Shown: positions 1 through 64,000 of the stretch, in pieces
Position numbering within the stretch: position 1 is the stretch's first letter
Layout: each line of letters opens with the position of its first letter
Source of the DNA: Clostridium sp. M62/1
Lineage (GTDB): Bacteria; Bacillota; Clostridia; Lachnospirales; Lachnospiraceae
Direction of reading: 5' to 3'
DNA length: 64,000 nucleotides
Assembly (NCBI RefSeq): GCF_020736365.1
Contig: NZ_CP085988.1
Coordinates: forward strand, 3,827,915 to 3,891,914
Program-made: the position numbers and the translations under genes
The notes under the pieces: model-generated
What the model was told of the DNA's origin: nothing
Database searches by the model: none
Seen by the model: only the letters and a program-made list of their open reading frames with translations

Positions 1-30
1 CGGCTTTTCTGCCGCTTTTTCCGCTCCATC

Positions 31-720
31 CTACATCTTGAAGCGGTAGCCGACTCCCCATATCGTCTCGATATACTGAGGCTTTGCCGTATTAAACTCG
101 ATCTTCTCCCTGATCTTCTTAATATGCACGGTCACTGTCGCAATATCCCCCAGAGATTCCATATCCCAGATACGGCTGAACAGCTCTTCCTTGGTGAATA
201 CATGGTTCGGATTCTGCGCGAGGAATGTGAGCAGGTCAAATTCCTTTGTGGTAAAGTTTTTCTCCTCCCCATTTACATAGACTCTTCTGGCTGTCTTGTC
301 AATTTTAAGTCCGCGTATCTCAATAATCTCATTCTCCGGCATCCCGCTTCCGATCAGCCTCTCGTATCTGGCCATGTGGGCCTTGACTCTGGCGACCATC
401 TCGCTTGGGCTGAAGGGTTTTGTAATATAGTCGTCCGCTCCCAGCCCCAGTCCCCGGATTTTGTCAATGTCATCCTTCTTTGCGGAAACCATGATAATGG
501 GCGTATTTTTCGCCTCCCTGACTTTCCGGCAAATCTCAAATCCATCTACTCCCGGAAGCATCAAGTCTAAAATCAGGAGATCAAAATCCTCCTCCAGCGC
601 TCTTTTCAGGCCGGTTTCCCCATTGTCTTCGATTTCCACTTCAAAGCCGGAAAGCTCGAGATAATCCTTCTCCAGCTCTGCGATAGCTTCCTCATCCTCA
701 ACAATTAAAATTCTGCTCAT
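31..720 (-). CDS. OmpR/PhoB-family response regulator
   Basis: A 229-residue two-component response regulator, cytoplasmic, expected to bind DNA when phosphorylated by the adjacent kinase. The receiver domain (about 1-120) has the acidic pair E8/D9, phosphoacceptor D52 in LLILDLMLPG, and the conserved lysine in ITKPF. A winged-helix domain (about 130-227) ends in the typical WGVGYRF. Length is normal for the family. Its start overlaps the last bases of the kinase gene by 4 bp, so the two are translationally coupled with the kinase first, which is less usual than regulator first. The regulon is not identifiable; direct repeats upstream of the kinase gene may be its own binding site. Confidence 0.95.
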   Translation of the reverse strand: MSRILIVEDEEAIAELEKDYLELSGFEVEIEDNGETGLKRALEEDFDLLILDLMLPGVDGFEICRKVREAKNTPIIMVSAKKDDIDKIRGLGLGADDYITKPFSPSEMVARVKAHMARYERLIGSGMPENEIIEIRGLKIDKTARRVYVNGEEKNFTTKEFDLLTFLAQNPNHVFTKEELFSRIWDMESLGDIATVTVHIKKIREKIEFNTAKPQYIETIWGVGYRFKM

Positions 721-2207
721 TCCTGAATAACCTCCTGATATTTTCTAAGCACAAAGTGAATCTCTGTGCCGATTCCTTCCTTGCTGGTGGCCCAGATGCG
801 TCCCCCGTGATCCTCGATAATCTTCTTCACAATGGAGAGACCGATTCCGCTGCCTCCCTTGGAGGAGTTTCGCGAAGAGTCTGTCCGGTAGAACCGGTCG
901 AAAATATAGGGCAGATCCTTCGCCGCTATGCCCTTCCCGTTATCCTCTATGACAATCTGGACAAAATCGCCGTCATCCTTAATTCTGATATTGATAATGC
1001 CCTTTTTCTTGTCGAGATATTTGAGAGAATTTCCGATAATATTGTTGATTACGCGCTTCATCTGTTCCGCATCCGCGATAATCAGCACATCCTCGTCCAC
1101 ATAGTTGAAATAGCCAAGCTCGATTCCCCTGGTCTCCATATCCAGGCCGACCTCTTCCACGCAGTCCCAGAAATACTCAGCCACATTGATTTTGGAAAAC
1201 GTGTATGGAATCCTGTTTGTGTCAATCTTAGAGTAAAAGGTCAGCTCGTCGATCAGGCGGTCCATATCGTTTGCCTTGTTGTAAATCGTGCGGATATATT
1301 TGCTCAGCTTTTCCGGAGAGGAGGCCACGCCATCCTGAATCCCTTCCACATATCCTTTAATGGCCGTGATGGGCGTTTTCAGATCGTGGGAAATATTGCT
1401 GATCAGCTCCTTGCTCTCCTTGTCATACTGAACCTTCTCCTCCGCTGACTCCTTTAATCTGAGGCGCATCTCCTCAAAGTCCTGGCATAAAAGTCCGATC
1501 TCATCGTCATCTCCCACGTCCAGCGTGAAATCCAGATTTCCGTCCCGTATCTTCTGTGTCGCCTCCCTGAGCCTGTGGAGCGGCGATAAAATCGATCGGT
1601 ACACCCACATCACCAGGAGGCCGCCTGTCAGACAGATGATGGCGATTCCAGCCAGGAGCATCTCCATGAGCATGGATTTAATCTCCGGCATATACTCGCC
1701 TACATTTGTGACAATGAATGCGCTTCCCTCACTGCCGTCGTCAAACCGGAAATCAATCTGTTTTAGCAGATGCTGCTCTTCACCGTCCAGGTAAACTCCT
1801 CCCGACAGCCCGTTTCCATTATAATCGCCGTAGGCGGGAAGACCGTCGACCAGATCCTCCCCGTCCAAAGCTCCCTGATAGATAATGCGGTCTCCCTTGC
1901 GCACCATGAGAAAGGAATACTTGTCCTCCAGAACCTTGTTCACTCTGTCCAAATATTCCGGCGTTTCCAGCTTCTCCGGCTCCGTCCCCGCCACCTCCCG
2001 GATTTTTTTCTCCGTATTTATGGTGAGGCGATTGAACACCTGCATGGAATTTCCCGACAGCAGATCTACCTGCTCGCTCAGGCCGTAGGTTTTCTGGAAA
2101 GAACGAATCTGATAATTGCTCAGAGCCGTAATCGCCGCATAGATGAGGAAAATCGGCACCACTGTAATTGTGATAAAGGCAATAGCCAGACGCGTTTTGA
2201 TCTTCAT
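717..2207 (-). CDS. Membrane sensor histidine kinase
   Basis: A 496-residue sensor kinase that would phosphorylate the overlapping response regulator. The N-terminal membrane segment (RLAIAFITITVVPIFLIYAA) is followed by an extracytoplasmic sensor region of about 140 residues, a second membrane helix (MLLAGIAIICLTGGLLVMWV), a HAMP domain, HisKA with the phosphorylated His in ISHDLKTP, and a HATPase_c domain with N, DNGKGI and GGSGIGLSIV boxes. I chose the ATG at 2207 because AAAGGAGAAAG precedes it; the longer reading frame to 2255 has no ribosome site. The signal sensed is unknown. The architecture resembles cell-envelope or antimicrobial-peptide sensors, but nothing here proves that. Confidence 0.93.
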   Translation of the reverse strand: MKIKTRLAIAFITITVVPIFLIYAAITALSNYQIRSFQKTYGLSEQVDLLSGNSMQVFNRLTINTEKKIREVAGTEPEKLETPEYLDRVNKVLEDKYSFLMVRKGDRIIYQGALDGEDLVDGLPAYGDYNGNGLSGGVYLDGEEQHLLKQIDFRFDDGSEGSAFIVTNVGEYMPEIKSMLMEMLLAGIAIICLTGGLLVMWVYRSILSPLHRLREATQKIRDGNLDFTLDVGDDDEIGLLCQDFEEMRLRLKESAEEKVQYDKESKELISNISHDLKTPITAIKGYVEGIQDGVASSPEKLSKYIRTIYNKANDMDRLIDELTFYSKIDTNRIPYTFSKINVAEYFWDCVEEVGLDMETRGIELGYFNYVDEDVLIIADAEQMKRVINNIIGNSLKYLDKKKGIINIRIKDDGDFVQIVIEDNGKGIAAKDLPYIFDRFYRTDSSRNSSKGGSGIGLSIVKKIIEDHGGRIWATSKEGIGTEIHFVLRKYQEVIQE

Positions 2208-2269
2208 ACTTTCTCCTTTACAAAAATATGAGAAAACCGGATGCCCCTGCTCCACACGGTTTTCTCATA

Positions 2270-2289
2270 CTCTTTTAAGCTCTTTTAAG
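2270..2289 (-). promoter_or_regulatory. Tandem CTTAAAAGAG repeat upstream of the kinase operon
   Basis: Two adjacent perfect copies of CTTAAAAGAG (read on the minus strand) lie about 63 bp upstream of the kinase start, and a third CTTAAAA occurs 16 bp before them. A TATACT -10-like box sits immediately before the pair. OmpR-family regulators bind 10-bp-spaced direct repeats, so this is a reasonable autoregulatory site. The assignment is inferred from spacing and position only. Confidence 0.45.
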
Positions 2290-2355
2290 TATACCATATT
2301 TTAAGACTTCCGTTTCTAAAAGTTATCTAAACTTTTTCCCGACAGATACTTTTCC

Positions 2356-2787
2356 TCAGACCTCCTCACTTTCCTCATCTATCAGGCCTTTCATCACCCT
2401 GTTCCTGTACTCCCCCGCTGATATGCCGATCTGACGTTTAAAGACGTGGCAGAAATGGGCGCTGTCTGAAAAGCCCACCTCCACGGCGATATCCCCAACC
2501 CGCCTCTTTGGATCTTTCAGCAGCTTTCTGGCCTCCTCAATCCTCACCTGATTCAGGAGCTCCGAAAAGCTGTTTCCCGTATACCGGTTGATCAGCTTGC
2601 TCAAATGCCACTGGCTCACAAAGAGCTGCTCCGCCACCACCGCTAGTGTCAGACGATTTCTGTAGTTCTCCTGAATATATTTTACCGCTTTCCTGACAAT
2701 ATAGGTGCCCGCAGAATTTTTTCTGCCTGTTCCGGACGTTACTGCTTCTCCTGGGGCCGGCATCCTGCCGATTGTTTTTTCAATCAT
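2356..2787 (-). CDS. Short AraC-family transcriptional regulator
   Basis: A 143-residue DNA-binding protein that is almost all AraC/XylS HTH domain. The first helix-turn-helix is around LTLAVVAEQLFVSQWHLSKLI (about 47-67) and the second, with the family signature IAVEVGFSDSAHFCHVFKRQIG (about 99-120), sits before the C-terminus. Full-length members have a 150-200 residue sensor domain that is missing here. The N-terminal 30 residues look unstructured, so it may be a stand-alone DNA-binding form or a truncated gene. No neighbour suggests a specific regulon. Confidence 0.85.
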   Translation of the reverse strand: MIEKTIGRMPAPGEAVTSGTGRKNSAGTYIVRKAVKYIQENYRNRLTLAVVAEQLFVSQWHLSKLINRYTGNSFSELLNQVRIEEARKLLKDPKRRVGDIAVEVGFSDSAHFCHVFKRQIGISAGEYRNRVMKGLIDEESEEV

Positions 2788-3031
2788 CTTAAAACCCCGC
2801 TTTCATCTTTCGCAAAAGTCCTTCTTCTGTCTTATCCTCTGCTGCTTATATAAAGGGCATATACCTTTCACGCCAAAAATTCAAGATATTTTCAAAATTT
2901 TTTGAAAATAATTGGTTTAATTTTATATCTAAAATAATTAATCAGAAAATTATGAAATATTTAACCGCAGGGTACCCCTGCCTGGGCGAGGTTTTCTATT
3001 GCACAGACTGTCTGAGCGATATTCTGGGAGA
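2788..3031. other. AT-rich intergenic region
   Basis: No gene is supported here. The first 150 bases are strongly AT-rich and probably hold the AraC-type gene promoter, though no clean -35/-10 pair stands out. A short GC-rich palindrome (GCAGGG/CCCTGC) lies near 2965-2980. Confidence 0.5.
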
Positions 3032-3095
3032 ATAAAAAGGGCGGCAGCCCGTCCAGTCACAAGGGAAATTCCCTATGATCCAAACGGCTGCCGCC
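3032..3095 (-). terminator. Intrinsic terminator after metK
   Basis: On the minus strand GGCGGCAGCC (3095-3086) pairs with GGCTGCCGCC (3049-3040) and is followed by TTTTTATT. A smaller AGGGAA/TTCCCT hairpin lies inside the loop. It sits about 60 bp past the metK stop. Confidence 0.85.
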
Positions 3096-3156
3096 AAAGT
3101 CTGTCCATGGCGTTTATGGTCAGGGTCAGAATTTCAAGCGGGCAATGAGCTTTCTG

Positions 3157-4350
3157 CTATTTCGGAAGGTACTCCTTCAGCATATCCGCCTTGTCTAACT
3201 TCTCCCACGGCAAGTCCAGATCATTTCTTCCGAAATGTCCGTAAGCCGCTGTCTGCTTGTAAATCGGACGGCGCAGATCCAGCATCTTGATGATGCCTGC
3301 CGGGCGCAGGTCAAAATGCTTTCTGATAATCTCCACCAGCTCATTGTCGGAGAGCTTTCCCGTTCCGAACGTATCCGCCATGATGGAGGTAGGATGAGCC
3401 ACGCCGATGGCGTAGGAGAGCTGAATCTCGCACTTGTCAGCCAGCCCTGCGGCCACAATGTTCTTTGCCACATAGCGGGCTGCGTAAGCTGCAGAGCGAT
3501 CCACCTTTGTGCAGTCCTTTCCGGAGAATGCTCCGCCGCCGTGACGGGCATATCCGCCGTAGGTGTCCACGATGATCTTTCTTCCGGTCAGTCCGCTGTC
3601 TCCGTGGGGGCCTCCGATAACGAAGCGGCCTGTAGGGTTGATGAAGAACTTGGTATTTGTGTCGATCATACCGGCCGGAAGCACCGGATCAAAGACATAG
3701 CGCTTCACATCCTTATGGATCTGTTCCTGGGTCACCTTCTCATCGTGCTGTGTGGAGAGGACAACCGCATCCAGGCGGAACGGTTTTCCTGCCTCATCGT
3801 ACTCCACCGTAACCTGTGTCTTTCCGTCAGGACGCAGATACGGCATGGTGCCGTTCTTTCTGACCTCTGTCAGACGGCGTGCCAGCTTGTGAGCCAGAGA
3901 GATAGGGTATGGCATATACTCCTCTGTCTCGTTTGTGGCAAAGCCGAACATCATTCCCTGGTCGCCTGCTCCGATGGCATCGATCTCCTCCTCAGACATT
4001 CTGTGCTCCTTGGCCTCCAGAGCCTTGTCAACTCCCAGAGCAATGTCGGCAGACTGCTCGTCAATGGCAGTCAGCACACCGCAGGTATCACAGTCGAAGC
4101 CGTACTTGGCACGGTCATAGCCAATCTCGCGCACGGTCTCCCTGACAATTTTCTGAATATCTACGTAGGCATTTGTTGTAATCTCACCCATTACCATCAC
4201 AAGGCCTGTGGTCACTGCCGTCTCGCAGGCCACGCGGCTCATAGGATCCTTCTCTATGAGAGCGTCCAGAATCGCATCGGAGATCTGATCGCACATTTTG
4301 TCCGGATGGCCTTCTGTAACTGATTCGGATGTAAAAAGTAATTTCTCCAC
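3157..4350 (-). CDS. metK: S-adenosylmethionine synthase
   Basis: A 397-residue methionine adenosyltransferase that makes SAM from methionine and ATP in the cytoplasm. The family signatures are present: [13 protein letters not shown] at the N-terminus, [12 protein letters not shown] in the middle and [19 protein letters not shown], which carries the ATP/phosphate-binding glycine loop and lysine. Length is typical (about 395). A GTG start at 4350 is chosen because AAGGAGG lies just upstream and the homologous N-terminus begins there; the frame remains open to 4416. The gene is monocistronic, with its own promoter and SAM riboswitch upstream and a terminator downstream, so it should be shut off by its product. 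Confidence 0.97.
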
Positions 4351-4484
4351 GTTGTTCCTCCTTCTTTGATTTCCCAGGGCGTATCTCCCATCTCCTGTTA
4401 TGCCTGCTCTCTGCACCGCCCTGTCTCCCCTGTCTCCATGCTCTTTCCGGGACAGGAAACCGCTTTGGCCTCTTTGCAGGCAAA

Positions 4485-4511
4485 GAAAAAAGTCCGTAGC
4501 AATACGGACTT
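4485..4511 (-). terminator. Riboswitch-controlled terminator before metK
   Basis: On the minus strand AGTCCGTA-TTGC-TACGGACT is followed by TTTTT. It lies between the SAM aptamer and the metK ribosome site, as expected for the expression platform of a transcription-attenuating S-box. Confidence 0.92.
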
Positions 4512-4532
4512 GATCTCATTTCTATCAATTCC

Positions 4533-4645
4533 TCTTATTGCTCGATTTGCCGCTCATGCGGTTCCTCGCTCAGGCTGGCACCTTCCGTTTCTGCGGGGTT
4601 GCCGTGACTTCTCAGATCCTTTGTATCTCCATCACTCTGAATAAG
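4533..4645 (-). promoter_or_regulatory. SAM-I (S-box) riboswitch
   Basis: The minus-strand leader carries S-box landmarks in order: P1 strand CTTATT, TGGAG, GGATCTGAGAAGTCACGGCAA with the conserved GGCAACC core, AAGGTGCCAGCC (GGTGC motif), and closing P1 strand AATAAG. The P1 arms pair and the whole lies between a strong promoter and a terminator. The first conserved stretch departs a little from the consensus GAGGGA. SAM binding should favour the terminator and lower metK expression. Confidence 0.88.
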
Positions 4646-4681
4646 GGATATTACGCACTCTATGAATTTGCTGCGATATGT

Positions 4682-4710
4682 ATGATAGCCTACTCTCTCT
4701 CTGCTGTCAA
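4682..4710 (-). promoter_or_regulatory. Promoter of metK leader
   Basis: On the minus strand TTGACA (4710-4705) and TATCAT (4687-4682) are separated by exactly 17 bp, placing the transcript start about 30 bases before the S-box aptamer. Confidence 0.85.
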
Positions 4711-4792
4711 GAGAATTTATGAAATTTTCATGTTTTTCCGCTGTCTGAATCTTCAGGTACCCTCCTCTTTAAGAAGTTGGCGCCTTCCTCCA

Positions 4793-6085
4793 TCAGCCCA
4801 CCTTGAGTCTGAATTTCTGGGCTTCCTTCTCGGAGTCGACCTTCTCAATCATAGCTCCCAGGCCTCTCAGCTTCTCCTCGAAGTTCTCATAGCCTCTCTG
4901 GATGTAGCCGATCTCGTCTACCACCGTGTAGCCCTCGGCAGCCAGGCCTGCGATAACGAGGGCGGCTCCTGCTCTCAGATCCGGCGCATTGACCGTAGCT
5001 CCCGTAAAGCCCTTCACGCCGTCGATAATGGCCACATTTCCCTCTACCTTGATATTTCCGCCCATGCGGGACAGCTCATCCACATATTTAAACCTGTTTT
5101 CAAAAATACTCTCTGTCACCACACTGGTTCCCTCTGCAAGGGCCAGAGTCACTGTAATCTGCGGCTGCATGTCAGTGGGAAATCCCGGATAGGGCAGGGT
5201 CTTAATATCCATATGCTTCTGGCGGGGCTTTCCAACCACCCGCACAGCCTCGTCAAACTCTGTCACCTCGCAGCCCATCTCGATCAGCTTGGCTGTGATG
5301 GCCTCCAGATGCTTGGGGATCACATTCTGTACCATAATGTCGCCGCGGGTAATGGCAGCTGCGCACATAAATGTACCAGCCTCAATCTGATCCGGAATAA
5401 TGGAATACTCAGTTCCGTGAAGCTTCCTGACTCCTCTGATTCGGATAATATCCGTACCTGCTCCCTTGACATTGGCTCCCATGCTGTTTAAGAAGTTGGC
5501 CACATCCACCACGTGAGGCTCCTTGGCCGCGTTCTCGATAATCGTCTCTCCCTCTGCCAGAGTAGCGGCCATCATCACATTGATAGTCGCCCCTACGCTG
5601 ACTACGTCGAGATAGATATGGCTTCCCACCAGATCAATGGCGTGAGCCACAACGGCTCCCCTCTTTACCTCCACCTCGGCGCCCAGAGCCCGAAAGCCCT
5701 TGATGTGCTGGTCAATGGGACGGCTTCCGATATTGCAGCCGCCCGGCAGGGGAACCTCGGCGCTCTTGTACTTTCCGAGGAGCGCCCCGATAAAATAGTA
5801 GGAAGCGCGGATCTTTCTTATGTACTCATCGTCCACGCTGACTTCCTTAATGTGTCTGGCATTAATCCTCGCCGTGTGGCGGTCAATGCGGTCCACCCTC
5901 GCCCCGATCTCCTCGATGGCCTCCAAGAGTACATTGATATCCCGCACATCCGGCAGGTTTTCTATGATCACTTCTTCGTCGGTCATTATTGATGCAGCTA
6001 ATATTCCCAGGGCGGCATTTTTCGCTCCGCTGATGGTGACCTCACCGACCAGGGGATTGCCGCCTTTCATGATATACTGTTCCAT
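4793..6085 (-). CDS. murA: UDP-N-acetylglucosamine 1-carboxyvinyltransferase
   Basis: A 430-residue enolpyruvyl transferase for the first committed step of peptidoglycan precursor synthesis: it transfers enolpyruvate from PEP to UDP-GlcNAc in the cytosol. It has the N-terminal SGAKNAALGILAA substrate loop and the catalytic cysteine in LPGGCNIGSRPID, which is also the fosfomycin target. The two-lobe length is normal. The start ATG at 6085 precedes MEQYIMKGGNPLVGEV, the usual N-terminus. It is transcribed alone from a promoter at 6174-6201. Firmicutes often have a second copy (murAB); which paralogue this is cannot be told here. Confidence 0.95.
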   Translation of the reverse strand: MEQYIMKGGNPLVGEVTISGAKNAALGILAASIMTDEEVIIENLPDVRDINVLLEAIEEIGARVDRIDRHTARINARHIKEVSVDDEYIRKIRASYYFIGALLGKYKSAEVPLPGGCNIGSRPIDQHIKGFRALGAEVEVKRGAVVAHAIDLVGSHIYLDVVSVGATINVMMAATLAEGETIIENAAKEPHVVDVANFLNSMGANVKGAGTDIIRIRGVRKLHGTEYSIIPDQIEAGTFMCAAAITRGDIMVQNVIPKHLEAITAKLIEMGCEVTEFDEAVRVVGKPRQKHMDIKTLPYPGFPTDMQPQITVTLALAEGTSVVTESIFENRFKYVDELSRMGGNIKVEGNVAIIDGVKGFTGATVNAPDLRAGAALVIAGLAAEGYTVVDEIGYIQRGYENFEEKLRGLGAMIEKVDSEKEAQKFRLKVG

Positions 6086-6173
6086 CTTGCACCTCTATCT
6101 ATAATTGAAAAACACAAATGCCAGGTCTCTGACCTCTGCTGATTCTTACATTTTCTTGACTTTTTATTAACTG

Positions 6174-6201
6174 ATTATAACATATCAGCAGAATTTGTAA
6201 A
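6174..6201 (-). promoter_or_regulatory. Promoter of murA
   Basis: On the minus strand TTTACA (6201-6196), a 16-bp spacer and TATAAT (6179-6174) with a TGT extension upstream of the -10 box. Confidence 0.75.
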
Positions 6202-6268
6202 GGTTAATGCCCATTTATTTCGCAAAGCCCCCCGAAAACAGCCAGTAAGGCGCCGCCGGATCTGCCCC

Positions 6269-8767
6269 CTACAAATCTGTCAGAAAGGCTACAAAATCAT
6301 TGCCTCCATTGGAATCAAACCAGTCAGCCCCATCGTTAAGCCCCATTTTGTCTGTATTGGCGTTTTCCGTTCCGGGGTTCCAGAGACAGGAAATATTATA
6401 CGGATCATACCCGTAAATCAGCATATATGAGCCGTCTCCCGTGTAGGCCGCCACCGGATAGCCTCTTCCCACAAAGTAGAGAACCTGGTTCAGGCTCAGC
6501 CCTCCTGCATCAATAATCGCCCCTCCGTCTGAGGTCTCCAGCTCTCCGTCTGCAAATTCCCTGAGGTATCGCTCAATATCCGTCACCAGACTCTGGGGAT
6601 CCCGGATTGTCCTGATGTCCGGCCTGTCCGCTCTGGCCCAGAACACGCGGCCTGCCTCATCTGTGACAATTCCCATACCGTCGTAAGCCGCTGTCACCGC
6701 ATCCGCAAAATGCACAAACCTTCCCCGCAGCCTTCCCTCGCTGTAGGCATAATACTGCTTTTTCTCAAGAGGCGTGCTTTCTGTGACGGATACCGTATTG
6801 TTTTCCTCCGCCATCACCTTTTCCGGCACCTTAAGGCGGATTTCGGAACCGGAAACAGATTCATCCAGCTGGACAAAATACACCCTGCCCTTTTCCTCCG
6901 ATGCCAGATACCCGATTCCCGCCAGCGTGTCCTCCTCCATCTCCTCATTGCACACAAGGGTGTCGTTTCCGGCTGACGTATAGCTGTCCCCTGCGCGGGA
7001 GAGCTTTTCCAGATGCACGCGGCTGTCCCGGATCTCCACGTCTGTGATATAGATGCCCTCCTTCTCATACCGGGTCTGAATCTGCATATCCTCCCCGGCG
7101 ATTTCCAGAGCGTACATGGGCACCTGCGCCGTCCTTCCATTGATGACGGCACCTGTGTTTTCCTCCGCAAGGCCGTAGACGAGATCGCTTCCCACAAAGC
7201 CCAGAATCCTGATATTTTTTCCCTCCGGCGCATGGATCTGATCGCTTCTTCCGGTCTTCAGATCCATCACATGCACGGTAGATGCGTCGTAGGCATCCGT
7301 GCCGTCCTGCCAGGCGATCCTGGACTGCCCTGCTCCCACTGCAAAATTCTCCTCCGTCAGTCCCTCAGCCAGAATACGGGACTCCCTTGTTTCCATGTTG
7401 ACAGAGTAGACAGAATTTCCCATCATCAGATAGAGGATTCCATTTTCTCCCAGGTAGCTGAGCCTGTCAATGCCAAGCTGAAGCTCCTCGCTCCCCTCGT
7501 CCGCAGGCAGATAGAGCCTCTCTGTCAGGGAATTGCCCTCCATCCTGTATCTCCACAGGGCAACGCCAACACTTCCCTCGTGGCTGCCTCTGCTCATATA
7601 GCCGTTTACCAGAAAATCCACTTCCCCCTCATCGCTCACCGAAAGAATTTTCAGGCCGTATCCTGTCACATCGATGAGCGGATCGGTTTCACTCTGTCTG
7701 AACGAGAATACCCTTGTATTTACCTGGCTTTCCCCGTCATACAGCCACAGCTCTCCGTTCGTCACGAATCCGTGAAATCTTCCATTTGGGGAGGTTATCT
7801 CCTGAAGGCCCGTTCCGTCGGAGATGCCAAGCATAATCCGCTTTCCCGAATAGAGAGCCGGATCCCCGTCAAACACCTGGTTTACAGTTCTGTTATAGTC
7901 CATCATGTAGATTCTCTGTGCATTCCACTTCATTGTGAAATCCTCGCAGACATCATAGTACTCCGCAGCTTCTCCGTTCTCCATGCGGGCCGCCAAATAG
8001 CTGAGTCTTACACTGGCCATAATGCCCTGCATCTCTTTCAGCTCTACCTCCACATTTCCGGCCTTCTCCATCTCCAGACTGCCCCACGTAATCTGGTCAA
8101 AGCTATTCTTCAGAGTCACATTGCCCAGGGAGCTGTTGTCTGCCGCAGCGTCTGTCTCCAGATAGGTAGTCAGATCCGAAGCATTCTCATAGTGGAACGT
8201 ATTGTCGGAAAAGGTTTCCGCCAGGGAGAGCATGTCCCCAAGGAAGGTATTGTCTGTCCAGACAATCCTCGTATAGTAATAGATGGCCGGCTGATTTTCC
8301 GTGGCAATCGCCAGCGTCAGGATGTACTCCTTATCCTTGTCAATCAGGTTCTGAATGGGCAGAATCGTCACCGCCTCCTGTGAACCTTCGTCCTGGTGCC
8401 AGTTCTGTACCACTGTTCTCTCGATCAGTCTCTCGTCTTCCAAACTCCTGATCTCGTACTGCACGCCCGTAATTCTGCTGTCCAGGTTATAAAAATCCAC
8501 CGTCAGGCGGCGATCCTGGGGAAGCACAGTCAGATTTCCCCTTCCGGCGCAGTCCCTGTCATCCTCCCTGAATCCGTAAAGGGGATTCATCTGCCGGCCG
8601 CACATCTCCATATAGGCTACAGGCAAATCTGCGTCCTCCATCGGCGTATAGGCAGTTTCCTCCTTCCTTTCTCCCCGCAGAGGCAGGGCTAAGTAAGCCG
8701 CTCCCGCAGCCGCTGCCAGCAGAACTGCCGCACATATAATCCAAAGTTTTTTGCTGAATCTCTTCAT
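6269..8767 (-). CDS. Large membrane-anchored exported protein of unknown function
   Basis: An 832-residue protein I cannot assign to a named family. It begins with a positively charged end and one hydrophobic segment (LWIICAAVLLAAAAGAAYLAL), giving either a signal peptide or an N-terminal anchor, with the bulk outside the cell. The body is rich in short beta-strand-like stretches with D/N-G turns, suggestive of a propeller-like fold (about 260-640). The last 120 residues (SLNQVLYFVGRGYPVAAYTGDGSYMLI on) resemble the later part of C39-like cysteine peptidase domains, but I see no matching active-site cysteine, so activity is doubtful. It is followed downstream by murA with a separate promoter. 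The gene is full-length with no frameshift. Confidence 0.8.
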   Translation of the reverse strand: MKRFSKKLWIICAAVLLAAAAGAAYLALPLRGERKEETAYTPMEDADLPVAYMEMCGRQMNPLYGFREDDRDCAGRGNLTVLPQDRRLTVDFYNLDSRITGVQYEIRSLEDERLIERTVVQNWHQDEGSQEAVTILPIQNLIDKDKEYILTLAIATENQPAIYYYTRIVWTDNTFLGDMLSLAETFSDNTFHYENASDLTTYLETDAAADNSSLGNVTLKNSFDQITWGSLEMEKAGNVEVELKEMQGIMASVRLSYLAARMENGEAAEYYDVCEDFTMKWNAQRIYMMDYNRTVNQVFDGDPALYSGKRIMLGISDGTGLQEITSPNGRFHGFVTNGELWLYDGESQVNTRVFSFRQSETDPLIDVTGYGLKILSVSDEGEVDFLVNGYMSRGSHEGSVGVALWRYRMEGNSLTERLYLPADEGSEELQLGIDRLSYLGENGILYLMMGNSVYSVNMETRESRILAEGLTEENFAVGAGQSRIAWQDGTDAYDASTVHVMDLKTGRSDQIHAPEGKNIRILGFVGSDLVYGLAEENTGAVINGRTAQVPMYALEIAGEDMQIQTRYEKEGIYITDVEIRDSRVHLEKLSRAGDSYTSAGNDTLVCNEEMEEDTLAGIGYLASEEKGRVYFVQLDESVSGSEIRLKVPEKVMAEENNTVSVTESTPLEKKQYYAYSEGRLRGRFVHFADAVTAAYDGMGIVTDEAGRVFWARADRPDIRTIRDPQSLVTDIERYLREFADGELETSDGGAIIDAGGLSLNQVLYFVGRGYPVAAYTGDGSYMLIYGYDPYNISCLWNPGTENANTDKMGLNDGADWFDSNGGNDFVAFLTDL

Positions 8768-8990
8768 TTATCTTCATCCTCAATGATCGGTTTTCCTGTA
8801 TCGTGCTTCTACCTTCCTTTGAGCCTGCAAACAGAGGCAGCGCACACTGATAATCAGCTGTCCGCCCGCTTCCATCCCGGCTGCTGTCGGCACCTTTTAT
8901 TGCTTTGAATGCCTTTGGGCCCATTATAGCATATTTTTCAGTCTTTTAACAAGGAAAAGGCAGCGTTTCCCCCTGTGCCGTAGAACGCGG

Positions 8991-9023
8991 TCAAAGGGCG
9001 CCGACAGTATCGGCACCCTTTGA
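8991..9023. terminator. Stem-loop without a U tract between two genes
   Basis: TCAAAGGG-C-GCCGA pairs with TCGGC-A-CCCTTTGA around a 5-base loop. It sits about 60 bp past the stop of the proline-rich gene in the 313-bp gap 8768-9080. No run of T follows on either strand, so it may be a weak or factor-aided terminator or an RNA-stabilising hairpin. Nothing else was recognised in this gap. Confidence 0.45.
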
Positions 9024-9080
9024 ACACCATGGCTTATGCCATATTTATCTGTTTTCCGGAGACTGATTTGGTTTGGCCTG

Positions 9081-10136
9081 TCAGCCGCAGTTTCTATGCA
9101 GGCATCTTCTGTGCTGAACATCTCCCAGCAGGAGAAGCATAATGATGTCAGAAAGCTCAACCTCTCCCCTTTTTCCAGGCTGGCTTGGCGGCGGACCCCA
9201 CGGCCGATCCGGCGGTGGCGGCGGACCCCACGGCCGATTGGGCGGTGGCGGCGGACCCCATGGGCGATTGGGCGGTGGCGGCGGACCCCATGGGCGATTG
9301 GGCGGCGGCGGACCCCATGGACGGTTGGGCGGTGGCGGCGGACCCCATGGACGATTGGGCGGCGGCGGACCCCATGGACGATTGGGCGGTGGCGGCGGAC
9401 CCCATGGGCGGCGTCCGCGATTCAGGTTCTCTGCCCTGACTGACTCCTCCTGTCTGCTCTCCTCCCCTCTTTCCGTCTCCATCGTGTGAAGAGGCACCTC
9501 CGAAACAGCTGTACCGGAAAAGTTGTCCTGCCCGGTTTTCCCACGGCCATATGTTCCCGGATTTCCCGTGATTACTGTCCCACTGTATGGGCTTAAGCTG
9601 GCATCAAAGGAGCTAAGCAGCGGTTTCTGTCCGGCCCCATACCTTGGAAGTTCATATGTCTCCAGCATTTCATCTCTCTGAGCCGAGGCGGCCCTGAGCC
9701 CTCTCCCTTCCCTCTTGTCGTCCTGAGTCTCCTGTTTCTCAGAGCCATAGCCCCTGTTTTCCGGAAAGGACAGAATATTTCCGTTTTTAGGCTCCTCACC
9801 TGAATCTCTGTACTCCTCTGTCACTGTGTTCTCTCCTGCTATGCTCTGCGCGATATCACGGCAGATCCGTTCTATGGCAACCCGATCCGGAAATTCATCG
9901 TAGATCAGACTGCCCTGATAATCCAGGCGGTCACAGGCCTCCCTCACTCTGGCTCTCAGCTCTCTGAGTCCTGCGGGATAAAAACCGGAAAAGTACTCAT
10001 AATCTCTCAGCGTTTCCATAAGCCCATTCTCCTTTGGCTCAAAGGGTCCCGCCTGCTGCTGCCCGTCAGCCCCGCCGCCGCTCTCTTCCGAAATCGGGGC
10101 AGAGCCGGACGGACGGCTGTCAAAAAAATTCTGCAT
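9081..10136 (-). CDS. Proline-rich tandem-repeat protein
   Basis: A 351-residue protein of unknown function. Residues about 45-110 form a small conserved-looking domain (EYFSGFYPAGLRELRARVRE then CDRLDYQGSLIYDEFPDR). A charged, low-complexity linker follows to about residue 245. Then eight consecutive units of RPWGPPPPPN or RPWGPPPPN run to about residue 325, followed by a short hydrophobic patch (DIIMLLLLG) and a basic, cysteine-containing tail. There is no signal peptide. Proline-tryptophan repeats of this kind suggest an extended adhesive or scaffold segment, for example in a spore or cell-surface layer, but that is a guess. The start codon and ribosome site lie inside a large inverted repeat. 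Confidence 0.8.
   Translation of the reverse strand: MQNFFDSRPSGSAPISEESGGGADGQQQAGPFEPKENGLMETLRDYEYFSGFYPAGLRELRARVREACDRLDYQGSLIYDEFPDRVAIERICRDIAQSIAGENTVTEEYRDSGEEPKNGNILSFPENRGYGSEKQETQDDKREGRGLRAASAQRDEMLETYELPRYGAGQKPLLSSFDASLSPYSGTVITGNPGTYGRGKTGQDNFSGTAVSEVPLHTMETERGEESRQEESVRAENLNRGRRPWGPPPPPNRPWGPPPPNRPWGPPPPPNRPWGPPPPNRPWGPPPPPNRPWGPPPPPNRPWGPPPPPDRPWGPPPSQPGKRGEVELSDIIMLLLLGDVQHRRCLHRNCG
9176..9415 (-). repeat. 27/30-bp coding tandem repeat
   Basis: Eight in-frame units encode RPWGPPPP(P)N. They alternate between 30 bp (five prolines) and 27 bp (four prolines) and are almost identical at DNA level, so slippage or recombination should change copy number readily. Confidence 0.95.
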
Positions 10137-10188
10137 ATGATACGGCTCCTCCTGTTTACATAGAGTTATATGGTATCATATGCAGAAT
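10128..10188 (-). repeat. 16-bp inverted repeat covering a start codon
   Basis: ATTCTGCATATGATAC (10128-10143) and its perfect reverse complement GTATCATATGCAGAAT (10173-10188) are separated by 29 bp. In the mRNA of the proline-rich gene the AGGAGG ribosome site falls in the loop and the ATG (10136-10134) lies in the 3' arm. It could be a translation-blocking hairpin or a protein-binding operator. Confidence 0.9.
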
Positions 10189-10235
10189 CTCTGCTGTTTT
10201 TTCCGTTTTCTTACTGTGAAACTGTTTTCCAGGCT

Positions 10236-11156
10236 TTAAAACAGGTGTTCCGGATAGACACCGCTCTCGCAGAGCCTGCGGATCTCACGGCTCACAGACT
10301 CCCTGTCTTCCCTGTAGGTAACACCGAACCACCGGTCTCTCGTCTCCAGCACTCTCACCTTTGCCCTTCCTTCACGAATCATCTGGTCAATAATCGTCGG
10401 AAGCAGATACTCCGATTTCAGGTCCCCTTCCTTAAGGTCTGACAGGAACTTCGGAAAGCCCTTTTCGAGAGCTCCCATAAAGTCCGGGGTCAGCCCCCAC
10501 ATATTCATGGAGACGTGCTGGCTTCCTGAAACCCTGACCGGATTGCCCTCTCTGTCGGAAGCAGTGAGAATCCCGTCTCTTTTTTCTATGTTATAGGTTT
10601 CCGTCACGCTTTTTAAGATTCCGTCCTCTCCCACGCGGCAGACTCCGCGGGTAACTCCCCCGTTCTCGCTGAGCGTGTTTGAGAGAATAAAGCCTGCCAT
10701 GCAGATATCGTAGACGTCCCCCCTGTCCTCCCTGGCATTCACCAGATAATCATGGATCAGGCGGAAGGCCTCTTTTCCGTAATAGTCATCTGCATTGATA
10801 ACAAGAAACGGCTCCCTTACCAGCTCCTTTGCGCAAAGCACCGCCTGTCCGGTTCCCCAGGGCTTCGTCCTTCCCTCCGGAAGACGATATCCCTCCGGAA
10901 GATCAGAAAGCTCCTGAAATGCGTAGGAGACAGGCGCAATTTTCTCTATCCTGTTTCCTATAATCTCTCTGAAATCCTTCTCCAGGTCCTTCCTTATGAT
11001 AAATATGATCCGGTTAAAGCCTGCCTCAAGGGCGTCGTGGATGGAATAATCCATAATAATTTCACCGCCGGGCCCCACAGGCTCCAGCTGCTTGATCCCT
11101 CCTCCGAAGCGGCTCCCAATACCCGCTGCCATAATTACCAGTGATGTTTCTCTCAT
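10236..11156 (-). CDS. NTP_transferase-family nucleotidyltransferase
   Basis: A 306-residue sugar-nucleotide pyrophosphorylase-like enzyme, cytoplasmic. The N-terminus has the nucleotide-binding signature as LVIMAAGIGSRFGGGIKQLEPVGP, with the lysine that contacts substrate, and a metal-binding pair in LVINADDYYG. The fold should be the GT-A/Rossmann type used by glucose-1-phosphate uridylyl- and thymidylyltransferases. The exact sugar and nucleotide are not readable from sequence. The C-terminus (RDRWFGVTYREDRESV) lacks a left-handed beta-helix acyltransferase domain. It is upstream of the proline-rich gene on the same strand (99-bp gap), but I see no proof of co-transcription. Confidence 0.85.
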   Translation of the reverse strand: MRETSLVIMAAGIGSRFGGGIKQLEPVGPGGEIIMDYSIHDALEAGFNRIIFIIRKDLEKDFREIIGNRIEKIAPVSYAFQELSDLPEGYRLPEGRTKPWGTGQAVLCAKELVREPFLVINADDYYGKEAFRLIHDYLVNAREDRGDVYDICMAGFILSNTLSENGGVTRGVCRVGEDGILKSVTETYNIEKRDGILTASDREGNPVRVSGSQHVSMNMWGLTPDFMGALEKGFPKFLSDLKEGDLKSEYLLPTIIDQMIREGRAKVRVLETRDRWFGVTYREDRESVSREIRRLCESGVYPEHLF

Positions 11157-11425
11157 AATCCCTCTCCTGTGTTCTGCTTGTTTTCTTCCTGCACGTAAGC
11201 AGCCTTATATTATGGACAGTTTAGCACATCGTTCTCTTTATTTCCACCCCTTTATCTGCATCTTTCTGCTCCCTTTTGTCCTTAGCCGTGTCTGATTATT
11301 CCCGGAAATCTTGCCCGCCGGCACTAGATGCAGAAATCTGCACGAAAAGAACGAAGCTCCTGTTTCTATTCTTAAATTTATTTTGAAAGTCAGAAAAATA
11401 ATCTGCCAAAGAAAATGGAGCGTAT

Positions 11426-11655
11426 GGTATAATAACCGCGGAGCGGTTATTATACCTGCGCCGAGCCGCTGGCGCCCGAAGGGAGCCAAAACACTATTGC
11501 GGCGAGTGCGCATCCCTCGGAGAGATACATATCCGGAGGATATGGTACAATAGCGAGGAAAGCGCATGCCATGCTTGCATGAGCATGCATTTGCCGAGCG
11601 GCCCATCGAGACGCTAGTCGAGATGGCATAATGACCGCGGAGCGGGCATTATACC
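11426..11655. repeat. Structured element of GGA-tipped palindromes
   Basis: Within the gene-free gap 11157-11733, GGTATAATAACCGC and its perfect reverse complement flank a GGA loop (11426-11456). CATATCC-GGA-GGATATG follows at 11528-11544. A near-copy of the first palindrome, GGCATAATGACCGC-GGA-GCGGGCATTATACC, lies at 11625-11655. CCATCGA/TCGAGATGG and GCATGC-rich arms lie between. There is no credible reading frame. It may be a non-autonomous repeat, an RNA with exposed GGA loops, or a set of operators; I cannot decide. Confidence 0.7.
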
Positions 11656-11733
11656 TGCGCATTCCTGTTTCAGCATTTACTGCTGAGAGCCGGGCAGACG
11701 CCTGGTCAAACCGAAGAGAAGGGGGCAGACAGT

Positions 11734-12261
11734 ATGACTACGAAATATATGCTTATACAGTTGATTGGATTTGCCGGAACTTTGCTGTTCTTTTTTTCTT
11801 ACCAGTGCAAGAGCAACCGCAACCTGTTCCGTGTACAGTTCCTATCTTATTTTATTTATACAGTTCACCTGATACTTCTGGGTGCCATGACAGGAGGGGT
11901 GAGCTATATCATCAATACCTTCCGTTCTCTGTGCCTGGGAGGAAGGTGGAAGTTTGCCAAAGGCTGGGGGATGTGTATTGGAATCTGTGTCCTTCAGTTT
12001 CTAGCCCTTGTTTTTACGTGGTCGGGATGGATATCCATTTTGCCGATTGCTGCAAATATTGCGTCGACAATTGCAGGATATTCACATAATCCCCGCAAAA
12101 TCAGAGTAGTGGGTATGTTTATCAACTCACCCCTCTGGATTATCTACAATTTCATGTCCGGTTCTCTGGCGGGTATCCTTGACGAGATAGTGACTGAAAT
12201 TTCTCTGGTCATTTCCGTCTTTCGGTTTGGGTGGAAGTCTCTGGACCGGGTTGAGGATTAA
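11734..12261 (+). CDS. YgjV-family inner membrane protein
   Basis: A 175-residue polytopic membrane protein with about five or six hydrophobic helices. The start LIQLIGFAGTLLFFFSYQCKSNRNLF and the later SILPIAANIASTIAGYSHNPRKIR and SPLWIIYNFMSGSLAG match the pattern of the YgjV/inner-membrane family (PF10688 type). Function in that family is unknown. The ATG is preceded by a GGGGGCAG sequence rather than a textbook ribosome site. The gene stands alone between the palindromic element and a Crp/Fnr gene on the same strand. Confidence 0.8.
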   Translation: MTTKYMLIQLIGFAGTLLFFFSYQCKSNRNLFRVQFLSYFIYTVHLILLGAMTGGVSYIINTFRSLCLGGRWKFAKGWGMCIGICVLQFLALVFTWSGWISILPIAANIASTIAGYSHNPRKIRVVGMFINSPLWIIYNFMSGSLAGILDEIVTEISLVISVFRFGWKSLDRVED

Positions 12262-12344
12262 ATAAGAGCCGTCTTTCATTTCGGAGGCAGCCATCCCCAA
12301 AAGTGCCGTTTTACAGTCCGTATCAGGAGGTTGATATTGATATT

Positions 12345-13049
12345 ATGAGTGATGCAAACATCTATCTGTCCGACGAAGAAAAGCAGGCCTTTCTGGCTTC
12401 CCTCCCCTTTTACAGCCGTCTGTCCGGCAATGAGAGGGCGCTGCTATCAGAGCGCCTCCTCCTCTCCCGCTATCCGGCCGGCAGCTCTATCTGCTCCCTG
12501 GAAGCCCAGTGCCTTGGCACTGTCTTTGTCAAAAAGGGGATCCTGCGCCTGTACCTGCTCTCCGGCGACGGGAGAGAGGCCACCATCTGCCGCCTGCGCG
12601 ACGGGGAGGTATGCCTTCTGTCCGCCTCCTGCCTGATGTCTGCCGTCACTTTCGATGTACAGATCGAGGCAGAAACAGACTGCGAGCTCTATATCATCCC
12701 CTCCTCTGCTTTCGCCATTCTGATGAACGCCAACATCTTTGTAGAAAATTTCGCCTACAAATCCATGACCGAACGGTTTTCTGACGTGGTGGCGGCCATG
12801 GAGCGGATGTTCTTCATGAGCCTCAGGCAGCGCATCGCTGCCTTCCTTTTAGACGAGGCGGCCGCCCAGAGGCAGGACTGCCTGTCCCTTACCCAGGAAC
12901 AGCTGGCCAGAGCCATCGGAAGCGCCAGGGAAGCTGTCAGCCGCAATTTGAAACAGATGGGTTCCGAAGGACTGATCCAGGTGTCCAGAGGCCAGATCTG
13001 TATTCTGAATAAGCCCGCCCTCTACGCTGCCGTCCAGCAGCAGAAATAG
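12345..13049 (+). CDS. Crp/Fnr-family transcriptional regulator
   Basis: A 234-residue regulator with an N-terminal cyclic-nucleotide-binding-type beta roll (about 15-140) and a C-terminal winged helix with LSLTQEQLARAIGSAREAVSRNLKQM as recognition region (about 180-205). The effector pocket has ICSLEAQC and VCLLSASC cysteines, but not the four-cysteine pattern of true Fnr, so redox or haem sensing cannot be claimed. Relatives in clostridia control oxidative or nitrosative stress genes. ATG 12345 is used although the AGGAGG is 14 bases upstream; the frame is open to 12303 without a better start. A terminator follows directly. Confidence 0.85.
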   Translation: MSDANIYLSDEEKQAFLASLPFYSRLSGNERALLSERLLLSRYPAGSSICSLEAQCLGTVFVKKGILRLYLLSGDGREATICRLRDGEVCLLSASCLMSAVTFDVQIEAETDCELYIIPSSAFAILMNANIFVENFAYKSMTERFSDVVAAMERMFFMSLRQRIAAFLLDEAAAQRQDCLSLTQEQLARAIGSAREAVSRNLKQMGSEGLIQVSRGQICILNKPALYAAVQQQK

Positions 13050-13056
13050 TCTTTGC

Positions 13057-13084
13057 AGGCAGCCATCCGGCTGCCTTTTGTTTT
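13057..13084 (+). terminator. Intrinsic terminator after the Crp/Fnr gene
   Basis: AGGCAGCC-ATCC-GGCTGCCT followed by TTTGTTTT, 8 bp past the stop codon. It also separates the gene from the convergent dehydrogenase gene. Confidence 0.85.
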
Positions 13085-13095
13085 ACGGTTCAGCA

Positions 13096-13923
13096 TTATA
13101 GTTTCAGCGGTCCATAGAAGTAGGAAGCTGTGGCACCTCCGTCTATGAGAAAATCGGCTCCCGTGATAAAGGCACCCCTGTCACTCATAAGAAGCTCCGC
13201 CACATTTGCCACCTCGTCTGCCGTGCCTGGTCTGCCGGCAGGGCATTTAGCAAACATATTCCTGTAAAAGTCTCCCCGGGGACCGTTCAGTTCGTCCAGG
13301 GCAAGAGGGGTGACGATAATTCCGGGAGAAATCGAGTTGATACGCGCTCCCCTCCGGCCCCATTTTACAGATTCTGCCATGACACGCTTTTCGTTGCAGC
13401 GCTTCGCAAGCTGATAGGCGTGAAGCGTATCCCTGATATACTCCGGCTGTAAAATGGCAAGCGACAGGAGTTCCTCTGCGGGAGTGCAGGCGAGCTGCTC
13501 ATCCTCCTCGGGGGTAAGCTGTTTCATCCGGTGTCCGGACTGGCTTGAAATGGTTACACCCACACCTCCCGGCGCAATCACGTTTCCCACTTCTTCCAGA
13601 AGAACAGCCGTCCCATACAAGTCCACTTTCAAAATGGCCTCCACAGAGGCCTGGCTTGGAGACACACCGGCAGCGTTGACCAGCATGGTGATTTCTCCAT
13701 GCTTTTGCGCCTCGGCAATCATTGACAGGACAGAGGGCCTTGACGACAGATCCATCTCCACAGGCAGAGCGTCAAAGCCCGCCCCATTCATGGTCTCTGC
13801 AGCCATCCGGGCATTTTCTGCCTTCTTATCTCCGACAATAATCTTTTTCCCGTATCCCATGCGGCGGGCAATGGCCATACCGATCTGTCCCGCGCCTGCT
13901 AAAATCATCACATCTTTTTTCAT
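13096..13923 (-). CDS. Short-chain dehydrogenase/reductase
   Basis: A 275-residue SDR oxidoreductase using NAD(P). The Rossmann motif is GAGQIGMAIA at 10-19 rather than TGxxxGxG, followed by VNAAG, the catalytic serine in ISSQSG, and Y-x-x-x-K in YQLAKR. SPGIIVTPL and a FLIDGG C-terminal motif are typical of the family. The N-terminal acidic residue after strand 2 (VGDKK) favours NAD. The substrate is unknown. The neighbouring broken LysR gene is upstream on the same strand and may once have regulated it. Confidence 0.88.
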   Translation of the reverse strand: MKKDVMILAGAGQIGMAIARRMGYGKKIIVGDKKAENARMAAETMNGAGFDALPVEMDLSSRPSVLSMIAEAQKHGEITMLVNAAGVSPSQASVEAILKVDLYGTAVLLEEVGNVIAPGGVGVTISSQSGHRMKQLTPEEDEQLACTPAEELLSLAILQPEYIRDTLHAYQLAKRCNEKRVMAESVKWGRRGARINSISPGIIVTPLALDELNGPRGDFYRNMFAKCPAGRPGTADEVANVAELLMSDRGAFITGADFLIDGGATASYFYGPLKL

Positions 13924-14154
13924 AGCTGGCTTCCTTTCTTCAAATCTGCTTTAAATCAGCTGAAAGAAACCTTCCTGCTGTGTTCCGTATCTGGTTCACG
14001 GCCGTTTCCTTCCTGGCTTCTTTTATTCTGTATCTCCATTATAAAATTGTGCAGGCGCCCAATCAATTCGAGTTATAAAGCTGTCGCATAAGTTTTTCTA
14101 ATAGAACAAGGCTGCCCTCCGATTGCGAGAGCAGCCTTGTGAAAAAACGGGCTG

Positions 14155-14926
14155 TTATACAAATTTCTGTTTCAGAATATCGGCAAATTCCTCTATATAG
14201 TAACCGGAATTATCCTTTTTCCAGAACAGGCAGTACTTCCGGGTAATCTGCTCCTCCCCCCGATAGAGGGGAATACGGCAGACAGAAGTCCCGAAATTCA
14301 CGGTCTGGCTGTTTCCCTCCACAGGCATGAAGCCTTGTCCGCTGGTGACAAGCAGGCGGGCTTCTTCCAGATTTTCCGCGTACAGGAAATCCCCCTGGAT
14401 GCCAATCACCGTCTGATAGTATTCCTGTTCCGTTTGTCTCTGCTCTTTGGATGCAATCAAAATACAGGGAATGTTTTTTAATTCCTGTGTGGTGACAGCG
14501 GGAAGGGCGGCGATTGGATTTCTGGCTGCTATTTCGATATACATGCCGCTGACCGATAATACCAGATTGACATATTCATCTGAAAAAGCCCTGCGCTGGT
14601 CGTTCAGCACCAGATCCGCGCCGCCGTTTCGCAGCAGAGCAAACAATTCTTAAAATCACCTCATCCCCGCGGGCTATCTTAGCCGCCTCACTGCAAATCT
14701 GTTCATAATCAGCCAGTAAAATCAGACTCTTTCTATAAAAATGCTCTCCCGCAGGCGTCAGAGCAAACTTCCTGTTTTTTCTCTCCAGCAAAGAAAAGCC
14801 CAATTCCGTTTCCAGCGCCTTAATTTGCTGTGAAATGGCAGACTGAGAAATATGGCACTCCTCAGCGGCCTCTGAAAAACTGTTATTGCGCACAACGGCC
14901 TGAAAATATCTGATTTGCCGCAGCAA
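14155..14926 (-). pseudogene. LysR-family regulator broken by internal deletion and frameshift
   Basis: Two overlapping frames together make a LysR-type regulator. The first (14926-14576) has the complete N-terminal helix-turn-helix (MLRQIRYFQAVVRNNSFSEAAEE, then SQSAISQQIKALE) up to GDEVILRI and then turns to nonsense. The second (ending at 14155) begins abruptly at LFALLRNGGADLVLNDQRRAF, well inside the effector domain, and runs to a normal C-terminus. About 40 residues expected between the two parts are absent and the join at about 14646-14655 is out of frame. A deletion with frameshift is the simplest reading; an assembly error is possible. Confidence 0.8.
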
Positions 14927-15017
14927 TTACAACACCTCCCGGACAGACTCATTCAATTATATTATAGCACACTCCTGCGAACCAGCGAAAGATGAGCGAA
15001 AAACTGCTCTCCGATGG

Positions 15018-15071
15018 AAAAAGGGAAGGGTTTACAGTGACTTCGCTGGAACTGTAAATCCTTCCCTTTTT
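15018..15071. terminator. Bidirectional terminator with GACTTCGCTGGA loop
   Basis: AAAAAGGGAAGGGTTTACAGT pairs with ACTGTAAATCCTTCCCTTTTT across a 12-base loop GACTTCGCTGGA, with one G-T wobble, and poly-A/poly-T at both ends. It lies between thioredoxin and the LysR remnant, in the gap 14953-15177. The same loop occurs in the repeat array near dnaB. Confidence 0.88.
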
Positions 15072-15177
15072 CTCTCTTATCGCTCTTTTCTCAGGCCTTT
15101 TCCGGCCACTTCCATCCTTTCCTGTGCAGCCTTATGCACTTTTCACGGGCTGCCGCAGGTATACGATGTCCGGTCTC

Positions 15178-15483
15178 CTATTTCATGGCGTCCTCCAGCA
15201 CCTGTCTGGACTGCACTCCCACAAAGCGCTGCTGCTCCTTTCCGTCCTTAAACACGATCAGAGTCGGAATGGACATGACGCCGAACCGGCCGGCCAGACC
15301 CATCTGCTCGTCAATGTTGACCTTGCCCACATGGTATCCTTCCTCCGCCATTTTTTCCACAATGGGAAGCTGCATCCGGCACGGAGCGCACCAGGGAGCC
15401 CAGAAGTCTACTAACATGGGGCTGCCTTCTCCTATATTTTTTAACTCCTCATCGAAATTTTTGTCTGTCAGAATTTTCTCCAT
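15178..15483 (-). CDS. trxA: Thioredoxin
   Basis: A 101-residue cytoplasmic disulfide reductase of the thioredoxin fold. The active site reads FWAPWCAPCRM, so the usual WCGPC is replaced by WCAPC; the two redox cysteines are present. The cis-proline region is SIPTLIVFKDG, and FVGVQSRQVLEDAM ends the domain. Length is slightly short of the usual 105. An alanine at the third position of the CxxC loop is known in thioredoxin relatives and may shift redox potential. No thioredoxin reductase is adjacent. The ATG at 15483 is preceded by AGGAAGAGAG. Confidence 0.93.
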   Translation of the reverse strand: MEKILTDKNFDEELKNIGEGSPMLVDFWAPWCAPCRMQLPIVEKMAEEGYHVGKVNIDEQMGLAGRFGVMSIPTLIVFKDGKEQQRFVGVQSRQVLEDAMK

Positions 15484-15723
15484 CTCTCTCTTCCTTTCTG
15501 CCTGAACGCCTAGAGACGGCGCCTTCTTAAGACGCCCTTCAGCTGTGCTTTGGCGGCCGGGGCTCTGTAATTCTTTTATACAGTATGCCCTTTTTTCATA
15601 TTTCTAGCAGCTGTCCTGCCTCCGCCGCTGCCTGCTGTTTCTGTCTGTTGTTTCCATCTGTTTTCATTATACGCACAAACCTGATTTCTGTCTGTGACCT
15701 GGTCACACAGATACAAACACAGC

Positions 15724-17226
15724 TTATCTCCAGTTCCATCTGCCGAACCGAAGCGTGGTCTTTCCAATGAGAGAAATCAGCTCCTCTGTCATCTGCTCCG
15801 GCAGAAAGCGCCATTTCCAGTTTGTCCCCACTGTGGAGGGCGTATTGATCCGGCATCGGTTGGGAAGTCCCATGTAATCCTGAAGAGGAATGATGCACAT
15901 TCTGGCCTGGCTTCGCATGGCGAGGCTGATAAAGGCCAGGTGGAGTTTTTTATCCGGCGTGTAGTGATCGCACAGGTAATCTCTGGCCAGCTCCCTCTCC
16001 TCCTTCTTGATGGAGTGGAACCAGCCGGAGATGGTCTCATTGTCGTGAGTTCCCGTGTAGACCACGCAGTTTTCCGGGTAATTGTGGGGAAGGTAATCGC
16101 CGGCGCAGCCGGAATCCCTGGAATCGAAGGCAAACTCCAGCACCTTCATTCCCGGATACCCCGTCTCCTTTACCAGCCAGCGCACAGAGTCCGTCACATA
16201 GCCCAGATCCTCGGCGATAATCTCCTTTTCGCCCAGAGCCTGTCGGACCCTGTGGAAAAAGTCGATTCCCGGTCCCTTCTCCCAGTGTCCCGTGATCGCG
16301 GTGTCTGCGTCTGCCGGTATGGAAAAATACTCATCAAATCCCCGGAAATGATCGATGCGCACCACGTCGTAGAGCTGATAGCAGTGAGCCAGACGGCTGA
16401 TCCACCACTGATAACCGGTATTTCTGTGGTATTCCCAGTTATAAAGAGGGTTTCCCCACAGCTGTCCTGTGGCTGAAAATCCGTCAGGGGGGCATCCTGC
16501 CACCGCTGTGGGCCTGTTTTCGCTGTCAAGCTGGAAGAGCTGCGGATTGGCCCAGGTGTCTGCGCTGTCCATGGCAACGTAGATGGGAATGTCTCCGACA
16601 ATGCGGATGCCCCTGCTGTTGGCGTAGCTTTTCAGTCTTCTCCACTGCTCCATAAACTTAAACTGCAGATACTCGTGGAACTCAATATCAAAGTAGAGCT
16701 CTCTCTGGTAGTAATCCATGGCATTGTCCCAGCGCAGGCGGATATCCTCCGCCCACTCTGTCCATGCCTTCTGCTCAAATCTGGCTTTTACTGCCATATA
16801 GATGGCATAGTCTCTGAGCCACCACCTGTTTTCTGCCTGGAACCGGAGAAACTCTCTGTTCTCGCTGATATTGCTCCTCTCATAGGCTTTTCTGAGAAGA
16901 GGAAAACGGTGTCTGTACAGCTTCGCATAATCAATGCTGTCCTGCTTTTTTCCAAAATCTGCGCTGTCGCACTCCTCCCTGGTGAGGACTCCCTCCTCAA
17001 TCAGATCCTCCAGGCTGATGAAATAGGGATTGCCTGCAAAGGTAGAAAAAGACTGGTAGGGCGAGTCCCCGTAGCTGGTAGGCCCCAGAGGCAGAATCTG
17101 CCAGTAGGACTGGCCTGCCTCACTCAGATGATCCACAAACTCATAGGCTTCCTTGGAAAAGCATCCAATGCCGTACCTGGACGGCAGACTGGAAACAGGA
17201 AGCAAAATTCCGCTCTCTCGCTTCAT
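15724..17226 (-). CDS. malQ: 4-alpha-glucanotransferase
   Basis: A 500-residue GH77 amylomaltase, cytoplasmic, that transfers alpha-1,4-glucan segments between maltodextrins and releases glucose. The start MKRESGILLPVSSLPSRYGIGCFS is typical. The nucleophile lies in VVRIDHFRGFDEYFSIP, the acid/base in EIIAEDLGYVT, and the stabilising Asp in YTGTHDNETI. Length matches the family. The EEP-family gene ends 6 bp upstream, so the two likely form one transcript, and the PTS permease gene further upstream on the same strand supports a role in maltose or maltodextrin use. Confidence 0.95.
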   Translation of the reverse strand: MKRESGILLPVSSLPSRYGIGCFSKEAYEFVDHLSEAGQSYWQILPLGPTSYGDSPYQSFSTFAGNPYFISLEDLIEEGVLTREECDSADFGKKQDSIDYAKLYRHRFPLLRKAYERSNISENREFLRFQAENRWWLRDYAIYMAVKARFEQKAWTEWAEDIRLRWDNAMDYYQRELYFDIEFHEYLQFKFMEQWRRLKSYANSRGIRIVGDIPIYVAMDSADTWANPQLFQLDSENRPTAVAGCPPDGFSATGQLWGNPLYNWEYHRNTGYQWWISRLAHCYQLYDVVRIDHFRGFDEYFSIPADADTAITGHWEKGPGIDFFHRVRQALGEKEIIAEDLGYVTDSVRWLVKETGYPGMKVLEFAFDSRDSGCAGDYLPHNYPENCVVYTGTHDNETISGWFHSIKKEERELARDYLCDHYTPDKKLHLAFISLAMRSQARMCIIPLQDYMGLPNRCRINTPSTVGTNWKWRFLPEQMTEELISLIGKTTLRFGRWNWR

Positions 17227-17232
17227 AATCTA

Positions 17233-18207
17233 TTATCTCCTGAACTTCTGACTTGTTTCTTTTCTTGACAGCTCTGACTCCTCTGTTGCTGCGCTCTCGT
17301 CCCAGGGTGTCCTGCACTCAGCTAAAACACCGAAGTGATCCGATACAACCGGACAGTCACTTCCGTTAAAGACAGTCCTCACCTCTTCAATCAGGACGTC
17401 TCCTCTGCTTTTTCTGTCCCCGGAGTCATGCTTTCTTCCATACCAGATGTAATCGATCCGCATTCCGGGAACTTCCCCGTCTTCCCGCCAGCCGTCGATA
17501 GCCCCCGGGACAGTGATGCCGCCATCCCGCTTCCCGGCGGCGCGGTATGCGTCTGTCCAGCCTGAGGCGGTGATCCGATCGTAACCCTCTCCCCTCACAC
17601 TGTCCTGAGTGTTGAAATCTCCCATAAGCCACACATCTGCGCGCCTGCGCAGGGAGGAGGCGAAGGCGTCCAACCGCTCCCACTGTCTGGAGAAGGGCTC
17701 CTCCTCATCCTTCCACCATCCCATGTGGGCCGTGACAAAGCTGACAGGTTCCTCCCCTTTCCCTATATTTAAAGTAATCGCCAGAGCCTTTCTGGTTTTC
17801 CAGTTATTATAATCTCTTCCGTCTGTCAGAAACAGCTGAGACACCTCTGCAATGGGTCTGCGGCTCATAAGAGCCATCCCCTCATCGTACTTTCCATATC
17901 CTACTTTGGCTGAAGTCCACGTCCAGAAAACAGGAAAGCCCGACCGGCGCAGAAGCTGAGCCGCGCGAAGTCCGTGGTTCCCCAGCCGGACAGGGACAGC
18001 ACAGGAAGGAGGCTCTGACGGGCAGGGGATGAAGCCGCTTTTTTTCAGCACCTCCCCGTCAGCCTCCTCCCCGTCCAGAGGCTGATTGACTTCCTGGAGA
18101 GCGATCACGTCAGGTTTTTCCTTCAGGATTTCCTCTGTAAAAATCTTCAGCTTTTTCTCATAGTCCCTCTCTTCCAGGCTGTGTGTGTTGAGAGTTAAAA
18201 GCTTCAT
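17233..18207 (-). CDS. Endonuclease/exonuclease/phosphatase-family hydrolase
   Basis: A 324-residue metal-dependent phosphodiesterase or phosphatase of the DNase-I-like fold. Motifs in order are LNTHSL at the N-terminus, ALQEVNQP with the metal-binding Glu, TAHMGWW, MGDFNTQD and a C-terminal SDHFGVLAE with the catalytic Asp-His. There is no signal peptide, so it is probably cytoplasmic. The substrate is not readable: members cut DNA, phospholipids or sugar phosphates. It lies between the PTS permease and malQ genes on one strand, with a 6-bp gap to malQ, which hints at a sugar-related role but proves nothing. Confidence 0.85.
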   Translation of the reverse strand: MKLLTLNTHSLEERDYEKKLKIFTEEILKEKPDVIALQEVNQPLDGEEADGEVLKKSGFIPCPSEPPSCAVPVRLGNHGLRAAQLLRRSGFPVFWTWTSAKVGYGKYDEGMALMSRRPIAEVSQLFLTDGRDYNNWKTRKALAITLNIGKGEEPVSFVTAHMGWWKDEEEPFSRQWERLDAFASSLRRRADVWLMGDFNTQDSVRGEGYDRITASGWTDAYRAAGKRDGGITVPGAIDGWREDGEVPGMRIDYIWYGRKHDSGDRKSRGDVLIEEVRTVFNGSDCPVVSDHFGVLAECRTPWDESAATEESELSRKETSQKFRR

Positions 18208-18319
18208 CCCTCTTTCTGCCTCCTTCTGTTTTTCAAAATTTTAAACGGCATACGGCTCTTTGAAAGCCCCTGTCAGGGCCTGCCTTCCTGCGTTCTTTTC
18301 TGTCACAGCTTGCCGGGCG

Positions 18320-20632
18320 CTACAGGATATCGTTAATATCTGATTTCAGCACATCTGCCTTGGGCCCATATACTGCCTGAATGCCTCCATCCTTCTTGAT
18401 CAGCCCCATAGCTCCCTCTGCCTTCCAGGCCGGCAGGGATGCCACCTTGTCCATGTCCTTCACCGTAACCCTCAGTCTTGTCATACAGGCATCCACCAGG
18501 GAAATGTTCTCTCTGCCTCCGAGAAGCGCTATAATCCGCTCTGCCTGACTGTCTCCTCCTGCTGCCCCATTTCCTGTGAAGGCAGCTTTGGACTCTCCCT
18601 CATCCTCCCCGGCATTCTCATCCGTATAGTTTCCAAGACGGCCCGGCGTTGCAAAATGAAATTTTCCTATCATGAAGTAGGCCACTGCATAGCCGATCAC
18701 AAAGAACGCCGCCACACAGATGACAAAGTTGATAATATCCCCTGTAAGCCCTGCCTGTACCGACATGGGCAGTCTTGTGAACAATTCCAGATTTCCGAAG
18801 GAATGGAGTCTCAGGTTGATGATTCCCGCCATGGCAAAGGCACATCCCTGAAGCACCGCATACACCACATACAGCGGAAGGGCGCAGAACATGAACATAA
18901 ATTCAAGAGGTTCTGTAACTCCTGTCAGGAAAACGGCCAGACCGGTTGAAAAGAACATGGAGCGGTAGCTCTTTCTGCGCTCCGGCTCTACTCTTCTGTA
19001 CATGGCCAGGGCAATGCCCAGAATCAGTCCGGTAGCTCCTATCATCTGTCCTACCTTAAAGCGGGCAGGTGTAACCGTTGTCAGCAGTTCCTGGTAGCCG
19101 GCCATGTCACCGGCTCCCTTCAGGTTAATCAGATCCGTTACCCAGGCCAGCCAGAGCGGATCCTGTCCGAATACCTGGGAGCCTGCGTTGGCTCCTGTGA
19201 GGATCGTGTAGGTTCCTCCAAAGGAGGTGTAGTTCATCGGAATCGTCAGCATGTGGTGCAGTCCGAAGGGGATGAGCAGACGCTCCAGGGTTCCGTAGAT
19301 AAACGGAGCCAGCACCGGCGAGGTGGAAGAAGAGTTGGCAATCCAGACGCCGAAAGCGTTAATTCCCGTCTGAACAACCGGCCACACAACCGCCAGCACC
19401 AGAGAGATAATCACGGACCAGGCGATTACCACCAGAGGTACGAAGCGCTTTCCGTTAAAGAAGGCCAGCGCGTCCGGCAGCTTCCTGTAATTGTAATACC
19501 GGTTGTAAATGGTTCCTCCTGCAAATCCTGCAATGATGCCCACAAACACGCCCATATTCAGGGCAGGTGCGCCCAGCACAGAGGTGAAATATCCGTCCAC
19601 TGCGATCTCACGCCCGAACAGAGTGTGGGTCACAGCGCCTTCCGTTTCCAGCATCTCTGCAGTCACCCCAAAAACAGAGCCCGTAATCATGTTGATCAGA
19701 ATAAACGCAATGAGGGCAGCAAAGGCGCCGCCTGCCTTCTCCTTCGCCCAGGAGCCGCCGATGGCAGCTGCAAACAGGATATGCAGATTGTTGATTACCG
19801 CCCATCCGATGTTTTCCATGGTGCTTCCGATTGTCATGACAGCTCCCATATCGCCGCCTGCCATCTGCACCAGCTTTCCAAGGCTTATCATCAGCCCTGC
19901 CGCCGGCATGACGGCAATAACCGTCATCAGCACCTTGCCCAGCTTCTGGAGGAAATCAAAGTTAATGGGGAAACGCTTTTTCTGAGCTTTTTTCGTCTCT
20001 TTCCTGCTGCCAGGCTCTGGCCTGCTCTCCGGGGCAGTCGTCTCCTCTGCCTTCGTGCTTCCTATCTCCACTGACTCTGCCCTGCCCACAGCCGGTGAAT
20101 CGGTGCTGCCTGCGCCCGCTGCATCACTCTGCTCTGCGCCCTCCAGGCAGTCGTCAAAAATGGCAATCAGCTCTGTCTCTCCTGCCTTTACCGGCCCGTG
20201 GAAGATATTCATGCTGCGCCCTCCCAGCCCGCCGCAGACCAGAACAGGGGTGACTGCATTGATCTTTTTCTCCGACAGCGCCTTCAGATCGGCCTCTGCC
20301 ACCAGCTCTCCTGCCTTCACCTTATCTCCCGGCTTCACGTACGCCTGGAAGCACTCGCCCTTCAGCCCCACTGTCTCCAATCCGAAGTGAACCAGCACCT
20401 CTACGCCTTCCTCTGTCCTGAAACCATAGGCGTGGAGTGTGGGCGCCACCGACACCACCTCCCCGTCTACCGGGCTCACAATCCGCCCGTCTGTGGGCTC
20501 AATGGCTGCTCCCTCCCCGATAATCTTCTGGGAAAATACCGGATCCGGGACCTGCTCGATGGGAACTGCTGTTCCGGTGACGGGAGCCTTCAGGATAATT
20601 CCCGTACATCCTCCTGCTGTCTGCTCTTTCAT
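18320..20632 (-). CDS. Glucose/maltose-type PTS permease, fused EIIA-EIIC-EIIB
   Basis: A 770-residue phosphotransferase permease that imports and phosphorylates a sugar. EIIA (about 10-150) has the phosphorylated His82 in VLVHFGLETV and the companion His67. A charged Ala/Glu/Thr linker (about 150-220) joins it to EIIC (about 230-670), a ten-helix membrane domain with PFGLHHMLTIPMNY and VTEPLEFMFMF motifs. EIIB (about 690-770) carries the phosphocysteine in VDACMTRLRV. The A-C-B order is less common than C-B-A and makes the protein independent of a separate EIIA-Glc. The divergent LacI-type gene, the operator over the promoter and malQ downstream suggest maltose or a related glucoside. Confidence 0.93.
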   Translation of the reverse strand: MKEQTAGGCTGIILKAPVTGTAVPIEQVPDPVFSQKIIGEGAAIEPTDGRIVSPVDGEVVSVAPTLHAYGFRTEEGVEVLVHFGLETVGLKGECFQAYVKPGDKVKAGELVAEADLKALSEKKINAVTPVLVCGGLGGRSMNIFHGPVKAGETELIAIFDDCLEGAEQSDAAGAGSTDSPAVGRAESVEIGSTKAEETTAPESRPEPGSRKETKKAQKKRFPINFDFLQKLGKVLMTVIAVMPAAGLMISLGKLVQMAGGDMGAVMTIGSTMENIGWAVINNLHILFAAAIGGSWAKEKAGGAFAALIAFILINMITGSVFGVTAEMLETEGAVTHTLFGREIAVDGYFTSVLGAPALNMGVFVGIIAGFAGGTIYNRYYNYRKLPDALAFFNGKRFVPLVVIAWSVIISLVLAVVWPVVQTGINAFGVWIANSSSTSPVLAPFIYGTLERLLIPFGLHHMLTIPMNYTSFGGTYTILTGANAGSQVFGQDPLWLAWVTDLINLKGAGDMAGYQELLTTVTPARFKVGQMIGATGLILGIALAMYRRVEPERRKSYRSMFFSTGLAVFLTGVTEPLEFMFMFCALPLYVVYAVLQGCAFAMAGIINLRLHSFGNLELFTRLPMSVQAGLTGDIINFVICVAAFFVIGYAVAYFMIGKFHFATPGRLGNYTDENAGEDEGESKAAFTGNGAAGGDSQAERIIALLGGRENISLVDACMTRLRVTVKDMDKVASLPAWKAEGAMGLIKKDGGIQAVYGPKADVLKSDINDIL

Positions 20633-20761
20633 ATATACTCTCCTCCTGTTTTTACCGGCAGGCCTGATGCAAACCGATTATTTACAGCCGCTTTTCCTTT
20701 TCGGCCTTCTCCTGTGCCTTCCTGTCAGTCTGCTCTCGCCCGCTATGTTTGCATTATTTAG

Positions 20762-20775
20762 TGCAATCGTTTGCA
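20762..20775. promoter_or_regulatory. LacI-type operator at the PTS promoter
   Basis: TGCAATCGTTTGCA, a near-palindrome with a central CG, lies 3 bp downstream of the PTS -10 box and so over the transcript start. Binding there should block the PTS gene. It also resembles a cre site. Confidence 0.75.
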
Positions 20776-20778
20776 TTA

Positions 20779-20807
20779 AATATAAATCCGCTATCATGCA
20801 AAATCAA
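20779..20807 (-). promoter_or_regulatory. Promoter of the PTS gene
   Basis: On the minus strand TTGATT (20807-20802), 17-bp spacer, TATATT (20784-20779), with the operator immediately downstream. Confidence 0.75.
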
Positions 20808-20887
20808 TACTTTCGTCATATTTTTTTCTCTTTCTCCCTTTTTTACAAATAACCATCTGCCTTTTTGTGCAAAATTACGCATACTTT

Positions 20888-20901
20888 TGCAAACGATTGC
20901 G
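20888..20901. promoter_or_regulatory. Second LacI-type operator
   Basis: TGCAAACGATTGCG matches the reverse complement of the first operator at 13 of 14 positions. It lies about 20 bp upstream of the regulator gene's -35 box, 126 bp (about 12 helical turns) from the first site, so looping between them is possible. Confidence 0.7.
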
Positions 20902-20919
20902 CAAAATTTGCAAAACAGT

Positions 20920-20948
20920 TTGACATTCTCTCCCGCCACATTTAAACT
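20920..20948 (+). promoter_or_regulatory. Promoter of the LacI-type regulator
   Basis: TTGACA (20920-20925), 17-bp spacer, TAAACT (20943-20948), followed by an AAAGGAGG ribosome site before the gene at 21041. Confidence 0.75.
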
Positions 20949-21040
20949 AGATAAAAAAGCATCTGAGCTGTTTTCCCCCTCTTTAAACAGACGTTTGGGG
21001 AACTGCCAAAACAGCAAAGCAGCGCAAAGGAGGTTTATTC

Positions 21041-22099
21041 ATGCCAGTTACCATAAAAGACGTAGCCGCACTTGCCGGCGTATCTCCCTCCACTGTGTCC
21101 AGAACCTGCAAGGATCATCCGTCCATCAGCCGCCAGACAAAGGAAAAGGTGAGAAAGGCCATGGATATCCTGGGCTATGAGCCAAATTTTCAGGCCAGCA
21201 GTCTGGCCTCCCAGAACTCCAGAACCATCGGGATCATCCTCCCGCCGTCTGAGCGTGAGACTTATGAAAACTCGTTTTTCCTGGAGGTCATCCGGGGCAT
21301 CAGCCTTTTGTGCAATCAAAAGCAGTATATCAATACTGTGATCACCGGAAAGGACGAGGAGGAGATCCTGAAAGCCGTCAAAACCATGGCGAAAAACGGC
21401 ATGGCGGAGGGCTTTATTGTCCTCTACTCCAGGGAGAAGGATCCGATTATCAGCTATCTGTTCGACGAGGGGCTTCTCTATGTGCTGGTGGGAAAGGCTT
21501 TCAGAAATGCCAATCAGACTATCTATGTGGACAACGACAATGTCCTGGCCGGCAGGGAGGCTGCCCAGTATCTGATCTCTCTGGGGCACAGGCGCATCGC
21601 CTACCTGTCCGGCGATCACTCCCAGCTCTTTGTGGGCGACAGAAAGGCCGGCTGTATGCTGGCGCTGACAGAAAACGGGCTGCCAGTGCGGCAGGAATAC
21701 TTTATCGAAGCCTCCATCTCCTCCGAGGCCGGGCGCTGTCAGCTTGAGGCCCTTTTAAAAAGTCCTGAGCGGCCTACCGGCATCATCGTCAGCGACGATA
21801 TTCTGGCCACCTGGCTGGAACGCCTCTGCACGGATATCGGGATTCAGATCCCGGAGGAGCTTTCCGTCGTCTCCTTCAATAACTCCATCTTTGCAAAGCT
21901 GACAAGACCTCAGCTTACCTCTGTTGACGTCCACTCCCTGCAGCTGGGCACCGAAGCCGCCGCACAGATGATCAGTCACATTGAAAACCCGAACCTGCTG
22001 GCCACTAAAACCATCGTGCCCCACCACATGGCAGAGAGGGAGAGCTGCAGACCGCTCCCCTGTACAGGTGCACATGGTGATGAAGCGAGTCTGCTGTAA
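21041..22099 (+). CDS. LacI/GalR-family regulator, probably of the divergent PTS gene
   Basis: A 352-residue repressor. The N-terminal helix-turn-helix and hinge are canonical: VTIKDVAALAGVSPSTVSRT followed by KEKVRKAMDILGYEPNFQASSL. The periplasmic-binding-protein-like effector domain (about 60-330) has the subdomain motifs TIGIILPP, YLISLGHRRIAYLSGD and PTGIIVSDDILA. The AAGGAGG ribosome site precedes the ATG. It is divergent from the PTS gene with two matching operators in the shared gap, so autoregulation and repression of the permease are likely. MalR of clostridia and staphylococci has this arrangement. The C-terminal 20 residues look like a variable tail. Confidence 0.92.
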   Translation: MPVTIKDVAALAGVSPSTVSRTCKDHPSISRQTKEKVRKAMDILGYEPNFQASSLASQNSRTIGIILPPSERETYENSFFLEVIRGISLLCNQKQYINTVITGKDEEEILKAVKTMAKNGMAEGFIVLYSREKDPIISYLFDEGLLYVLVGKAFRNANQTIYVDNDNVLAGREAAQYLISLGHRRIAYLSGDHSQLFVGDRKAGCMLALTENGLPVRQEYFIEASISSEAGRCQLEALLKSPERPTGIIVSDDILATWLERLCTDIGIQIPEELSVVSFNNSIFAKLTRPQLTSVDVHSLQLGTEAAAQMISHIENPNLLATKTIVPHHMAERESCRPLPCTGAHGDEASLL

Positions 22100-22118
22100 T
22101 ATGCATCCCGGTCCTTTT

Positions 22119-22826
22119 TTATCCGGCCGCCGGAAACCTGAAGGTTCTGACCTGCTCAAAATGATTATTCTCCACATAGCAGACGGCCTGCTCCCTGGCG
22201 GAGAAAACGAAAGAAACTCTGGTAGCCCAGGGTCCCTCCTGCCGGACGGCATGGAGGAGAGAAAATGCGTCTGATACCCCAAAGGTATTTCCGTATTGAC
22301 TCAGAATCCTCCCAGCTCTTTCGTATCGGTCATCACCCGGAACCAGGAAAGGGCGAGTACTTTCCGGGGAGAGCAGGGAATAATTTGTCATGAGAGAATA
22401 CCTCCCCGTATCTTCCCTGCAGCCGATTCCAGGCTCAATCACCAGCGTGCGCCCTCCTTTGTCGGACAGCACGGCCTGCATAGTCGCGTCCGGTGCATAG
22501 ACAATCTTCTTTGTCCCGGCGATGGAACAGGCCTCGTCGAATGTGATCTGTGCCCGGATAAACTGCTCCGTCAGATCTGCCACTGTCACACAGCCTTCCC
22601 TGTCCTCATAGGTCCCTGCGGGATTTCCATGGACATACAGCAGTGTTCCGGCATTGCCGTTTCGGTGAACACCGTGATAGGCATGCCGCGCTCCGTCAGG
22701 GCGCAGAATTCCAATATAGAATCTGTCCTCTTCCTCCATTATCTGATAATCCCAGACAGCGGGATCTATATCAAAATTAAACCCGGTGATCACCTCATCT
22801 CCCCGATAGACAAATCTGGTACACAT
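22119..22826 (-). CDS. Ntn-type linear amide hydrolase (choloylglycine-hydrolase-like)
   Basis: A 235-residue protein starting MCTRFVYRGDEVITGFNFD. Removal of Met would expose Cys2 as an N-terminal nucleophile, and R4 and the GFNFD turn fit the Ntn hydrolase fold shared by bile-salt hydrolases, penicillin V acylases and related amidases. The protein is about 90 residues shorter than bile-salt hydrolases, so the substrate is uncertain. ATG 22826 is chosen because GGAGG lies just upstream and the Cys must be residue 2; the frame runs open to 23003. It is convergent with the LacI-type gene, with only 19 bp between the stops. Confidence 0.75.
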   Translation of the reverse strand: MCTRFVYRGDEVITGFNFDIDPAVWDYQIMEEEDRFYIGILRPDGARHAYHGVHRNGNAGTLLYVHGNPAGTYEDREGCVTVADLTEQFIRAQITFDEACSIAGTKKIVYAPDATMQAVLSDKGGRTLVIEPGIGCREDTGRYSLMTNYSLLSPESTRPFLVPGDDRYERAGRILSQYGNTFGVSDAFSLLHAVRQEGPWATRVSFVFSAREQAVCYVENNHFEQVRTFRFPAAG

Positions 22827-23107
22827 ATCCTTCCTCCTCACTGTTTTTCTTTTTATCATACTCTGTCTGCATGCGCAGAACAAGACACGGGACTTTACAG
22901 AATGAAACTGTACCAGATCAAAAGTCCCCAAATGAGGAAGCCCGTTCTCATACCTTCCCCGCCGGTGGGAGGCTTGCCGGCGCGGGGCCGCCGGAGCCGT
23001 CAAGCTCTCCTGCGGCCGGGTATGTGTGTACTCGGGGAGTGCCCTTATTTTTGAGAGGCGCCGTGTCTTTTGAAAGGGACAAAATCTTTAAATCTTTGCA
23101 ACAGATC

Positions 23108-23139
23108 AAAAAGACAGGGGCCCGTCATCGAGGCCCCTG
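23108..23139 (-). terminator. Intrinsic terminator after the CD3324-like gene
   Basis: On the minus strand CAGGGGCC and GGCCCCTG pair around TCGATGACG, followed by TCTTTTTGA. Confidence 0.85.
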
Positions 23140-23143
23140 CCGG

Positions 23144-23407
23144 TTATTTCTGATAAATGATTTTTCGTATGGCATGTACAGACAGACAGTATTTTTCAGC
23201 CAGTTCCTCCGCAGAGACCCCATTTCGGTACTCCGCTGTGATACGGCTGTTTCGCTGCTGCAGTTCCTGCCGGTACCCGGATACTTCTCCCCACCGCTTT
23301 TGCTGTGTCTGATCGGTTGGAACGTAGATATATCCTTCCTGGATATATCTCTGCAGCTCCCTGACTAACGGTTCTGGCAGAAGCACTCTCGCATTGATAT
23401 ACTTCAT
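23144..23407 (-). CDS. CD3324-like small helix-turn-helix protein
   Basis: An 87-residue protein beginning MKYINARVLLPEPLVRELQRYIQEGYIYVP, a pattern I recognise from the clostridial CD3324 family. The C-terminal half, ITAEYRNGVSAEELAEKYCLSVHAIRKIIYQ, is a helix-turn-helix of the transposase/sigma-like type. Function is unknown. The ATG at 23407 is preceded by AAGGAGG; the frame continues upstream without a better start. It is monocistronic with its own terminator. A CCATGCAA/TTGCATGG inverted repeat at about 23475-23512 lies in its upstream region. Confidence 0.75.
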   Translation of the reverse strand: MKYINARVLLPEPLVRELQRYIQEGYIYVPTDQTQQKRWGEVSGYRQELQQRNSRITAEYRNGVSAEELAEKYCLSVHAIRKIIYQK

Positions 23408-23599
23408 GCAGGCTTCCTCCTTGAAATAATCGCCAGGAGGCAAAGCCGGCATCTCATTCTGCGACTATTATATCTCCATGCAAGCGTCGCAGCCTGCCGG
23501 CTTTGCATGGAGCCATGCCTCGTTGAGTTTCATCTCCACCCCTTCCTTCCGTCATTCACCTGTTCTGCTGTCATCCTCCGTTCTCTGCTTGGAACGCAT

Positions 23600-24169
23600 T
23601 TAATTCCGTTTCAGGAAATTGGAGATCCGCTTGTACAGGATAAAGGTGACAAGGCCGTTGATTCCCGCCTTGATAACATTAAAGCCTATGATAAAGGCCA
23701 TCAGATCCCATACCACTTCCCTGGTCACACCCATAAACAGAGGTGTGATAATCAGGTTTGCCCCTACCATGACAGCAGCCATGGCCGCTGTGCCCGCCGC
23801 CAGCCCGATCACGGCAAAGGTTTTTGTCTTTTTCCTGTGATAGATGGTTCCAGCCGCCACGACAAGTGTTCCCGTAGCGATCAGGTGCATAAGAATCCCG
23901 TAGAGTCCGCTTCCTGCGCTGACTGTGACGCCCTGGATCACCGAGGTCACAAGGGTGAGCGCAAGGCCCGCAGCCGGTCCAAAGGTAAAGGTTCCTATTA
24001 AAATCGGAATATCAGCCGGATCGTACTCCAGAAACGCAACCGCCGGAAACAGCGGAAAATGGATAAGGTACACAAGCACAATGGAAACTGCCACAAGGGA
24101 GCCCATCTTTACAAGGCGCAGAGTCTGATCCCTGCCTGTCTGAGAATAGCGGGTCATCGTTTTGTTCAT
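23600..24169 (-). CDS. ribU: ECF transporter S component for riboflavin
   Basis: A 189-residue membrane protein with about six hydrophobic helices. FLEYDPADIPILIGTFTFGPAAGL near residue 50 matches the conserved substrate-loop region of RibU-type S components, and LILYKRISNF-type basic residues close the protein. It binds riboflavin and works with a shared EcfAAT energising module that is not in this window. The assignment to riboflavin rests mainly on the FMN riboswitch directly upstream. The ATG at 24169 has AGGAGG just upstream; an open frame to 24517 runs through the riboswitch and is not used. Confidence 0.9.
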   Translation of the reverse strand: MNKTMTRYSQTGRDQTLRLVKMGSLVAVSIVLVYLIHFPLFPAVAFLEYDPADIPILIGTFTFGPAAGLALTLVTSVIQGVTVSAGSGLYGILMHLIATGTLVVAAGTIYHRKKTKTFAVIGLAAGTAAMAAVMVGANLIITPLFMGVTREVVWDLMAFIIGFNVIKAGINGLVTFILYKRISNFLKRN

Positions 24170-24379
24170 CTTCAAATTCCTCCTGATAGAAAAGTATGCC
24201 TGCAGTTTCCGTTTCTGTGATTGACTCTCCGTTTTCCTCCCGGGCGTCTCCTGATACCTCATATCTGCTCTCTGCTGACACCCTGAAGCACCTTCACACA
24301 GGTTATCCTTCACAAAAACAGACCTGCCGGGCCGTCGGCCCTGAATGCTGTGAATATAGAAAAGAATCTGACAGGAAAC

Positions 24380-24409
24380 AAAAAGGTCCTGAAAATAAAT
24401 TTCAAGACC
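24380..24409 (-). terminator. Riboswitch-controlled terminator before ribU
   Basis: On the minus strand GGTCTTGAAA-TTTAT-TTTCAGGACC is followed by TTTTTG. It lies between the FMN aptamer and the ribU ribosome site. A second AAAATAC/GTATTTT hairpin overlaps the 3' end of the aptamer and may act as part of the switch. Confidence 0.88.
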
Positions 24410-24432
24410 AGAAAAATACATAACCGTATTTT

Positions 24433-24560
24433 TGTTTCTTTCATCCGGACTGTACCGTTGGTATGGGGTTCCCACCCATTCTGCCCTCCAAAGGAAAGCT
24501 CGCGGACTCGAAGCCAAAGCTCATCACCGCCAGTGAGGAATTTCACCTCGCCCTGAAACA
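24433..24560 (-). promoter_or_regulatory. FMN riboswitch (RFN element)
   Basis: The minus-strand leader carries RFN landmarks in order: TGTTTCAGGGCGAGGTGAAA, TGGCGGTGATGAGC, GAGTCCGCGAGC, ACGGTACAGTCCGGATGAAA and GAAACA. The outer GTTTC/GAAAC arms form P1. The only clear departure is CACTGGCGG for the usual GACCGGCGG. FMN binding should cause termination before ribU. Confidence 0.95.
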
Positions 24561-24574
24561 GATTTTTCTACTAC

Positions 24575-24603
24575 ATAGTAGCACGTATCAGAAGCCGTGT
24601 CAA
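24575..24603 (-). promoter_or_regulatory. Promoter of the ribU leader
   Basis: On the minus strand TTGACA (24603-24598), 17-bp spacer, TACTAT (24580-24575), just upstream of the FMN aptamer. Confidence 0.85.
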
Positions 24604-24650
24604 ATATTAATCACCATTCCCCCATCTGCCCTCCCCTTCCATTCCCTCCA

Positions 24651-24757
24651 TCAAAGAAATTCTCGCTTACACCCTCCTCCGCCTGACACTCCCTTCCCCT
24701 CCACAAAAGCCCCCTCGCTTACACTCCCTCCCCCGCCCGACACTCCTCCCCCCGCCA
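24651..24757. repeat. Polypyrimidine imperfect repeat
   Basis: Two imperfect copies of about 50 bp, each containing CTCGCTTACAC and CGCC(T/C)GACACTCC, in a strand-biased C/T-rich stretch between the ribU leader and the V-ATPase terminator. No gene is seen in it. Confidence 0.5.
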
Positions 24758-24763
24758 TAAAAG

Positions 24764-24801
24764 AAAAACTCAGAAACCGTTCCCTCGGTTTCTGAGTTTT
24801 T
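24764..24801 (-). terminator. Terminator of the V-ATPase operon
   Basis: AAAAACTCAGAAACCG and CGGTTTCTGAGTTTTT pair perfectly over 16 bp around TTCCCT, with T-rich flank on the minus strand, 31 bp past the subunit D stop. Short TTTTATGCCCTAC tandem copies lie between. Confidence 0.9.
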
Positions 24802-24831
24802 GCTTTTATGGCCTACTTTTATGCCCTACTT

Positions 24832-25491
24832 TTATGCCCTATCTTTATAATGATGTGCCTCCTCCAGCATCATATCCTTCACCTTCATGAGCCGGATCTG
24901 GGTACTCCTCTCATTCTCATCCAGCTTCATGGTAATATATTTGATATTCCTCTGGGTTTCCGGGATGATGACATGTTCCAGGGCATTTACCCTTCGTCTG
25001 GTTTTTTCAATCTCCGCCGCCATAAGCTGGCAGGCTTTCTCGGTCTGTGCAAGCTTCAGCATCTCCGGCAGCACGTCCTGCAGAGACTTTACAGCTCCGT
25101 CCAGATCGCTGGACGTAAAGGCGAAGCCGTAGGGATAAATATCATGTTCGCTGGCCGTCCTGGTCTTGTACTCAAACACGGGTATGTCCACGCTCATGAT
25201 ATTCTTTTTCCCGGCTTCCAGATACACCTCCTGCTTCGGCGCCATCAGAGCGGTGTTCAGGGCCTGTTCGCTCATTCCCGCCCTGGCAATGACAAAGTTT
25301 AAATTCGCGCTCCGTATTCCGTCCTCCACTTTCTGTCTGAGAGCCATATTTTCCCTGACCAAATCGAGGAACTGGCGCATCAGCTCATCTCGCTTGTCTT
25401 TTAAGAGCTTGTGGCCTCTGACAGCTGTGGTCAGCTTTTTTTTGAGCCTTGTAAGCTCCATTCTGGTGGGGTTCACCTGGGCCTGAGCCAT
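24832..25491 (-). CDS. ntpD: V-type ATPase subunit D
   Basis: A 219-residue central-stalk subunit, equivalent to gamma in F-ATPase. The N-terminus QVNPTRMELTRLKKKLTTAVRGHKLLKDKRDELMR and C-terminal ALEHVIIPETQRNIKYITMKLDENERSTQIRLMKVKD are the paired helices of the rotary shaft. It couples rotation of the A3B3 head to the membrane ring. Length is normal. It is the last gene of the operon, 14 bp after subunit B, with its ATG preceded by a GGGGAGG ribosome site. Confidence 0.95.
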   Translation of the reverse strand: MAQAQVNPTRMELTRLKKKLTTAVRGHKLLKDKRDELMRQFLDLVRENMALRQKVEDGIRSANLNFVIARAGMSEQALNTALMAPKQEVYLEAGKKNIMSVDIPVFEYKTRTASEHDIYPYGFAFTSSDLDGAVKSLQDVLPEMLKLAQTEKACQLMAAEIEKTRRRVNALEHVIIPETQRNIKYITMKLDENERSTQIRLMKVKDMMLEEAHHYKDRA

Positions 25492-25505
25492 GCTTCACAC
25501 CTCCC

Positions 25506-26879
25506 CTATTCCTTCCCGTAGTACATATCCAGGAACTTGTCGTCGATTCTCTTCAGCTCGCTTCTCGGAAGGATGGAGAGCAGCTTCCAGCCAATCTTTA
25601 AGGTTTCCTCAATGCTCCTGTCTGTCTCATAGCCCTGGGAAACGTACTCCTTCTCAAAGGCGTCGGCAAATTTCGCGTAAATCAGATCCACGTCGGACAA
25701 GGCCGCCTCACCCAGAATAACCATCAGCTCCTTGGCCTCCTTGCCCCTTGCGTAGGCTGCAAAGAGCTGGTTCATGGTGTTGGAGTGGTCGGCTCTCGTC
25801 TTTCCCTCGCCGATTCCCTTATCCTTCAGACGGGACAGGGACGGAAGCACGTCGATAGGCGGCATAACTCCCTTTCTGTAGAGCTCACGGCTCAGGATGA
25901 TCTGCCCCTCTGTGATGTAGCCCGTCAGGTCCGGGATCGGATGGGTTTTATCATCCTCGGGCATGGTAAGGATCGGGATCATGGTAATGGAGCCAGTTTT
26001 CCCGTTCTGCCGCCCTGCTCTCTCATAGATGGAGGCCAGATCCGTATACATGTATCCCGGATAGCCGCGGCGGCCCGGAACCTCCTTCCTGGCCGCGGAG
26101 ATCTCTCTCAGGGCATCGGCATAGTTTGTAATATCCGTCAGAATAACCAGCACGTGCATATTTTTTTCAAAGGCCAGGTACTCCGCCGCCGTCAGCGCCA
26201 TCTTCGGGGTGGCGATTCGCTCTACGGCCGGATCGTTTGCCAGATTGATAAAGAGCACGGTCCGGTCGATGGCTCCCGTCTCCTTAAAGCTCTCCGTAAA
26301 GAAGTGGGACTCCTCGAAGGTAATTCCCATGGCTGCAAAGACAACGGCAAACTGCTCATCTGTCCCCCGCACCTTGGCCTGTCTTGCAATCTGGGCCGCC
26401 AGGTTTGCGTGGGGAAGGCCGGAAGCCGAGAAGATGGGCAGCTTCTGTCCTCTTACCAGAGTGTTCAGTCCGTCGATGGCAGAAACTCCTGTCTGGATAA
26501 ACTCCTGGGGGTAGCTTCTGGCAGCCGGGTTCATGGGAAGTCCGTTAATGTCCCTTCTCTCGTCCGGAAGGATCTCAGGCCCTCCGTCGATGGGGCGTCC
26601 CAGTCCGTCAAAGACGCGTCCCAGCATGTCCTCAGACACCCCAAGCTCCATGGTCCTTCCCAGAAAACGCACCTTGCTGTTGGAAAGGTTAATTCCTGTG
26701 GAGTTCTCAAACAGCTGTACCAGGGCATTGCCCCCGTCGATCTCAAGGACCTTGCAGCGCCTTGTCTCTCCGTTTGCCAGCTCAATCTCTCCCAGCTCGT
26801 CGTAGGTCACATTCTCAACGCCCCGCACCAGCATCAGAGGACCTGCAACCTCCTGTATGGTTCTGTATTCCTTTGGCAT
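25506..26879 (-). CDS. ntpB: V-type ATPase subunit B
   Basis: The 457-residue non-catalytic nucleotide-site subunit of the A3B3 head. It has the ATPase alpha/beta fold without a canonical Walker A ([17 protein letters not shown] occupies the site), as expected, and [21 protein letters not shown] as family signature. Its start overlaps the final base of the subunit A stop codon, indicating translational coupling and stoichiometric synthesis. Confidence 0.96.
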
Positions 26880-28648
26880 TAGAAGTCCTCCCTTCTGAGC
26901 ACGTCGTCAATTTCCTTCCCAAGCTCCTCTTTAACTGCCTCGTATTCCCTCTCAATCTCATCGTCCGTCACGTATTTGAAACGGCCGATCTTCTCCCGCA
27001 CAGCCATCTTGATTAACCCCTGCACGTTTGCCCCGTTTTCCAGGGCCTTCCTTGACTCATCGTAGAAGGCGAGCACCAGCTTCATCATGAGGAACTGCTT
27101 TCTCAGGGACGTATAGGTGTCAATCTCGTGGAAGGAGTTCTGGTGCAGAAAGTCCTCGCGGATGGAGCGGGCCGCTTCCATCTTAAGGCGATCAGAAGGC
27201 GACAGCGCATCCATGCCTACCATCTTTACAATCTCCTCCAACTCTGCCTCCTCCTGCAGAAGGCTCATCATGCCCTGACGGCAGGTCATCCATTCCGATG
27301 AAACGTGCTCGTTGAACCACTTGCCCATGTTGTCCACATAGAGCGAATAGCTGGTCAGCCAGTTGATAGCCGGGAAATGCCTCTTGTAGGCCAGGGACGA
27401 GTCGAGTCCCCAGAATACCTTCACGATGCGCAGCGTCGCCTGGGAAACAGGCTCGGAAATGTCGCCTCCCGGAGGGGAAACGGCTCCGATGGCGGACAGA
27501 GCTCCCTCTCTGCCGTCCTTTCCTTTGCAGATCACATGGCCTGCCCTCTCGTAGAACTGAGCCAGACGGCTTCCCAGGTAAGCCGGGTAGCCCTCCTCGC
27601 CGGGCATCTCCTCCAGACGGCCTGACATCTCTCTGAGAGCCTCGGCCCAGCGGGAGGTGGAATCGGCCATCAGGGCCACCGAGTAGCCCATGTCCCTGAA
27701 ATACTCCGCAATGGTAATTCCCGTGTAAATGGAAGCCTCCCTGGCAGCCACAGGCATATCGGAGGTATTGGCGATTAACACCGTCCTCTGCATCAGCGAG
27801 TGGCCTGTCTTGGGATCCTTTAACTCCGGAAACTCGTTTAATACATCTGTCATCTCATTTCCGCGCTCGCCGCAGCCGATATAGACCACGATATCGGCCT
27901 CCGCCCACTTGGCCAGCTGGTGCTGGATCACGGTCTTGCCGCTTCCAAACGGCCCCGGAACTGCGGCCACGCCGCCCTTGGCGATAGGAAAGAAGGCGTC
28001 GATGACCCTCTGGCCTGTCACAAGAGGCATCTCAGGCGGCAGCTTTTTCTGGTAGGGCCGCCCCTGTCTGACGGGCCATCTCTGCATCAGGGTCAGCTCC
28101 CTGTCTCCGTTTTCCGTTGATATGACAGCCACTGTCTCCTCCACTGTAAACTCTCCTGACCGGATCTCCTTTACGGTGCCCTTTACGCCGTTTGGAACCA
28201 TGATCCTGTGTACGACCACAATGGTCTCCTGCACGGTTCCGATAATATCTCCGGCCTCTACCTCATCGCCGGCCTTCACTGTGGGAACGAAATTCCATTT
28301 CAGGTCACGCTTTAAGGAGGGAACCTCCACGCCTCTCTTCAGGTTATTGCTCCCTGTTATCTTCATAATATCGTCCAGAGGACGCTGGATTCCGTCGTAA
28401 ATACTCGTGATGAGTCCCGGTCCCAGCTCAGCGGACAGCGGCATATCCATGGACTCCACCGGCTCCCCCGGCCCCAGTCCCGAGGTCTCCTCGTAAACCT
28501 GGATATACGCCTGATCCCCGTGTATCTCAATGATCTCTCCAATCAGCCGCTGGCTGCTGACCCGGACTACGTCGTACATATTTGCATCCCGCATCCCCTC
28601 TGCAATGACCAGCGGGCCTGCTACCTTTTTAATCACACCTTTGCTCAT
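26879..28648 (-). CDS. ntpA: V-type ATPase catalytic subunit A
   Basis: A 589-residue catalytic subunit. Walker A is [12 protein letters not shown] at about residue 232, followed by [14 protein letters not shown], which includes the catalytic Glu, and [18 protein letters not shown] (Walker B). The A-type insert (non-homologous region) lies between the beta-barrel and the nucleotide domain. Length matches bacterial and archaeal A subunits. It follows subunit F by 48 bp. Confidence 0.97.
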
Positions 28649-28696
28649 TGGAAGGCTTCACCCACCTTTCTTCTAATCTTTTCCCTGTCAGCCCGG

Positions 28697-29017
28697 CTAA
28701 ACTGTGCCGAACAATATATCCGAACCCACTGCCTGCTCCACGGAGCTCTTGACTCTCTCGATCCCCTTGCCCGTATTCCCGGAAACACCGGGAATCAGGA
28801 TGACGGACGGGAGCAGACTCTCCTTAAACTTTTCGATCGCATGGCCGATACCGGCGGCTGCCGCCTCCGTAATATAGATGACGGCGTAATCCCCGGAGGC
28901 CAGGCGGTAAAACAGCTCTTCCGCTTCCTCTGCTTCCTTTACGGGAAATGTGTCAAGCCCCAGGGCAGCAAAGCCGTAAATGCTGTCGTAATCTCCGATG
29001 ACCGCTATCTTATACAT
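28697..29017 (-). CDS. ntpG: V-type ATPase subunit F
   Basis: A 106-residue stalk subunit (F in archaeal naming, NtpG in Enterococcus). MYKIAVIGDYDSIYGFAALGLDTFPV and VILIPGVSGNTGKGIERVKSSVEQAVGSDIL fit the Rossmann-like fold of this subunit. ATG at 29017 is chosen because it gives the conserved N-terminus and a GGAAATGT-type context; it overlaps the end of subunit C by 8 bp, so translation is coupled. It binds subunit D in the rotor. Confidence 0.92.
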   Translation of the reverse strand: MYKIAVIGDYDSIYGFAALGLDTFPVKEAEEAEELFYRLASGDYAVIYITEAAAAGIGHAIEKFKESLLPSVILIPGVSGNTGKGIERVKSSVEQAVGSDILFGTV

Positions 29018-29984
29018 ACATTTCCCTGATCCTTTCCCTGATGCTCTCATCCGGCAGGCCGTTCAGCTTTCCTGTCAGGATGATCCGCACAGTTTTAATC
29101 TCATTTTCCCTGGCAAGCAGGTAGGCCACCAGAGGGCCCGCTGAAAACGGATTGTATTTCTGCGGCTTGATAGACTCTATCAGCTGGTTGTCGCACCACC
29201 GCTCAAAGGCTGAGGCTGACTCCTTTAATGCCTCTGCCCCGTCTCTGTAGGACGTTTCCCCCAGGTATTCACAGATAGCAGGAACGCCGGACAGGGCCGC
29301 CATGGCCAGCTTCTCCACGTCCAGACTGTCGCAGGGAGCCATAGCCCGGCGCATAAATTCCAGCTCCTTCCCCGTTTTCTGGGAGCGGACGGCAATCTTG
29401 ATGTCGGCTACCGCCGTCACCGATTCAGCGTAGGCCATAATCACCGGCTCTTTGCTTTTTTTCCCTTCGCTGTAAATGGCCTCCAGAGCCGCCCGGTCCA
29501 CGATCACGTCGCAGGCCTGCCCGTCTCCTGTATGAAGAAAGGTTTCGCAGGCCTCCCTGGCCGCCTCCCTCATATGTTCCGGGAGAGCGTCAAAGTCCTT
29601 TTCCGCCACGATCCGCTCCATTTCCTTTCCGTCTACTGCACAGTCATCATAGTAGACAGAACCGTGAAAACCGGAGTTCACAGCCCCCTTGATGGCGGCC
29701 TTCAGATTGTGGTAGAGACTCTGGTAGGTCAGAACCGAAAGAATCTGATCCTCCCCTCTCAGAAGCTCCTTTACCGTTTTCTGGGCCTTTTCCCGCTCAG
29801 CTTCCAGAATCTCCTCCGCCGTCTGGGAGGGATTTCCGTTCCCCCATCCCTTCTCAGCCAGGAAGGCCAGGCAGCCCTCATAGGTTTTCACAGCCATCAG
29901 CTGTTCTATGACAGAGGCGGAAAAGAGCGTCATTTCCATGGCGCGGATGCGCGCAACTGCATATGTGTAATTTTTGTCAGACAT
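29010..29984 (-). CDS. ntpC: V-type ATPase subunit C
   Basis: A 324-residue helical subunit that links the rotor shaft to the membrane ring (V-type d/C subunit). YTYAVARIRAMEMTLFSASVIEQLM at the N-terminus, repeated three-helix bundles, and the FSAGPLVAYLLARENEIKTVRIILTGKLNGLP C-terminal signature are recognisable. Length is normal. It overlaps subunit F at its 3' end. Confidence 0.94.
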   Translation of the reverse strand: MSDKNYTYAVARIRAMEMTLFSASVIEQLMAVKTYEGCLAFLAEKGWGNGNPSQTAEEILEAEREKAQKTVKELLRGEDQILSVLTYQSLYHNLKAAIKGAVNSGFHGSVYYDDCAVDGKEMERIVAEKDFDALPEHMREAAREACETFLHTGDGQACDVIVDRAALEAIYSEGKKSKEPVIMAYAESVTAVADIKIAVRSQKTGKELEFMRRAMAPCDSLDVEKLAMAALSGVPAICEYLGETSYRDGAEALKESASAFERWCDNQLIESIKPQKYNPFSAGPLVAYLLARENEIKTVRIILTGKLNGLPDESIRERIREMYV

Positions 29985-30087
29985 TCGCTGTCCTCCTTCA
30001 ATGCCCTTTCAATGCTCTCACGCCCCGGCTTTCCCTCGCAGCGTCAGCCGGGACTGTCATGTTCTGTCATGTTCAGAGTTCTGCCTG

Positions 30088-30702
30088 TCACCGACTCTCT
30101 TTCTGCGCCTTTCCAAACAGCAATCCGGAAACCTGGTCAGAAAGCTCATCCCTCCTGGCTGCAAACAGTGCCTCAAAGGAGCAGTTCTCCTCCACCCCTC
30201 CGTAGACCAGCACAAAGCCGCCGCTGATGGAAACCGGGTGTTGGGAAAGTTTTATAGTTCCGCCCTTTTTCCCTGCTGCCTTTTGAAGCGTGTCCTCAAA
30301 GTCCTTTGGCAGACGCCCTAAATCCTTTTCGGAAAAGCAGATCTCCCCTTCTCCTGAAAGCAGAAAGCACTCCGCCATTTTTTCTATCAGTGCAAAATAT
30401 TCTCTGTCCTCCATATTCAGAAGAGTTTCACGGGCCTTTTCGATAAGGCCGCTTATCATCTCCTGTTTCGCAGCGAGAAGCATCTGGCGTTTTTTCAGTG
30501 CGGCCGAGGACTCTGCCCTGGCTCGTCTGTTCTTCTGTTCAAGCTGCAAACTCTCGTCCGCCTCTTCTCTCATTTTTTCAAGGCTGTCCCTCGTCTCCCG
30601 AAGGATTTCCTCTGCCTCAGCCTCTGCTGCGGCCCGGATTTCCCCGGCCTGCCGCCCGGCATCCTCAAGGATCCGGTTCGTTATTTTTTCCAGTCCCGTC
30701 AT
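30088..30702 (-). CDS. ntpE: V-type ATPase subunit E
   Basis: A 204-residue peripheral-stalk subunit. Residues 1-95 form a long charged helix (MTGLEKITNRILEDAGRQAG, then alternating A/E/R) that pairs with subunit G/H, and the C-terminal globular part (GGFVLVYGGVEENCSFEALF) contacts the B subunit. The ATG at 30702 is used because it gives the family N-terminus; the frame extends to 30729 without a ribosome site. Confidence 0.9.
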   Translation of the reverse strand: MTGLEKITNRILEDAGRQAGEIRAAAEAEAEEILRETRDSLEKMREEADESLQLEQKNRRARAESSAALKKRQMLLAAKQEMISGLIEKARETLLNMEDREYFALIEKMAECFLLSGEGEICFSEKDLGRLPKDFEDTLQKAAGKKGGTIKLSQHPVSISGGFVLVYGGVEENCSFEALFAARRDELSDQVSGLLFGKAQKESR

Positions 30703-30757
30703 ACTGCCTCTCCCTCCATGTCCGGCCAAACTGCGTGTTTTTGTTTACCCTATTACA

Positions 30758-33246
<2,489 letters not shown>

Positions 33247-33381
33247 GTAAACATCCCTCCTGTCTTTACAAGACCATCCTTCTGCTTGAACTGTCTCTCA
33301 CTTTCCAGGCCCCAGACCTGTGTCTGACTCTCAAATGAAGCATGGGTTAAACGGTGTCTGTCTGTTCCTGACCGGCAGCTC

Positions 33382-33690
33382 TTATACCAGCCTTTCTATG
33401 ATAAGTTTCACTGCCTCAGGGGTTTTCTCTGCCGCCTTATCCTTCATGGCAGCCGCCTCTTCTCCGGCCTCCCTTTCGGCTTCCCTCATCAGCTCCTCAG
33501 CCTCCCTGGCGTAATCCAGTTCTGACCTGGAATTCCTTGCAGAAACCTCCTGCTTGAATTTCTCTCTTTCAGCCTCCGCCTCGCTTCTCGCATTGCTTAC
33601 AAGCTGCCGCCCCTCCTCAGAAGCCCTTCTGATCATTTCCTCCGCCTCGGCCTCTGCTTTTTTTACAGCTTCTATTGTCTCCTGCACCAT
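33382..33690 (-). CDS. V-type ATPase subunit G/H (peripheral stalk)
   Basis: A 102-residue, almost entirely helical, charged coiled-coil protein (EAVKKAEAEAEEMIRRASEE, then repeated A/E/R heptads). This composition and its position as first gene of the operon identify it as the stalk partner of subunit E (NtpF/AhaH type). It has no other recognisable domain. A 135-bp gap separates it from subunit I. A promoter about 250 bp upstream probably drives the whole operon. Confidence 0.85.
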   Translation of the reverse strand: MVQETIEAVKKAEAEAEEMIRRASEEGRQLVSNARSEAEAEREKFKQEVSARNSRSELDYAREAEELMREAEREAGEEAAAMKDKAAEKTPEAVKLIIERLV

Positions 33691-33861
33691 CTAATCACCA
33701 CCTGTTCTCCTGCAAAGCACGGCTTCTGCCTGACCCTGGCGCCTCCGGCGCCGTTTTAATAGCTCCGTCTTCATGCAAAATGCCTCTCACAGCCAAAAGA
33801 AAGCTTCCCTTCCCGCTCTCTAGCCGTTCTCACTTTAGTATAATGCGGCCTCCTTCTCTTC

Positions 33862-33891
33862 ATTCATAAAATACAGATTCATAAAATACAG
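33862..33891. repeat. 15-bp perfect tandem duplication
   Basis: ATTCATAAAATACAG occurs twice in a row in the untranslated leader of the V-ATPase operon, within the gene-free stretch 33691-34326. It may be a simple slippage product or a regulator site. Confidence 0.75.
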
Positions 33892-33937
33892 ATTCTTTAA
33901 ATAAAATCAACCATTAGCATTTCGCACATTTGAATCA

Positions 33938-33966
33938 ATTATACAACAATTTGTTTTGTTTGTCTA
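33938..33966 (-). promoter_or_regulatory. Probable promoter of the V-ATPase operon
   Basis: On the minus strand TAGACA (33966-33961), 17-bp spacer, TATAAT (33943-33938). It is the only well-matched promoter in the AT-rich region 33900-34060 and implies a leader of about 240 bases. Confidence 0.65.
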
Positions 33967-34178
33967 TTATCAGGTAATGCTTCTTTTCATTTCTATTTTA
34001 TTGTACAAAAATATTTTTCTTGGAATAATATATTAAAAACAGACAGGATAATACCATTTCCGCACAGGAGTCTCTCAGGTTTTCCGGGCTCTGCCATGAA
34101 AGGCGCAGAAAATTATATGCCTGAGGGACAGCTAATAATAGAGAAATCTGGTGATATAACAGATGAAACTAAGAAACC

Positions 34179-34219
34179 AAAAGAGGAGAGCGCACCTTCT
34201 CAGCATTCTCTCCTCTTTT
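34179..34219. terminator. Bidirectional terminator after the MerR gene
   Basis: AAAAGAGGAGAG (34179-34190) pairs with CTCTCCTCTTTT (34208-34219), with A and T runs on the two flanks, about 110 bp past the MerR gene stop on the minus strand. Confidence 0.8.
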
Positions 34220-34326
34220 TCACGAATCTATATTTTCTTTCTGTCCCTCTGGAGCTGGAGGCCATTCATAAACTGAAGCTCATGGGCCTCCCTCCCTGTC
34301 CTCTTAGCTTCCCGCTTCTCTGCCCC

Positions 34327-35136
34327 CTACAGCTTATTCCCATTCCTCCCAAACTTTCTTTTTCTGAACGGGAAAAACGGAAGCTTCGTAGCAGCAGCCT
34401 CCAGGCGGCTCTGGTTATCCCTCTGGTAGATGCGGATAATCTCATCGAGCCGTTTAAACCGTTCCTCCTCCTTCTCATCAGCCACCCGCATCAGGTAGTC
34501 CATCTCCTTTAAGAGCTTCTCATGGACCATATAGGCGATGTCCTGGCTCAGTTTTTCGCAGTTTTCCTCCACCGCGCGGCCGATGATGTGGTTCATGAGC
34601 CGCTGGAACTGCTCCATCTTTCCATTTTCCAGAATCTCCTCAAGTCCCACCTGGGGCTCCTGCCGGTTTATGCCGGTTTCTGCTGCCAGCGTCACCTCTC
34701 CCTCGCCGTCTTTCTGGAGAGCCTGTCCATCCTGTCCGCCTGCAGCCGGAATCTCCTGCCCCTGTTTCCTGTACTCAGCCTGCCCGTCCATTGCAGCCTG
34801 TCCCCCTTCTTCCTGAATTTCTCCGCCCTGTGAAGCCCCCGCTTCCCTGAGCGCCGCCAGCACATCCTCCTCCAGCACTTCATTTGGAATGATCACCTTG
34901 CCGTCCGACTCCAGCGACTTAGCGAGAGCCGTCTTAATCGCCTTGAGCTGGTACCCCTTGTCCTTGAGCATTTTCACCTGCTTAAACAGACGGATATGAA
35001 ACTCTGTATAAAAACGATGTCCCATCTCATTTCTGGGTATCTTAAGCTCCAGCTCATCCTCCCAGTATCTCAGCACATGCGCTTCCACATCCACCTTCCT
35101 GGAAGCGTCTGATATCAGATAATGTACCTCAGCCAT
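34327..35136 (-). CDS. MerR-family DNA-binding protein with long C-terminal helix
   Basis: A 269-residue protein. The N-terminal MerR winged helix reads SDASRKVDVEAHVLRYWEDELELKIPRNEMGHRFYTEFHIRLFKQVKMLKDKGYQLKAIK (written here as landmarks VLRYWE, GHRFYT, LFKQVKML). A glycine/glutamine-rich linker (about 95-165) and a long charged helix (about 170-240, KLLKEMDYLMRVADEKEEERF) follow, ending with a basic tail. There is no metal-binding cysteine pair. Similar MerR-helix proteins include phage and chromosome-anchoring factors (RacA-like), but I would not assign one. Promoter-like TTGACA and TATAAG elements lie 50-90 bp upstream. Confidence 0.8.
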   Translation of the reverse strand: MAEVHYLISDASRKVDVEAHVLRYWEDELELKIPRNEMGHRFYTEFHIRLFKQVKMLKDKGYQLKAIKTALAKSLESDGKVIIPNEVLEEDVLAALREAGASQGGEIQEEGGQAAMDGQAEYRKQGQEIPAAGGQDGQALQKDGEGEVTLAAETGINRQEPQVGLEEILENGKMEQFQRLMNHIIGRAVEENCEKLSQDIAYMVHEKLLKEMDYLMRVADEKEEERFKRLDEIIRIYQRDNQSRLEAAATKLPFFPFRKRKFGRNGNKL

Positions 35137-35337
35137 GATTCAATCCTCTCCTTTGGTTCACAATATTTCGTAGCTTACTTATACTATATGCAAACCAAAT
35201 TCCAATTATGTCAAAATAACCCTCAAAAATAACAGAATCTCCCTCGAAAAGCCTTATCCACAGTTCAGAAAAAATCTCACCCCTCCATCCACATCCCGCC
35301 TCCCCTTATCCCCCTCCTTTCCCCTGTAATTTCCTTC

Positions 35338-35503
35338 CTCCAGCAAAAAAACCAGTTTATTCGTAAACTTCACTCCAGCAAAAAAGCTAGTTCTTTCATA
35401 ACTTCACTCCAACAAAAAAGCCAGTTTTTTCATTAACTTCACTCCAGCAAAAAAGCCAGTTTTTTCGTGACTTCGCTGGAACGAAAAAACTGGCTTTTTT
35501 GCC
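35338..35503. repeat. Terminator-derived repeat array after dnaB
   Basis: Four direct copies of a 34-35 bp unit beginning CTCCAGCAAAAAAGCCAG and ending ACTTCA start at 35338, 35373, 35407 and 35442. The fourth copy pairs perfectly over 22 bp with an inverted copy (35481-35502) around the loop GACTTCGCTGGA, giving a terminator for dnaB on the minus strand. The first three copies lack inverted partners. The rest of the gap 35137-35337 holds only the MerR promoter region and C-rich DNA. Confidence 0.9.
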
Positions 35504-35515
35504 ACCCCACCCTCT

Positions 35516-36853
35516 CTACCTCTCCTTCGCCAGATTCTCAAATTTCGTGAGCTCCGGTCTCCAGAGAAGATTCACGGTTCCGATGGGACCGTTTCTCTGC
35601 TTGGCAATGATTACCTCTGCAATATTCGGATTTTCTGTATCTTTGTGGTAATAGTCGTCCCTGTAGAGGAACATAACCATGTCCGCGTCCTGCTCGATGG
35701 CTCCCGACTCTCGAAGGTCAGACAGCATGGGCCTGTGATCCGGCCTCGTCTCGCAGGCGCGGGAGAGCTGGGACAGAGCGATGACCGGCGCATTCAGCTC
35801 CCTGGCAAGAGCCTTCAGGGAACGGGAAATCTCCGAGATCTCCTGCTGCCTGTTTTCCCCTCCCTTCCCGCTTCCGCTCATAAGCTGAAGGTAGTCGATA
35901 ATTACGATGGACAGTCCGTGCTCCAGCTTCATTTTCCGGCACTTGGAGCGCAGCTCCATAATGGAAATTCCAGGCGTGTCGTCTATAATCAGCCTGGAGT
36001 TTCCGATCACGCCGATTCCCTCCACAACGGCATCCCAGTCTGAGTCGGACAGGGTTCCCGTCCTCAGCTTCTGGGAATCCACCCTGGACTCCATGGAGAG
36101 CATTCGGTTCACCAGCTGCTCCTTGGACATCTCCAGACTGAACACCATGCAGGGAAGATTTTTTCTCACTGCAATGTGATCCACCACATTCAGCACAAAG
36201 GCTGTCTTTCCCATGGACGGCCTGGCGGCGATCAGGATAAAATCGGAGGGCTGAAAGCCCGAGGTCCTGTAGTCCAGATCATGAAACCCGCTGGGAATCC
36301 CCGTGACCGAGCCCTGGTTTTTCGAGGCTGCCTCAATCTTTTCCAGCACGTTTAAGGCCACCTGGCGGATAGGCACGAAATCCCCGCTTCCCTTGCTCTG
36401 AAGCAGATCGAATACCGCCTTCTCCGTGTGAGCCAGAATATCATCCAGCTTGTCCTTCCCCGCATAGCAGGTATTGGCAATCTCCTCGTTTATTTTGATC
36501 AGTCTTCTCAGCACTGCCTTCTCACGCACAATATTGGCGTAGGACTTCACATTGACCGAGGTGGGGACTGTCGTCATAATATCTCTGACAAAATCCAGGC
36601 TGCTGATCTCCGGGGGAACATCCTTCTCCTTCAGGCGGTCCTGGAGCGTCACCAGATCCACCGGCTTTCCCTCGTTAAACAGCTCCACCATGGCCTCAAA
36701 CATCACGCCATACTGATGCTGGTAAAAATCGGCGCCTGTGACAATCTCAGACGCCGAAATAATCGCTTCGCGGTCCATCAGCATGGAGCCGATGACGGAC
36801 TGCTCCGCCTCTGTACTGTGAGGAAGCACGCGCTTAATCAGCGCTTCATCCAT
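35516..36853 (-). CDS. dnaB: Replicative DNA helicase
   Basis: The 445-residue hexameric 5'-3' helicase of the replication fork. The N-terminal primase-interaction domain (1-150) begins LPHSTEAEQSVIGSMLMDREAI. The RecA-like domain has Walker A as AARPSMGKTAFVLN, a Walker B in IVIIDYLQLMSG, and ALSQLSRACETR with the sensor residues and arginine finger downstream. Length is normal with no intein. It lies 3 bp after rplI, a clustering common in Firmicutes. Confidence 0.97.
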   Translation of the reverse strand: MDEALIKRVLPHSTEAEQSVIGSMLMDREAIISASEIVTGADFYQHQYGVMFEAMVELFNEGKPVDLVTLQDRLKEKDVPPEISSLDFVRDIMTTVPTSVNVKSYANIVREKAVLRRLIKINEEIANTCYAGKDKLDDILAHTEKAVFDLLQSKGSGDFVPIRQVALNVLEKIEAASKNQGSVTGIPSGFHDLDYRTSGFQPSDFILIAARPSMGKTAFVLNVVDHIAVRKNLPCMVFSLEMSKEQLVNRMLSMESRVDSQKLRTGTLSDSDWDAVVEGIGVIGNSRLIIDDTPGISIMELRSKCRKMKLEHGLSIVIIDYLQLMSGSGKGGENRQQEISEISRSLKALARELNAPVIALSQLSRACETRPDHRPMLSDLRESGAIEQDADMVMFLYRDDYYHKDTENPNIAEVIIAKQRNGPIGTVNLLWRPELTKFENLAKER

Positions 36854-36856
36854 CTG

Positions 36857-37303
36857 TTAAGCCTCCGTCACCTTTACGCGCAGCGTGCCTGTTACCTCCT
36901 TGTGGAGCTTAACAGGAACCTCATGAGTTCCAAAGGTTTTCAGTGGTTCAGGAAGCACCAGCTTTTTCTTATCGATCTCTACCTTCAGCTGCTCGAAAAC
37001 GGCCTTTGCAATTTCCTTTCCCGACACAGAGCCGAAGGCTCTTCCTCCCTCGCCGGCGCGGATCGATAAGGTTACGGACTTATCCTCCAGGAATTTGGCC
37101 ATCTCCTTTGCGGCGGCCAGCTGCTCGGCGGCAATCTTAGCCTCGTTGGCCTTCTGCAGCTTCAGATCGTTTAAGTTTTTGGCCGTAGCCTCCACACCCA
37201 GGTTTTTCTTTAAGATAAAGTTTCTCGCATAGCCGTCATTTACCTTTACTACCTGTCCCTTCTTTCCCAGGGACTTCACATCCTCTAATAATACTACTTC
37301 CAT
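36857..37303 (-). CDS. rplI: 50S ribosomal protein L9
   Basis: 148 residues, normal length. The N-terminal domain MEVVLLEDVKSLGKKGQVVKVNDGYARNFI with the long connecting helix, and the C-terminal rRNA-binding domain (GRAFGSVSGKEIAKAV), are both complete. It binds 23S rRNA near the L1 stalk. It is 1 bp after gdpP and 3 bp before dnaB, so these three genes form one operon. Confidence 0.97.
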   Translation of the reverse strand: MEVVLLEDVKSLGKKGQVVKVNDGYARNFILKKNLGVEATAKNLNDLKLQKANEAKIAAEQLAAAKEMAKFLEDKSVTLSIRAGEGGRAFGSVSGKEIAKAVFEQLKVEIDKKKLVLPEPLKTFGTHEVPVKLHKEVTGTLRVKVTEA

Positions 37304-37304
37304 T

Positions 37305-39347
37305 TTAAATTTCTCCTTTCTCTTTCATCTGCAGGAGCATCTCTTTCAGCCTCTCTCTGGCCTGCTCAAGTGTGGTATCCTTCAGCTGAGCACCGGCGAT
37401 GGTCCTGTGTCCTCCGCCGCCCAGCTTCTCCATCATCACCTGCACATTGACCTCATCGATGGAACGGGCACTGAAAAAGATCGTATCTTTCACCTGCGTC
37501 ATCACAAAGGACGCCTTGATTCCAATAATGTTTAAGAGCTCATTGGCCGCCTGGGCGCCGATCACAGTCGGGCTCTCAAGCCCCTCGGACGGGCACTCGG
37601 AGATGGCAAACTCTTTCTCAAAGATCTCAGCTCTTCTCACGGCCTCAGCCCTTGCGCGGTAATCCTCCACCCGGTCGCGGAACAGTTTTCTGACTCTCAC
37701 CACATCCGCTCCGTTTCGCCTCAGGAAGGCCGCCGCCTCAAAGGTTCTGACTCCCGCCTGGTTCATAAAGTTGTTTGTATCAATGACGATACCCGCATAC
37801 ATGGCATCCGCCTCCACGGATTTCATCTTGATTCCGTCACCCACATACTGAAGAATCTCAGCCACCATCTCGCAGGCCGATGACGCATAGGGCTCCACGT
37901 AGGAGAGCACGGCATTTTCGATAATCTCGCTGCTCTGCCTGTGGTGATCAAGCACCATGATCGTCTTGACCAGCTTTAACAGCTCAGGCGCCTCGGTGAT
38001 GCTGGGCCGGTTTACATCCACCACCACAAGCATGGTGTTTGCATCTGCCCGCTGGGCAGCCTCCTCGCCGGTCAGGAACAGATCCTCCGGGTAATCGGGA
38101 TTGTCCTTAAACCGGTCCATCATGGGCCGCACAGAGGAATTGACGCTGTTAATGACAATATGAGCCTTCTTGTTGAAGGCAGCTGCAATTCTGTAGATAC
38201 CGATAGTCGCTCCGAAGGAATCCGGATCCCCGATCCGGTGGCCCATGATTAAGAGCTTATCCTTGGTCTCCATCAGCTCTCTCATGGCGTGGGCCTTGAC
38301 TCTGGCCTTCACACGGGTGGTCTTCTCCAGCTGCTGGGACTTGCCGCCGTAGTAGGTGATCTTCTCTCCATCCTTCACCACAGCCTGATCGCCGCCCCGT
38401 CCCAGGGCCATGTCGATGGCTGTCCTGGCATACTCATAATTTCTTATATAGGACTCCCCGTTCATTCCCATACCAATGCTCAGGGTGACAGCCATCTCAT
38501 TTCCTATGTTGACTGTCTTGACCTCCTCGAGAAGGGAAAACCGCTCCTCCTCGATCTCCTTCGTATACTTCTGTTTAATGACAAAGAAGTATTTGTCCTT
38601 CTCCATCTTTTTCACGATGCCGTTCAGATTGGAGATATACTTGTTGATCTTTCTGTCAATGAGGGCCACCAGAAGGGAGCGGCGCACCTCCTCCACACTC
38701 TCCAGGGCCTCATCGTAGTTGTCCAGATAGATGAGTCCTGCCACCAGGTTCTGATCGGTGATGGCCTTCTTCAGAGTCAGGATCTCCGTTTCGTCAAACA
38801 GGTAAACAGCCCAGAGCACCTCCTCCTCGCCGTTGGACGGTGTATCCAGCTTAATGCCGTCTCTTTCATCCACACAGATATGGCGGATCTCCATGCGGTA
38901 AAAGCTGTCTCCATAGGTCACATGGATCGTGTCCTCCTTGTCAATCCCGTCCAGAGTCTCCCTTGTCAGCTCTGGGAACAGGCCGAAAAGAGTCCTGTTC
39001 TTTCTGTCGTCCCTGACAATATCGGAAAATCCCTCATTCATCCACAGCAGCAGGCCGTTCTCATCAGCCACCGCATAGGGAAATTCCATGTCAGCCAGCA
39101 TGTTTTGCTGAAGTCTGGCATATTCGGCAGAAAAGTCCAGAAGCCCGCCGAGCAGCCGCTTTCTCTTATACAGATACAGCCAGGCGCAGAACACTGCATA
39201 GACGAGGGTAAAGCCCGTCATGACAATGCCGGCCTTTAAATCCACAAGGCCTATCACCACATTCGCCGCCATCAGAATCACCGCCATAAAAAGCGGCCAC
39301 TGCAGATAGACCCGAAGCTGTCCCTGTATTCTGATATCCTCTTTCAT
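37305..39347 (-). CDS. gdpP: Cyclic-di-AMP phosphodiesterase, GdpP type
   Basis: A 680-residue membrane enzyme that hydrolyses c-di-AMP to pApA. Two N-terminal helices (LFMAVILMAANVVIGLVDLKAGIVMTGFTLVYAVF region) are followed by a PAS-like domain (about 65-150), a degenerate GGDEF domain (VTLSIGMGMNG and GRGGDQAVV) and a DHH/DHHA1 module with VVDVNRPSI, VLDHHRQS and GGGGHRTIAGAQL. ATG 39347 is chosen for the CAGGAGAGA ribosome site; starts at 39365, 39374 or 39401 are possible. It is the first gene of the gdpP-rplI-dnaB operon. The family sets c-di-AMP levels and so affects cell-wall and potassium homeostasis. Confidence 0.94.
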   Translation of the reverse strand: MKEDIRIQGQLRVYLQWPLFMAVILMAANVVIGLVDLKAGIVMTGFTLVYAVFCAWLYLYKRKRLLGGLLDFSAEYARLQQNMLADMEFPYAVADENGLLLWMNEGFSDIVRDDRKNRTLFGLFPELTRETLDGIDKEDTIHVTYGDSFYRMEIRHICVDERDGIKLDTPSNGEEEVLWAVYLFDETEILTLKKAITDQNLVAGLIYLDNYDEALESVEEVRRSLLVALIDRKINKYISNLNGIVKKMEKDKYFFVIKQKYTKEIEEERFSLLEEVKTVNIGNEMAVTLSIGMGMNGESYIRNYEYARTAIDMALGRGGDQAVVKDGEKITYYGGKSQQLEKTTRVKARVKAHAMRELMETKDKLLIMGHRIGDPDSFGATIGIYRIAAAFNKKAHIVINSVNSSVRPMMDRFKDNPDYPEDLFLTGEEAAQRADANTMLVVVDVNRPSITEAPELLKLVKTIMVLDHHRQSSEIIENAVLSYVEPYASSACEMVAEILQYVGDGIKMKSVEADAMYAGIVIDTNNFMNQAGVRTFEAAAFLRRNGADVVRVRKLFRDRVEDYRARAEAVRRAEIFEKEFAISECPSEGLESPTVIGAQAANELLNIIGIKASFVMTQVKDTIFFSARSIDEVNVQVMMEKLGGGGHRTIAGAQLKDTTLEQARERLKEMLLQMKEKGEI

Positions 39348-39498
39348 TTCTCTCTCCTGTTTCATATCGAACATCTCCCCCCCTGAAGGGACAGCCGCCA
39401 AAATCCCCGGCGGCTGCCGTCTGTTCGTCCCTTTCGCGCACCTGCCGTATGTACCGGACGGTGCAGAATTGATAAATATAATTCGCCTATCGTATCAG

Positions 39499-39504
39499 AT
39501 TATA
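39499..39504 (-). promoter_or_regulatory. Extended -10 promoter of the gdpP operon
   Basis: On the minus strand TATGCTATAAT contains a TATAAT box with a TG one base upstream; no good -35 box is seen. It lies about 150 bp before gdpP, back to back with the thiC promoter. Confidence 0.55.
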
Positions 39505-39617
39505 GCATAAAGGGGGGCGTTCGTCTAGGCGGTACTCAGTGGGAATCAGCAGGCAAAAGCATAGACACCCGCCGCCCCTAAGCATGGAAGCTCTGCGCCT
39601 GACTGCAAAGAAAATAT

Positions 39618-39646
39618 TTGACACCCCCGCCTCCGGGTGCTATACT
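39618..39646 (+). promoter_or_regulatory. Promoter of the thiC leader
   Basis: TTGACA (39618-39623), 17-bp spacer, TATACT (39641-39646). The transcript would start just at the TPP aptamer. Confidence 0.92.
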
Positions 39647-39657
39647 TTCGCTGAAAA

Positions 39658-39741
39658 GAGGGAGCTCGTAGGCGGGCTGAGAGGAAGTAACCGAACTTCG
39701 ACCTTTATAACCTGATTTGGGTAATGCCAACGTAGGGATCA
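39658..39741 (+). promoter_or_regulatory. TPP riboswitch (THI element)
   Basis: Conserved blocks are in order: GGCGGGCTGAGAGGAAG with the CUGAGA core, ACTTCGACC, AACCTGATTTGG and GTAATGCCAACGTAGGGA. P1 is closed by GGAGCTC-side and AGGGATC-side sequences. TPP binding should favour the terminator downstream and reduce thiC expression. Confidence 0.97.
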
Positions 39742-39794
39742 TAGATGTGACATTTGTTTTTACAGGGTTTTATTTTGATTCTTCTGTCATTCTC

Positions 39795-39830
39795 AGATCT
39801 GTACCTTTGGGTTCAGATCTTTTTCTTTTC
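39795..39830 (+). terminator. Riboswitch-controlled terminator before thiC
   Basis: AGATCTG and CAGATCT pair perfectly around a 12-base loop and are followed by TTTTTCTTTTC, 54 bp after the TPP aptamer. Confidence 0.92.
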
Positions 39831-39918
39831 AGAAGCTGTCTTATGCCGGCTTCCCTGACAGTATTTCCCCGTATCAGTTCAGCAGCCTCTTGTTCCCTCC
39901 CAGGAAAGGAGTTTTATC

Positions 39919-41268
39919 ATGGAAAAAACACAGGTGCAATCAGGGATCACACCATCCTCGCGGCCCTATACCACCCAGATGGACGCCGCCAGAAAGGGAA
40001 TTGTCACGAAAGAGATGAGGTGTGTGGCAGAAAAGGAACAGTTTGAACCGGAGGCTCTCAGAAAGCTGGTGGCAGAGGGAAAGGCTGTCATTCCGGCCAA
40101 CCGTCTTCACACCTGCCTTAAACCAAACGGAATCGGCTCCATGCTGCGCACCAAAATCAATGTAAACCTGGGAACGTCCAGGGACTGCATGGATCTGGAC
40201 ATGGAGCTTTCAAAGGTAAACGACGCAGTGGCCCTGGGGGCAGAATCCATTATGGATCTGAGCTCCTTCGGCGACACCCGGAAATTCCGCAGAAAGCTCA
40301 CAGCGGAATGTCCCGCCATCATCGGGACGGTCCCCATCTATGACGCGGTAGTCTATTACCACAAGCCCTTAAAGGAGATCACCACTGAGGAATGGCTGGA
40401 CATTGTCCGGATGCATGCCCGCGACGGCGTGGATTTCCTGACAATCCATGTGGGAATCAACAAAAATACCGCAGGGCGCTTTAAAGACGCAAAGCGTCTG
40501 ACCAACATCGTCTCCAGAGGAGGGTCCATTATCTTTGCCTGGATGGAGATGACCGGGCTTGAAAATCCATTCTATGAGCATTTTGATGAAATCCTCGACA
40601 TCTGCCGGGAATACGATGTCACCTTAAGTCTCGGCGATGCCTGCCGGCCCGGCTGCCTTGCCGATGCCTCCGACATTTCTCAGATAGAGGAGCTTGTCAC
40701 TCTGGGAGAGCTGACCAGACGCGCCTGGGAGAAAGATGTCCAGGTCATGATCGAGGGCCCCGGCCACATGCCCCTGGGTCAGATTGCAGCCAATATGAAA
40801 ATTCAGCAGACCCTCTGCAAGGGCGCTCCCTTCTATGTGCTGGGGCCTCTTGTCACAGACATAGCCCCCGGCTACGACCACATTACGGCAGCTATCGGCG
40901 GCGCCATAGCAGCGGCAGCCGGCGCTTCCTTCCTCTGCTATGTGACCCCTGCAGAGCATCTTCGCCTTCCTGACAGGGACGACGTAAAAGAGGGCATCAT
41001 CGCCTCGCGCATTGCAGCCCATGCAGCCGACATCGCAAAGGGCATACCCGGTGCCGAGGACTGGGACAGAAAAATGAGCACCGCCAGAAAGCAGCTGGAC
41101 TGGGAAGAAATGTTTCGCCTCTCCATTGATCCCGAGAAGGCCAGACGCTACCGTGCAGCCGCCAGGCCGGAAAAGGAGGATACCTGCTCCATGTGCGGAA
41201 ATTTCTGCGCCGTCAAAAACATGAACCGGATTCTCGACGGGGAGATTGTCTCCATCTTTGATGAATAA
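39919..41268 (+). CDS. thiC: Phosphomethylpyrimidine synthase
   Basis: A 449-residue radical-SAM enzyme that converts aminoimidazole ribotide to hydroxymethylpyrimidine phosphate in thiamin synthesis. The C-terminal cluster motif is [11 protein letters not shown] (C-x2-C-x4-C), and substrate/metal-binding stretches include [22 protein letters not shown] and [15 protein letters not shown]. The short form, without the long N-terminal domain of some ThiC proteins, is usual in Firmicutes. AAAGGAG precedes the ATG. Other thi genes are not in the window. Control is by the TPP riboswitch. Confidence 0.97.
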
Positions 41269-41272
41269 AAAA

Positions 41273-41340
41273 GCGCCCTGAGTGTGAAAGGCTGCCGCCC
41301 AAACCAGGCGCAGCCTTTTCTCAGGACGCATTTTATTTTT
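41273..41340 (+). terminator. Terminator after thiC
   Basis: GCG-CCTGAG-AAAGGCTGC pairs with GCAGCCTTT-CTCAGG-CGC in an interrupted long stem, followed by ATTTTATTTTT. Confidence 0.9.
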
Positions 41341-41341
41341 C

Positions 41342-41376
41342 AAAAACAGGCAGGGCTCCCTGCAGAGCCCTGCCTG
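41342..41376 (-). terminator. Terminator of the cytidylate-kinase-like gene
   Basis: On the minus strand CAGGCAGGGCTC pairs with GAGCCCTGCCTG around a 6-base loop, followed by TTTTTG. It lies about 100 bp past the stop. Confidence 0.85.
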
Positions 41377-41482
41377 TCTTTACGTTTCACTATTTCGCAT
41401 TCTGCGGCGGAATTCAGCTTCCGGCTTTCAGCAGCACAGTCTGAAACCGGTATGCACAGGGATAATGGCCCTTTTACAGCCG

Positions 41483-42103
41483 TTATCCCCGCTTTGCAGC
41501 GTCGCAGATCAGCTGTACGCAGGAATCAATTCCCAGCGCGCCGCTGTTCAGCATCAGATCGTAATTCTCCCTGCGACCCCACTTCTGGTTTGTAAAGGTT
41601 TCGTAGTGAATCCGCCTCTTCTTGTCCGTCTGATGCATGAATTCGTCGATGTACTCCTCAATCTCGCCGTACTCAGCCAGTGCCCTCTGGCGTCTGATCT
41701 CCCTGTCGCAGTAGATAAAGACCTTCAGCACATCGTCCCGATCCTTCAAAATGTAGTCTGCACAGCGCCCTACAAACACACAGGGGCTTCTCCTGGCCGC
41801 ATCCTCAATGATTTTTTTCTGGGCAATAAAAATCTGCTCCGTCAGCGGAAGCTCTTCAGGCTTGGGTGTTCTCGGATAGGCAATCCCGTATAAACTTCCC
41901 ATGGCAAAGTTATAGAGCAGGCTGTTTGTCACCCTCTGCTCCTTGTCAGCAATCAGTTCCGGCGAAAATCCAATTTCCTTGGCGGCCAGATCAATCAGTT
42001 TCTTGTCATAGAACTCCATTCCCAGATTTTTGGCCACCATCTGCCCAACCTGGCGTCCTCCGCTTCCATATTCACGGCTGATCGTAACAATCCTTTTACT
42101 CAT
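41483..42103 (-). CDS. Cytidylate-kinase-like P-loop protein
   Basis: A 206-residue protein of the cytidylate kinase-like family common in clostridia. The start IVTISREYGSGGRQVGQMVAKNLGMEFYDKKLI has a P-loop variant (GSGGRQVG) lacking the usual GKST; the nucleoside-binding and lid parts (SPCVFVGRCADYILKD, IYCDREIRRQRAL) are recognisable. True Cmk is longer and has GPAGSGKST. Whether this protein phosphorylates CMP is not known. It stands alone with a terminator. Confidence 0.85.
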   Translation of the reverse strand: MSKRIVTISREYGSGGRQVGQMVAKNLGMEFYDKKLIDLAAKEIGFSPELIADKEQRVTNSLLYNFAMGSLYGIAYPRTPKPEELPLTEQIFIAQKKIIEDAARRSPCVFVGRCADYILKDRDDVLKVFIYCDREIRRQRALAEYGEIEEYIDEFMHQTDKKRRIHYETFTNQKWGRRENYDLMLNSGALGIDSCVQLICDAAKRG

Positions 42104-42280
42104 AATACAGGCCTCCTCTCACGGCTGAAAGCTTTTAGCTGTGCATATATATGACAGCTTCCCGCTGAATACCACGATTTATTTCTACCTGTATTTTATC
42201 ATACATGCGAAAAATTATCAATTTATTCATCTTATTTTTCAAAAATTTTCTGTCCTTTTCATCTGTAAGAAGGATTACCG

Positions 42281-43636
42281 CTATACAATCCCATCCTTTT
42301 TAGGCATCTTCCTCTTAATGAGGAAGTAGCAGAGCATATGTACGCTCGCTGTGATAACCCAGCTCACCGGATAGGAGATGTAGAGGGAAGTCAGCGTTTT
42401 CTGCTGTGCAAAGATTGTGAAGATCCAGAGAATTCTGAGACCGCACGCTCCCGTCAGAGACACGATCATCGGAAGCACCGAATAGCCTATGCCTCTCAGA
42501 CTTCCCACAAGCGTATCCATCCATCCGCAGGTAAAGTATGTAGTCGCAATAATGCTCATACGCAGCATTCCATAGCGGATCACCTCAGGATCCGTTGAGT
42601 AAATGCGTAAAAGCTCCTCTCCTATCGCATAGGCTCCAAAGCCGAGAATCATTCCCACTGCCGTCACGGTTCCGAGGCAGGTAAAGAGGATTTTGTTCAC
42701 TCTCGTGTACTTTTTTCCGCCGATGTTCTGGCTGGTAAAACTGAGATTTGTCTGGTAGACAGCGTTCATCGCATTGTAGACAAAGCCCTCTATATTGGCT
42801 GAGGCCGCGTTTCCTGCCATGGCAATCGATCCGAAGGAGTTGACAGAAGACTGGATCAGAACGTTGGAAACTGAGAAAATCGCTCCCTGCATTCCGGCCG
42901 GAAGGCCGATTTTGAAAATCTGAAACATTTTTTTCCTGTGAATCTTAATCTTGGAGAGCTCTAGCTTCAGCCCGCCCTCACTCTTTGCCAGACAGCGCAG
43001 TACAAGTCCGGCTGAAATACACTGGGAGAGCACGGTCGCCAGGGCCACTCCTGCCACATCCAGGTTCATCACAATAACGAAGAAGAGATTCAGCACAATG
43101 TTCACCACTCCTGCAATTGTCAGAAAGTAGAGAGGCCTCCTCGTATCTCCCACTGCCCTTAAAATCGCGCTTCCGAAGTTGTACAGCATGACAACAGGCA
43201 TTCCCGCGAAATAAATCCGCATATAGAGGACTGCCTTGTCGATTACATCATCCGGTGTCCCCATCAGTTCCAGCATGAGCTTGGAAAAAACAAAACCCAT
43301 TACAATCAGTATCACGCCGCTGACAATGCTGACAGCGATTGCCGTGTGTACTGCCTCACTCACATCCTTGTCGCGCCGGCCTCCGTAGGCCCTGGCGACT
43401 ACCACGTTGGCTCCCACTGAGAGACCGATAAAAATATTGATCAGAAGATTGATTAATGCCGTCGTGGAGCCCACCGCCGCCAGCGACTGGCTTCCGGCAA
43501 ACCTTCCCACCACAATAATGTCCGCTGCGTTGAACAGAAGCTGCAGAACGCCGGAAAGCATCAGCGGAATTGAGAAAATCAAAATTTTTTTCAGGACAGG
43601 GCCATTGCACATGTCCATCTCATAGGTCTTATTCAT
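42281..43636 (-). CDS. MATE-family multidrug/metabolite exporter
   Basis: A 451-residue membrane antiporter with twelve helices in two six-helix halves. The family motifs are present: IPLMLSGVLQLLFNAADIIVVGRFAGSQSLAAVG near the N-terminus and LQSSVNSFGSIAMAGNAASANIEGF in the second half (landmarks AADIIVVGRF and SVNSFG). It exports cationic or organic substrates using a sodium or proton gradient; the substrate is unknown. The IS110 element begins 14 bp upstream of its start, so its original promoter has been pushed 1.57 kb away. Confidence 0.92.
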   Translation of the reverse strand: MNKTYEMDMCNGPVLKKILIFSIPLMLSGVLQLLFNAADIIVVGRFAGSQSLAAVGSTTALINLLINIFIGLSVGANVVVARAYGGRRDKDVSEAVHTAIAVSIVSGVILIVMGFVFSKLMLELMGTPDDVIDKAVLYMRIYFAGMPVVMLYNFGSAILRAVGDTRRPLYFLTIAGVVNIVLNLFFVIVMNLDVAGVALATVLSQCISAGLVLRCLAKSEGGLKLELSKIKIHRKKMFQIFKIGLPAGMQGAIFSVSNVLIQSSVNSFGSIAMAGNAASANIEGFVYNAMNAVYQTNLSFTSQNIGGKKYTRVNKILFTCLGTVTAVGMILGFGAYAIGEELLRIYSTDPEVIRYGMLRMSIIATTYFTCGWMDTLVGSLRGIGYSVLPMIVSLTGACGLRILWIFTIFAQQKTLTSLYISYPVSWVITASVHMLCYFLIKRKMPKKDGIV

Positions 43637-43666
43637 CTTCCCTGTTTTCCTCGTATTATATAGTAG

Positions 43667-43880
43667 TAGTGTTTATAGACCCTCTCCAAGGTCTGTATGC
43701 TATACTGTTTGGAGATACTGTGGATTGGTTTCATTTTCCTACCACTTGATGGTTACGGAAAGGCTCCAACCACAGTCTCTTTGTATCGTTGTTAATCAGT
43801 TAGATACCGCATGACGGTTGATTTAGAACGAGGTTACAAGCGCAGAGAGCTCTGTGGTCCTAAACAGTATCTAAATCTAT
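43667..43880 (+). ncRNA. Candidate bridge RNA of the IS110 element
   Basis: The non-coding left end folds as three units. (1) An 8-bp 5' hairpin, 43674-43697. (2) A long interrupted stem GAGA-CTGTGG-TTGG (43712-43728) with CCAA-CCACAG-TCTC (43766-43779), enclosing a loop with TTTTCCT (43734-43740) and GGAAAGG (43757-43763). (3) A perfect 8-bp stem TTAGATAC/GTATCTAA (43800-43807, 43867-43874) enclosing a 59-base loop. This matches the target-loop and donor-loop order of IS110 bridge RNAs. The exact 5' and 3' ends are estimates. Confidence 0.8.
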
Positions 43881-43897
43881 TACTAAGGAGTGTTCTT

Positions 43898-45073
43898 ATG
43901 ATCTACGTTGGAATTGATGTCGCTAAGGATAAGCATGACTGCTTTATCACCAATTCAGATGGCAAAGTCCTTTTTCCGGTTTTTACCATTCAGAATAACC
44001 GGGATGGATTTGATGTTCTTTTTTCCAGGATTCAATCCTCTTCTTCAGATGTGTCCAATATAAAAGTAGGACTGGAGGCCACTGGACACTACTCTTACAA
44101 CCTGCTCGGTTATCTTATTGACAAAGGTCTCCACACCTTCGTTATCAATCCGCTCCACACAAATCTTTACAGAAAAAGTCTCAGCCTTAGAAAGACGAAA
44201 ACAGATAAGGTTGATGCCCGAACCATTGCTTTGATGCTCATGTCTGACGTGAACCTGAAGTCCTACTCAGATACATCATACCATAACGAGGAGTTAAAGT
44301 CACTCACCCGTTATCGTTTTCGTAAGGTTCAGGAACGCGCTCAGCTTAGACAGTCTGTTTCCAGGCTTGTTACCATTCTCTTTCCAGAATTGGAAAAACT
44401 TGTTCCTTCGCTTCATATCGCTTCTATCTACGCCCTTCTTTCCGAGTTTCCTTCTGCCGGAACGATTGCCTCCTGCCATTTGACACACCTGACGAAGCGG
44501 TTGGAAAACGCTTCAAAAGGCCGTTACAGCCGGGAGAAAGCGATTGAAATACGGAATGCTGCCAGAGCCTCCATCGGTTCCAACATGCCTGCCAAATCTC
44601 TGGAATTAAAGCACACACTCCGGCTAATTGGTGAACTGGATTCCGAAATCTCAGAAATTGAATCCGAAATCAAACGGATCATGGATGAAATCCATTCTCC
44701 CATCCTGACCATTCCAGGAATAGGCTACCGCATGGGCGCCATGATCCTGGCAGAGATTGGAGATTTCTCCCGCTTTGATTCGCCGGATAAGATCCTGGCA
44801 TATGCCGGAGCTTCTCCATCTACCTATCAATCCGGGCAGATGGAATCCTCTTATTCCCACATGGAGAAACGGGGATCGCGCTATTTACGTTTTGCTCTGA
44901 TCAATGCCACCAAATACGTCTGCCAATGGGATGAAACTTTCGGTGCATACCTTCAGAAGAAGATTTCTGAAGGGAAACACTACAACGTCGCCATCACCCA
45001 CGCCGCAAAGAAACTTGTACGGTTAATTTACGCAATGGAAAAATCCGGCAAACCTTACATAAAAACGGCATAA
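43898..45073 (+). CDS. IS110-family transposase (recombinase)
   Basis: A 391-residue DEDD recombinase. The N-terminal RuvC-like domain has D in YVGIDVAKDKHD, E in GLEATGHY and the D-x-x-D pair in KTDKVDART. A central coiled coil leads to the C-terminal Tnp domain with ILTIPGIGYRMGAMILAEIG, the likely catalytic serine in STYQSGQ, and KRGSRYLRFALINA. Both domains are intact, so the element may be active. ATG 43898 has AAGGAG eight bases upstream; the frame is open to 43811 but that part overlaps the bridge RNA. Confidence 0.95.
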   Translation: MIYVGIDVAKDKHDCFITNSDGKVLFPVFTIQNNRDGFDVLFSRIQSSSSDVSNIKVGLEATGHYSYNLLGYLIDKGLHTFVINPLHTNLYRKSLSLRKTKTDKVDARTIALMLMSDVNLKSYSDTSYHNEELKSLTRYRFRKVQERAQLRQSVSRLVTILFPELEKLVPSLHIASIYALLSEFPSAGTIASCHLTHLTKRLENASKGRYSREKAIEIRNAARASIGSNMPAKSLELKHTLRLIGELDSEISEIESEIKRIMDEIHSPILTIPGIGYRMGAMILAEIGDFSRFDSPDKILAYAGASPSTYQSGQMESSYSHMEKRGSRYLRFALINATKYVCQWDETFGAYLQKKISEGKHYNVAITHAAKKLVRLIYAMEKSGKPYIKTA

Positions 45074-45341
45074 CTTTTTCTGCCCTATAACACTCTTTTA
45101 GAGCACCGATATCCGATGCTCTGTTTGTCGTGCGATTTTCAAGGTACAACGATCTATGAAATGCGTTCCCGCAATTCATTCAAAAGTCTTCATTTTAGAC
45201 TTGACTTTTAATAGTTAGTCTTTCCTTTTTGTTTTTAATCTCTACATAGGGATATTATAAGCAAAAGGGATCCGGGGTTCAATGGGTTTGGGAAAGAAAT
45301 GTAAAAAATGTAAAGCAGGAATGCCGCCAGGCGCACCACCT

Positions 45342-45376
45342 AAAAAAGGCCCGGAAACCTCTCGGTTTCCGGGCCT
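45342..45376 (-). terminator. Terminator of the rpsF-ssb-rpsR operon
   Basis: On the minus strand AGGCCCGGAAACC pairs with GGTTTCCGGGCCT around GAGA, followed by TTTTT. It lies just past the rpsR stop. The stretch from the IS end (45221) to here has no gene. Confidence 0.95.
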
Positions 45377-45388
45377 GACTCCGCCTGA

Positions 45389-45655
45389 TTAGTCGCAGGT
45401 ATACGGCATAAGAGCGATGTGACGTGCTCTCTTGATAGCTACTGTTAAAGCTCTCTGATGCTTTGCACAGTTTCCTGTGATTCTTCTCGGAAGGATTTTT
45501 CCTCTCTCAGATACGTATCTCTTTAACTTGTTTGTATCCTTGTAGTCGATTGTTCCGTTCTTCTCTCCACAGAAAACGCAAACTTTTTTTCTTCTGCGCA
45601 TGCCGCCTCTTCTTACTTTGGAAGCGTCTGCCTTATCACCTTTATTGAATGCCAT
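45389..45655 (-). CDS. rpsR: 30S ribosomal protein S18
   Basis: 88 residues. The RNA-binding core reads [49 protein letters not shown] (landmarks [15 protein letters not shown]). The N-terminal CVFCGEK and later NCAKHQ form the zinc-binding (C+) version of S18. ATG 45655 has AAGGAGG upstream; an in-frame ATG at 45676 has no ribosome site. Last gene of the rpsF-ssb-rpsR operon. Confidence 0.96.
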
Positions 45656-45794
45656 TGGTGCTACCTCCTTATTCAATCCACATTTTGAGTTTCCTGATAC
45701 TCAAAACAACACAGCAGCTTTGCTGCCTTTCATCCGACTGCCGGACTGTCTGAACTCTTCGTTCACTCTCCGCTCTCTATCGCTTTTCCCGTCC

Positions 45795-46247
45795 TTAGTT
45801 GAACGGAAGTCCTTCGTCTTCTACTCCGTCGGGGATATTCATAAAGCCGTCGCCGATTGCGCTTGCAGGAGCCGGACGCTGTGCGGCCTGGTAGCCGCCG
45901 TCGTGGCCTGCGGAAGCGTTCTTGCTCTCAGCAAACTCCTGATCCTCAACGATTACATCTGTTGTATAAACCTTCTGACCGTCTCTGTTTGTGTAGCTTC
46001 CTGTCTGGATTCTTCCTGTCACAAGAACCTTCGTTCCCTGATGGAAATACTTCTCGGCGAACTCGCCGGCTCTGTCAAATGCAACACACTGGATGAAGTC
46101 TGCTGTCTGTGCTCCGTCATCCTGGCTTCTGCGGCCTCTTCTGTCAACTGCCAGCGTATATCTGGCGATTGCCATAGCGCGCTCTCCCTGAGAATATCTA
46201 ACCTCCGGATCTCTGGTAAGTCTACCCATCAGAATTACTTTATTCAT
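45795..46247 (-). CDS. ssb: Single-stranded DNA-binding protein
   Basis: 150 residues. The OB fold (MNKVILMGRLTRDPEVRYSQ to about 105) is complete, and the acidic tip is DEGLPFN in place of DDDIPF, the docking site for repair and replication partners. Classical position between rpsF and rpsR. The prophage downstream encodes a second SSB with a very similar tail. Confidence 0.95.
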   Translation of the reverse strand: MNKVILMGRLTRDPEVRYSQGERAMAIARYTLAVDRRGRRSQDDGAQTADFIQCVAFDRAGEFAEKYFHQGTKVLVTGRIQTGSYTNRDGQKVYTTDVIVEDQEFAESKNASAGHDGGYQAAQRPAPASAIGDGFMNIPDGVEDEGLPFN

Positions 46248-46266
46248 ACGATCACACTTTCTTTAT

Positions 46267-46554
46267 TTATGCATCCTGCCTTACGCATAAGTATCTGATT
46301 ACCGGCTCCATGATGCGAACGTGTGCCTCAACCTCGTTCGGGCATACGGAATCAGACTCAAACTGGATGAAGTAGTAGAAGCCCTCTTTCATCTTCTGAA
46401 TCTCGTAAGCTAATCTCTTCTTACCCCATTCATCAACGTTTGTAACAGTACCGCCGAAACGTGTAATGTAACCTTTTACTTTCTCGATGGCTGCTGCTCT
46501 CTCTTCGTCTTCCAGCTTCATGCTAAGAACAACTGCTAACTCATACTTGTTCAT
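46267..46554 (-). CDS. rpsF: 30S ribosomal protein S6
   Basis: 95 residues of the ferredoxin-like fold: MNKYELAVVLSMKLEDEERAAAIEKVKGYI and GKKRLAYEIQKMKEGFYYFIQFES. It pairs with S18 in the 30S platform. First gene of the operon, with AAGGAGG upstream. I looked for an S6:S18 autoregulatory RNA in the leader and did not see the typical CCG-containing bulge. Confidence 0.96.
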   Translation of the reverse strand: MNKYELAVVLSMKLEDEERAAAIEKVKGYITRFGGTVTNVDEWGKKRLAYEIQKMKEGFYYFIQFESDSVCPNEVEAHVRIMEPVIRYLCVRQDA

Positions 46555-46636
46555 GCTGCTTAAACCTCCTTGTGGTCTCTGACTCCCTGACTTTTAACAG
46601 AGAGTAAGGAATTTCTATAATATATCACGAATAATT

Positions 46637-46665
46637 ATCTTACCAGAGAACCCTGATAAAATCAA
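46637..46665 (-). promoter_or_regulatory. Promoter of the rpsF operon
   Basis: On the minus strand TTGATT (46665-46660), 17-bp spacer, TAAGAT (46642-46637). The prophage-type genes begin about 115 bp further upstream, so the ribosomal promoter itself is preserved. Confidence 0.7.
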
Positions 46666-46781
46666 GCTCTTTTTCAAGTTTTTCCCGCCTTCGGAAAAGA
46701 TAATATTAAATGCGAAAGGAAGCGAAAGCCTCCGGACGCATTATTTTTTTACCTGAAAAGCACAGAAAGAGAGGTGAGAAC

Positions 46782-47030
46782 GTGCGAAACTACCGATATT
46801 TGACATTCGGCGACCGCGAGAAAATCGAGACGGAATACGCAGCCGGAGGACGTCCGGCCGACATTGCGATCGACCTCGGCGTCCATGTGGCGACTATCTA
46901 TAAAGAACTGAAAAGAGGCGACACCGGCCAGCTCGACAAGAACATGCGCCGAGAGTATAGCGCCGAACTCGCCCAGCGCCGACTCATTGAGAGCTTTAAG
47001 TGCCGCGGGCGAAAATCCCCCACTATATAA
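46782..47030 (+). CDS. Small IS30-like helix-turn-helix protein
   Basis: An 82-residue protein starting at a GTG with GAGAGGTGAG upstream. YRYLTFGDREKIETEYAAGGRPADIAIDLGVHVATIYKELKRG is closely like the N-terminal DNA-binding domain of IS30 transposases, but the catalytic DDE domain is absent. Such stand-alone domains occur as phage regulators. As the first gene of the region it may control early transcription. An upstream ATG at 46710 is in frame but lies in a hairpin region. Confidence 0.75.
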   Translation: MRNYRYLTFGDREKIETEYAAGGRPADIAIDLGVHVATIYKELKRGDTGQLDKNMRREYSAELAQRRLIESFKCRGRKSPTI

Positions 47031-47049
47031 AAAAGAAAGGAGCGACAAC

Positions 47050-47865
47050 ATGGCAGCATTACACGAAATAGCTCGGCAGTACGCCGAAGAAATCCGCGAC
47101 GGTATAGCGTGGGTGATTATATGGAAAACTGGCCGAAGCTGGCACGCGGAAAGCGTCTGGCTCAACCAAGACTCTGACACCTTCGAGCTGGAGGATCTGA
47201 GCACTGCCACCGAAATTTTGGAACAGGATCCGAACGCTGTCATGGTGAACGGCTACTACTGCGGGCACTTCGGCGAGAACATGACGATCGCAGAACTGGA
47301 GGCCGGTATTCTCTGGCACTACGAAGGCGGCTGCAATCTCCTGAAAAACTCGACGGCCTTCCCTCCTGAGCCGATACCACGCCCGGAAAATCTCCCGGCA
47401 GATATGCCATGGTACGGCAAGGAAACCACCGAGGAACCGGATCCATATATATTCGACGGCTACATGAGCGTCGAGGACTACGAGAAACGCCAGCAGCTCA
47501 TAGCTGCGGATCAGGCGCGAAGCGATCCACTCCCGGACGAGTCGCCACCAGAACCTCAGCACACAGAGCTCACGATCCAGATCGGCCCACCTGCCGCCAC
47601 TGCCCTGCTCGACGCTCTCGCCGACGCAATGAAGGCAGCAGCTCGCGCAGTCCGACAACTCATGGACGAGCTCGCGGATCGGTTCCAGAAGTTCCAGCAA
47701 TACGCGCGAAAAGCCGTGGACACTTTTGTGGACTCCCTACTATATAGAGCCAACACCCACCCGAAATGGTGGCACCTATACAAACACGCACGGAAATGGA
47801 GAACCCGGAAGAAATACAAGCGACTACTTATGAGGCAGCTATGCAGCAGGCTGGCCGCTGGATAG
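47050..47865 (+). CDS. Phage protein of unknown function
   Basis: A 271-residue protein I do not recognise. The N-terminal half is acidic with regular tryptophans and aromatic residues (WVIIWKTGRSWHAESVWLNQD, GYYCGHFGENMTIAELEAG). The C-terminal half is a predicted helix with many alanines (ALLDALADAMKAAARAVRQL) followed by a very basic end (KHARKWRTRKKYKRLLMRQL) that could bind nucleic acid. AAAGGAG precedes the ATG. It is co-directional with the next genes. Confidence 0.7.
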   Translation: MAALHEIARQYAEEIRDGIAWVIIWKTGRSWHAESVWLNQDSDTFELEDLSTATEILEQDPNAVMVNGYYCGHFGENMTIAELEAGILWHYEGGCNLLKNSTAFPPEPIPRPENLPADMPWYGKETTEEPDPYIFDGYMSVEDYEKRQQLIAADQARSDPLPDESPPEPQHTELTIQIGPPAATALLDALADAMKAAARAVRQLMDELADRFQKFQQYARKAVDTFVDSLLYRANTHPKWWHLYKHARKWRTRKKYKRLLMRQLCSRLAAG

Positions 47866-47872
47866 GAGGTGA

Positions 47873-48055
47873 TCCCATGAACGACTCGCGAAACCTAAGC
47901 GGGCCCGTACTCATGCCCGGCGCGACGGCTGCCGCTATGAAGTATGCCAAGAGTGCGGGCTGGACTGGAATGTAAGCAAGCAGGCGGTGATCCCGTGGTA
48001 CGGCTACAAGTGCCCGATCTGCCGCAGCAAATACAGAAAAGGAGCAAAACCATGA
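47873..48055 (+). pseudogene. Small zinc-ribbon reading frame without a start codon
   Basis: The frame encodes CQECGLDWNVSKQAVIPW and then YKCPICRSK, two CxxC pairs of a zinc ribbon, and its TGA overlaps the next ATG as ATGA, the coupling used by real genes here. It has no ATG, GTG or TTG start. An adjacent ORF with a good ribosome site and ATG (47877-47975, 32 residues) runs in another frame over the same DNA. A frameshift, natural or from sequencing, would join them into one zinc-ribbon protein of about 58 residues. Confidence 0.55.
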
Positions 48056-49314
48056 GAAACGAAGTAATTTACGACAAAAACGGGCGCCCGGACATTATGG
48101 TGGTTTTTACCCCGTCCGAGCTGGGACTCCCTGACACCCTGAGAGGCCGCAAGGTTAAGGAATACGCGATCAGCAAGTACCAGAACACATTGATCGACGG
48201 CGTTCCGTACTCTCTCCCATTTATGAAACCGGCTGTGAATATCAGCCACGACGAAGCAATCCGCCTCTGCGAGAGCAAGGGTGAAGGCTGGCACCTGATC
48301 ACTAACGACGAGTGGGTGGCTCTCGGCTTCTGGAGCTGGGACAACGACACCATGCCGACCGGAAACACCGCAAGCGGCAAGAGTCACAGCCACCCGGAGC
48401 AGACCGGCACTACATACGAAGGAGGCTGCGGCAAGACCTTGACCGGATCCGGCCCGGTTCAGTGGAACCATGACGGCACGGCCTACGGTGTAGCTGACAT
48501 GTGCGGTAACATCTGGGAACACGTCGGCGGCGTTCGATTTATGGACGGTATGCCGCAGGTGATCCCGAACAACGGCGCAGCCTATGGCGCGGATCAGTCC
48601 AAAGACTCGCCGGAGTGGGAGGCAATCTACACCGAGGACGGCGATCCGGTTTACTACAACGTACACGACGGAGAGATCACCCTCCAGCCGGTACACCCGG
48701 ACGGCACCGACTACGACGGCGTAAAGTTCACGGATCTGGAAGCTCGCAGCGACATGGACGTGCCGGACAAGCTGAAAGATCTCGGCCTCTATCCTGCCGA
48801 CGGCTACGAAAGCGACGAATACTTCTGGCTCGACTCTAACGGCGAGCGGGTTATTTTTCGCGGGGGCGACTGGAGCGACGGTGCGAACGCTGGTGTGTTC
48901 TCCCTCTACGGCAACGGCTCCCGCGGCCTTGTGGGCACGGGCCTCGGCTTCCGTGCCGCTTGCGTTCGGTTTATCTGCGACTCTGACACTCTGGACGATC
49001 TGGACTCTGATAAGAAGCAGCCAGAACCGAAAAAGCGTAGCATTTTAGCTCCGGACTTTATCGGACGGATCAAGCAGGCACTCGCCCGGCAGTTTCAGAA
49101 GCTCTACGAAGCCGCGCACGGCGAGGATCCGGAAGGCTTCACTGAACTGGCCGAGAAGGCAACAGACGAAGAACTTGCCAAGGCTGCAAAACTCAGCGCC
49201 ACACTGGCTCAGGTGAACGCAGCCGTGGACATGTACGAGCTGACCGCTAAGCAGTTAAAGCTCGCAGCCACAACCTCGATCACAATCAAAACGGAGGTGA
49301 ACGACCATGAATGA
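48052..49314 (+). CDS. C-type-lectin/FGE-fold protein like retroelement target proteins
   Basis: A 420-residue protein. Residues about 60-305 form a formylglycine-generating-enzyme/C-type-lectin domain: EGWHLITNDEWVALGFWSW, GVADMCGNIWEHVGGVRF and FRGGDWSDGANAGVFSLYGN, ending GLGFRAACVRF. The last stretch (nt 48859-48963) resembles the variable region of diversity-generating-retroelement target proteins (RGG-W-NGANAGVF ... IGFRAA). An acidic linker and a helical tail of about 100 residues follow, which is unusual because the variable region normally lies at the very end. FGE catalytic cysteines are not evident, so a binding role is more likely. Confidence 0.75.
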   Translation: MRNEVIYDKNGRPDIMVVFTPSELGLPDTLRGRKVKEYAISKYQNTLIDGVPYSLPFMKPAVNISHDEAIRLCESKGEGWHLITNDEWVALGFWSWDNDTMPTGNTASGKSHSHPEQTGTTYEGGCGKTLTGSGPVQWNHDGTAYGVADMCGNIWEHVGGVRFMDGMPQVIPNNGAAYGADQSKDSPEWEAIYTEDGDPVYYNVHDGEITLQPVHPDGTDYDGVKFTDLEARSDMDVPDKLKDLGLYPADGYESDEYFWLDSNGERVIFRGGDWSDGANAGVFSLYGNGSRGLVGTGLGFRAACVRFICDSDTLDDLDSDKKQPEPKKRSILAPDFIGRIKQALARQFQKLYEAAHGEDPEGFTELAEKATDEELAKAAKLSATLAQVNAAVDMYELTAKQLKLAATTSITIKTEVNDHE

Positions 49315-50041
49315 GCTCCGGGACATATTCGCGAAATACAAAGCAGTCGTATTTTTTGACACTGAGACAACCGGGCTCGAAGCTGAAAGCTGCCAGATCA
49401 TTGAACTGGCAGCAATCAGAGTCGAGAAAACCGAACGGGGCACCCTCCGCATGGCCGACAGCGCCGACGTGTTCGTGAAACTGCCGGAAGGTGAGCGGAT
49501 CCCTCAGAAGATCGTCGAGCTAACAGGGATCACAGACGAGCAGCTCGAAAACGAAGGAATTACCGAGACTGAGGCTGCCGCTCGCTTCACTGAGTTGATC
49601 GGCGGCGGCCGCGTCCTTCTGGTAGCCCACAATGCACAGTTTGATCTCCTGTTTACTGCTGAAATGCTCCGGAGACACGGAAACGGTGGCCCGGAAGTCC
49701 TGAAAGCTGCCGACTATCTGGACAGCCTAACCGTTTACAAAGACCGCCGGGCATATCCTCACAAGCTGGCGAACGCGATCCTCACCTATAAGCTGGAGGA
49801 CAAGGTTCAGAACTCCCACAGAGCGATCGACGACGTGGCGGCACTGTTTGAGGTGTGCAAGGCCATGGACGCGGAACGCTCCGATCTTCTCAGCTATGTG
49901 AACGTGTTCGGATATAACCCGAAGTATGGAGTAAGTGGGAAACGGATCGAAAAGGTGGCCTACTGGCCACAGAATTTCAACAAATACATGCAGGCTCCGA
50001 GCTATACGCTCCCGGCCAAACTCAGACAAAGAAGGAGGTAA
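49307..50041 (+). CDS. DEDDh 3'-5' exonuclease (DNA polymerase III epsilon-like)
   Basis: A 244-residue exonuclease of the RNase T/epsilon family. The motifs are FFDTETTGLEAESCQIIELAA (Exo I, D and E), VAHNAQFDLLF (Exo II) and HRAIDDVAALFEV (Exo III, His and Asp). It removes 3' nucleotides from DNA or RNA. The C-terminal 60 residues look specific to this phage group. Overlaps the preceding gene by 8 bp. May serve in recombination or proofreading alongside the ERF annealing protein. Confidence 0.9.
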   Translation: MNELRDIFAKYKAVVFFDTETTGLEAESCQIIELAAIRVEKTERGTLRMADSADVFVKLPEGERIPQKIVELTGITDEQLENEGITETEAAARFTELIGGGRVLLVAHNAQFDLLFTAEMLRRHGNGGPEVLKAADYLDSLTVYKDRRAYPHKLANAILTYKLEDKVQNSHRAIDDVAALFEVCKAMDAERSDLLSYVNVFGYNPKYGVSGKRIEKVAYWPQNFNKYMQAPSYTLPAKLRQRRR

Positions 50042-50046
50042 CAGAA

Positions 50047-50802
50047 ATGCGAAGCAGCTCGCTGAAAGTATACAGCCCGGTGGAATACACCGGGTACAAA
50101 GAAAAAAGAAGCGGCCACCCGTCGGAACCGGGAAGCCGCACAGGCAATCGAAAAACCACGCGAAAGCCTAAGCCTATTTTATACCGGCTGCGCCGTTTTT
50201 GCAAGCGCCTGAACTGGAAAGGGATCGGCGGGCTGGCAGTCACCACAGTGGTGATCGTGTTCGCAGTGCGCGGCGTCGTGGGTATGTTCTCAGAACACAC
50301 CCAGACAAAAACAGCCCCGATCACAACCAGCAGCCCGGCGGCCGAGGAATCTCAGCCCTACGTTTTTTACTACAAGGACGGGCAAGCCGTAAGCTGGGAG
50401 GACGTCACAGACGCATGGGCCGAAGAGGCAGGGATCCAGAAGCGCTACGCTCTCACTGACGCCGAGCGACTGGAGATCGCTCAGGTGCTCACGGCCGAAG
50501 CTGGAGGCGAACCCTTCGCCGGAAAGATCGCAGTAGCTCAGTGTATTCTCCAGACCTGCGAGGACGAAGGGATCCGACCGGACGAAGTGCTGCGCGTGTA
50601 CGCATATAGCAAGCGCCGCCCGGAACCGACTCAGGAAGCCCTCGAAGCCGTGCAGGACGTGTTCGACTTCGGGATCGTGGCAACGACCGAGCCGATCAAA
50701 TACTTTTACGCTCCCGCTCTCACGGACAGCGAGTGGCACGAGTCCCAGATCTATGTAATGACCATTAACGGACACCGATTTTTTAAGGAGGCAACCGAAT
50801 GA
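50047..50802 (+). CDS. Membrane-anchored SleB-like cell-wall hydrolase
   Basis: A 251-residue protein. A basic N-terminus is followed by one membrane segment (GIGGLAVTTVVIVFAVRGVVGMF, about 58-80) and a linker. The C-terminal domain ERLEIAQVLTAEAGGEPFAGKIAVAQCILQ has the catalytic Glu of the SleB/Hydrolase_2 lytic transglycosylase-amidase type. The enzyme would face the peptidoglycan while tethered to the membrane. Its place in an early/replication operon, away from any holin, is unusual for a lysin. The next gene overlaps its stop as ATGA. Confidence 0.82.
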   Translation: MRSSSLKVYSPVEYTGYKEKRSGHPSEPGSRTGNRKTTRKPKPILYRLRRFCKRLNWKGIGGLAVTTVVIVFAVRGVVGMFSEHTQTKTAPITTSSPAAEESQPYVFYYKDGQAVSWEDVTDAWAEEAGIQKRYALTDAERLEIAQVLTAEAGGEPFAGKIAVAQCILQTCEDEGIRPDEVLRVYAYSKRRPEPTQEALEAVQDVFDFGIVATTEPIKYFYAPALTDSEWHESQIYVMTINGHRFFKEATE

Positions 50803-51050
50803 ATAACGAAAACAAGCCAAGCGTGATCGCAGAGCTCACGGCTGCACTTGCCAGCATGGCGGAACGCGCCGCCGCTGCTGAGGCCGAAGCCGAGCAGTAC
50901 AAGAAAAGCTCAGGCGAGTGGTACCAGTTTTTCACCAGCAAGGACAAGGAACTGAGAGACACGCAGGCAGAACTCCAGAAAGCCCGCAAGGCTCTGGAAG
51001 CAAAGGAAGGAGAACAGAACCATGGCAACGACAAAGAAAGCAATAGCTGA
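50799..51050 (+). CDS. Small coiled-coil phage protein
   Basis: An 83-residue, mostly helical protein (ELTAALASMAERAAAAEAEA, then KDKELRDTQAELQKARKAL) with heptad-like repeats. No family recognised. It overlaps the end of the hydrolase gene by 4 bp and the Gam gene by 29 bp, so it is translated as part of this operon. Confidence 0.7.
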   Translation: MNNENKPSVIAELTAALASMAERAAAAEAEAEQYKKSSGEWYQFFTSKDKELRDTQAELQKARKALEAKEGEQNHGNDKESNS

Positions 51051-51678
51051 GGCTGAGCAGGCCGCAGAAATCAAAGAAGCAATCGCAGCACCCACCACAG
51101 AGCCGGAAACTCCGGCCGTAACACTGGACGAGCTGGAAAACATGGACATGAACATGTTCGACGCAGAGGAAACCGAAAGCGCTCCGCGCCCGGCATGGCG
51201 TATCACTGACGACGGCTGCGCCGACTGGGCCTGCCGAAAAATCGCAGAAGAAAAGACCGAGCTCGACCGAATCACCGCACTGGGCGAAAGCCAGATCGAG
51301 AAGATCCAGCAGAGAATCGACGCTGCTCAGCGCAGATATGAAAACGGCACCCGTTTTCTCACCGGAAAGCTCGCGGAATACTTCGAGACAGTCCCACACA
51401 AGACAACCAAGACAAAACACAGCTACCGCCTTCTCTCCGGCACTCTGGTGAAGAAACTCGGCGGCAGCACCATGAAACAGGACGACGACACACTGCTGGC
51501 CTATCTGAAAGCCTCCGGCAATGAGGATATGATCCAGAACACTGAAAAGCCGAAGTGGGGCGAGTTCAAGAAACGCCTCGAAATTGTAGGCGGCCAGATC
51601 GTAGACAAAACCACCGGCGAGCTGGTGGAGGGCGTGCAGATCATTGAGAAACCGGACACCTTCACGGTGGACGTGTAA
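51022..51678 (+). CDS. Gam-like host-nuclease inhibitor
   Basis: A 218-residue protein. ADWACRKIAEEKTELDRITALGESQIEKIQ and FLTGKLAEYFETVP, then TKTKHSYRLLSGTLVKKLG, match the Gam/DUF1351-type DNA-end-binding family that protects linear phage DNA from exonucleases. The N-terminal 50 residues are low-complexity and the C-terminal EIVGGQIVDKTTGELVEGV is typical. It is followed 11 bp later by the ERF recombinase, the usual pairing. Confidence 0.88.
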   Translation: MATTKKAIAEAEQAAEIKEAIAAPTTEPETPAVTLDELENMDMNMFDAEETESAPRPAWRITDDGCADWACRKIAEEKTELDRITALGESQIEKIQQRIDAAQRRYENGTRFLTGKLAEYFETVPHKTTKTKHSYRLLSGTLVKKLGGSTMKQDDDTLLAYLKASGNEDMIQNTEKPKWGEFKKRLEIVGGQIVDKTTGELVEGVQIIEKPDTFTVDV

Positions 51679-51689
51679 GGAGGTAGCAC

Positions 51690-52520
51690 ATGGCAACAAC
51701 CAAGGAAACGGCGGCCGCAAAGGCGGCCACCACCCCACCGGTACCGCTGACGCTGCAGCAGAAGTTCATCAAGTTGCGCGAAGCCGTTCCCTCTATCACC
51801 CAGAAGGCCCACAGCGACGGCGTAAAGTACAAGTTCGCGAAGATCTTCGACGTGTACCAGCTTCTCACTCCAGCCATGAATGAGTTCGGCGTCAATTTTG
51901 ACATTGTAGGCGAGCAGGCCACCCGGCACAGTGAAAACGGGGATCCGATCTACTACTCCAACTTCACGCAGCACACCAGAAACGGCGACCGCATTGTCTG
52001 GGTGTACGAGGCCGACCTCACGATCCGCTGGACAAACGCAGACAACCCGGACGAGACTCTGGAAGTTACTCTCCACGCAATCGGAACGAACGACGGAGGC
52101 CCGGACAAGGCCAAAGGCTCCGCGTGGACGTACTGCCTCAAATACTACCTGTTTGAGAAGTTCGGCATTGATCAGGGCGACGACGATCCAGACATGAGCG
52201 ACCACAGCAGCGAACCCCCTCAGCAGAGCCAGAAACAGCACACAGGAGCTCAGAACGGGAACCGGCAGGGAAACACCCAGCCGCAGGCACAAAATGGCCA
52301 GACGGGGCGCTCAGGCGCCGCACGACCACTCTCAGACGCTCAGCTCTCCCACCTCTACCGTAAAGGCGAGGACGCCGGGTACTCTCAGCAGTCGATCAAC
52401 GAATGGATCCTGAAAAAATACGGACAGCAGGATCCACATAACCTGACGCGGGCCCAGTACGACGAAGCCTGCGCCGCTATGGACAACGCAAAGCAGCAAG
52501 GAGGACAAAACAATGCTTAA
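51690..52520 (+). CDS. ERF-family single-strand annealing recombinase
   Basis: A 276-residue protein. The ERF core lies at about 20-170: LQQKFIKLREAVPSITQKAHSDGVKYKFAKIFDVYQLLTPAMNEFGVNF, then DPDETLEVTLHAIGTNDGGPDKAKGSAWTYCLKYYLFEKFGI (landmarks KFAKI and GSAWTYCLKYYL). A glutamine-rich linker leads to a C-terminal helical domain. ERF proteins anneal homologous strands during phage recombination. It overlaps the SSB gene by 8 bp. Confidence 0.93.
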   Translation: MATTKETAAAKAATTPPVPLTLQQKFIKLREAVPSITQKAHSDGVKYKFAKIFDVYQLLTPAMNEFGVNFDIVGEQATRHSENGDPIYYSNFTQHTRNGDRIVWVYEADLTIRWTNADNPDETLEVTLHAIGTNDGGPDKAKGSAWTYCLKYYLFEKFGIDQGDDDPDMSDHSSEPPQQSQKQHTGAQNGNRQGNTQPQAQNGQTGRSGAARPLSDAQLSHLYRKGEDAGYSQQSINEWILKKYGQQDPHNLTRAQYDEACAAMDNAKQQGGQNNA

Positions 52521-52914
52521 TCATGTGGAGCTTCTGGGCCGTCTGGCTCAGGAGCCTGAAATCAGATACACACAGAGCGGCACACCAGTGGCGAGCTTCG
52601 ACCTCGCCGTGCAGGTACCGAGTAAGAACAAAGACGCCGCTCCGGACTATATCCCGATCGTGTGCTGGAGAGAACGCGCCGAGTTTTGCGGCCGCTACCT
52701 CTCCAAAGGCCGCCAGATCGTAGTTGAGGGCCGGATCTCCACCCGTAAATGGAAGGACGAGAAAACCGGGCAGAACCGCAAGGCCGTGGAAGTTGTGGCC
52801 TCAAACATTTACTTCGCAGACAGCAACGGAGGCAACGCAAATGGCAATCCTCAGCCCGCCAACAACGACGGATTCATGGACATACCGGACGACGGACAGC
52901 TTCCTTTTAACTAA
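52513..52914 (+). CDS. Phage single-stranded DNA-binding protein
   Basis: 133 residues. The OB fold begins MLNHVELLGRLAQEPEIRYTQSGTPVASFDLAV and the acidic tip is DDGQLPFN, resembling the host tip so that host partners can dock. It supports the ERF recombinase and the replication genes downstream. Confidence 0.93.
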   Translation: MLNHVELLGRLAQEPEIRYTQSGTPVASFDLAVQVPSKNKDAAPDYIPIVCWRERAEFCGRYLSKGRQIVVEGRISTRKWKDEKTGQNRKAVEVVASNIYFADSNGGNANGNPQPANNDGFMDIPDDGQLPFN

Positions 52915-53000
52915 TAACACCGACCGAAGGACGACCGCCGGACAGACCGGCGGAACTCTACGGCCAAACCAGAAACAAACCACGAAAGGAGGTGCCGACA

Positions 53001-53867
53001 GTGGCATGGATCCAAATTCACCAACAACTGAAAGACCACCGCAAGGTGCTGGCTGCTGCTGACGAGCTCGACATTGAACCGGCTCACATGCTCGGCCTGC
53101 TGATCTCGTTCTGGCTCTGGGCCATTGATAACGCACCGGACGGATCCCTCGCTGGAATATCCGACAGAATGATCGCAAGAGCGGCCCAGTGGGACAAAGA
53201 TCCGGAGGAATTTGTGGCCGCCCTGACCTCTGCGTCTCTGCTGGACGTAACGGAGGACGGCGTTCTGGAGATCCACGACTGGAGCGAGTACACCGGAAAG
53301 CTGATCGAACAACGAGAAAATGAGAAAAACCGTTCGAGAGCCCGCCGCGCTGCTGCTAAGTCAAACGACCGGAGGACGACCGCCGGACAGTCTGCGGACG
53401 CAAGCAAGAGCGACCAGAAAAAGACCGCAGGTAGAGTAGACCAGACCAGAGTAGACCAGAGTAGACCAGAAAATAAGGGGGATACCCCCATAACCCCCGC
53501 AGCCGAGAAGCAGCCAAGCGCTCAGGAACGACGTTTCGCAGAGTTCTGGACTGCATACCCGAAGAAAGTCGGCAAGAAAGCAGCACAGAAGGCATGGGAA
53601 AAGGCAAAGCCCGACGCTGAACTGTTCGAGAAGATCATGCAGGCAGTGGCAACAGCTAAAACCTCGGAACAATGGCTGCGAGAAGGTGGCCGCTTCATTC
53701 CCAACCCGTCAACATGGATCAATCAGGGACGCTGGGACGACGAACCTCTCCCACCTGCCGGATCCGGAAGCTATCAACAGCGACCGGGTGGAAATTGTGG
53801 AAAACCTGACACCATGGACGTGCTCGCGGGGATAATCGCAAACGAGGAAGGAGGCTTCGAGATATGA
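53001..53867 (+). CDS. Phage replisome organiser (DnaD-like)
   Basis: A 288-residue replication initiator. The N-terminal winged-helix domain WIQIHQQLKDHRKVLAAADELDIEPAHMLGLLISFWLWAIDNAPDG is characteristic of phage replisome organisers. A charged repetitive linker (about 115-170) covers the iteron-like DNA repeats. The C-terminal domain FAEFWTAYPKKVGKKAAQKAWEKAKPDAEL and GRFIPNPSTWINQGRW is shared with phage initiators that recruit the helicase loader. A GTG start at 53001 sits 7 bases after AAAGGAGGTG; the upstream in-frame GTG at 52992 overlaps that site. Confidence 0.9.
   Translation: MAWIQIHQQLKDHRKVLAAADELDIEPAHMLGLLISFWLWAIDNAPDGSLAGISDRMIARAAQWDKDPEEFVAALTSASLLDVTEDGVLEIHDWSEYTGKLIEQRENEKNRSRARRAAAKSNDRRTTAGQSADASKSDQKKTAGRVDQTRVDQSRPENKGDTPITPAAEKQPSAQERRFAEFWTAYPKKVGKKAAQKAWEKAKPDAELFEKIMQAVATAKTSEQWLREGGRFIPNPSTWINQGRWDDEPLPPAGSGSYQQRPGGNCGKPDTMDVLAGIIANEEGGFEI
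53433..53482. repeat. Iteron-like repeats inside the initiator gene
   Basis: AGAGTAGACCAG occurs at 53433-53444, 53448-53459 and 53458-53469, followed by an AAATAAGGGGG stretch and a GGGGGATACCCCC palindrome. Direct repeats within the initiator's own linker are the layout of lambda-type phage origins, so this may be the replication origin. The A+T-rich unwinding segment is short. Confidence 0.6.
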
Positions 53868-54547
53868 CAAAAGCAGACGCGGCTCGACTGGTGGCGATCG
53901 TCGTCACCGCCTACCCGAATTTTGACAAGTTCAAGGACGCGAAAGCAATCGAGGCCACGGTGAATCTCTGGGCCATGATGTTTGAGCAAGACGAATCCGG
54001 GATCGTAGCGCTGGCAGTAAAAAAACACATTGCAACAAACAAATGGCCGCCGAGTGTGGCCGAAGTCCGGGAGATCATGCTGGAGATCCAGCACCCGGAA
54101 CTCATAGAGCCGGACAAGGCATGGCTGGCCGTGAGCGACCTCATGTACAGCGCCGGACAATTCAACCACGGAGATCTCTCCCGCCAGCTCCCGCCTCTGG
54201 TGGCGCGGGCCGTTGAGTCAATCGGCTGGACTTCCCTCTGGGAAATGCACCGCAGCGCATACATAGGCGGCAAGCCCGGCATGGATCGGGTAGCCTTCAT
54301 GCAACAGTACACGCCAATGTACGAACGGGAAAAGTCTCGCAGCATGACACCGGCACAATTAACCGAGAAGATCGACAACGCGGCCGGATCCCTTCCGGAC
54401 AAAGGCCAACGCCTGATAGAGTACAGGGAAAGCGAACGCCGCAGGAAAGAGCAGGAAATGGAGGCTATCACCCGCGGTGCCCTCCGACTGGAGAGCCAGA
54501 TCGTCGAACAAACGAAGCTCGAACTCAGAGGGGAGGTGCTAGGATGA
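53864..54547 (+). CDS. Probable helicase loader
   Basis: A 227-residue protein. The N-terminal TKADAARLVAIVVTAYPNFDKF and KKHIATNKWPPSVAEVREIML fit the loader-inhibitor family (G39P/DUF-type) that delivers DnaB to the origin. It directly follows the replisome organiser with a 4-bp overlap, a stable pairing in phages. The C-terminal half is helical and charged with no Walker motif, so it is not a DnaC-type ATPase. No phage DnaB is present; the host helicase would be used. Confidence 0.8.
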   Translation: MTKADAARLVAIVVTAYPNFDKFKDAKAIEATVNLWAMMFEQDESGIVALAVKKHIATNKWPPSVAEVREIMLEIQHPELIEPDKAWLAVSDLMYSAGQFNHGDLSRQLPPLVARAVESIGWTSLWEMHRSAYIGGKPGMDRVAFMQQYTPMYEREKSRSMTPAQLTEKIDNAAGSLPDKGQRLIEYRESERRRKEQEMEAITRGALRLESQIVEQTKLELRGEVLG

Positions 54548-55434
54548 TCCTACAAGGTGACGCACTGGAGGAACTCAGAAAGCTGCCGGACAAATGCTGC
54601 AGCGTCTGCGTAACTTCACCACCCTACTACAACGCCAGAGACTACGGAGCTGCCGATCAGCTCGGAACCGAAAGCTCTCCGGAGGAATACACCCGCAAGC
54701 TGGTGGAAGCCTTCCGGGAAGTCGCCAGAGTCCTGAAAGACGACGGCACCCTCTGGCTGAATATCGGCGACAGCTACGCGAGGCATATCGAGGACGGAGG
54801 GATCAAGCGCAAGGATCTGATCGGGATCCCGTGGCTGCTGGCTCTGGCTCTCAGAAGTGACGGCTGGTACCTCCGGGCGGACATTATCTGGAACAAGCCC
54901 AACGCCATGCCAGAAAGCGCCAAAGACAGACCGGCAAGATCTCACGAGTATGTTTTTTTACTCAGCAAAGCGGCCGCCTATTACTACGACGCCGAGGCCG
55001 TCAAGGAGCTGGCCGTCGGGTACGATCCGAAAAAGCCCGGCCGGAAGCGCGGCAACGCGAAAACCTTCCGCGGCGGCACTGCCTACACTCACGATCAGGC
55101 CAAAGCCAACAGCGCCGAGGTGGATCGAGGCAGCCACGGGCTCCAGAGAAATGAAACCGGCAAACGAAACCGCCGGGACGTCTGGACGATCGCCACACGG
55201 CCATATAAGGGCGCCCACCTCTCCACGTTCCCGGAGGAACTGGCCAAGATCTGCATACTGGCCGGGAGCAAACCGGGCGACACGGTTCTGGATCCATTCT
55301 CAGGAAGTGGAACCACAGGAGCCGCAGCCCTCAAAGAAGGGCGGAACTATATCGGGATAGAGATTAACCCCGACACCTGCAAAATACAAGAGCAGCGACT
55401 CGCTGAGGCTGCTCAGGAAGGAGCCAAACCATGA
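54544..55434 (+). CDS. DNA methyltransferase, SPPY type (N4-cytosine or N6-adenine)
   Basis: A 296-residue beta-class methylase. The catalytic SPPYYNARDYG comes first (about 20-30), and the SAM-binding FSGSGTTGAAALKEGRNYIGIEI lies near the C-terminus, with LDPF before it. A variable target-recognition region separates them (about 160-215). No restriction endonuclease is adjacent, so it is an orphan, probably protecting phage DNA from host enzymes. It overlaps both neighbours by 4 bp. Confidence 0.92.
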   Translation: MILQGDALEELRKLPDKCCSVCVTSPPYYNARDYGAADQLGTESSPEEYTRKLVEAFREVARVLKDDGTLWLNIGDSYARHIEDGGIKRKDLIGIPWLLALALRSDGWYLRADIIWNKPNAMPESAKDRPARSHEYVFLLSKAAAYYYDAEAVKELAVGYDPKKPGRKRGNAKTFRGGTAYTHDQAKANSAEVDRGSHGLQRNETGKRNRRDVWTIATRPYKGAHLSTFPEELAKICILAGSKPGDTVLDPFSGSGTTGAAALKEGRNYIGIEINPDTCKIQEQRLAEAAQEGAKP

Positions 55435-55940
55435 AACGCGGTGAAATTTATTATATCGAAAGCACATACCGGGAAACCGGAAGCGAGCAGAGAGGCGGCC
55501 GTCCTGCGGTGATCGTCTCCAATGACAAGAACAACGAAAACAGCGAGGTTGTGGAAGTGGTATACATGACCACCAAACCAAAAAACGACCTCCCAACTCA
55601 TGTATTTATCCGGAGCGCACTCTCCCCTTCTACCGTCTTATGCGAACAGGTAAACAGCGTAAGCGTGAAAAGGATCGGGACGCTGATCGGAAAATTGACA
55701 AAGAGCGAGCTCACAGCCGTGGACTCTGCTCTGGCAATCTCTCTGGGGATCGACTTCATGGATCCGAAGCCCGCAGCCAAAGAAGCGGAGCATTTACTGG
55801 AAGAAATAAGCAAGCAGCCACTCCGGATCGTCCAGCAGGATCCAGACGTTGAAAAGATCAAGCTCGAAACTGAGCGCGATCTCTACCGGAATTTATACAA
55901 TGAGCTGCTGAGCAAAACCATGAAAGGAGCAAGTGCATGA
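55431..55940 (+). CDS. PemK/MazF-like protein without an adjacent antitoxin
   Basis: A 169-residue protein. Residues 1-115 are a PemK/MazF-type fold: MKRGEIYYIESTYRETGSEQRGGRPAVIVSNDKNN, then YMTTKPKNDLPTHV and VLCEQVNSVSVKRIG. The conserved arginine and serine/threonine of the RNase site are in place (RPAVIVSN; LCEQVNSVS). A helical C-terminal extension (about 120-169) could act as a built-in control or partner-binding part. The genes on both sides are a methylase and a deoxyribosyltransferase-like protein, with 4-bp overlaps, so no antitoxin gene is present. Confidence 0.85.
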   Translation: MKRGEIYYIESTYRETGSEQRGGRPAVIVSNDKNNENSEVVEVVYMTTKPKNDLPTHVFIRSALSPSTVLCEQVNSVSVKRIGTLIGKLTKSELTAVDSALAISLGIDFMDPKPAAKEAEHLLEEISKQPLRIVQQDPDVEKIKLETERDLYRNLYNELLSKTMKGASA

Positions 55941-56476
55941 GAAAAAAACTGGTTTACATCTGCTCCCCGTGCCGCGGGGACGTTGAAAAGAACATAGAAA
56001 AAGCCCAGCGCTACTGTCGCGAAGCCGTCGAGCTCTGGGACGACGTGATCCCGATCGCGCCTCATGTATATTTTACCCAGTTTCTTGACGACACCAAGCA
56101 GGAGGAACGCGCCGCGGGCATGGACATGGGCCTCTCACTTCTGGCCATGTGTGACGAGCTCTGGGTTTACGGTATCGAGAATCCGAGTGAGGGCATGAGG
56201 AGCGAGATCGAATACGCAAAGCAGCACCAGATCCCGATCCGGGACGCTGCCGAGCTTTACAGAAACCGCGAAGCCGAAACACTTCCGATCGGTGACGCAC
56301 TGATCGTTCTCCCTTCTCACGTCGGGCACCTGAACGGCGTCGCCGCGATTGAATCCACCACCGTGCGGATCAATGGCGAAATGATCTTAGACCTTGCGAT
56401 CGAGCTCAGACGACACCCCGGCCACGACATCACGCTGGAGGCCGACAAAGGCGCAGACTCGGAGGTAGATCAATGA
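55937..56476 (+). CDS. Nucleoside 2-deoxyribosyltransferase-like protein
   Basis: A 179-residue protein. The first 115 residues resemble the DUF4406/DUF7768 Rossmann-type group: KKLVYICSPCRGDVEKNIEKAQRYC, IAPHVYFTQFLDD, CDELWVYGIENPSEGMRSEIEYAKQ. In related proteins the Glu and Asp residues act on nucleotides. The C-terminal 60 residues have a separate LPIGDALIVLPSHVGHLNG part I do not recognise. A role in phage nucleotide metabolism or signalling is an inference. Confidence 0.7.
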   Translation: MRKKLVYICSPCRGDVEKNIEKAQRYCREAVELWDDVIPIAPHVYFTQFLDDTKQEERAAGMDMGLSLLAMCDELWVYGIENPSEGMRSEIEYAKQHQIPIRDAAELYRNREAETLPIGDALIVLPSHVGHLNGVAAIESTTVRINGEMILDLAIELRRHPGHDITLEADKGADSEVDQ

Positions 56477-57081
56477 GCTGGGACACGGTTCCGGGAAGAA
56501 ATGGCGAAGGCTACCCGGATCCAACAGCAAGCACCGCCCTTGCACGGGTGCAGCATAGCCAGAAAGGACTCCAGAGCAAGCGAGCCGGTGAACACTTCGA
56601 GAATATGATCACCGCAAGCCTGAACTGGTACTGCGACAAGGGCGTGGCCTTCGTTGAAAAGACTCCGGAGCCCATGAAGCCACTCAGGAAGCCAGACCGA
56701 CAGGGCCGTTTCCTTGCTTGCTACACCAAAGCCGGACAGCCGGACTTCAAGGGAACGCTCACCGGTGGCCGGGCCGTGGTATTTGAGGCGAAACACACCG
56801 ACAGCGACAAGATCGACCAGAGCCGCCTCACTCCTGAGCAGGTGGAAAGTCTGACACTGCACCACAAGCTCGGAGCTGCTGCCTTCATCATGGTGAGCGT
56901 GGGGCTGGAAAACTTCTACCGGGTACCGTGGGAAGTATGGCGAGACATGAAGCAGATCTACGGGCGCAAACACATGAAGCTCGAAGATCTGGAACCGTAC
57001 CGCGTGCAATATATCGCCGGGATCCTCAAACTGCTGGAAGGTGTGGAGATCGACTACACCGAGGAAGGAGGCACGCCATGA
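56473..57081 (+). CDS. RecU-family Holliday-junction resolvase
   Basis: A 202-residue endonuclease. KGLQSKRAGEHFENMITASLNWYCDKGVAFVEKTPEP at the N-terminus, then KAGQPDFKGTLTGGRAVVFEAKHTDSDKI with the D-x-K/E-x-K metal site, identify RecU. HHKLGAAAFIMVSV and YRVPWEVWRDM complete the fold. It cuts four-way junctions made during recombination or replication. It overlaps both neighbours by 4 bp. Confidence 0.92.
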   Translation: MSWDTVPGRNGEGYPDPTASTALARVQHSQKGLQSKRAGEHFENMITASLNWYCDKGVAFVEKTPEPMKPLRKPDRQGRFLACYTKAGQPDFKGTLTGGRAVVFEAKHTDSDKIDQSRLTPEQVESLTLHHKLGAAAFIMVSVGLENFYRVPWEVWRDMKQIYGRKHMKLEDLEPYRVQYIAGILKLLEGVEIDYTEEGGTP

Positions 57082-57305
57082 AATGCGAATACTGCGAGCT
57101 CCGCAGAGTCGGGCCTTTTGTAATTTCAAAAGCCTGCGCCATGCTGAGCGGAAAGCTCATAAACAAACAGACGGGCGAACCGTTAAAAATTTGTATGCAC
57201 CACATGGCCTCCCCGGATCCGTGTATGAACAACGGGAACGGCTGCGGGCTCTACAAATCACAGAAAGGAGATCAAGCCAATGAACGACGCACTGCTGAGC
57301 AGTAA
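57078..57305 (+). CDS. Small cysteine-rich phage protein
   Basis: A 75-residue protein. CEYCELRR at the start and CMHHMASPDPCMNNGNGCGLYKSQKGD later suggest a zinc- or metal-binding domain; no family recognised. The ATG overlaps the RecU stop by 4 bp and its 3' end overlaps the next methylase gene by 26 bp. Confidence 0.7.
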   Translation: MKCEYCELRRVGPFVISKACAMLSGKLINKQTGEPLKICMHHMASPDPCMNNGNGCGLYKSQKGDQANERRTAEQ

Positions 57306-57756
57306 AAACATGTGCTGGTGCACTCCGCCGGATTTTTTCGCGGAACTGGATCGCGAGTTTCATTTTGAACTGGATCCGGCCAGCACCGACAAAAGCGCCA
57401 AGTGCGCGAAACACTTCACGCCGGACGACGACGGCCTAAAGCAAGACTGGGGGGGGTATTGCGTGTTTTGCAATCCGCCATACGGCCGAGCAATCGCCGA
57501 CTGGGTACGCAAAGGCTACGAAGAAAGCCGGAAGCCCGGCACCACCGTGGTTATGCTCATTCCTTCGCGGACTGACACGGCATATTTTCACGACTGGATC
57601 TTCGGCAAGGCCAGCGAGGTGAGATTCCTCCGCGGCCGCCTGAAATTCACCGACGAGGACGGAAACGGCGAGGACGCAGCTCCGTTTCCTTCTGCCGTCA
57701 TAGTGTGGCGGAGTCCGGAAAGCACCGGGCGCGAGTTTGCCACATGGCACATATAA
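57280..57756 (+). CDS. Phage DNA N6-adenine methyltransferase
   Basis: A 158-residue short methylase of the phage Dam type. WCTPPDFFAELDREFHFELDPAS is the SAM-side motif, FCNPPYGRAIADWVRK contains the catalytic NPPY, and FLRGRLKFTDEDGNGEDAAPFPSAVIVW is the family C-terminus. Probably an anti-restriction modification enzyme. This is the second of three methylases in the region. Confidence 0.93.
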   Translation: MNDALLSSKNMCWCTPPDFFAELDREFHFELDPASTDKSAKCAKHFTPDDDGLKQDWGGYCVFCNPPYGRAIADWVRKGYEESRKPGTTVVMLIPSRTDTAYFHDWIFGKASEVRFLRGRLKFTDEDGNGEDAAPFPSAVIVWRSPESTGREFATWHI

Positions 57757-57810
57757 AAGCACCAGAGCCAGCGGGGCCACTGCTCCGCCGGTTCAGATAA
57801 GGAGGAAACC

Positions 57811-58098
57811 ATGAACGGGATTACTAAACAGACACGCCGCCAAAGTTACGACGGCATACGAACACGCAGCGGCGAGCGTTGCAAGCTAATACTGGAAACC
57901 CTCGGAAATCGGTCAATGACCGTGGAAGAAATCACCGACGAGCTGGTGGCTGCTGGCCACCTGAAATACTACGACCGCAACTTCGTGGCGCCGAGACTCA
58001 CAGAGCTGAAAGGCGCCGGAGTTCTGGAAGTCGTCGGAAAGAAACCGAGCAAAAGAACCGGAAAAAATACAGCCGTATGGGCTGCGGTAAGGAGGTAA
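57811..58098 (+). CDS. Small winged-helix-like phage protein
   Basis: A 95-residue protein. KLILETLGNRSMTVEEITDELVAAGHLKYYDRNFVAPRLTELKGAGVLEVVGKK looks like a winged helix: helix, recognition helix, then a two-strand wing. RKRTGKNTAVWAAV-type C-terminus. AAGGAGG precedes the ATG. Possible regulator or DNA-binding helper; no experimental family known to me. Confidence 0.7.
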   Translation: MNGITKQTRRQSYDGIRTRSGERCKLILETLGNRSMTVEEITDELVAAGHLKYYDRNFVAPRLTELKGAGVLEVVGKKPSKRTGKNTAVWAAVRR

Positions 58099-58102
58099 GC
58101 AC

Positions 58103-58705
58103 ATGAAAAAGCAGAAAGTACAGGCAAAGATCAACCTCGAAGCTCTCGCAGGCGGAGCCTTCGCCGAGAAACTCAACGAGGCGCTCATGCAGGTGGCTGA
58201 AAATATTCAGAATCCGAACACAGAAGCAACCACTAAGCGCCAGATCACGGTAAATATTAAATTTACGCCGAACAAAACCCGCCAAATGGTAGGAACCCAG
58301 ATTGCTGTCACGACCAAGCTCGCAGCTACCGAAGCAATCGACACGCAAATGGTGATGGGCGTCAATATGAGAACCGGCCAGATCGAGATCGCCGAATACG
58401 ACGGGCAGATCCGTGGACAGATGGATCTCTCCGACTTCACGGACGCCGATCAGGATCAGGAATCAGAGGAAACACAAGCTGCAGCTCCTACACCGGGACA
58501 GAATCCGACCGGCAAGCCTCTGGATCTTAAAAACAGGGGAAAACAGGCACCTGCTGCCGCTACTGAATTAGTTCCGGGCCGTGACTACGATCCGGACACC
58601 GGCGAGGTATACGAAACCGCCGGACAGCCTACGGACGACCGCCAGACAACCGGCGGACGCAATAACATGAAGGTGGTAAAAATCGCACCAGCAAAAGAAG
58701 CATAA
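58103..58705 (+). CDS. Phage protein of unknown function
   Basis: A 200-residue protein. The first 100 residues alternate strands and helices (LNEALMQVAENIQNPNTEATTKRQITVNIKFTPNKTRQ, then VTTKLAATEAIDTQMVMG), and the C-terminal half is Pro/Gly/Gln-rich and probably disordered. Similar replication-region proteins occur in Clostridia phages, paired with the DUF2303-like gene that follows 13 bp later, but the role is unknown to me. Confidence 0.65.
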   Translation: MKKQKVQAKINLEALAGGAFAEKLNEALMQVAENIQNPNTEATTKRQITVNIKFTPNKTRQMVGTQIAVTTKLAATEAIDTQMVMGVNMRTGQIEIAEYDGQIRGQMDLSDFTDADQDQESEETQAAAPTPGQNPTGKPLDLKNRGKQAPAAATELVPGRDYDPDTGEVYETAGQPTDDRQTTGGRNNMKVVKIAPAKEA

Positions 58706-58718
58706 GGAGGTCAATAAA

Positions 58719-59462
58719 ATGGAAGGAATCAAAGAAGCAATCGCATATATCACAGGGCTGGCCGTAAAGGCTGAGAAGCCAGAAACAATCGAGATCAACG
58801 GCCGGACATACTGCACGAAGGATCTCAGACGCTACGACGCAGCCGACAAGGCCGAGCCGATCAAAGCGACCACTCTCACCTCTCTGGTGGACTATATCAA
58901 GGAAAGCCGCGAGGAACTCCGCGACAGAATGATCATTCAGGTGGTAAGCGCCACAAAGGTGCTGCTCTACTCCGGGCTGCTGGCCGAGCGTGACCGTGAG
59001 ACTCTGTTCGAGGTCAACGCCCTGCTGCCGCAGTTTGAATACGGCCGCGAATATGATCAGGAGAGCTTCCTCGTGGCCATGCAGTCATGCTTCCAGAAAA
59101 CAGACGACCGCGAAGCCGTCACCATTATGGCGAGCAATATCGTGAACACACAGCAGGGAACCTTCTCAGACGACGGCGTAAGTCAACAGGCAATCATCAA
59201 AACCGGAGTAACCACGAAGGACGCCGCCTTCGTTCCTAATCCGGTGAGCCTGATCCCGTACCGCACATTTTTGGAAGTTCCGCAGCCCGCGAGTGACTTC
59301 GTGTTCAGAATCAGCGAGGGACGCGGCGGAGCCCCTGCCTTCAAGCTGGTGGCTGCTGACGGTGGCCTCTGGAAGTCTCAGGCGGTGGACAACGTGAAGA
59401 ACTACCTCGTCAAAGCACTGGCAGACGTTCCGGAACGTGAAAGGATCACGATCATTGCATAA
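58719..59462 (+). CDS. DUF2303/YfdQ-like phage protein
   Basis: A 247-residue protein. The central PNPVSLIPYRTFLEVPQPASDFVFRISEGRGGAPAFKLVAADGGLWKSQAVDNVKNYL pattern resembles the YfdQ family of prophage proteins, as does the overall length. Function in that family is unknown. AAGGAGG upstream fixes the ATG. A KVVKIAP-ended gene precedes it in the same operon. Confidence 0.6.
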   Translation: MEGIKEAIAYITGLAVKAEKPETIEINGRTYCTKDLRRYDAADKAEPIKATTLTSLVDYIKESREELRDRMIIQVVSATKVLLYSGLLAERDRETLFEVNALLPQFEYGREYDQESFLVAMQSCFQKTDDREAVTIMASNIVNTQQGTFSDDGVSQQAIIKTGVTTKDAAFVPNPVSLIPYRTFLEVPQPASDFVFRISEGRGGAPAFKLVAADGGLWKSQAVDNVKNYLVKALADVPERERITIIA

Positions 59463-59535
59463 TGTGGCCGACATAAATGTCGGGAACATACCGGGAGGGC
59501 CAAGCTCTCCCGGCAAACCAAAGGAGGACAAGAAC

Positions 59536-59685
59536 ATGCTGATCATAAACATAGTGCTGGCCCTCGTGGCTGCTCTCCTGCTTTTTGGAGTTATTGGAGA
59601 AAAGGACGGGCTCAGACAGCAGAACATCACGATCGCCTTCGTGGCCGTGATCGTGCTCATTATCGCATTAAATAGATTTTTCTAA
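59536..59685 (+). CDS. Small two-helix membrane protein
   Basis: A 49-residue hydrophobic protein: LIINIVLALVAALLLFGVIG, a short polar turn (EKDGLRQQ), and ITIAFVAVIVLIIALNRFF. AAAGGAGG precedes the ATG. It has the layout of a small phage membrane peptide but no lysis gene is near, so I do not call it a holin. Confidence 0.7.
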   Translation: MLIINIVLALVAALLLFGVIGEKDGLRQQNITIAFVAVIVLIIALNRFF

Positions 59686-59699
59686 GGGAGGACAAAACC

Positions 59700-60341
59700 A
59701 TGGAATATAAACCGAAAGTTATCACCGGAAAAGTGACCGGCACCGGCTGGCCGATCGACGGCCATGTGCTCTGGTTCTCACAGTGGGACTACGACAACCG
59801 CGAGAGCTGGCACCTCTACGGCTGGGAGGACTCAGAGGACGAGGCAGTCATGCAGACCGTATTCCAGACCGAAACCGAGGCTGGCCTCTGCCTGTTCGAT
59901 ACGCTGGAGAAGTTCGCAGAGAATTGGAAGGCAAAGAAATGGGAGCCGCAGGGCTTGTTCTGCCTGCCATTGGACAAGGTGGAAGTGCTGGAGGTAAAGC
60001 AGGAAGAAAGCACCAACAACACCCGCGAACAGCTCCGGGCCCACGGCTTCGATCTGACACCGAGAAAGCAGACTGACAGGGGCGGGATCATCTGCCTACC
60101 ACTGGACAAGAACCTGAACGGCGACGTGCAGGCCAAGCACCCGGACTGGAAGCCAGTCGAGTGCCCGACATGCGGCCGGAAATGCTGGAAACACCCGGAA
60201 GCTGACCGCCTCGCCAAAGAACAGGACGCGAAAATGCTCTGTACTGAGTGCGCGATCAAAGCCGGGCTTCTGTCACCGTTCCGAAAGGAAGGCCCAAACC
60301 GCGCGCAGCGAAGGAGGGCAAAGCGTGAAAGAAGAAAATAA
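59700..60341 (+). CDS. Phage protein with zinc-finger-like C-terminus
   Basis: A 213-residue protein. The N-terminus (KVITGKVTGTGWPIDGHVLWFSQWDYDNRE) is strand-rich and unrecognised. The C-terminal part has VECPTCGRKCWKHPEADRL and MLCTECAIKAGLL, i.e. paired CxxC motifs for zinc, then a very basic tail (GPNRAQRRRAKRERRK) suited to nucleic-acid binding. GGAGGAC precedes the ATG. Confidence 0.65.
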   Translation: MEYKPKVITGKVTGTGWPIDGHVLWFSQWDYDNRESWHLYGWEDSEDEAVMQTVFQTETEAGLCLFDTLEKFAENWKAKKWEPQGLFCLPLDKVEVLEVKQEESTNNTREQLRAHGFDLTPRKQTDRGGIICLPLDKNLNGDVQAKHPDWKPVECPTCGRKCWKHPEADRLAKEQDAKMLCTECAIKAGLLSPFRKEGPNRAQRRRAKRERRK

Positions 60342-60687
60342 CACAGATGGGCTCTACTACCTCAAAATAGACGCGAGGCACTACTTCCCCGACGGAAAAA
60401 TAGCAAGGGACGTGCTGGAGGCGCTCAGGTGCAGGCAATACGCCGAAGTGCTGGCCTTCTATCTGGAGTGTGACCTCGACGACATAGAAAAACAAGCTCG
60501 CAGACTCGCGGAAAGCACCGCGCTGAGCTACTCGGAAGCGCTCCACAAGATCGGCGGAGATATGCTGCGGAACAAGCAGGAAAAACCGGCCCCACTCTCC
60601 CTCTGGCCTATCAGACAAGAACCGGTGCGGCCGAACCGTGCAGCCAGACGAGCAGCTAAAAGAAAAGGAGGACGAAATGGACGATAA
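60325..60687 (+). CDS. Phage protein of unknown function
   Basis: A 120-residue protein beginning at GTG (60325) inside the end of the preceding gene, with AAGGAGGGCAAAG upstream. The body is helical and acidic (LEALRCRQYAEVLAFYLECDLDDIEKQARRL), and it ends with a basic QARRAAKRKGGRNGR-type tail like the preceding protein's. No family recognised. Confidence 0.6.
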   Translation: MKEENNTDGLYYLKIDARHYFPDGKIARDVLEALRCRQYAEVLAFYLECDLDDIEKQARRLAESTALSYSEALHKIGGDMLRNKQEKPAPLSLWPIRQEPVRPNRAARRAAKRKGGRNGR

Positions 60688-61261
60688 CAAGAACAAGCCT
60701 ATGGGCTGGCCGTTACTCTACACACTGGCAACACTCGCAGGCGTGGCCATGCTGGCAATCCTGAAAGCCTGCGGCATTATATCAATGAGCTGGCCGGTGG
60801 TGATCGCCGGGCTCGTGTGGGTACCCACCGCGCTGCTGCTGATCACTCTCTGGGTGGCCACTCTCCTGATCTGGATCGGGCGAACCGGGAAAAAGATCAG
60901 GGAATACAATCGCAGGAGAAAGATCTCCCGCACTCTGGACGAATCCATGAAAGGGCTCACGCTAAACGGCGTCGGCCCCATTTATGGTATTAGAAGAAAT
61001 AAAGGCGAAAACAACACCGACTACGAGAAAAGGATCCGCGAAAAGCTGGGGGTTTTCCCGCGCAGTCTGCCGAAATACGAAACCATGGAACAGCTCACCC
61101 TCTCCAATGTGGGCCCGATCTATGGCGTCGTAAAGAAACAGGACGAAAGCTGGAAGCACTACCGCCGCAGAATCCTGAAAGCAGCCCAAACTATTGATAC
61201 CGTACAGCTACCAACCGGCAAGTGCGCACCGGACAACCGCCGGACAGAGGGCAAAAAGTGA
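60677..61261 (+). CDS. Membrane protein with duplicated cytoplasmic motif
   Basis: A 194-residue protein. Two hydrophobic segments at 8-65 (LLYTLATLAGVAMLAILKAC, PVVIAGLVWVPTALLLITLWVA) are followed by a cytoplasmic part with a repeated unit: LTLNGVGPIYGIRR then NTDYEKRIREKL, and LTLSNVGPIYGVVK then HYRRRI. ATG 60677 with AAAAGGAGG is preferred over the longer in-frame start at 60638. Function unknown. Confidence 0.7.
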   Translation: MDDNKNKPMGWPLLYTLATLAGVAMLAILKACGIISMSWPVVIAGLVWVPTALLLITLWVATLLIWIGRTGKKIREYNRRRKISRTLDESMKGLTLNGVGPIYGIRRNKGENNTDYEKRIREKLGVFPRSLPKYETMEQLTLSNVGPIYGVVKKQDESWKHYRRRILKAAQTIDTVQLPTGKCAPDNRRTEGKK

Positions 61262-61452
61262 GCTGGCCAAGCAAAGAGACCGGCGCCTGCTCATGGGTGC
61301 CGGGGCTCGGCTTTAAAGAGTGGTACTCAACGAGCTGCCACATGTACTACGAGATCGCGAGCGCGGTCACAAAGAAGAATATCAAAGCCGGGACGTGCCC
61401 GTATTGCCACCGGCCTATCAAAATAAAGGAGGAACGAAAACATGGACTATAA
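61258..61452 (+). CDS. Small zinc-binding phage protein
   Basis: A 64-residue protein starting at GTG 61258, whose GTGA overlaps the stop of the preceding gene. The end reads CPYCHRPIK, one CxxC, with further cysteines at CSWV and CHMYY that may complete a metal site. It overlaps the methylase gene by 11 bp. Confidence 0.6.
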   Translation: MSWPSKETGACSWVPGLGFKEWYSTSCHMYYEIASAVTKKNIKAGTCPYCHRPIKIKEERKHGL

Positions 61453-62779
61453 AACAGAAGCACAGCCAAAAGCAACCGCTGGAGGGGTACCGGTATTCTG
61501 CGCCCATGACGCGATCGTGGCCATTGAGAAGCTGATCCCCAACCCGAAGAACCCGAACACACACCCGGACGCACAGATCCAAGCACTCGGCCGCATTATC
61601 CGCCAGACCGGGTGGAGGGCGCCGATCACAGTGTCGAAGCGCTCCGGCTTCATAGTAAAGGGCCACGGCCGTCTCGCTGCTGCCAAGCTCGAAGGACTCA
61701 ACGAAGTGCCGGTGGACTACCAGAACTACACGAACGAGGCCGAGGAATACGCCGATCTGGTGGCCGACAACCGGATCGCAGAGCTGGCAGAGATCGACAA
61801 CAAGCTGCTGGCTGACATTTTCGCCGACATTGACACTGGCGAGATCCCCATGGAGCTGACCGGCTACACCGACAAGGAAGTGGAAAGCCTCGTCACTGGA
61901 CTGGCCGAAGCCCTGCACAATGACCTCACAGAGCCGGACGAGATCCCAGAGCTTCCGGAGGAAGATCAGACAATCACGCAACGCGGCGATCTCTGGATTC
62001 TCGGAAACCACCGCCTCGTGTGCGGAGACAGTACAAACGAAGCCGATCGCGCTCTCCTACTCGACGGAGCCGAGCCTCAGATCCTTCTCATGGATCCGCC
62101 GTACTGCTCCGGAGGTTTTCAGGAATCCGGACGCAGCACCGGAAGTATCGGAACCAAACGCTACGACGCAAACGGGAAGGAAATCAAAGTGACGATCGCG
62201 AACGATACCCTCAGCACTCGCGGATACCAGCAGCTCATGCGCTCGATCCTGAAACAGTTCACCGGTACCGTGGTTTATTGCTTCACCGACTGGAGAATGT
62301 GGCTCTATCTCTACGACGTAATGGAGGAAAGCGGGTTCGGCGTCAAGAATATGATCGTCTGGAATAAGAAAACGCCGGGCATGGGTATGGGCTGGAGAAC
62401 TCAGCACGAGCTGATAATGTTCGCACACCGTACAAAGCCAGCATGGGACAACCACAAGGGCTACGGGAACGTGATCGAAGCCACCCGCTCCGGAAATGAG
62501 CTCCACCCGACGCAAAAGCCGGTGGAGATACTGGAGAAACTGCTGGACAATACACAGTGGGCCGAGGGAGTCATGGACGCCTTCGGAGGATCTGGCACGA
62601 CTCTGATCGCTGCGGAAAGTATAGGCCAGAAGTCGTACCTCATGGAGCTGAGTCCTCAGTTTGTTGATACAATCGTAAAACGCTACATAAGGACAACTGG
62701 CAAGACGACCGGGATCCGACTGTTCAGGAAGGGCAAAGAGCTGGGCCGCGAGCACTTCGAGAGAATGTTCACGGAATAA
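61442..62779 (+). CDS. ParB-domain fused DNA methyltransferase
   Basis: A 445-residue fusion. Residues about 25-150 are a ParB/Srx-type N-terminal domain (LIPNPKNPNTHPDAQIQALGRIIRQTGWRAPITV, then VDYQNYTNEAEEYADLVADNRIAELAEID). Residues about 180-435 are a beta-class methylase with catalytic MDPPYCSGG and SAM-binding AFGGSGTTLIAAESIGQKSYLMEL. Such ParB-methylase fusions are common in phages; the ParB part may give DNA positioning or CTP/nucleotide-dependent control. No restriction partner is present. Confidence 0.93.
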   Translation: MDYKTEAQPKATAGGVPVFCAHDAIVAIEKLIPNPKNPNTHPDAQIQALGRIIRQTGWRAPITVSKRSGFIVKGHGRLAAAKLEGLNEVPVDYQNYTNEAEEYADLVADNRIAELAEIDNKLLADIFADIDTGEIPMELTGYTDKEVESLVTGLAEALHNDLTEPDEIPELPEEDQTITQRGDLWILGNHRLVCGDSTNEADRALLLDGAEPQILLMDPPYCSGGFQESGRSTGSIGTKRYDANGKEIKVTIANDTLSTRGYQQLMRSILKQFTGTVVYCFTDWRMWLYLYDVMEESGFGVKNMIVWNKKTPGMGMGWRTQHELIMFAHRTKPAWDNHKGYGNVIEATRSGNELHPTQKPVEILEKLLDNTQWAEGVMDAFGGSGTTLIAAESIGQKSYLMELSPQFVDTIVKRYIRTTGKTTGIRLFRKGKELGREHFERMFTE

Positions 62780-62802
62780 GCCAGCGAAAGGAGGTGGAAC
62801 CC

Positions 62803-63306
62803 ATGCACCAGAACAGTGAGGCAAAACAGCCGAAGGAAACCGACGAGATCAAGAAAAAGCTGGAAAGCTACGCAGCACTCCACCGCAGGATCGACAACCA
62901 GATCGAACGGCTGGAGAATCTGGAGGCCGTCATGGGCTCCATATCCTCGCCGAGCTTCGACGGAATATCCGGAGGCGGTGGCGACGGAACAAGCAAACAA
63001 GAACGGCAAGTGATCCAGAAGGTAACACTGGAGGAAACGATCCGCCGCATGATCGCAGACGAGGATCAGGAACGCAGCGAACTGGAGGCCCTGATCTCCG
63101 AAATGGAAAAGCCAGACGAGCAGACCGTGTTAGAAATGCACTACTTCGACGCAGCGAACTGGTGGACAGTATGTGCCGCCCTTCATGGTAGCCGGGAGGA
63201 CTACGACGAACACGAGCAACGCTACCTCAAAAGAACATTCAAGCTACACGGCTCGGCGCTTCAATCGCTGGCCAAAATATACAGAGCAAAACAAGAACAG
63301 GGATAA
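62803..63306 (+). CDS. Late-gene regulator-like protein (RinA/DUF1492 type)
   Basis: A 167-residue protein. A long N-terminal helix (IKKKLESYAALHRRIDNQIERLENLEAVM) and an EQTVLEMHYFDAANWWTVCAALHGSREDYDEHEQRYLKRTFKLHGSAL C-terminal sigma-4-like helix-turn-helix place it with small phage transcription activators that precede the packaging and structural genes. ATG 62803 has GGAGGTGG upstream. A terminator follows the gene, then a phased repeat and promoter-like element. Confidence 0.7.
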   Translation: MHQNSEAKQPKETDEIKKKLESYAALHRRIDNQIERLENLEAVMGSISSPSFDGISGGGGDGTSKQERQVIQKVTLEETIRRMIADEDQERSELEALISEMEKPDEQTVLEMHYFDAANWWTVCAALHGSREDYDEHEQRYLKRTFKLHGSALQSLAKIYRAKQEQG

Positions 63307-63310
63307 CAAC

Positions 63311-63351
63311 GCCCGCCAGAAGCCACAGGAAGGCCGACGGCGGGCTTTTTT
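63311..63351 (+). terminator. Terminator after the late-regulator gene
   Basis: GCCCGCC (63311-63317) pairs with GGCGGGC (63339-63345), followed by TTTTTT. Confidence 0.85.
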
Positions 63352-63419
63352 GCGCGCCCGAAGAAATACGCACACACTCAGGAGAAAGCCGCAGACGGAA
63401 CGCTCACGAGCACACAGGG

Positions 63420-63459
63420 GGGATAAAAAGGGACAAAAAGGGATAAAAGGGGATAAACC
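63420..63459 (+). promoter_or_regulatory. Four phased 10-bp repeats before a -10 box
   Basis: GGGATAAAAA, GGGACAAAAA, GGGATAAAAG and GGGATAAACC follow each other at exactly 10-bp spacing, one helical turn. TATAAC lies at 63474-63479 and the last repeat falls where the -35 box would be. This fits an activator-dependent late promoter. Confidence 0.55.
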
Positions 63460-63487
63460 ACCGTGCTACTCTGTATAACAGCGAAAG

Positions 63488-63523
63488 CCGTCCGGGGACA
63501 TGATAAAGATCCGGGCGGTTTTT
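63488..63523 (+). terminator. Second terminator-like hairpin in the late leader
   Basis: CCGTCCGG (63488-63495) pairs with CCGGGCGG (63511-63518), one T-G wobble, followed by TTTTT. It lies at the very start of any transcript from the promoter-like site just upstream, so it could be an attenuator for the late genes. Confidence 0.65.
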
Positions 63524-63588
63524 CCTATGTGCCTACCCTCAGAAAAGAACTGGGAGGGGTGCAAATTTTCCACAGAAGGAGCAAACAC

Positions 63589-64000
63589 ATGGGCGGTCTA
63601 TTCTATACCGGCCAAAGCCGCCGAACCTCTGGCAGCTTCACCGTGACATGCTCCGGAGCTAAGGATATTGTGAAGCGACTCAACAAACTGGAGAACGGCG
63701 GGCAGACGGCAATCAAGAAAACCGTCAACGACTTTATGAGCCGTGCGCCTGCGTGGGTATCGAAGGGGATCCGCGAACACTACGGGGTAGACACTGCCGC
63801 AATCAACGAGGCCAAACAACAACCTCGGAGGGGGCAGAGCTCAATCCAAGTGGCGGGGGTTCAAGTTGATAGTGCCTCCCTCATTTATAAGGGGCGGACA
63901 CTGACGCCGACGCATTTCAAAATGAGCCCGAAGTCCAGACCAAGCGCTCAGCAAAAGAAGCCGATCAGAATCCCCGGCCAACTGATCGCCGGAGCTGGTG
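63589..64000 (+). CDS. Phage tail protein, minor tail protein Z-like (truncated by window end)
   Basis: The first 137 residues of a protein that continues beyond the window. MGGLFYTGQSRRTSGSFTV, then AIKKTVNDFMSRAPAWVSKGIREHYGVDTAAINEAK, resembles the phage minor tail protein Z family, which acts in tail assembly. GAAGGAG precedes the ATG. It is placed before any terminase or portal gene seen here, so the phage has an unusual gene order or the packaging genes follow. Confidence 0.6.
   Translation, partial: MGGLFYTGQSRRTSGSFTVTCSGAKDIVKRLNKLENGGQTAIKKTVNDFMSRAPAWVSKGIREHYGVDTAAINEAKQQPRRGQSSIQVAGVQVDSASLIYKGRTLTPTHFKMSPKSRPSAQQKKPIRIPGQLIAGAG

Follow-up and report, generated by a model that had tools for sequence, protein, structure and literature searches.

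According to the covered parts of the two reports on IS621, this insertion sequence carries a bridge RNA in its left end, and its joined ends provide a promoter (PMC11208160, PMC11208158). The catalytic residues of its recombinase are given as D11, E60, D102, D105 and S241 in the covered part of PMC11208158. The window analyzed here, a stretch of 64,000 nt from Clostridium sp. M62/1, contains an IS110-group element at 43650..45221 (+), both copies of a CT core included, which amounts to 1,570 bp when one core is counted. Its reading frame (43898..45073, +) encodes an IS110 DEDD recombinase of 391 aa that scored above the cut-offs of PF01548 (138.2 bits, cut-off 29), PF02371 (78.3, cut-off 21.3) and NF033542 (216.4, cut-off 140). 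A search of solved structures (E ≤0.001) matched two sequences, IS621 with 83.5 bits and ISCro4 with 77.6 bits (phmmer). Residues D7, E60, D103, D106 and S312 aligned, in this order, with the catalytic residues of IS621, assuming that the numbering of the structure chain is two higher than that of the paper. The recombinase domains and catalytic residues are intact in the predicted protein.

The borders of the element were obtained by comparison of occupied (L002, L003) and empty sites (L105, L107, L111), where CATTTTC-CT-TTCCG (empty) became CATTTTC-CT-CGTATTATATAG...TTAGT-CT-TTCCG (occupied). Because CT is the dinucleotide shared by both junctions, the element was delimited as 43650-45221 with a left core at 43650..43651 (+) and a right core at 45220..45221 (+); the core is CT, and insertion occurred without target duplication. 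A CC core and, later, a variable dinucleotide before CC had been considered as well and were ruled out in favor of CT by the empty repeats in the same genome. All covariation and gene-start counts below use the CT register. The left end measures 246 nt from the core to the ATG as compared to 146 nt from the stop codon to the core in the right end. Between the left core and the transposase start at 43898, a preliminary description had placed a structured RNA, and this position was borne out. The element is present at eight places in the genome, with 100% identity among them across 43652-45219 (1,568 bp). The left end was matched in 71 of 397 family genomes; the whole element was present only in its own genome among eight of the genus. 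The same genome also harbors a decayed relative (L009/L147, C1:2779580) with 86% identity over approximately the first 187 left-end bases, which is located after TAATCTCTCCT, a flank resembling a ribosome site.

For comparative analysis, 80 loci with a recombinase identity of 73-92% were used (81 including the window), mostly from Lachnospiraceae and other Clostridia; two stem from MAGs labeled Bacteroides sp. and Bacteroidaceae. The right end of the window element exhibits a -35-like box, TTGACT (45201..45206, +), and the left end a -10-like box, TATTAT (43654..43659, +), so that the joined ends of a circle would be predicted to form a TTGACT-17-TATTAT promoter. The spacing of this TTGACN-17-TATTAN arrangement was 17 in 74 of 79 readable loci and 20 in four, while one locus lacked TTGAC. 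In locus L012 the right end was recognizable and the sequence upstream of the transposase was unrelated, which may reflect rearrangement or misassembly.

The folding of the left end was investigated in an alignment of 70 rows (A1, window included). It omits L012, L032, L040 (together with L048, which is identical to L040) and the duplicates L025, L033, L046, L056-L058 and L069, and the boundaries of L016, L041, L079 and L089 were placed by hand. The computed fold energy of the window sequence was -68.2 kcal/mol as compared to -53.8 ± 4.5 kcal/mol in 200 shuffles (z -3.2). The 8-bp 5′ hairpin reported previously was found in the letters at 43674..43697 (+), where TATAGACC (43674-43681) faces GGTCTGTA (43690-43697) with one G-U pair. 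The hairpin is also predicted in relatives with altered letters (e.g., GTCC/GGAC, GCCC/GGGC) according to single-sequence folds. In a sub-clade (L023, L026, L028-L031, L042, L044, L049-L052, L061, L063, L064, L069, L073, L074) it is doubled in tandem, and left ends there span 289-299 nt with the core as compared to 238-265 in most others.

Downstream of the hairpin, a closing stem P1 would be formed by GATAC (43714..43718, +) and GTATC (43867..43871, +), with A-U replaced by G-C in 24 rows and U-A by C-G in one. It is predicted to enclose a target arm (43719..43774, +) consisting of P2 (43719-43723/43770-43774), P2b (43725-43728/43766-43769) and the apical P3 (43741-43744/43750-43753), as well as a donor arm (43777..43849, +) consisting of P4 (43777-43784/43842-43849) and the apical P5 (43806-43809/43815-43818). 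Double changes were observed in P2b (10, 3 and 5 rows), P3 (12 and 1 rows) and P4 (5 and 8 rows) and were absent from P2; P5 was almost invariant. The covariance check that the preliminary description had proposed thus revealed compensatory changes in the 70 left ends: both sides had changed in 9 of 30 pairs, with 69 cells as compared to 16.7 ± 5.3 after shuffling, a value reached in 0 of 500 shuffles. For further pair types, 42 of 500 shuffles reached the observed value. Across P1-P5, 99.1% of 2,084 cells were paired versus 96.4% in shuffled rows, a percentage that is favored by the structure having been drawn from the window sequence and the alignment, and versions of the structure slid along the alignment paired at 33-49%. 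RNAalifold recovered P1, P2b, P3, most of P4 and P5 unaided, and placed CCACAG with a 3′ CTGTGG instead of in P2. This alternative partner of the P2 3′ strand (43852-43857) was paired in 96.4% and showed no covariation; P2 likewise showed none. These data supported the predicted P1 stem together with the target and donor arms in the left end.

Two further stems described earlier fared less well. As for the interrupted stem, the segments CTGTGG-TTGG and CCAA-CCACAG are present at 43718-43728/43766-43775, but within the additional GAGA/TCTC, one pair was broken in 40 of 70 rows and another in 17 of 70. The 8-bp stem TTAGATAC (43800-43807)/GTATCTAA (43867-43874) around a 59-base loop is exact in its letters; as a structure it found no support, since pairing amounted to 90.0% versus 90.1% in shuffled rows and one pair was broken in 24 of 70. 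Its GTATC is assigned to GATAC 43714-43718 instead, and TTAGATAC overlaps the left donor guide introduced below. Overall, the observation was partly confirmed. A long stem of the minimum-energy fold, ATACTGTTTGGA/TCCTAAACAGTAT, was likewise discarded, as L041 (GACAC/GTGTC) and the rows with GATGC/GCATC fit the second GATAC copy by eye, not the first. A search of 43652-43897 against Rfam at gathering thresholds yielded no match. Elsewhere in the window there are FMN, TPP and SAM riboswitches (24429-24564, -; 39648-39755, +; 4532-4647, -). In the alignment, the left end of L032 is missing the target loop (LTG through RTG) and retains the remainder.

The target arm presents two candidate guide segments, a left target guide (LTG; CAUUUUC plus the core CU, 43732..43740, +) that equals CATTTTCCT at five of the eight copies and covaries with positions -7 to -1 of the left flank, and a right target guide (RTG; CGGAA plus AG, 43756..43762, +) that covaries with positions +1 to +5 of the right flank. 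These were the most variable regions compared, with pairwise identities of 0.52 for the seven non-core LTG bases and 0.49 for the five RTG bases; the stems reached 0.845-0.989, the left donor guide (LDG) 0.954 and the right donor guide (RDG) 0.877. The fit of LTGs to their flanks amounted to 548 matches as compared to 434 ± 10 after shuffling (64 unique pairs), and that of RTGs to 379 as compared to 273 ± 7 (60 pairs), neither value being reached in 20,000 shuffles. Nine of the 81 loci, in which no target loop was parsed (L012, L032, L050, L054-L058, L062), are omitted from these sets, as are L079, short flanks and repeated pairs. Among the 58 loci with both flanks, the LTG matched at 5/7 positions or more in 45 and at 4/7 or fewer in 13; the RTG matched at 4/5 or more in 43 and at 2/5 or fewer in three.

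Such a region could in principle be an untranslated leader or attenuator that controls translation of the transposase and guides nothing, as it is highly structured and sits just ahead of the ribosome site of the transposase. A leader, however, does not predict that the two loop segments vary most among the regions compared and covary with DNA outside the element, and we regard this reading as very improbable; a leader role on top of guiding would be compatible with the data. It was also conceivable that the recombinase protein picks the target and that loop and flank resemble each other through a shared preference for pyrimidine-rich CTCCTTT sites. Some likeness is indeed expected: among the 72 parsed loci, 53 have an LTG that terminates in CTCCT (CCTCCT in 28), with the RTG ending in AAAG in 47, and AGGAG, the complement of CTCCT, occurs within 8 nt of the core in 40 of 70 left flanks. 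But the shuffles, which keep this composition, never reached the observed fit. Because shuffling ignores relatedness, each locus was additionally compared with the different guide of its nearest-scaffold neighbor. The own LTG fitted better at 40 loci, worse at eight and equally at four (52 loci), and the own RTG better at 33, worse at two and equally at six (41 loci), although sign tests on these counts are approximate owing to shared history among neighbors and overlapping pairs. Elements with near-identical scaffolds and different guides thus mostly reside in sites fitting their own guide, which makes target choice by the protein very unlikely. For instance, L150, from another genus, differs from the window at seven left-end positions, three of which fall within or next to the LTG. 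The left flank of L150 carries TCATTCCTCCT, in letters equal to its changed guide. We conclude that the predicted target-loop guides are complementary to the element's own target.

The donor arm was examined for a corresponding relation to the element's own ends. The putative RDG (ACG-AG-G, 43828..43833, +) contains ACGAG, the complement of CT-CGT at 43650-43654, and readable rows displayed four covarying RD/RDG states (CTCGT/ACGAG, CTTGT/ACAAG, CTACT/AGTAG, CTGCT/AGCAG). L021 combines CTTGT with ACGAG and would need a G-T pair. The putative LDG (AGUUAGA, 43798..43804, +) resembles AGTTAG at 45213-45218 in the right end except for its last letter: in the window, the match is confined to AGTTAG, which is followed by a differing base and lacks a subsequent CU core. 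In relatives, AGTTAG occurs with AGTTAG, both read AGTTAA in six loci, and L076 is an exception. For L024 and L025, the LDG and RDG entries represent a misplaced pattern match, L012 and L050 have none, and L089 is without a left end. The LDG register is the weakest part of the bridge-RNA model. Together with the three mismatches out of 12 at the window's own insertion site, this imperfect donor match might be taken as a sign that the element is a decayed IS110 copy and that its bridge RNA has lost its function. Yet eight copies are identical over 1,568 bp with an intact reading frame and catalytic residues, and the LD and LDG letters, including the mismatch, are common to 60 loci, so that decay appears very improbable. 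That the element exists in eight identical copies and has a close relative with a different guide rather suggests that the bridge RNA would be functional. An IS1111-type (seekRNA) element, which belongs to the same recombinase superfamily, would have its guide RNA in the right end; here, the guides that covary with target and donor sit in the left end, the one analyzed for guides, leaving this assignment with hardly any probability.

The target consensus over 73 left and 65 right flanks is CCTC-CT-TT, which reads AAAGGAGG on the opposite strand, a Shine-Dalgarno motif. The anti-Shine-Dalgarno sequence CCUCCU constitutes the 3′ end of 16S rRNA. The 3′ end of the 16S rRNA gene was rejected as the target, as GGTTGGATCA was present in the last 40 bases of 0 of 70 left flanks. 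We observed reading frames on the minus strand that start at an offset of 8-18 from the core in 50 of 70 loci, several of which come from one genome at different sites, whereas none was seen in the other 20. ATG was the start codon in 43 of the 50, and offsets of 11-15 were the commonest. A reading frame had to comprise 50 codons or more, or 15 or more if open to the contig edge, and offsets were measured on the minus strand, starting at the first base of the core; 11 of the 81 loci (L012, L038, L060, L066, L069, L078, L079, L081, L083, L085, L089) were omitted because of a short flank, tandem ends or a missing left end. By comparison, such starts were found at 556 of 3,500 random flank positions, 99 of 322 internal CTCCT sites and 6 of 61 right flanks (binomial 2.9e-12 relative to the CTCCT rate). 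Pfam domains were detected in 14 of 19 tested adjoining frames (of 49 in relatives), the 19 being drawn from the first 20 frames of 150-450 codons with L032 omitted. The MatE-family gene beside the window copy has a Pfam domain as well; its ATG (43636) is separated from the core by the Shine-Dalgarno-like AGGAAAACAGGGAAG (43637..43651, -). After insertion, the gene retains the core-proximal AGGAG-like motif and the start codon and loses the upstream sequence. This aim of the clade at ribosome-binding sites goes beyond what the preliminary description saw.

The window element itself carries a variant guide, which reads CATTTTC-CT-TTCCG. There are four exact occurrences of this 14-mer in the genome, where equal-base arithmetic predicts about 0.03: three are the empty repeats L105, L107 and L111, and the fourth overlaps a repeat match. 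With one mismatch allowed, the 14-base target was found 16 times and a reversed control eight times. Over the 12 non-core positions, the numbers of mismatches to the guide at the eight insertions are 3, 0, 0, 1, 1, 1, 3 and 1; at the window's own insertion, with 3/12, the LTG fit ties with that of its neighbor L014. Five of the eight copies (L002-L006) reside in a palindromic intergenic repeat, and the other three, including the window's, in AGGAAAA or AGGAG sites, two of which precede frames of 451 and 496 codons. The repeat family (L092-L121; AATCCTGC..GCAGGATT, CCGCCTGCGGCGG, GCGA..) occurs in the element's own genome and serves as a landing site. The 71-base left part of the repeat was matched by 46 genome stretches, which include partial matches and reverse readings of the palindrome; among 20 of the 30 stretches retrieved, several were unoccupied. 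The pattern GCGACATTN{0,6}CCGCCGC retrieved nothing from the genome, though repeats of nearly that sequence exist with T and C in the spacer. As the close relative L150 has a CCTCCT guide, the guide that fits the repeat probably represents the derived state.

Two loci with different elements, L079 (1676-1850) and L089 (~1660-1850), showed a full left end directly after the initial part of another one that was cut at the CT core of its LTG. This resembles the outcome of an insertion into a sister copy's LTG DNA, the letters of which equal half a target; both loci are from MAGs, and assembly error is possible. One exact pattern for this arrangement was absent from 397 family genomes, 391 class genomes (some in both sets) and viral contigs, a search that diverged copies would escape, and a looser pattern was present in two of 178 loci (L079, L089).

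On the basis of these data we propose the following mechanism. Excision of a circle would join the right and left ends at CT and thereby create the TTGACT-17-TATTAT promoter, from which an RNA of ~210-230 nt, as judged from an inferred start and end, would be transcribed. This RNA is predicted to fold into the 5′ hairpin and a P1-closed junction with target and donor arms. On the left side of the core, the LTG would pair with the bottom strand; on the right side, the top strand would be read by the RTG. LDG and RDG would pair with the element's own joined ends, after which the recombinase would exchange strands at CT without target duplication. In most of the clade, the guide would read AAAGGAGG from the complementary strand and thus direct insertion into the ribosome-binding site of a gene; the variant guide of the window fits the palindromic repeat and would still tolerate some ribosome-binding sites. 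Ends, core, split promoter, stems and the covariation of guides with target and donor can be read from the sequences as such, and transcription, protein binding and catalysis are what we infer. The divergent bridge RNA of ~200 nt with target and donor loops that had been suggested earlier is supported by both kinds of guide covariation, the compensatory stem changes, the split promoter and the intact recombinase. We are therefore highly confident that the left end would encode an IS110-group bridge RNA and that the clade's guide usually reads the Shine-Dalgarno complement. With less certainty, we consider it likely that in this clade of Clostridia elements the target loop, with the anti-Shine-Dalgarno sequence CCUCCU in the LTG, evolved as a Shine-Dalgarno reader that aims at many gene starts and spares ribosome site and start codon, that substitution of a few guide bases shifts the aim, here towards a palindromic repeat, and that the LTG DNA itself is occasionally hit; such guides would explain the reported start-codon preference of IS900.

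The literature searched (most subscription papers and bioRxiv preprints lie outside its coverage) contained nothing, in the parts covered, on a connection between the guides of bridge RNAs and ribosome-binding sites. The terms "Shine" and "start codon" are both absent from the main text of PMC11208160, the covered parts of PMC11187229 do not treat ribosome-binding-site targeting, and those of PMC7823733 mention Shine-Dalgarno and IS110 and are silent on targeting. From sequence alone, a single clade displays both the choice and the change of targets, with variable guide letters in a nearly fixed scaffold. This suggests a mechanism for the old observation that IS900 is found at translation starts. 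Furthermore, natural guide pairs such as the window element and L150 are available for retargeting tests, and a recombinase family with guides reading ribosome-binding sites could help to choose new bridge recombinases.

Among known systems, IS900, an IS110-family element of Mycobacterium avium subsp. paratuberculosis, is a clear precedent for the target: as described in the covered parts of PMC8141618, its motif CATGNNNNNNTCTCCTT comprises a start codon and the Shine-Dalgarno complement in the same orientation. It differs in that its host belongs to another phylum and the covered parts offer no guide-RNA explanation; the likeness concerns the described motif. In the IS1111/seekRNA elements, an RNA likewise guides a DEDD recombinase to its target (PMC11187229, in part), but the guide RNA and longer sub-terminal inverted repeats, 7-17 bp in this group, lie in the right end (PMC11208160, in part), whereas the window's guides are located in the left end. 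IS621, as far as covered in PMC11208160 and PMC11208158, is alike in its 5′ hairpin followed by target and donor arms, in an LTG for the bottom and an RTG for the top strand with the CT core included, in a recombinase combining DEDD and serine residues, and in insertion into palindromic repeats. In contrast, the window recombinase is distantly similar to that of IS621 (phmmer 83.5 bits) and comprises 391 rather than 326 aa; a covarying P1 closes both arms here and is not described for IS621 in the parts covered; the LDG pairs over 8 nt in IS621 (PMC11208158, in part) and would pair over a shorter stretch in the window, stopping before the core; and the window's relatives aim at Shine-Dalgarno motifs. 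The predicted bridge RNA agrees with nearly all of the sequence tests applied and belongs to a known kind, to which the clade-wide aim at ribosome sites and the apparent retargeting by small guide changes add interest.
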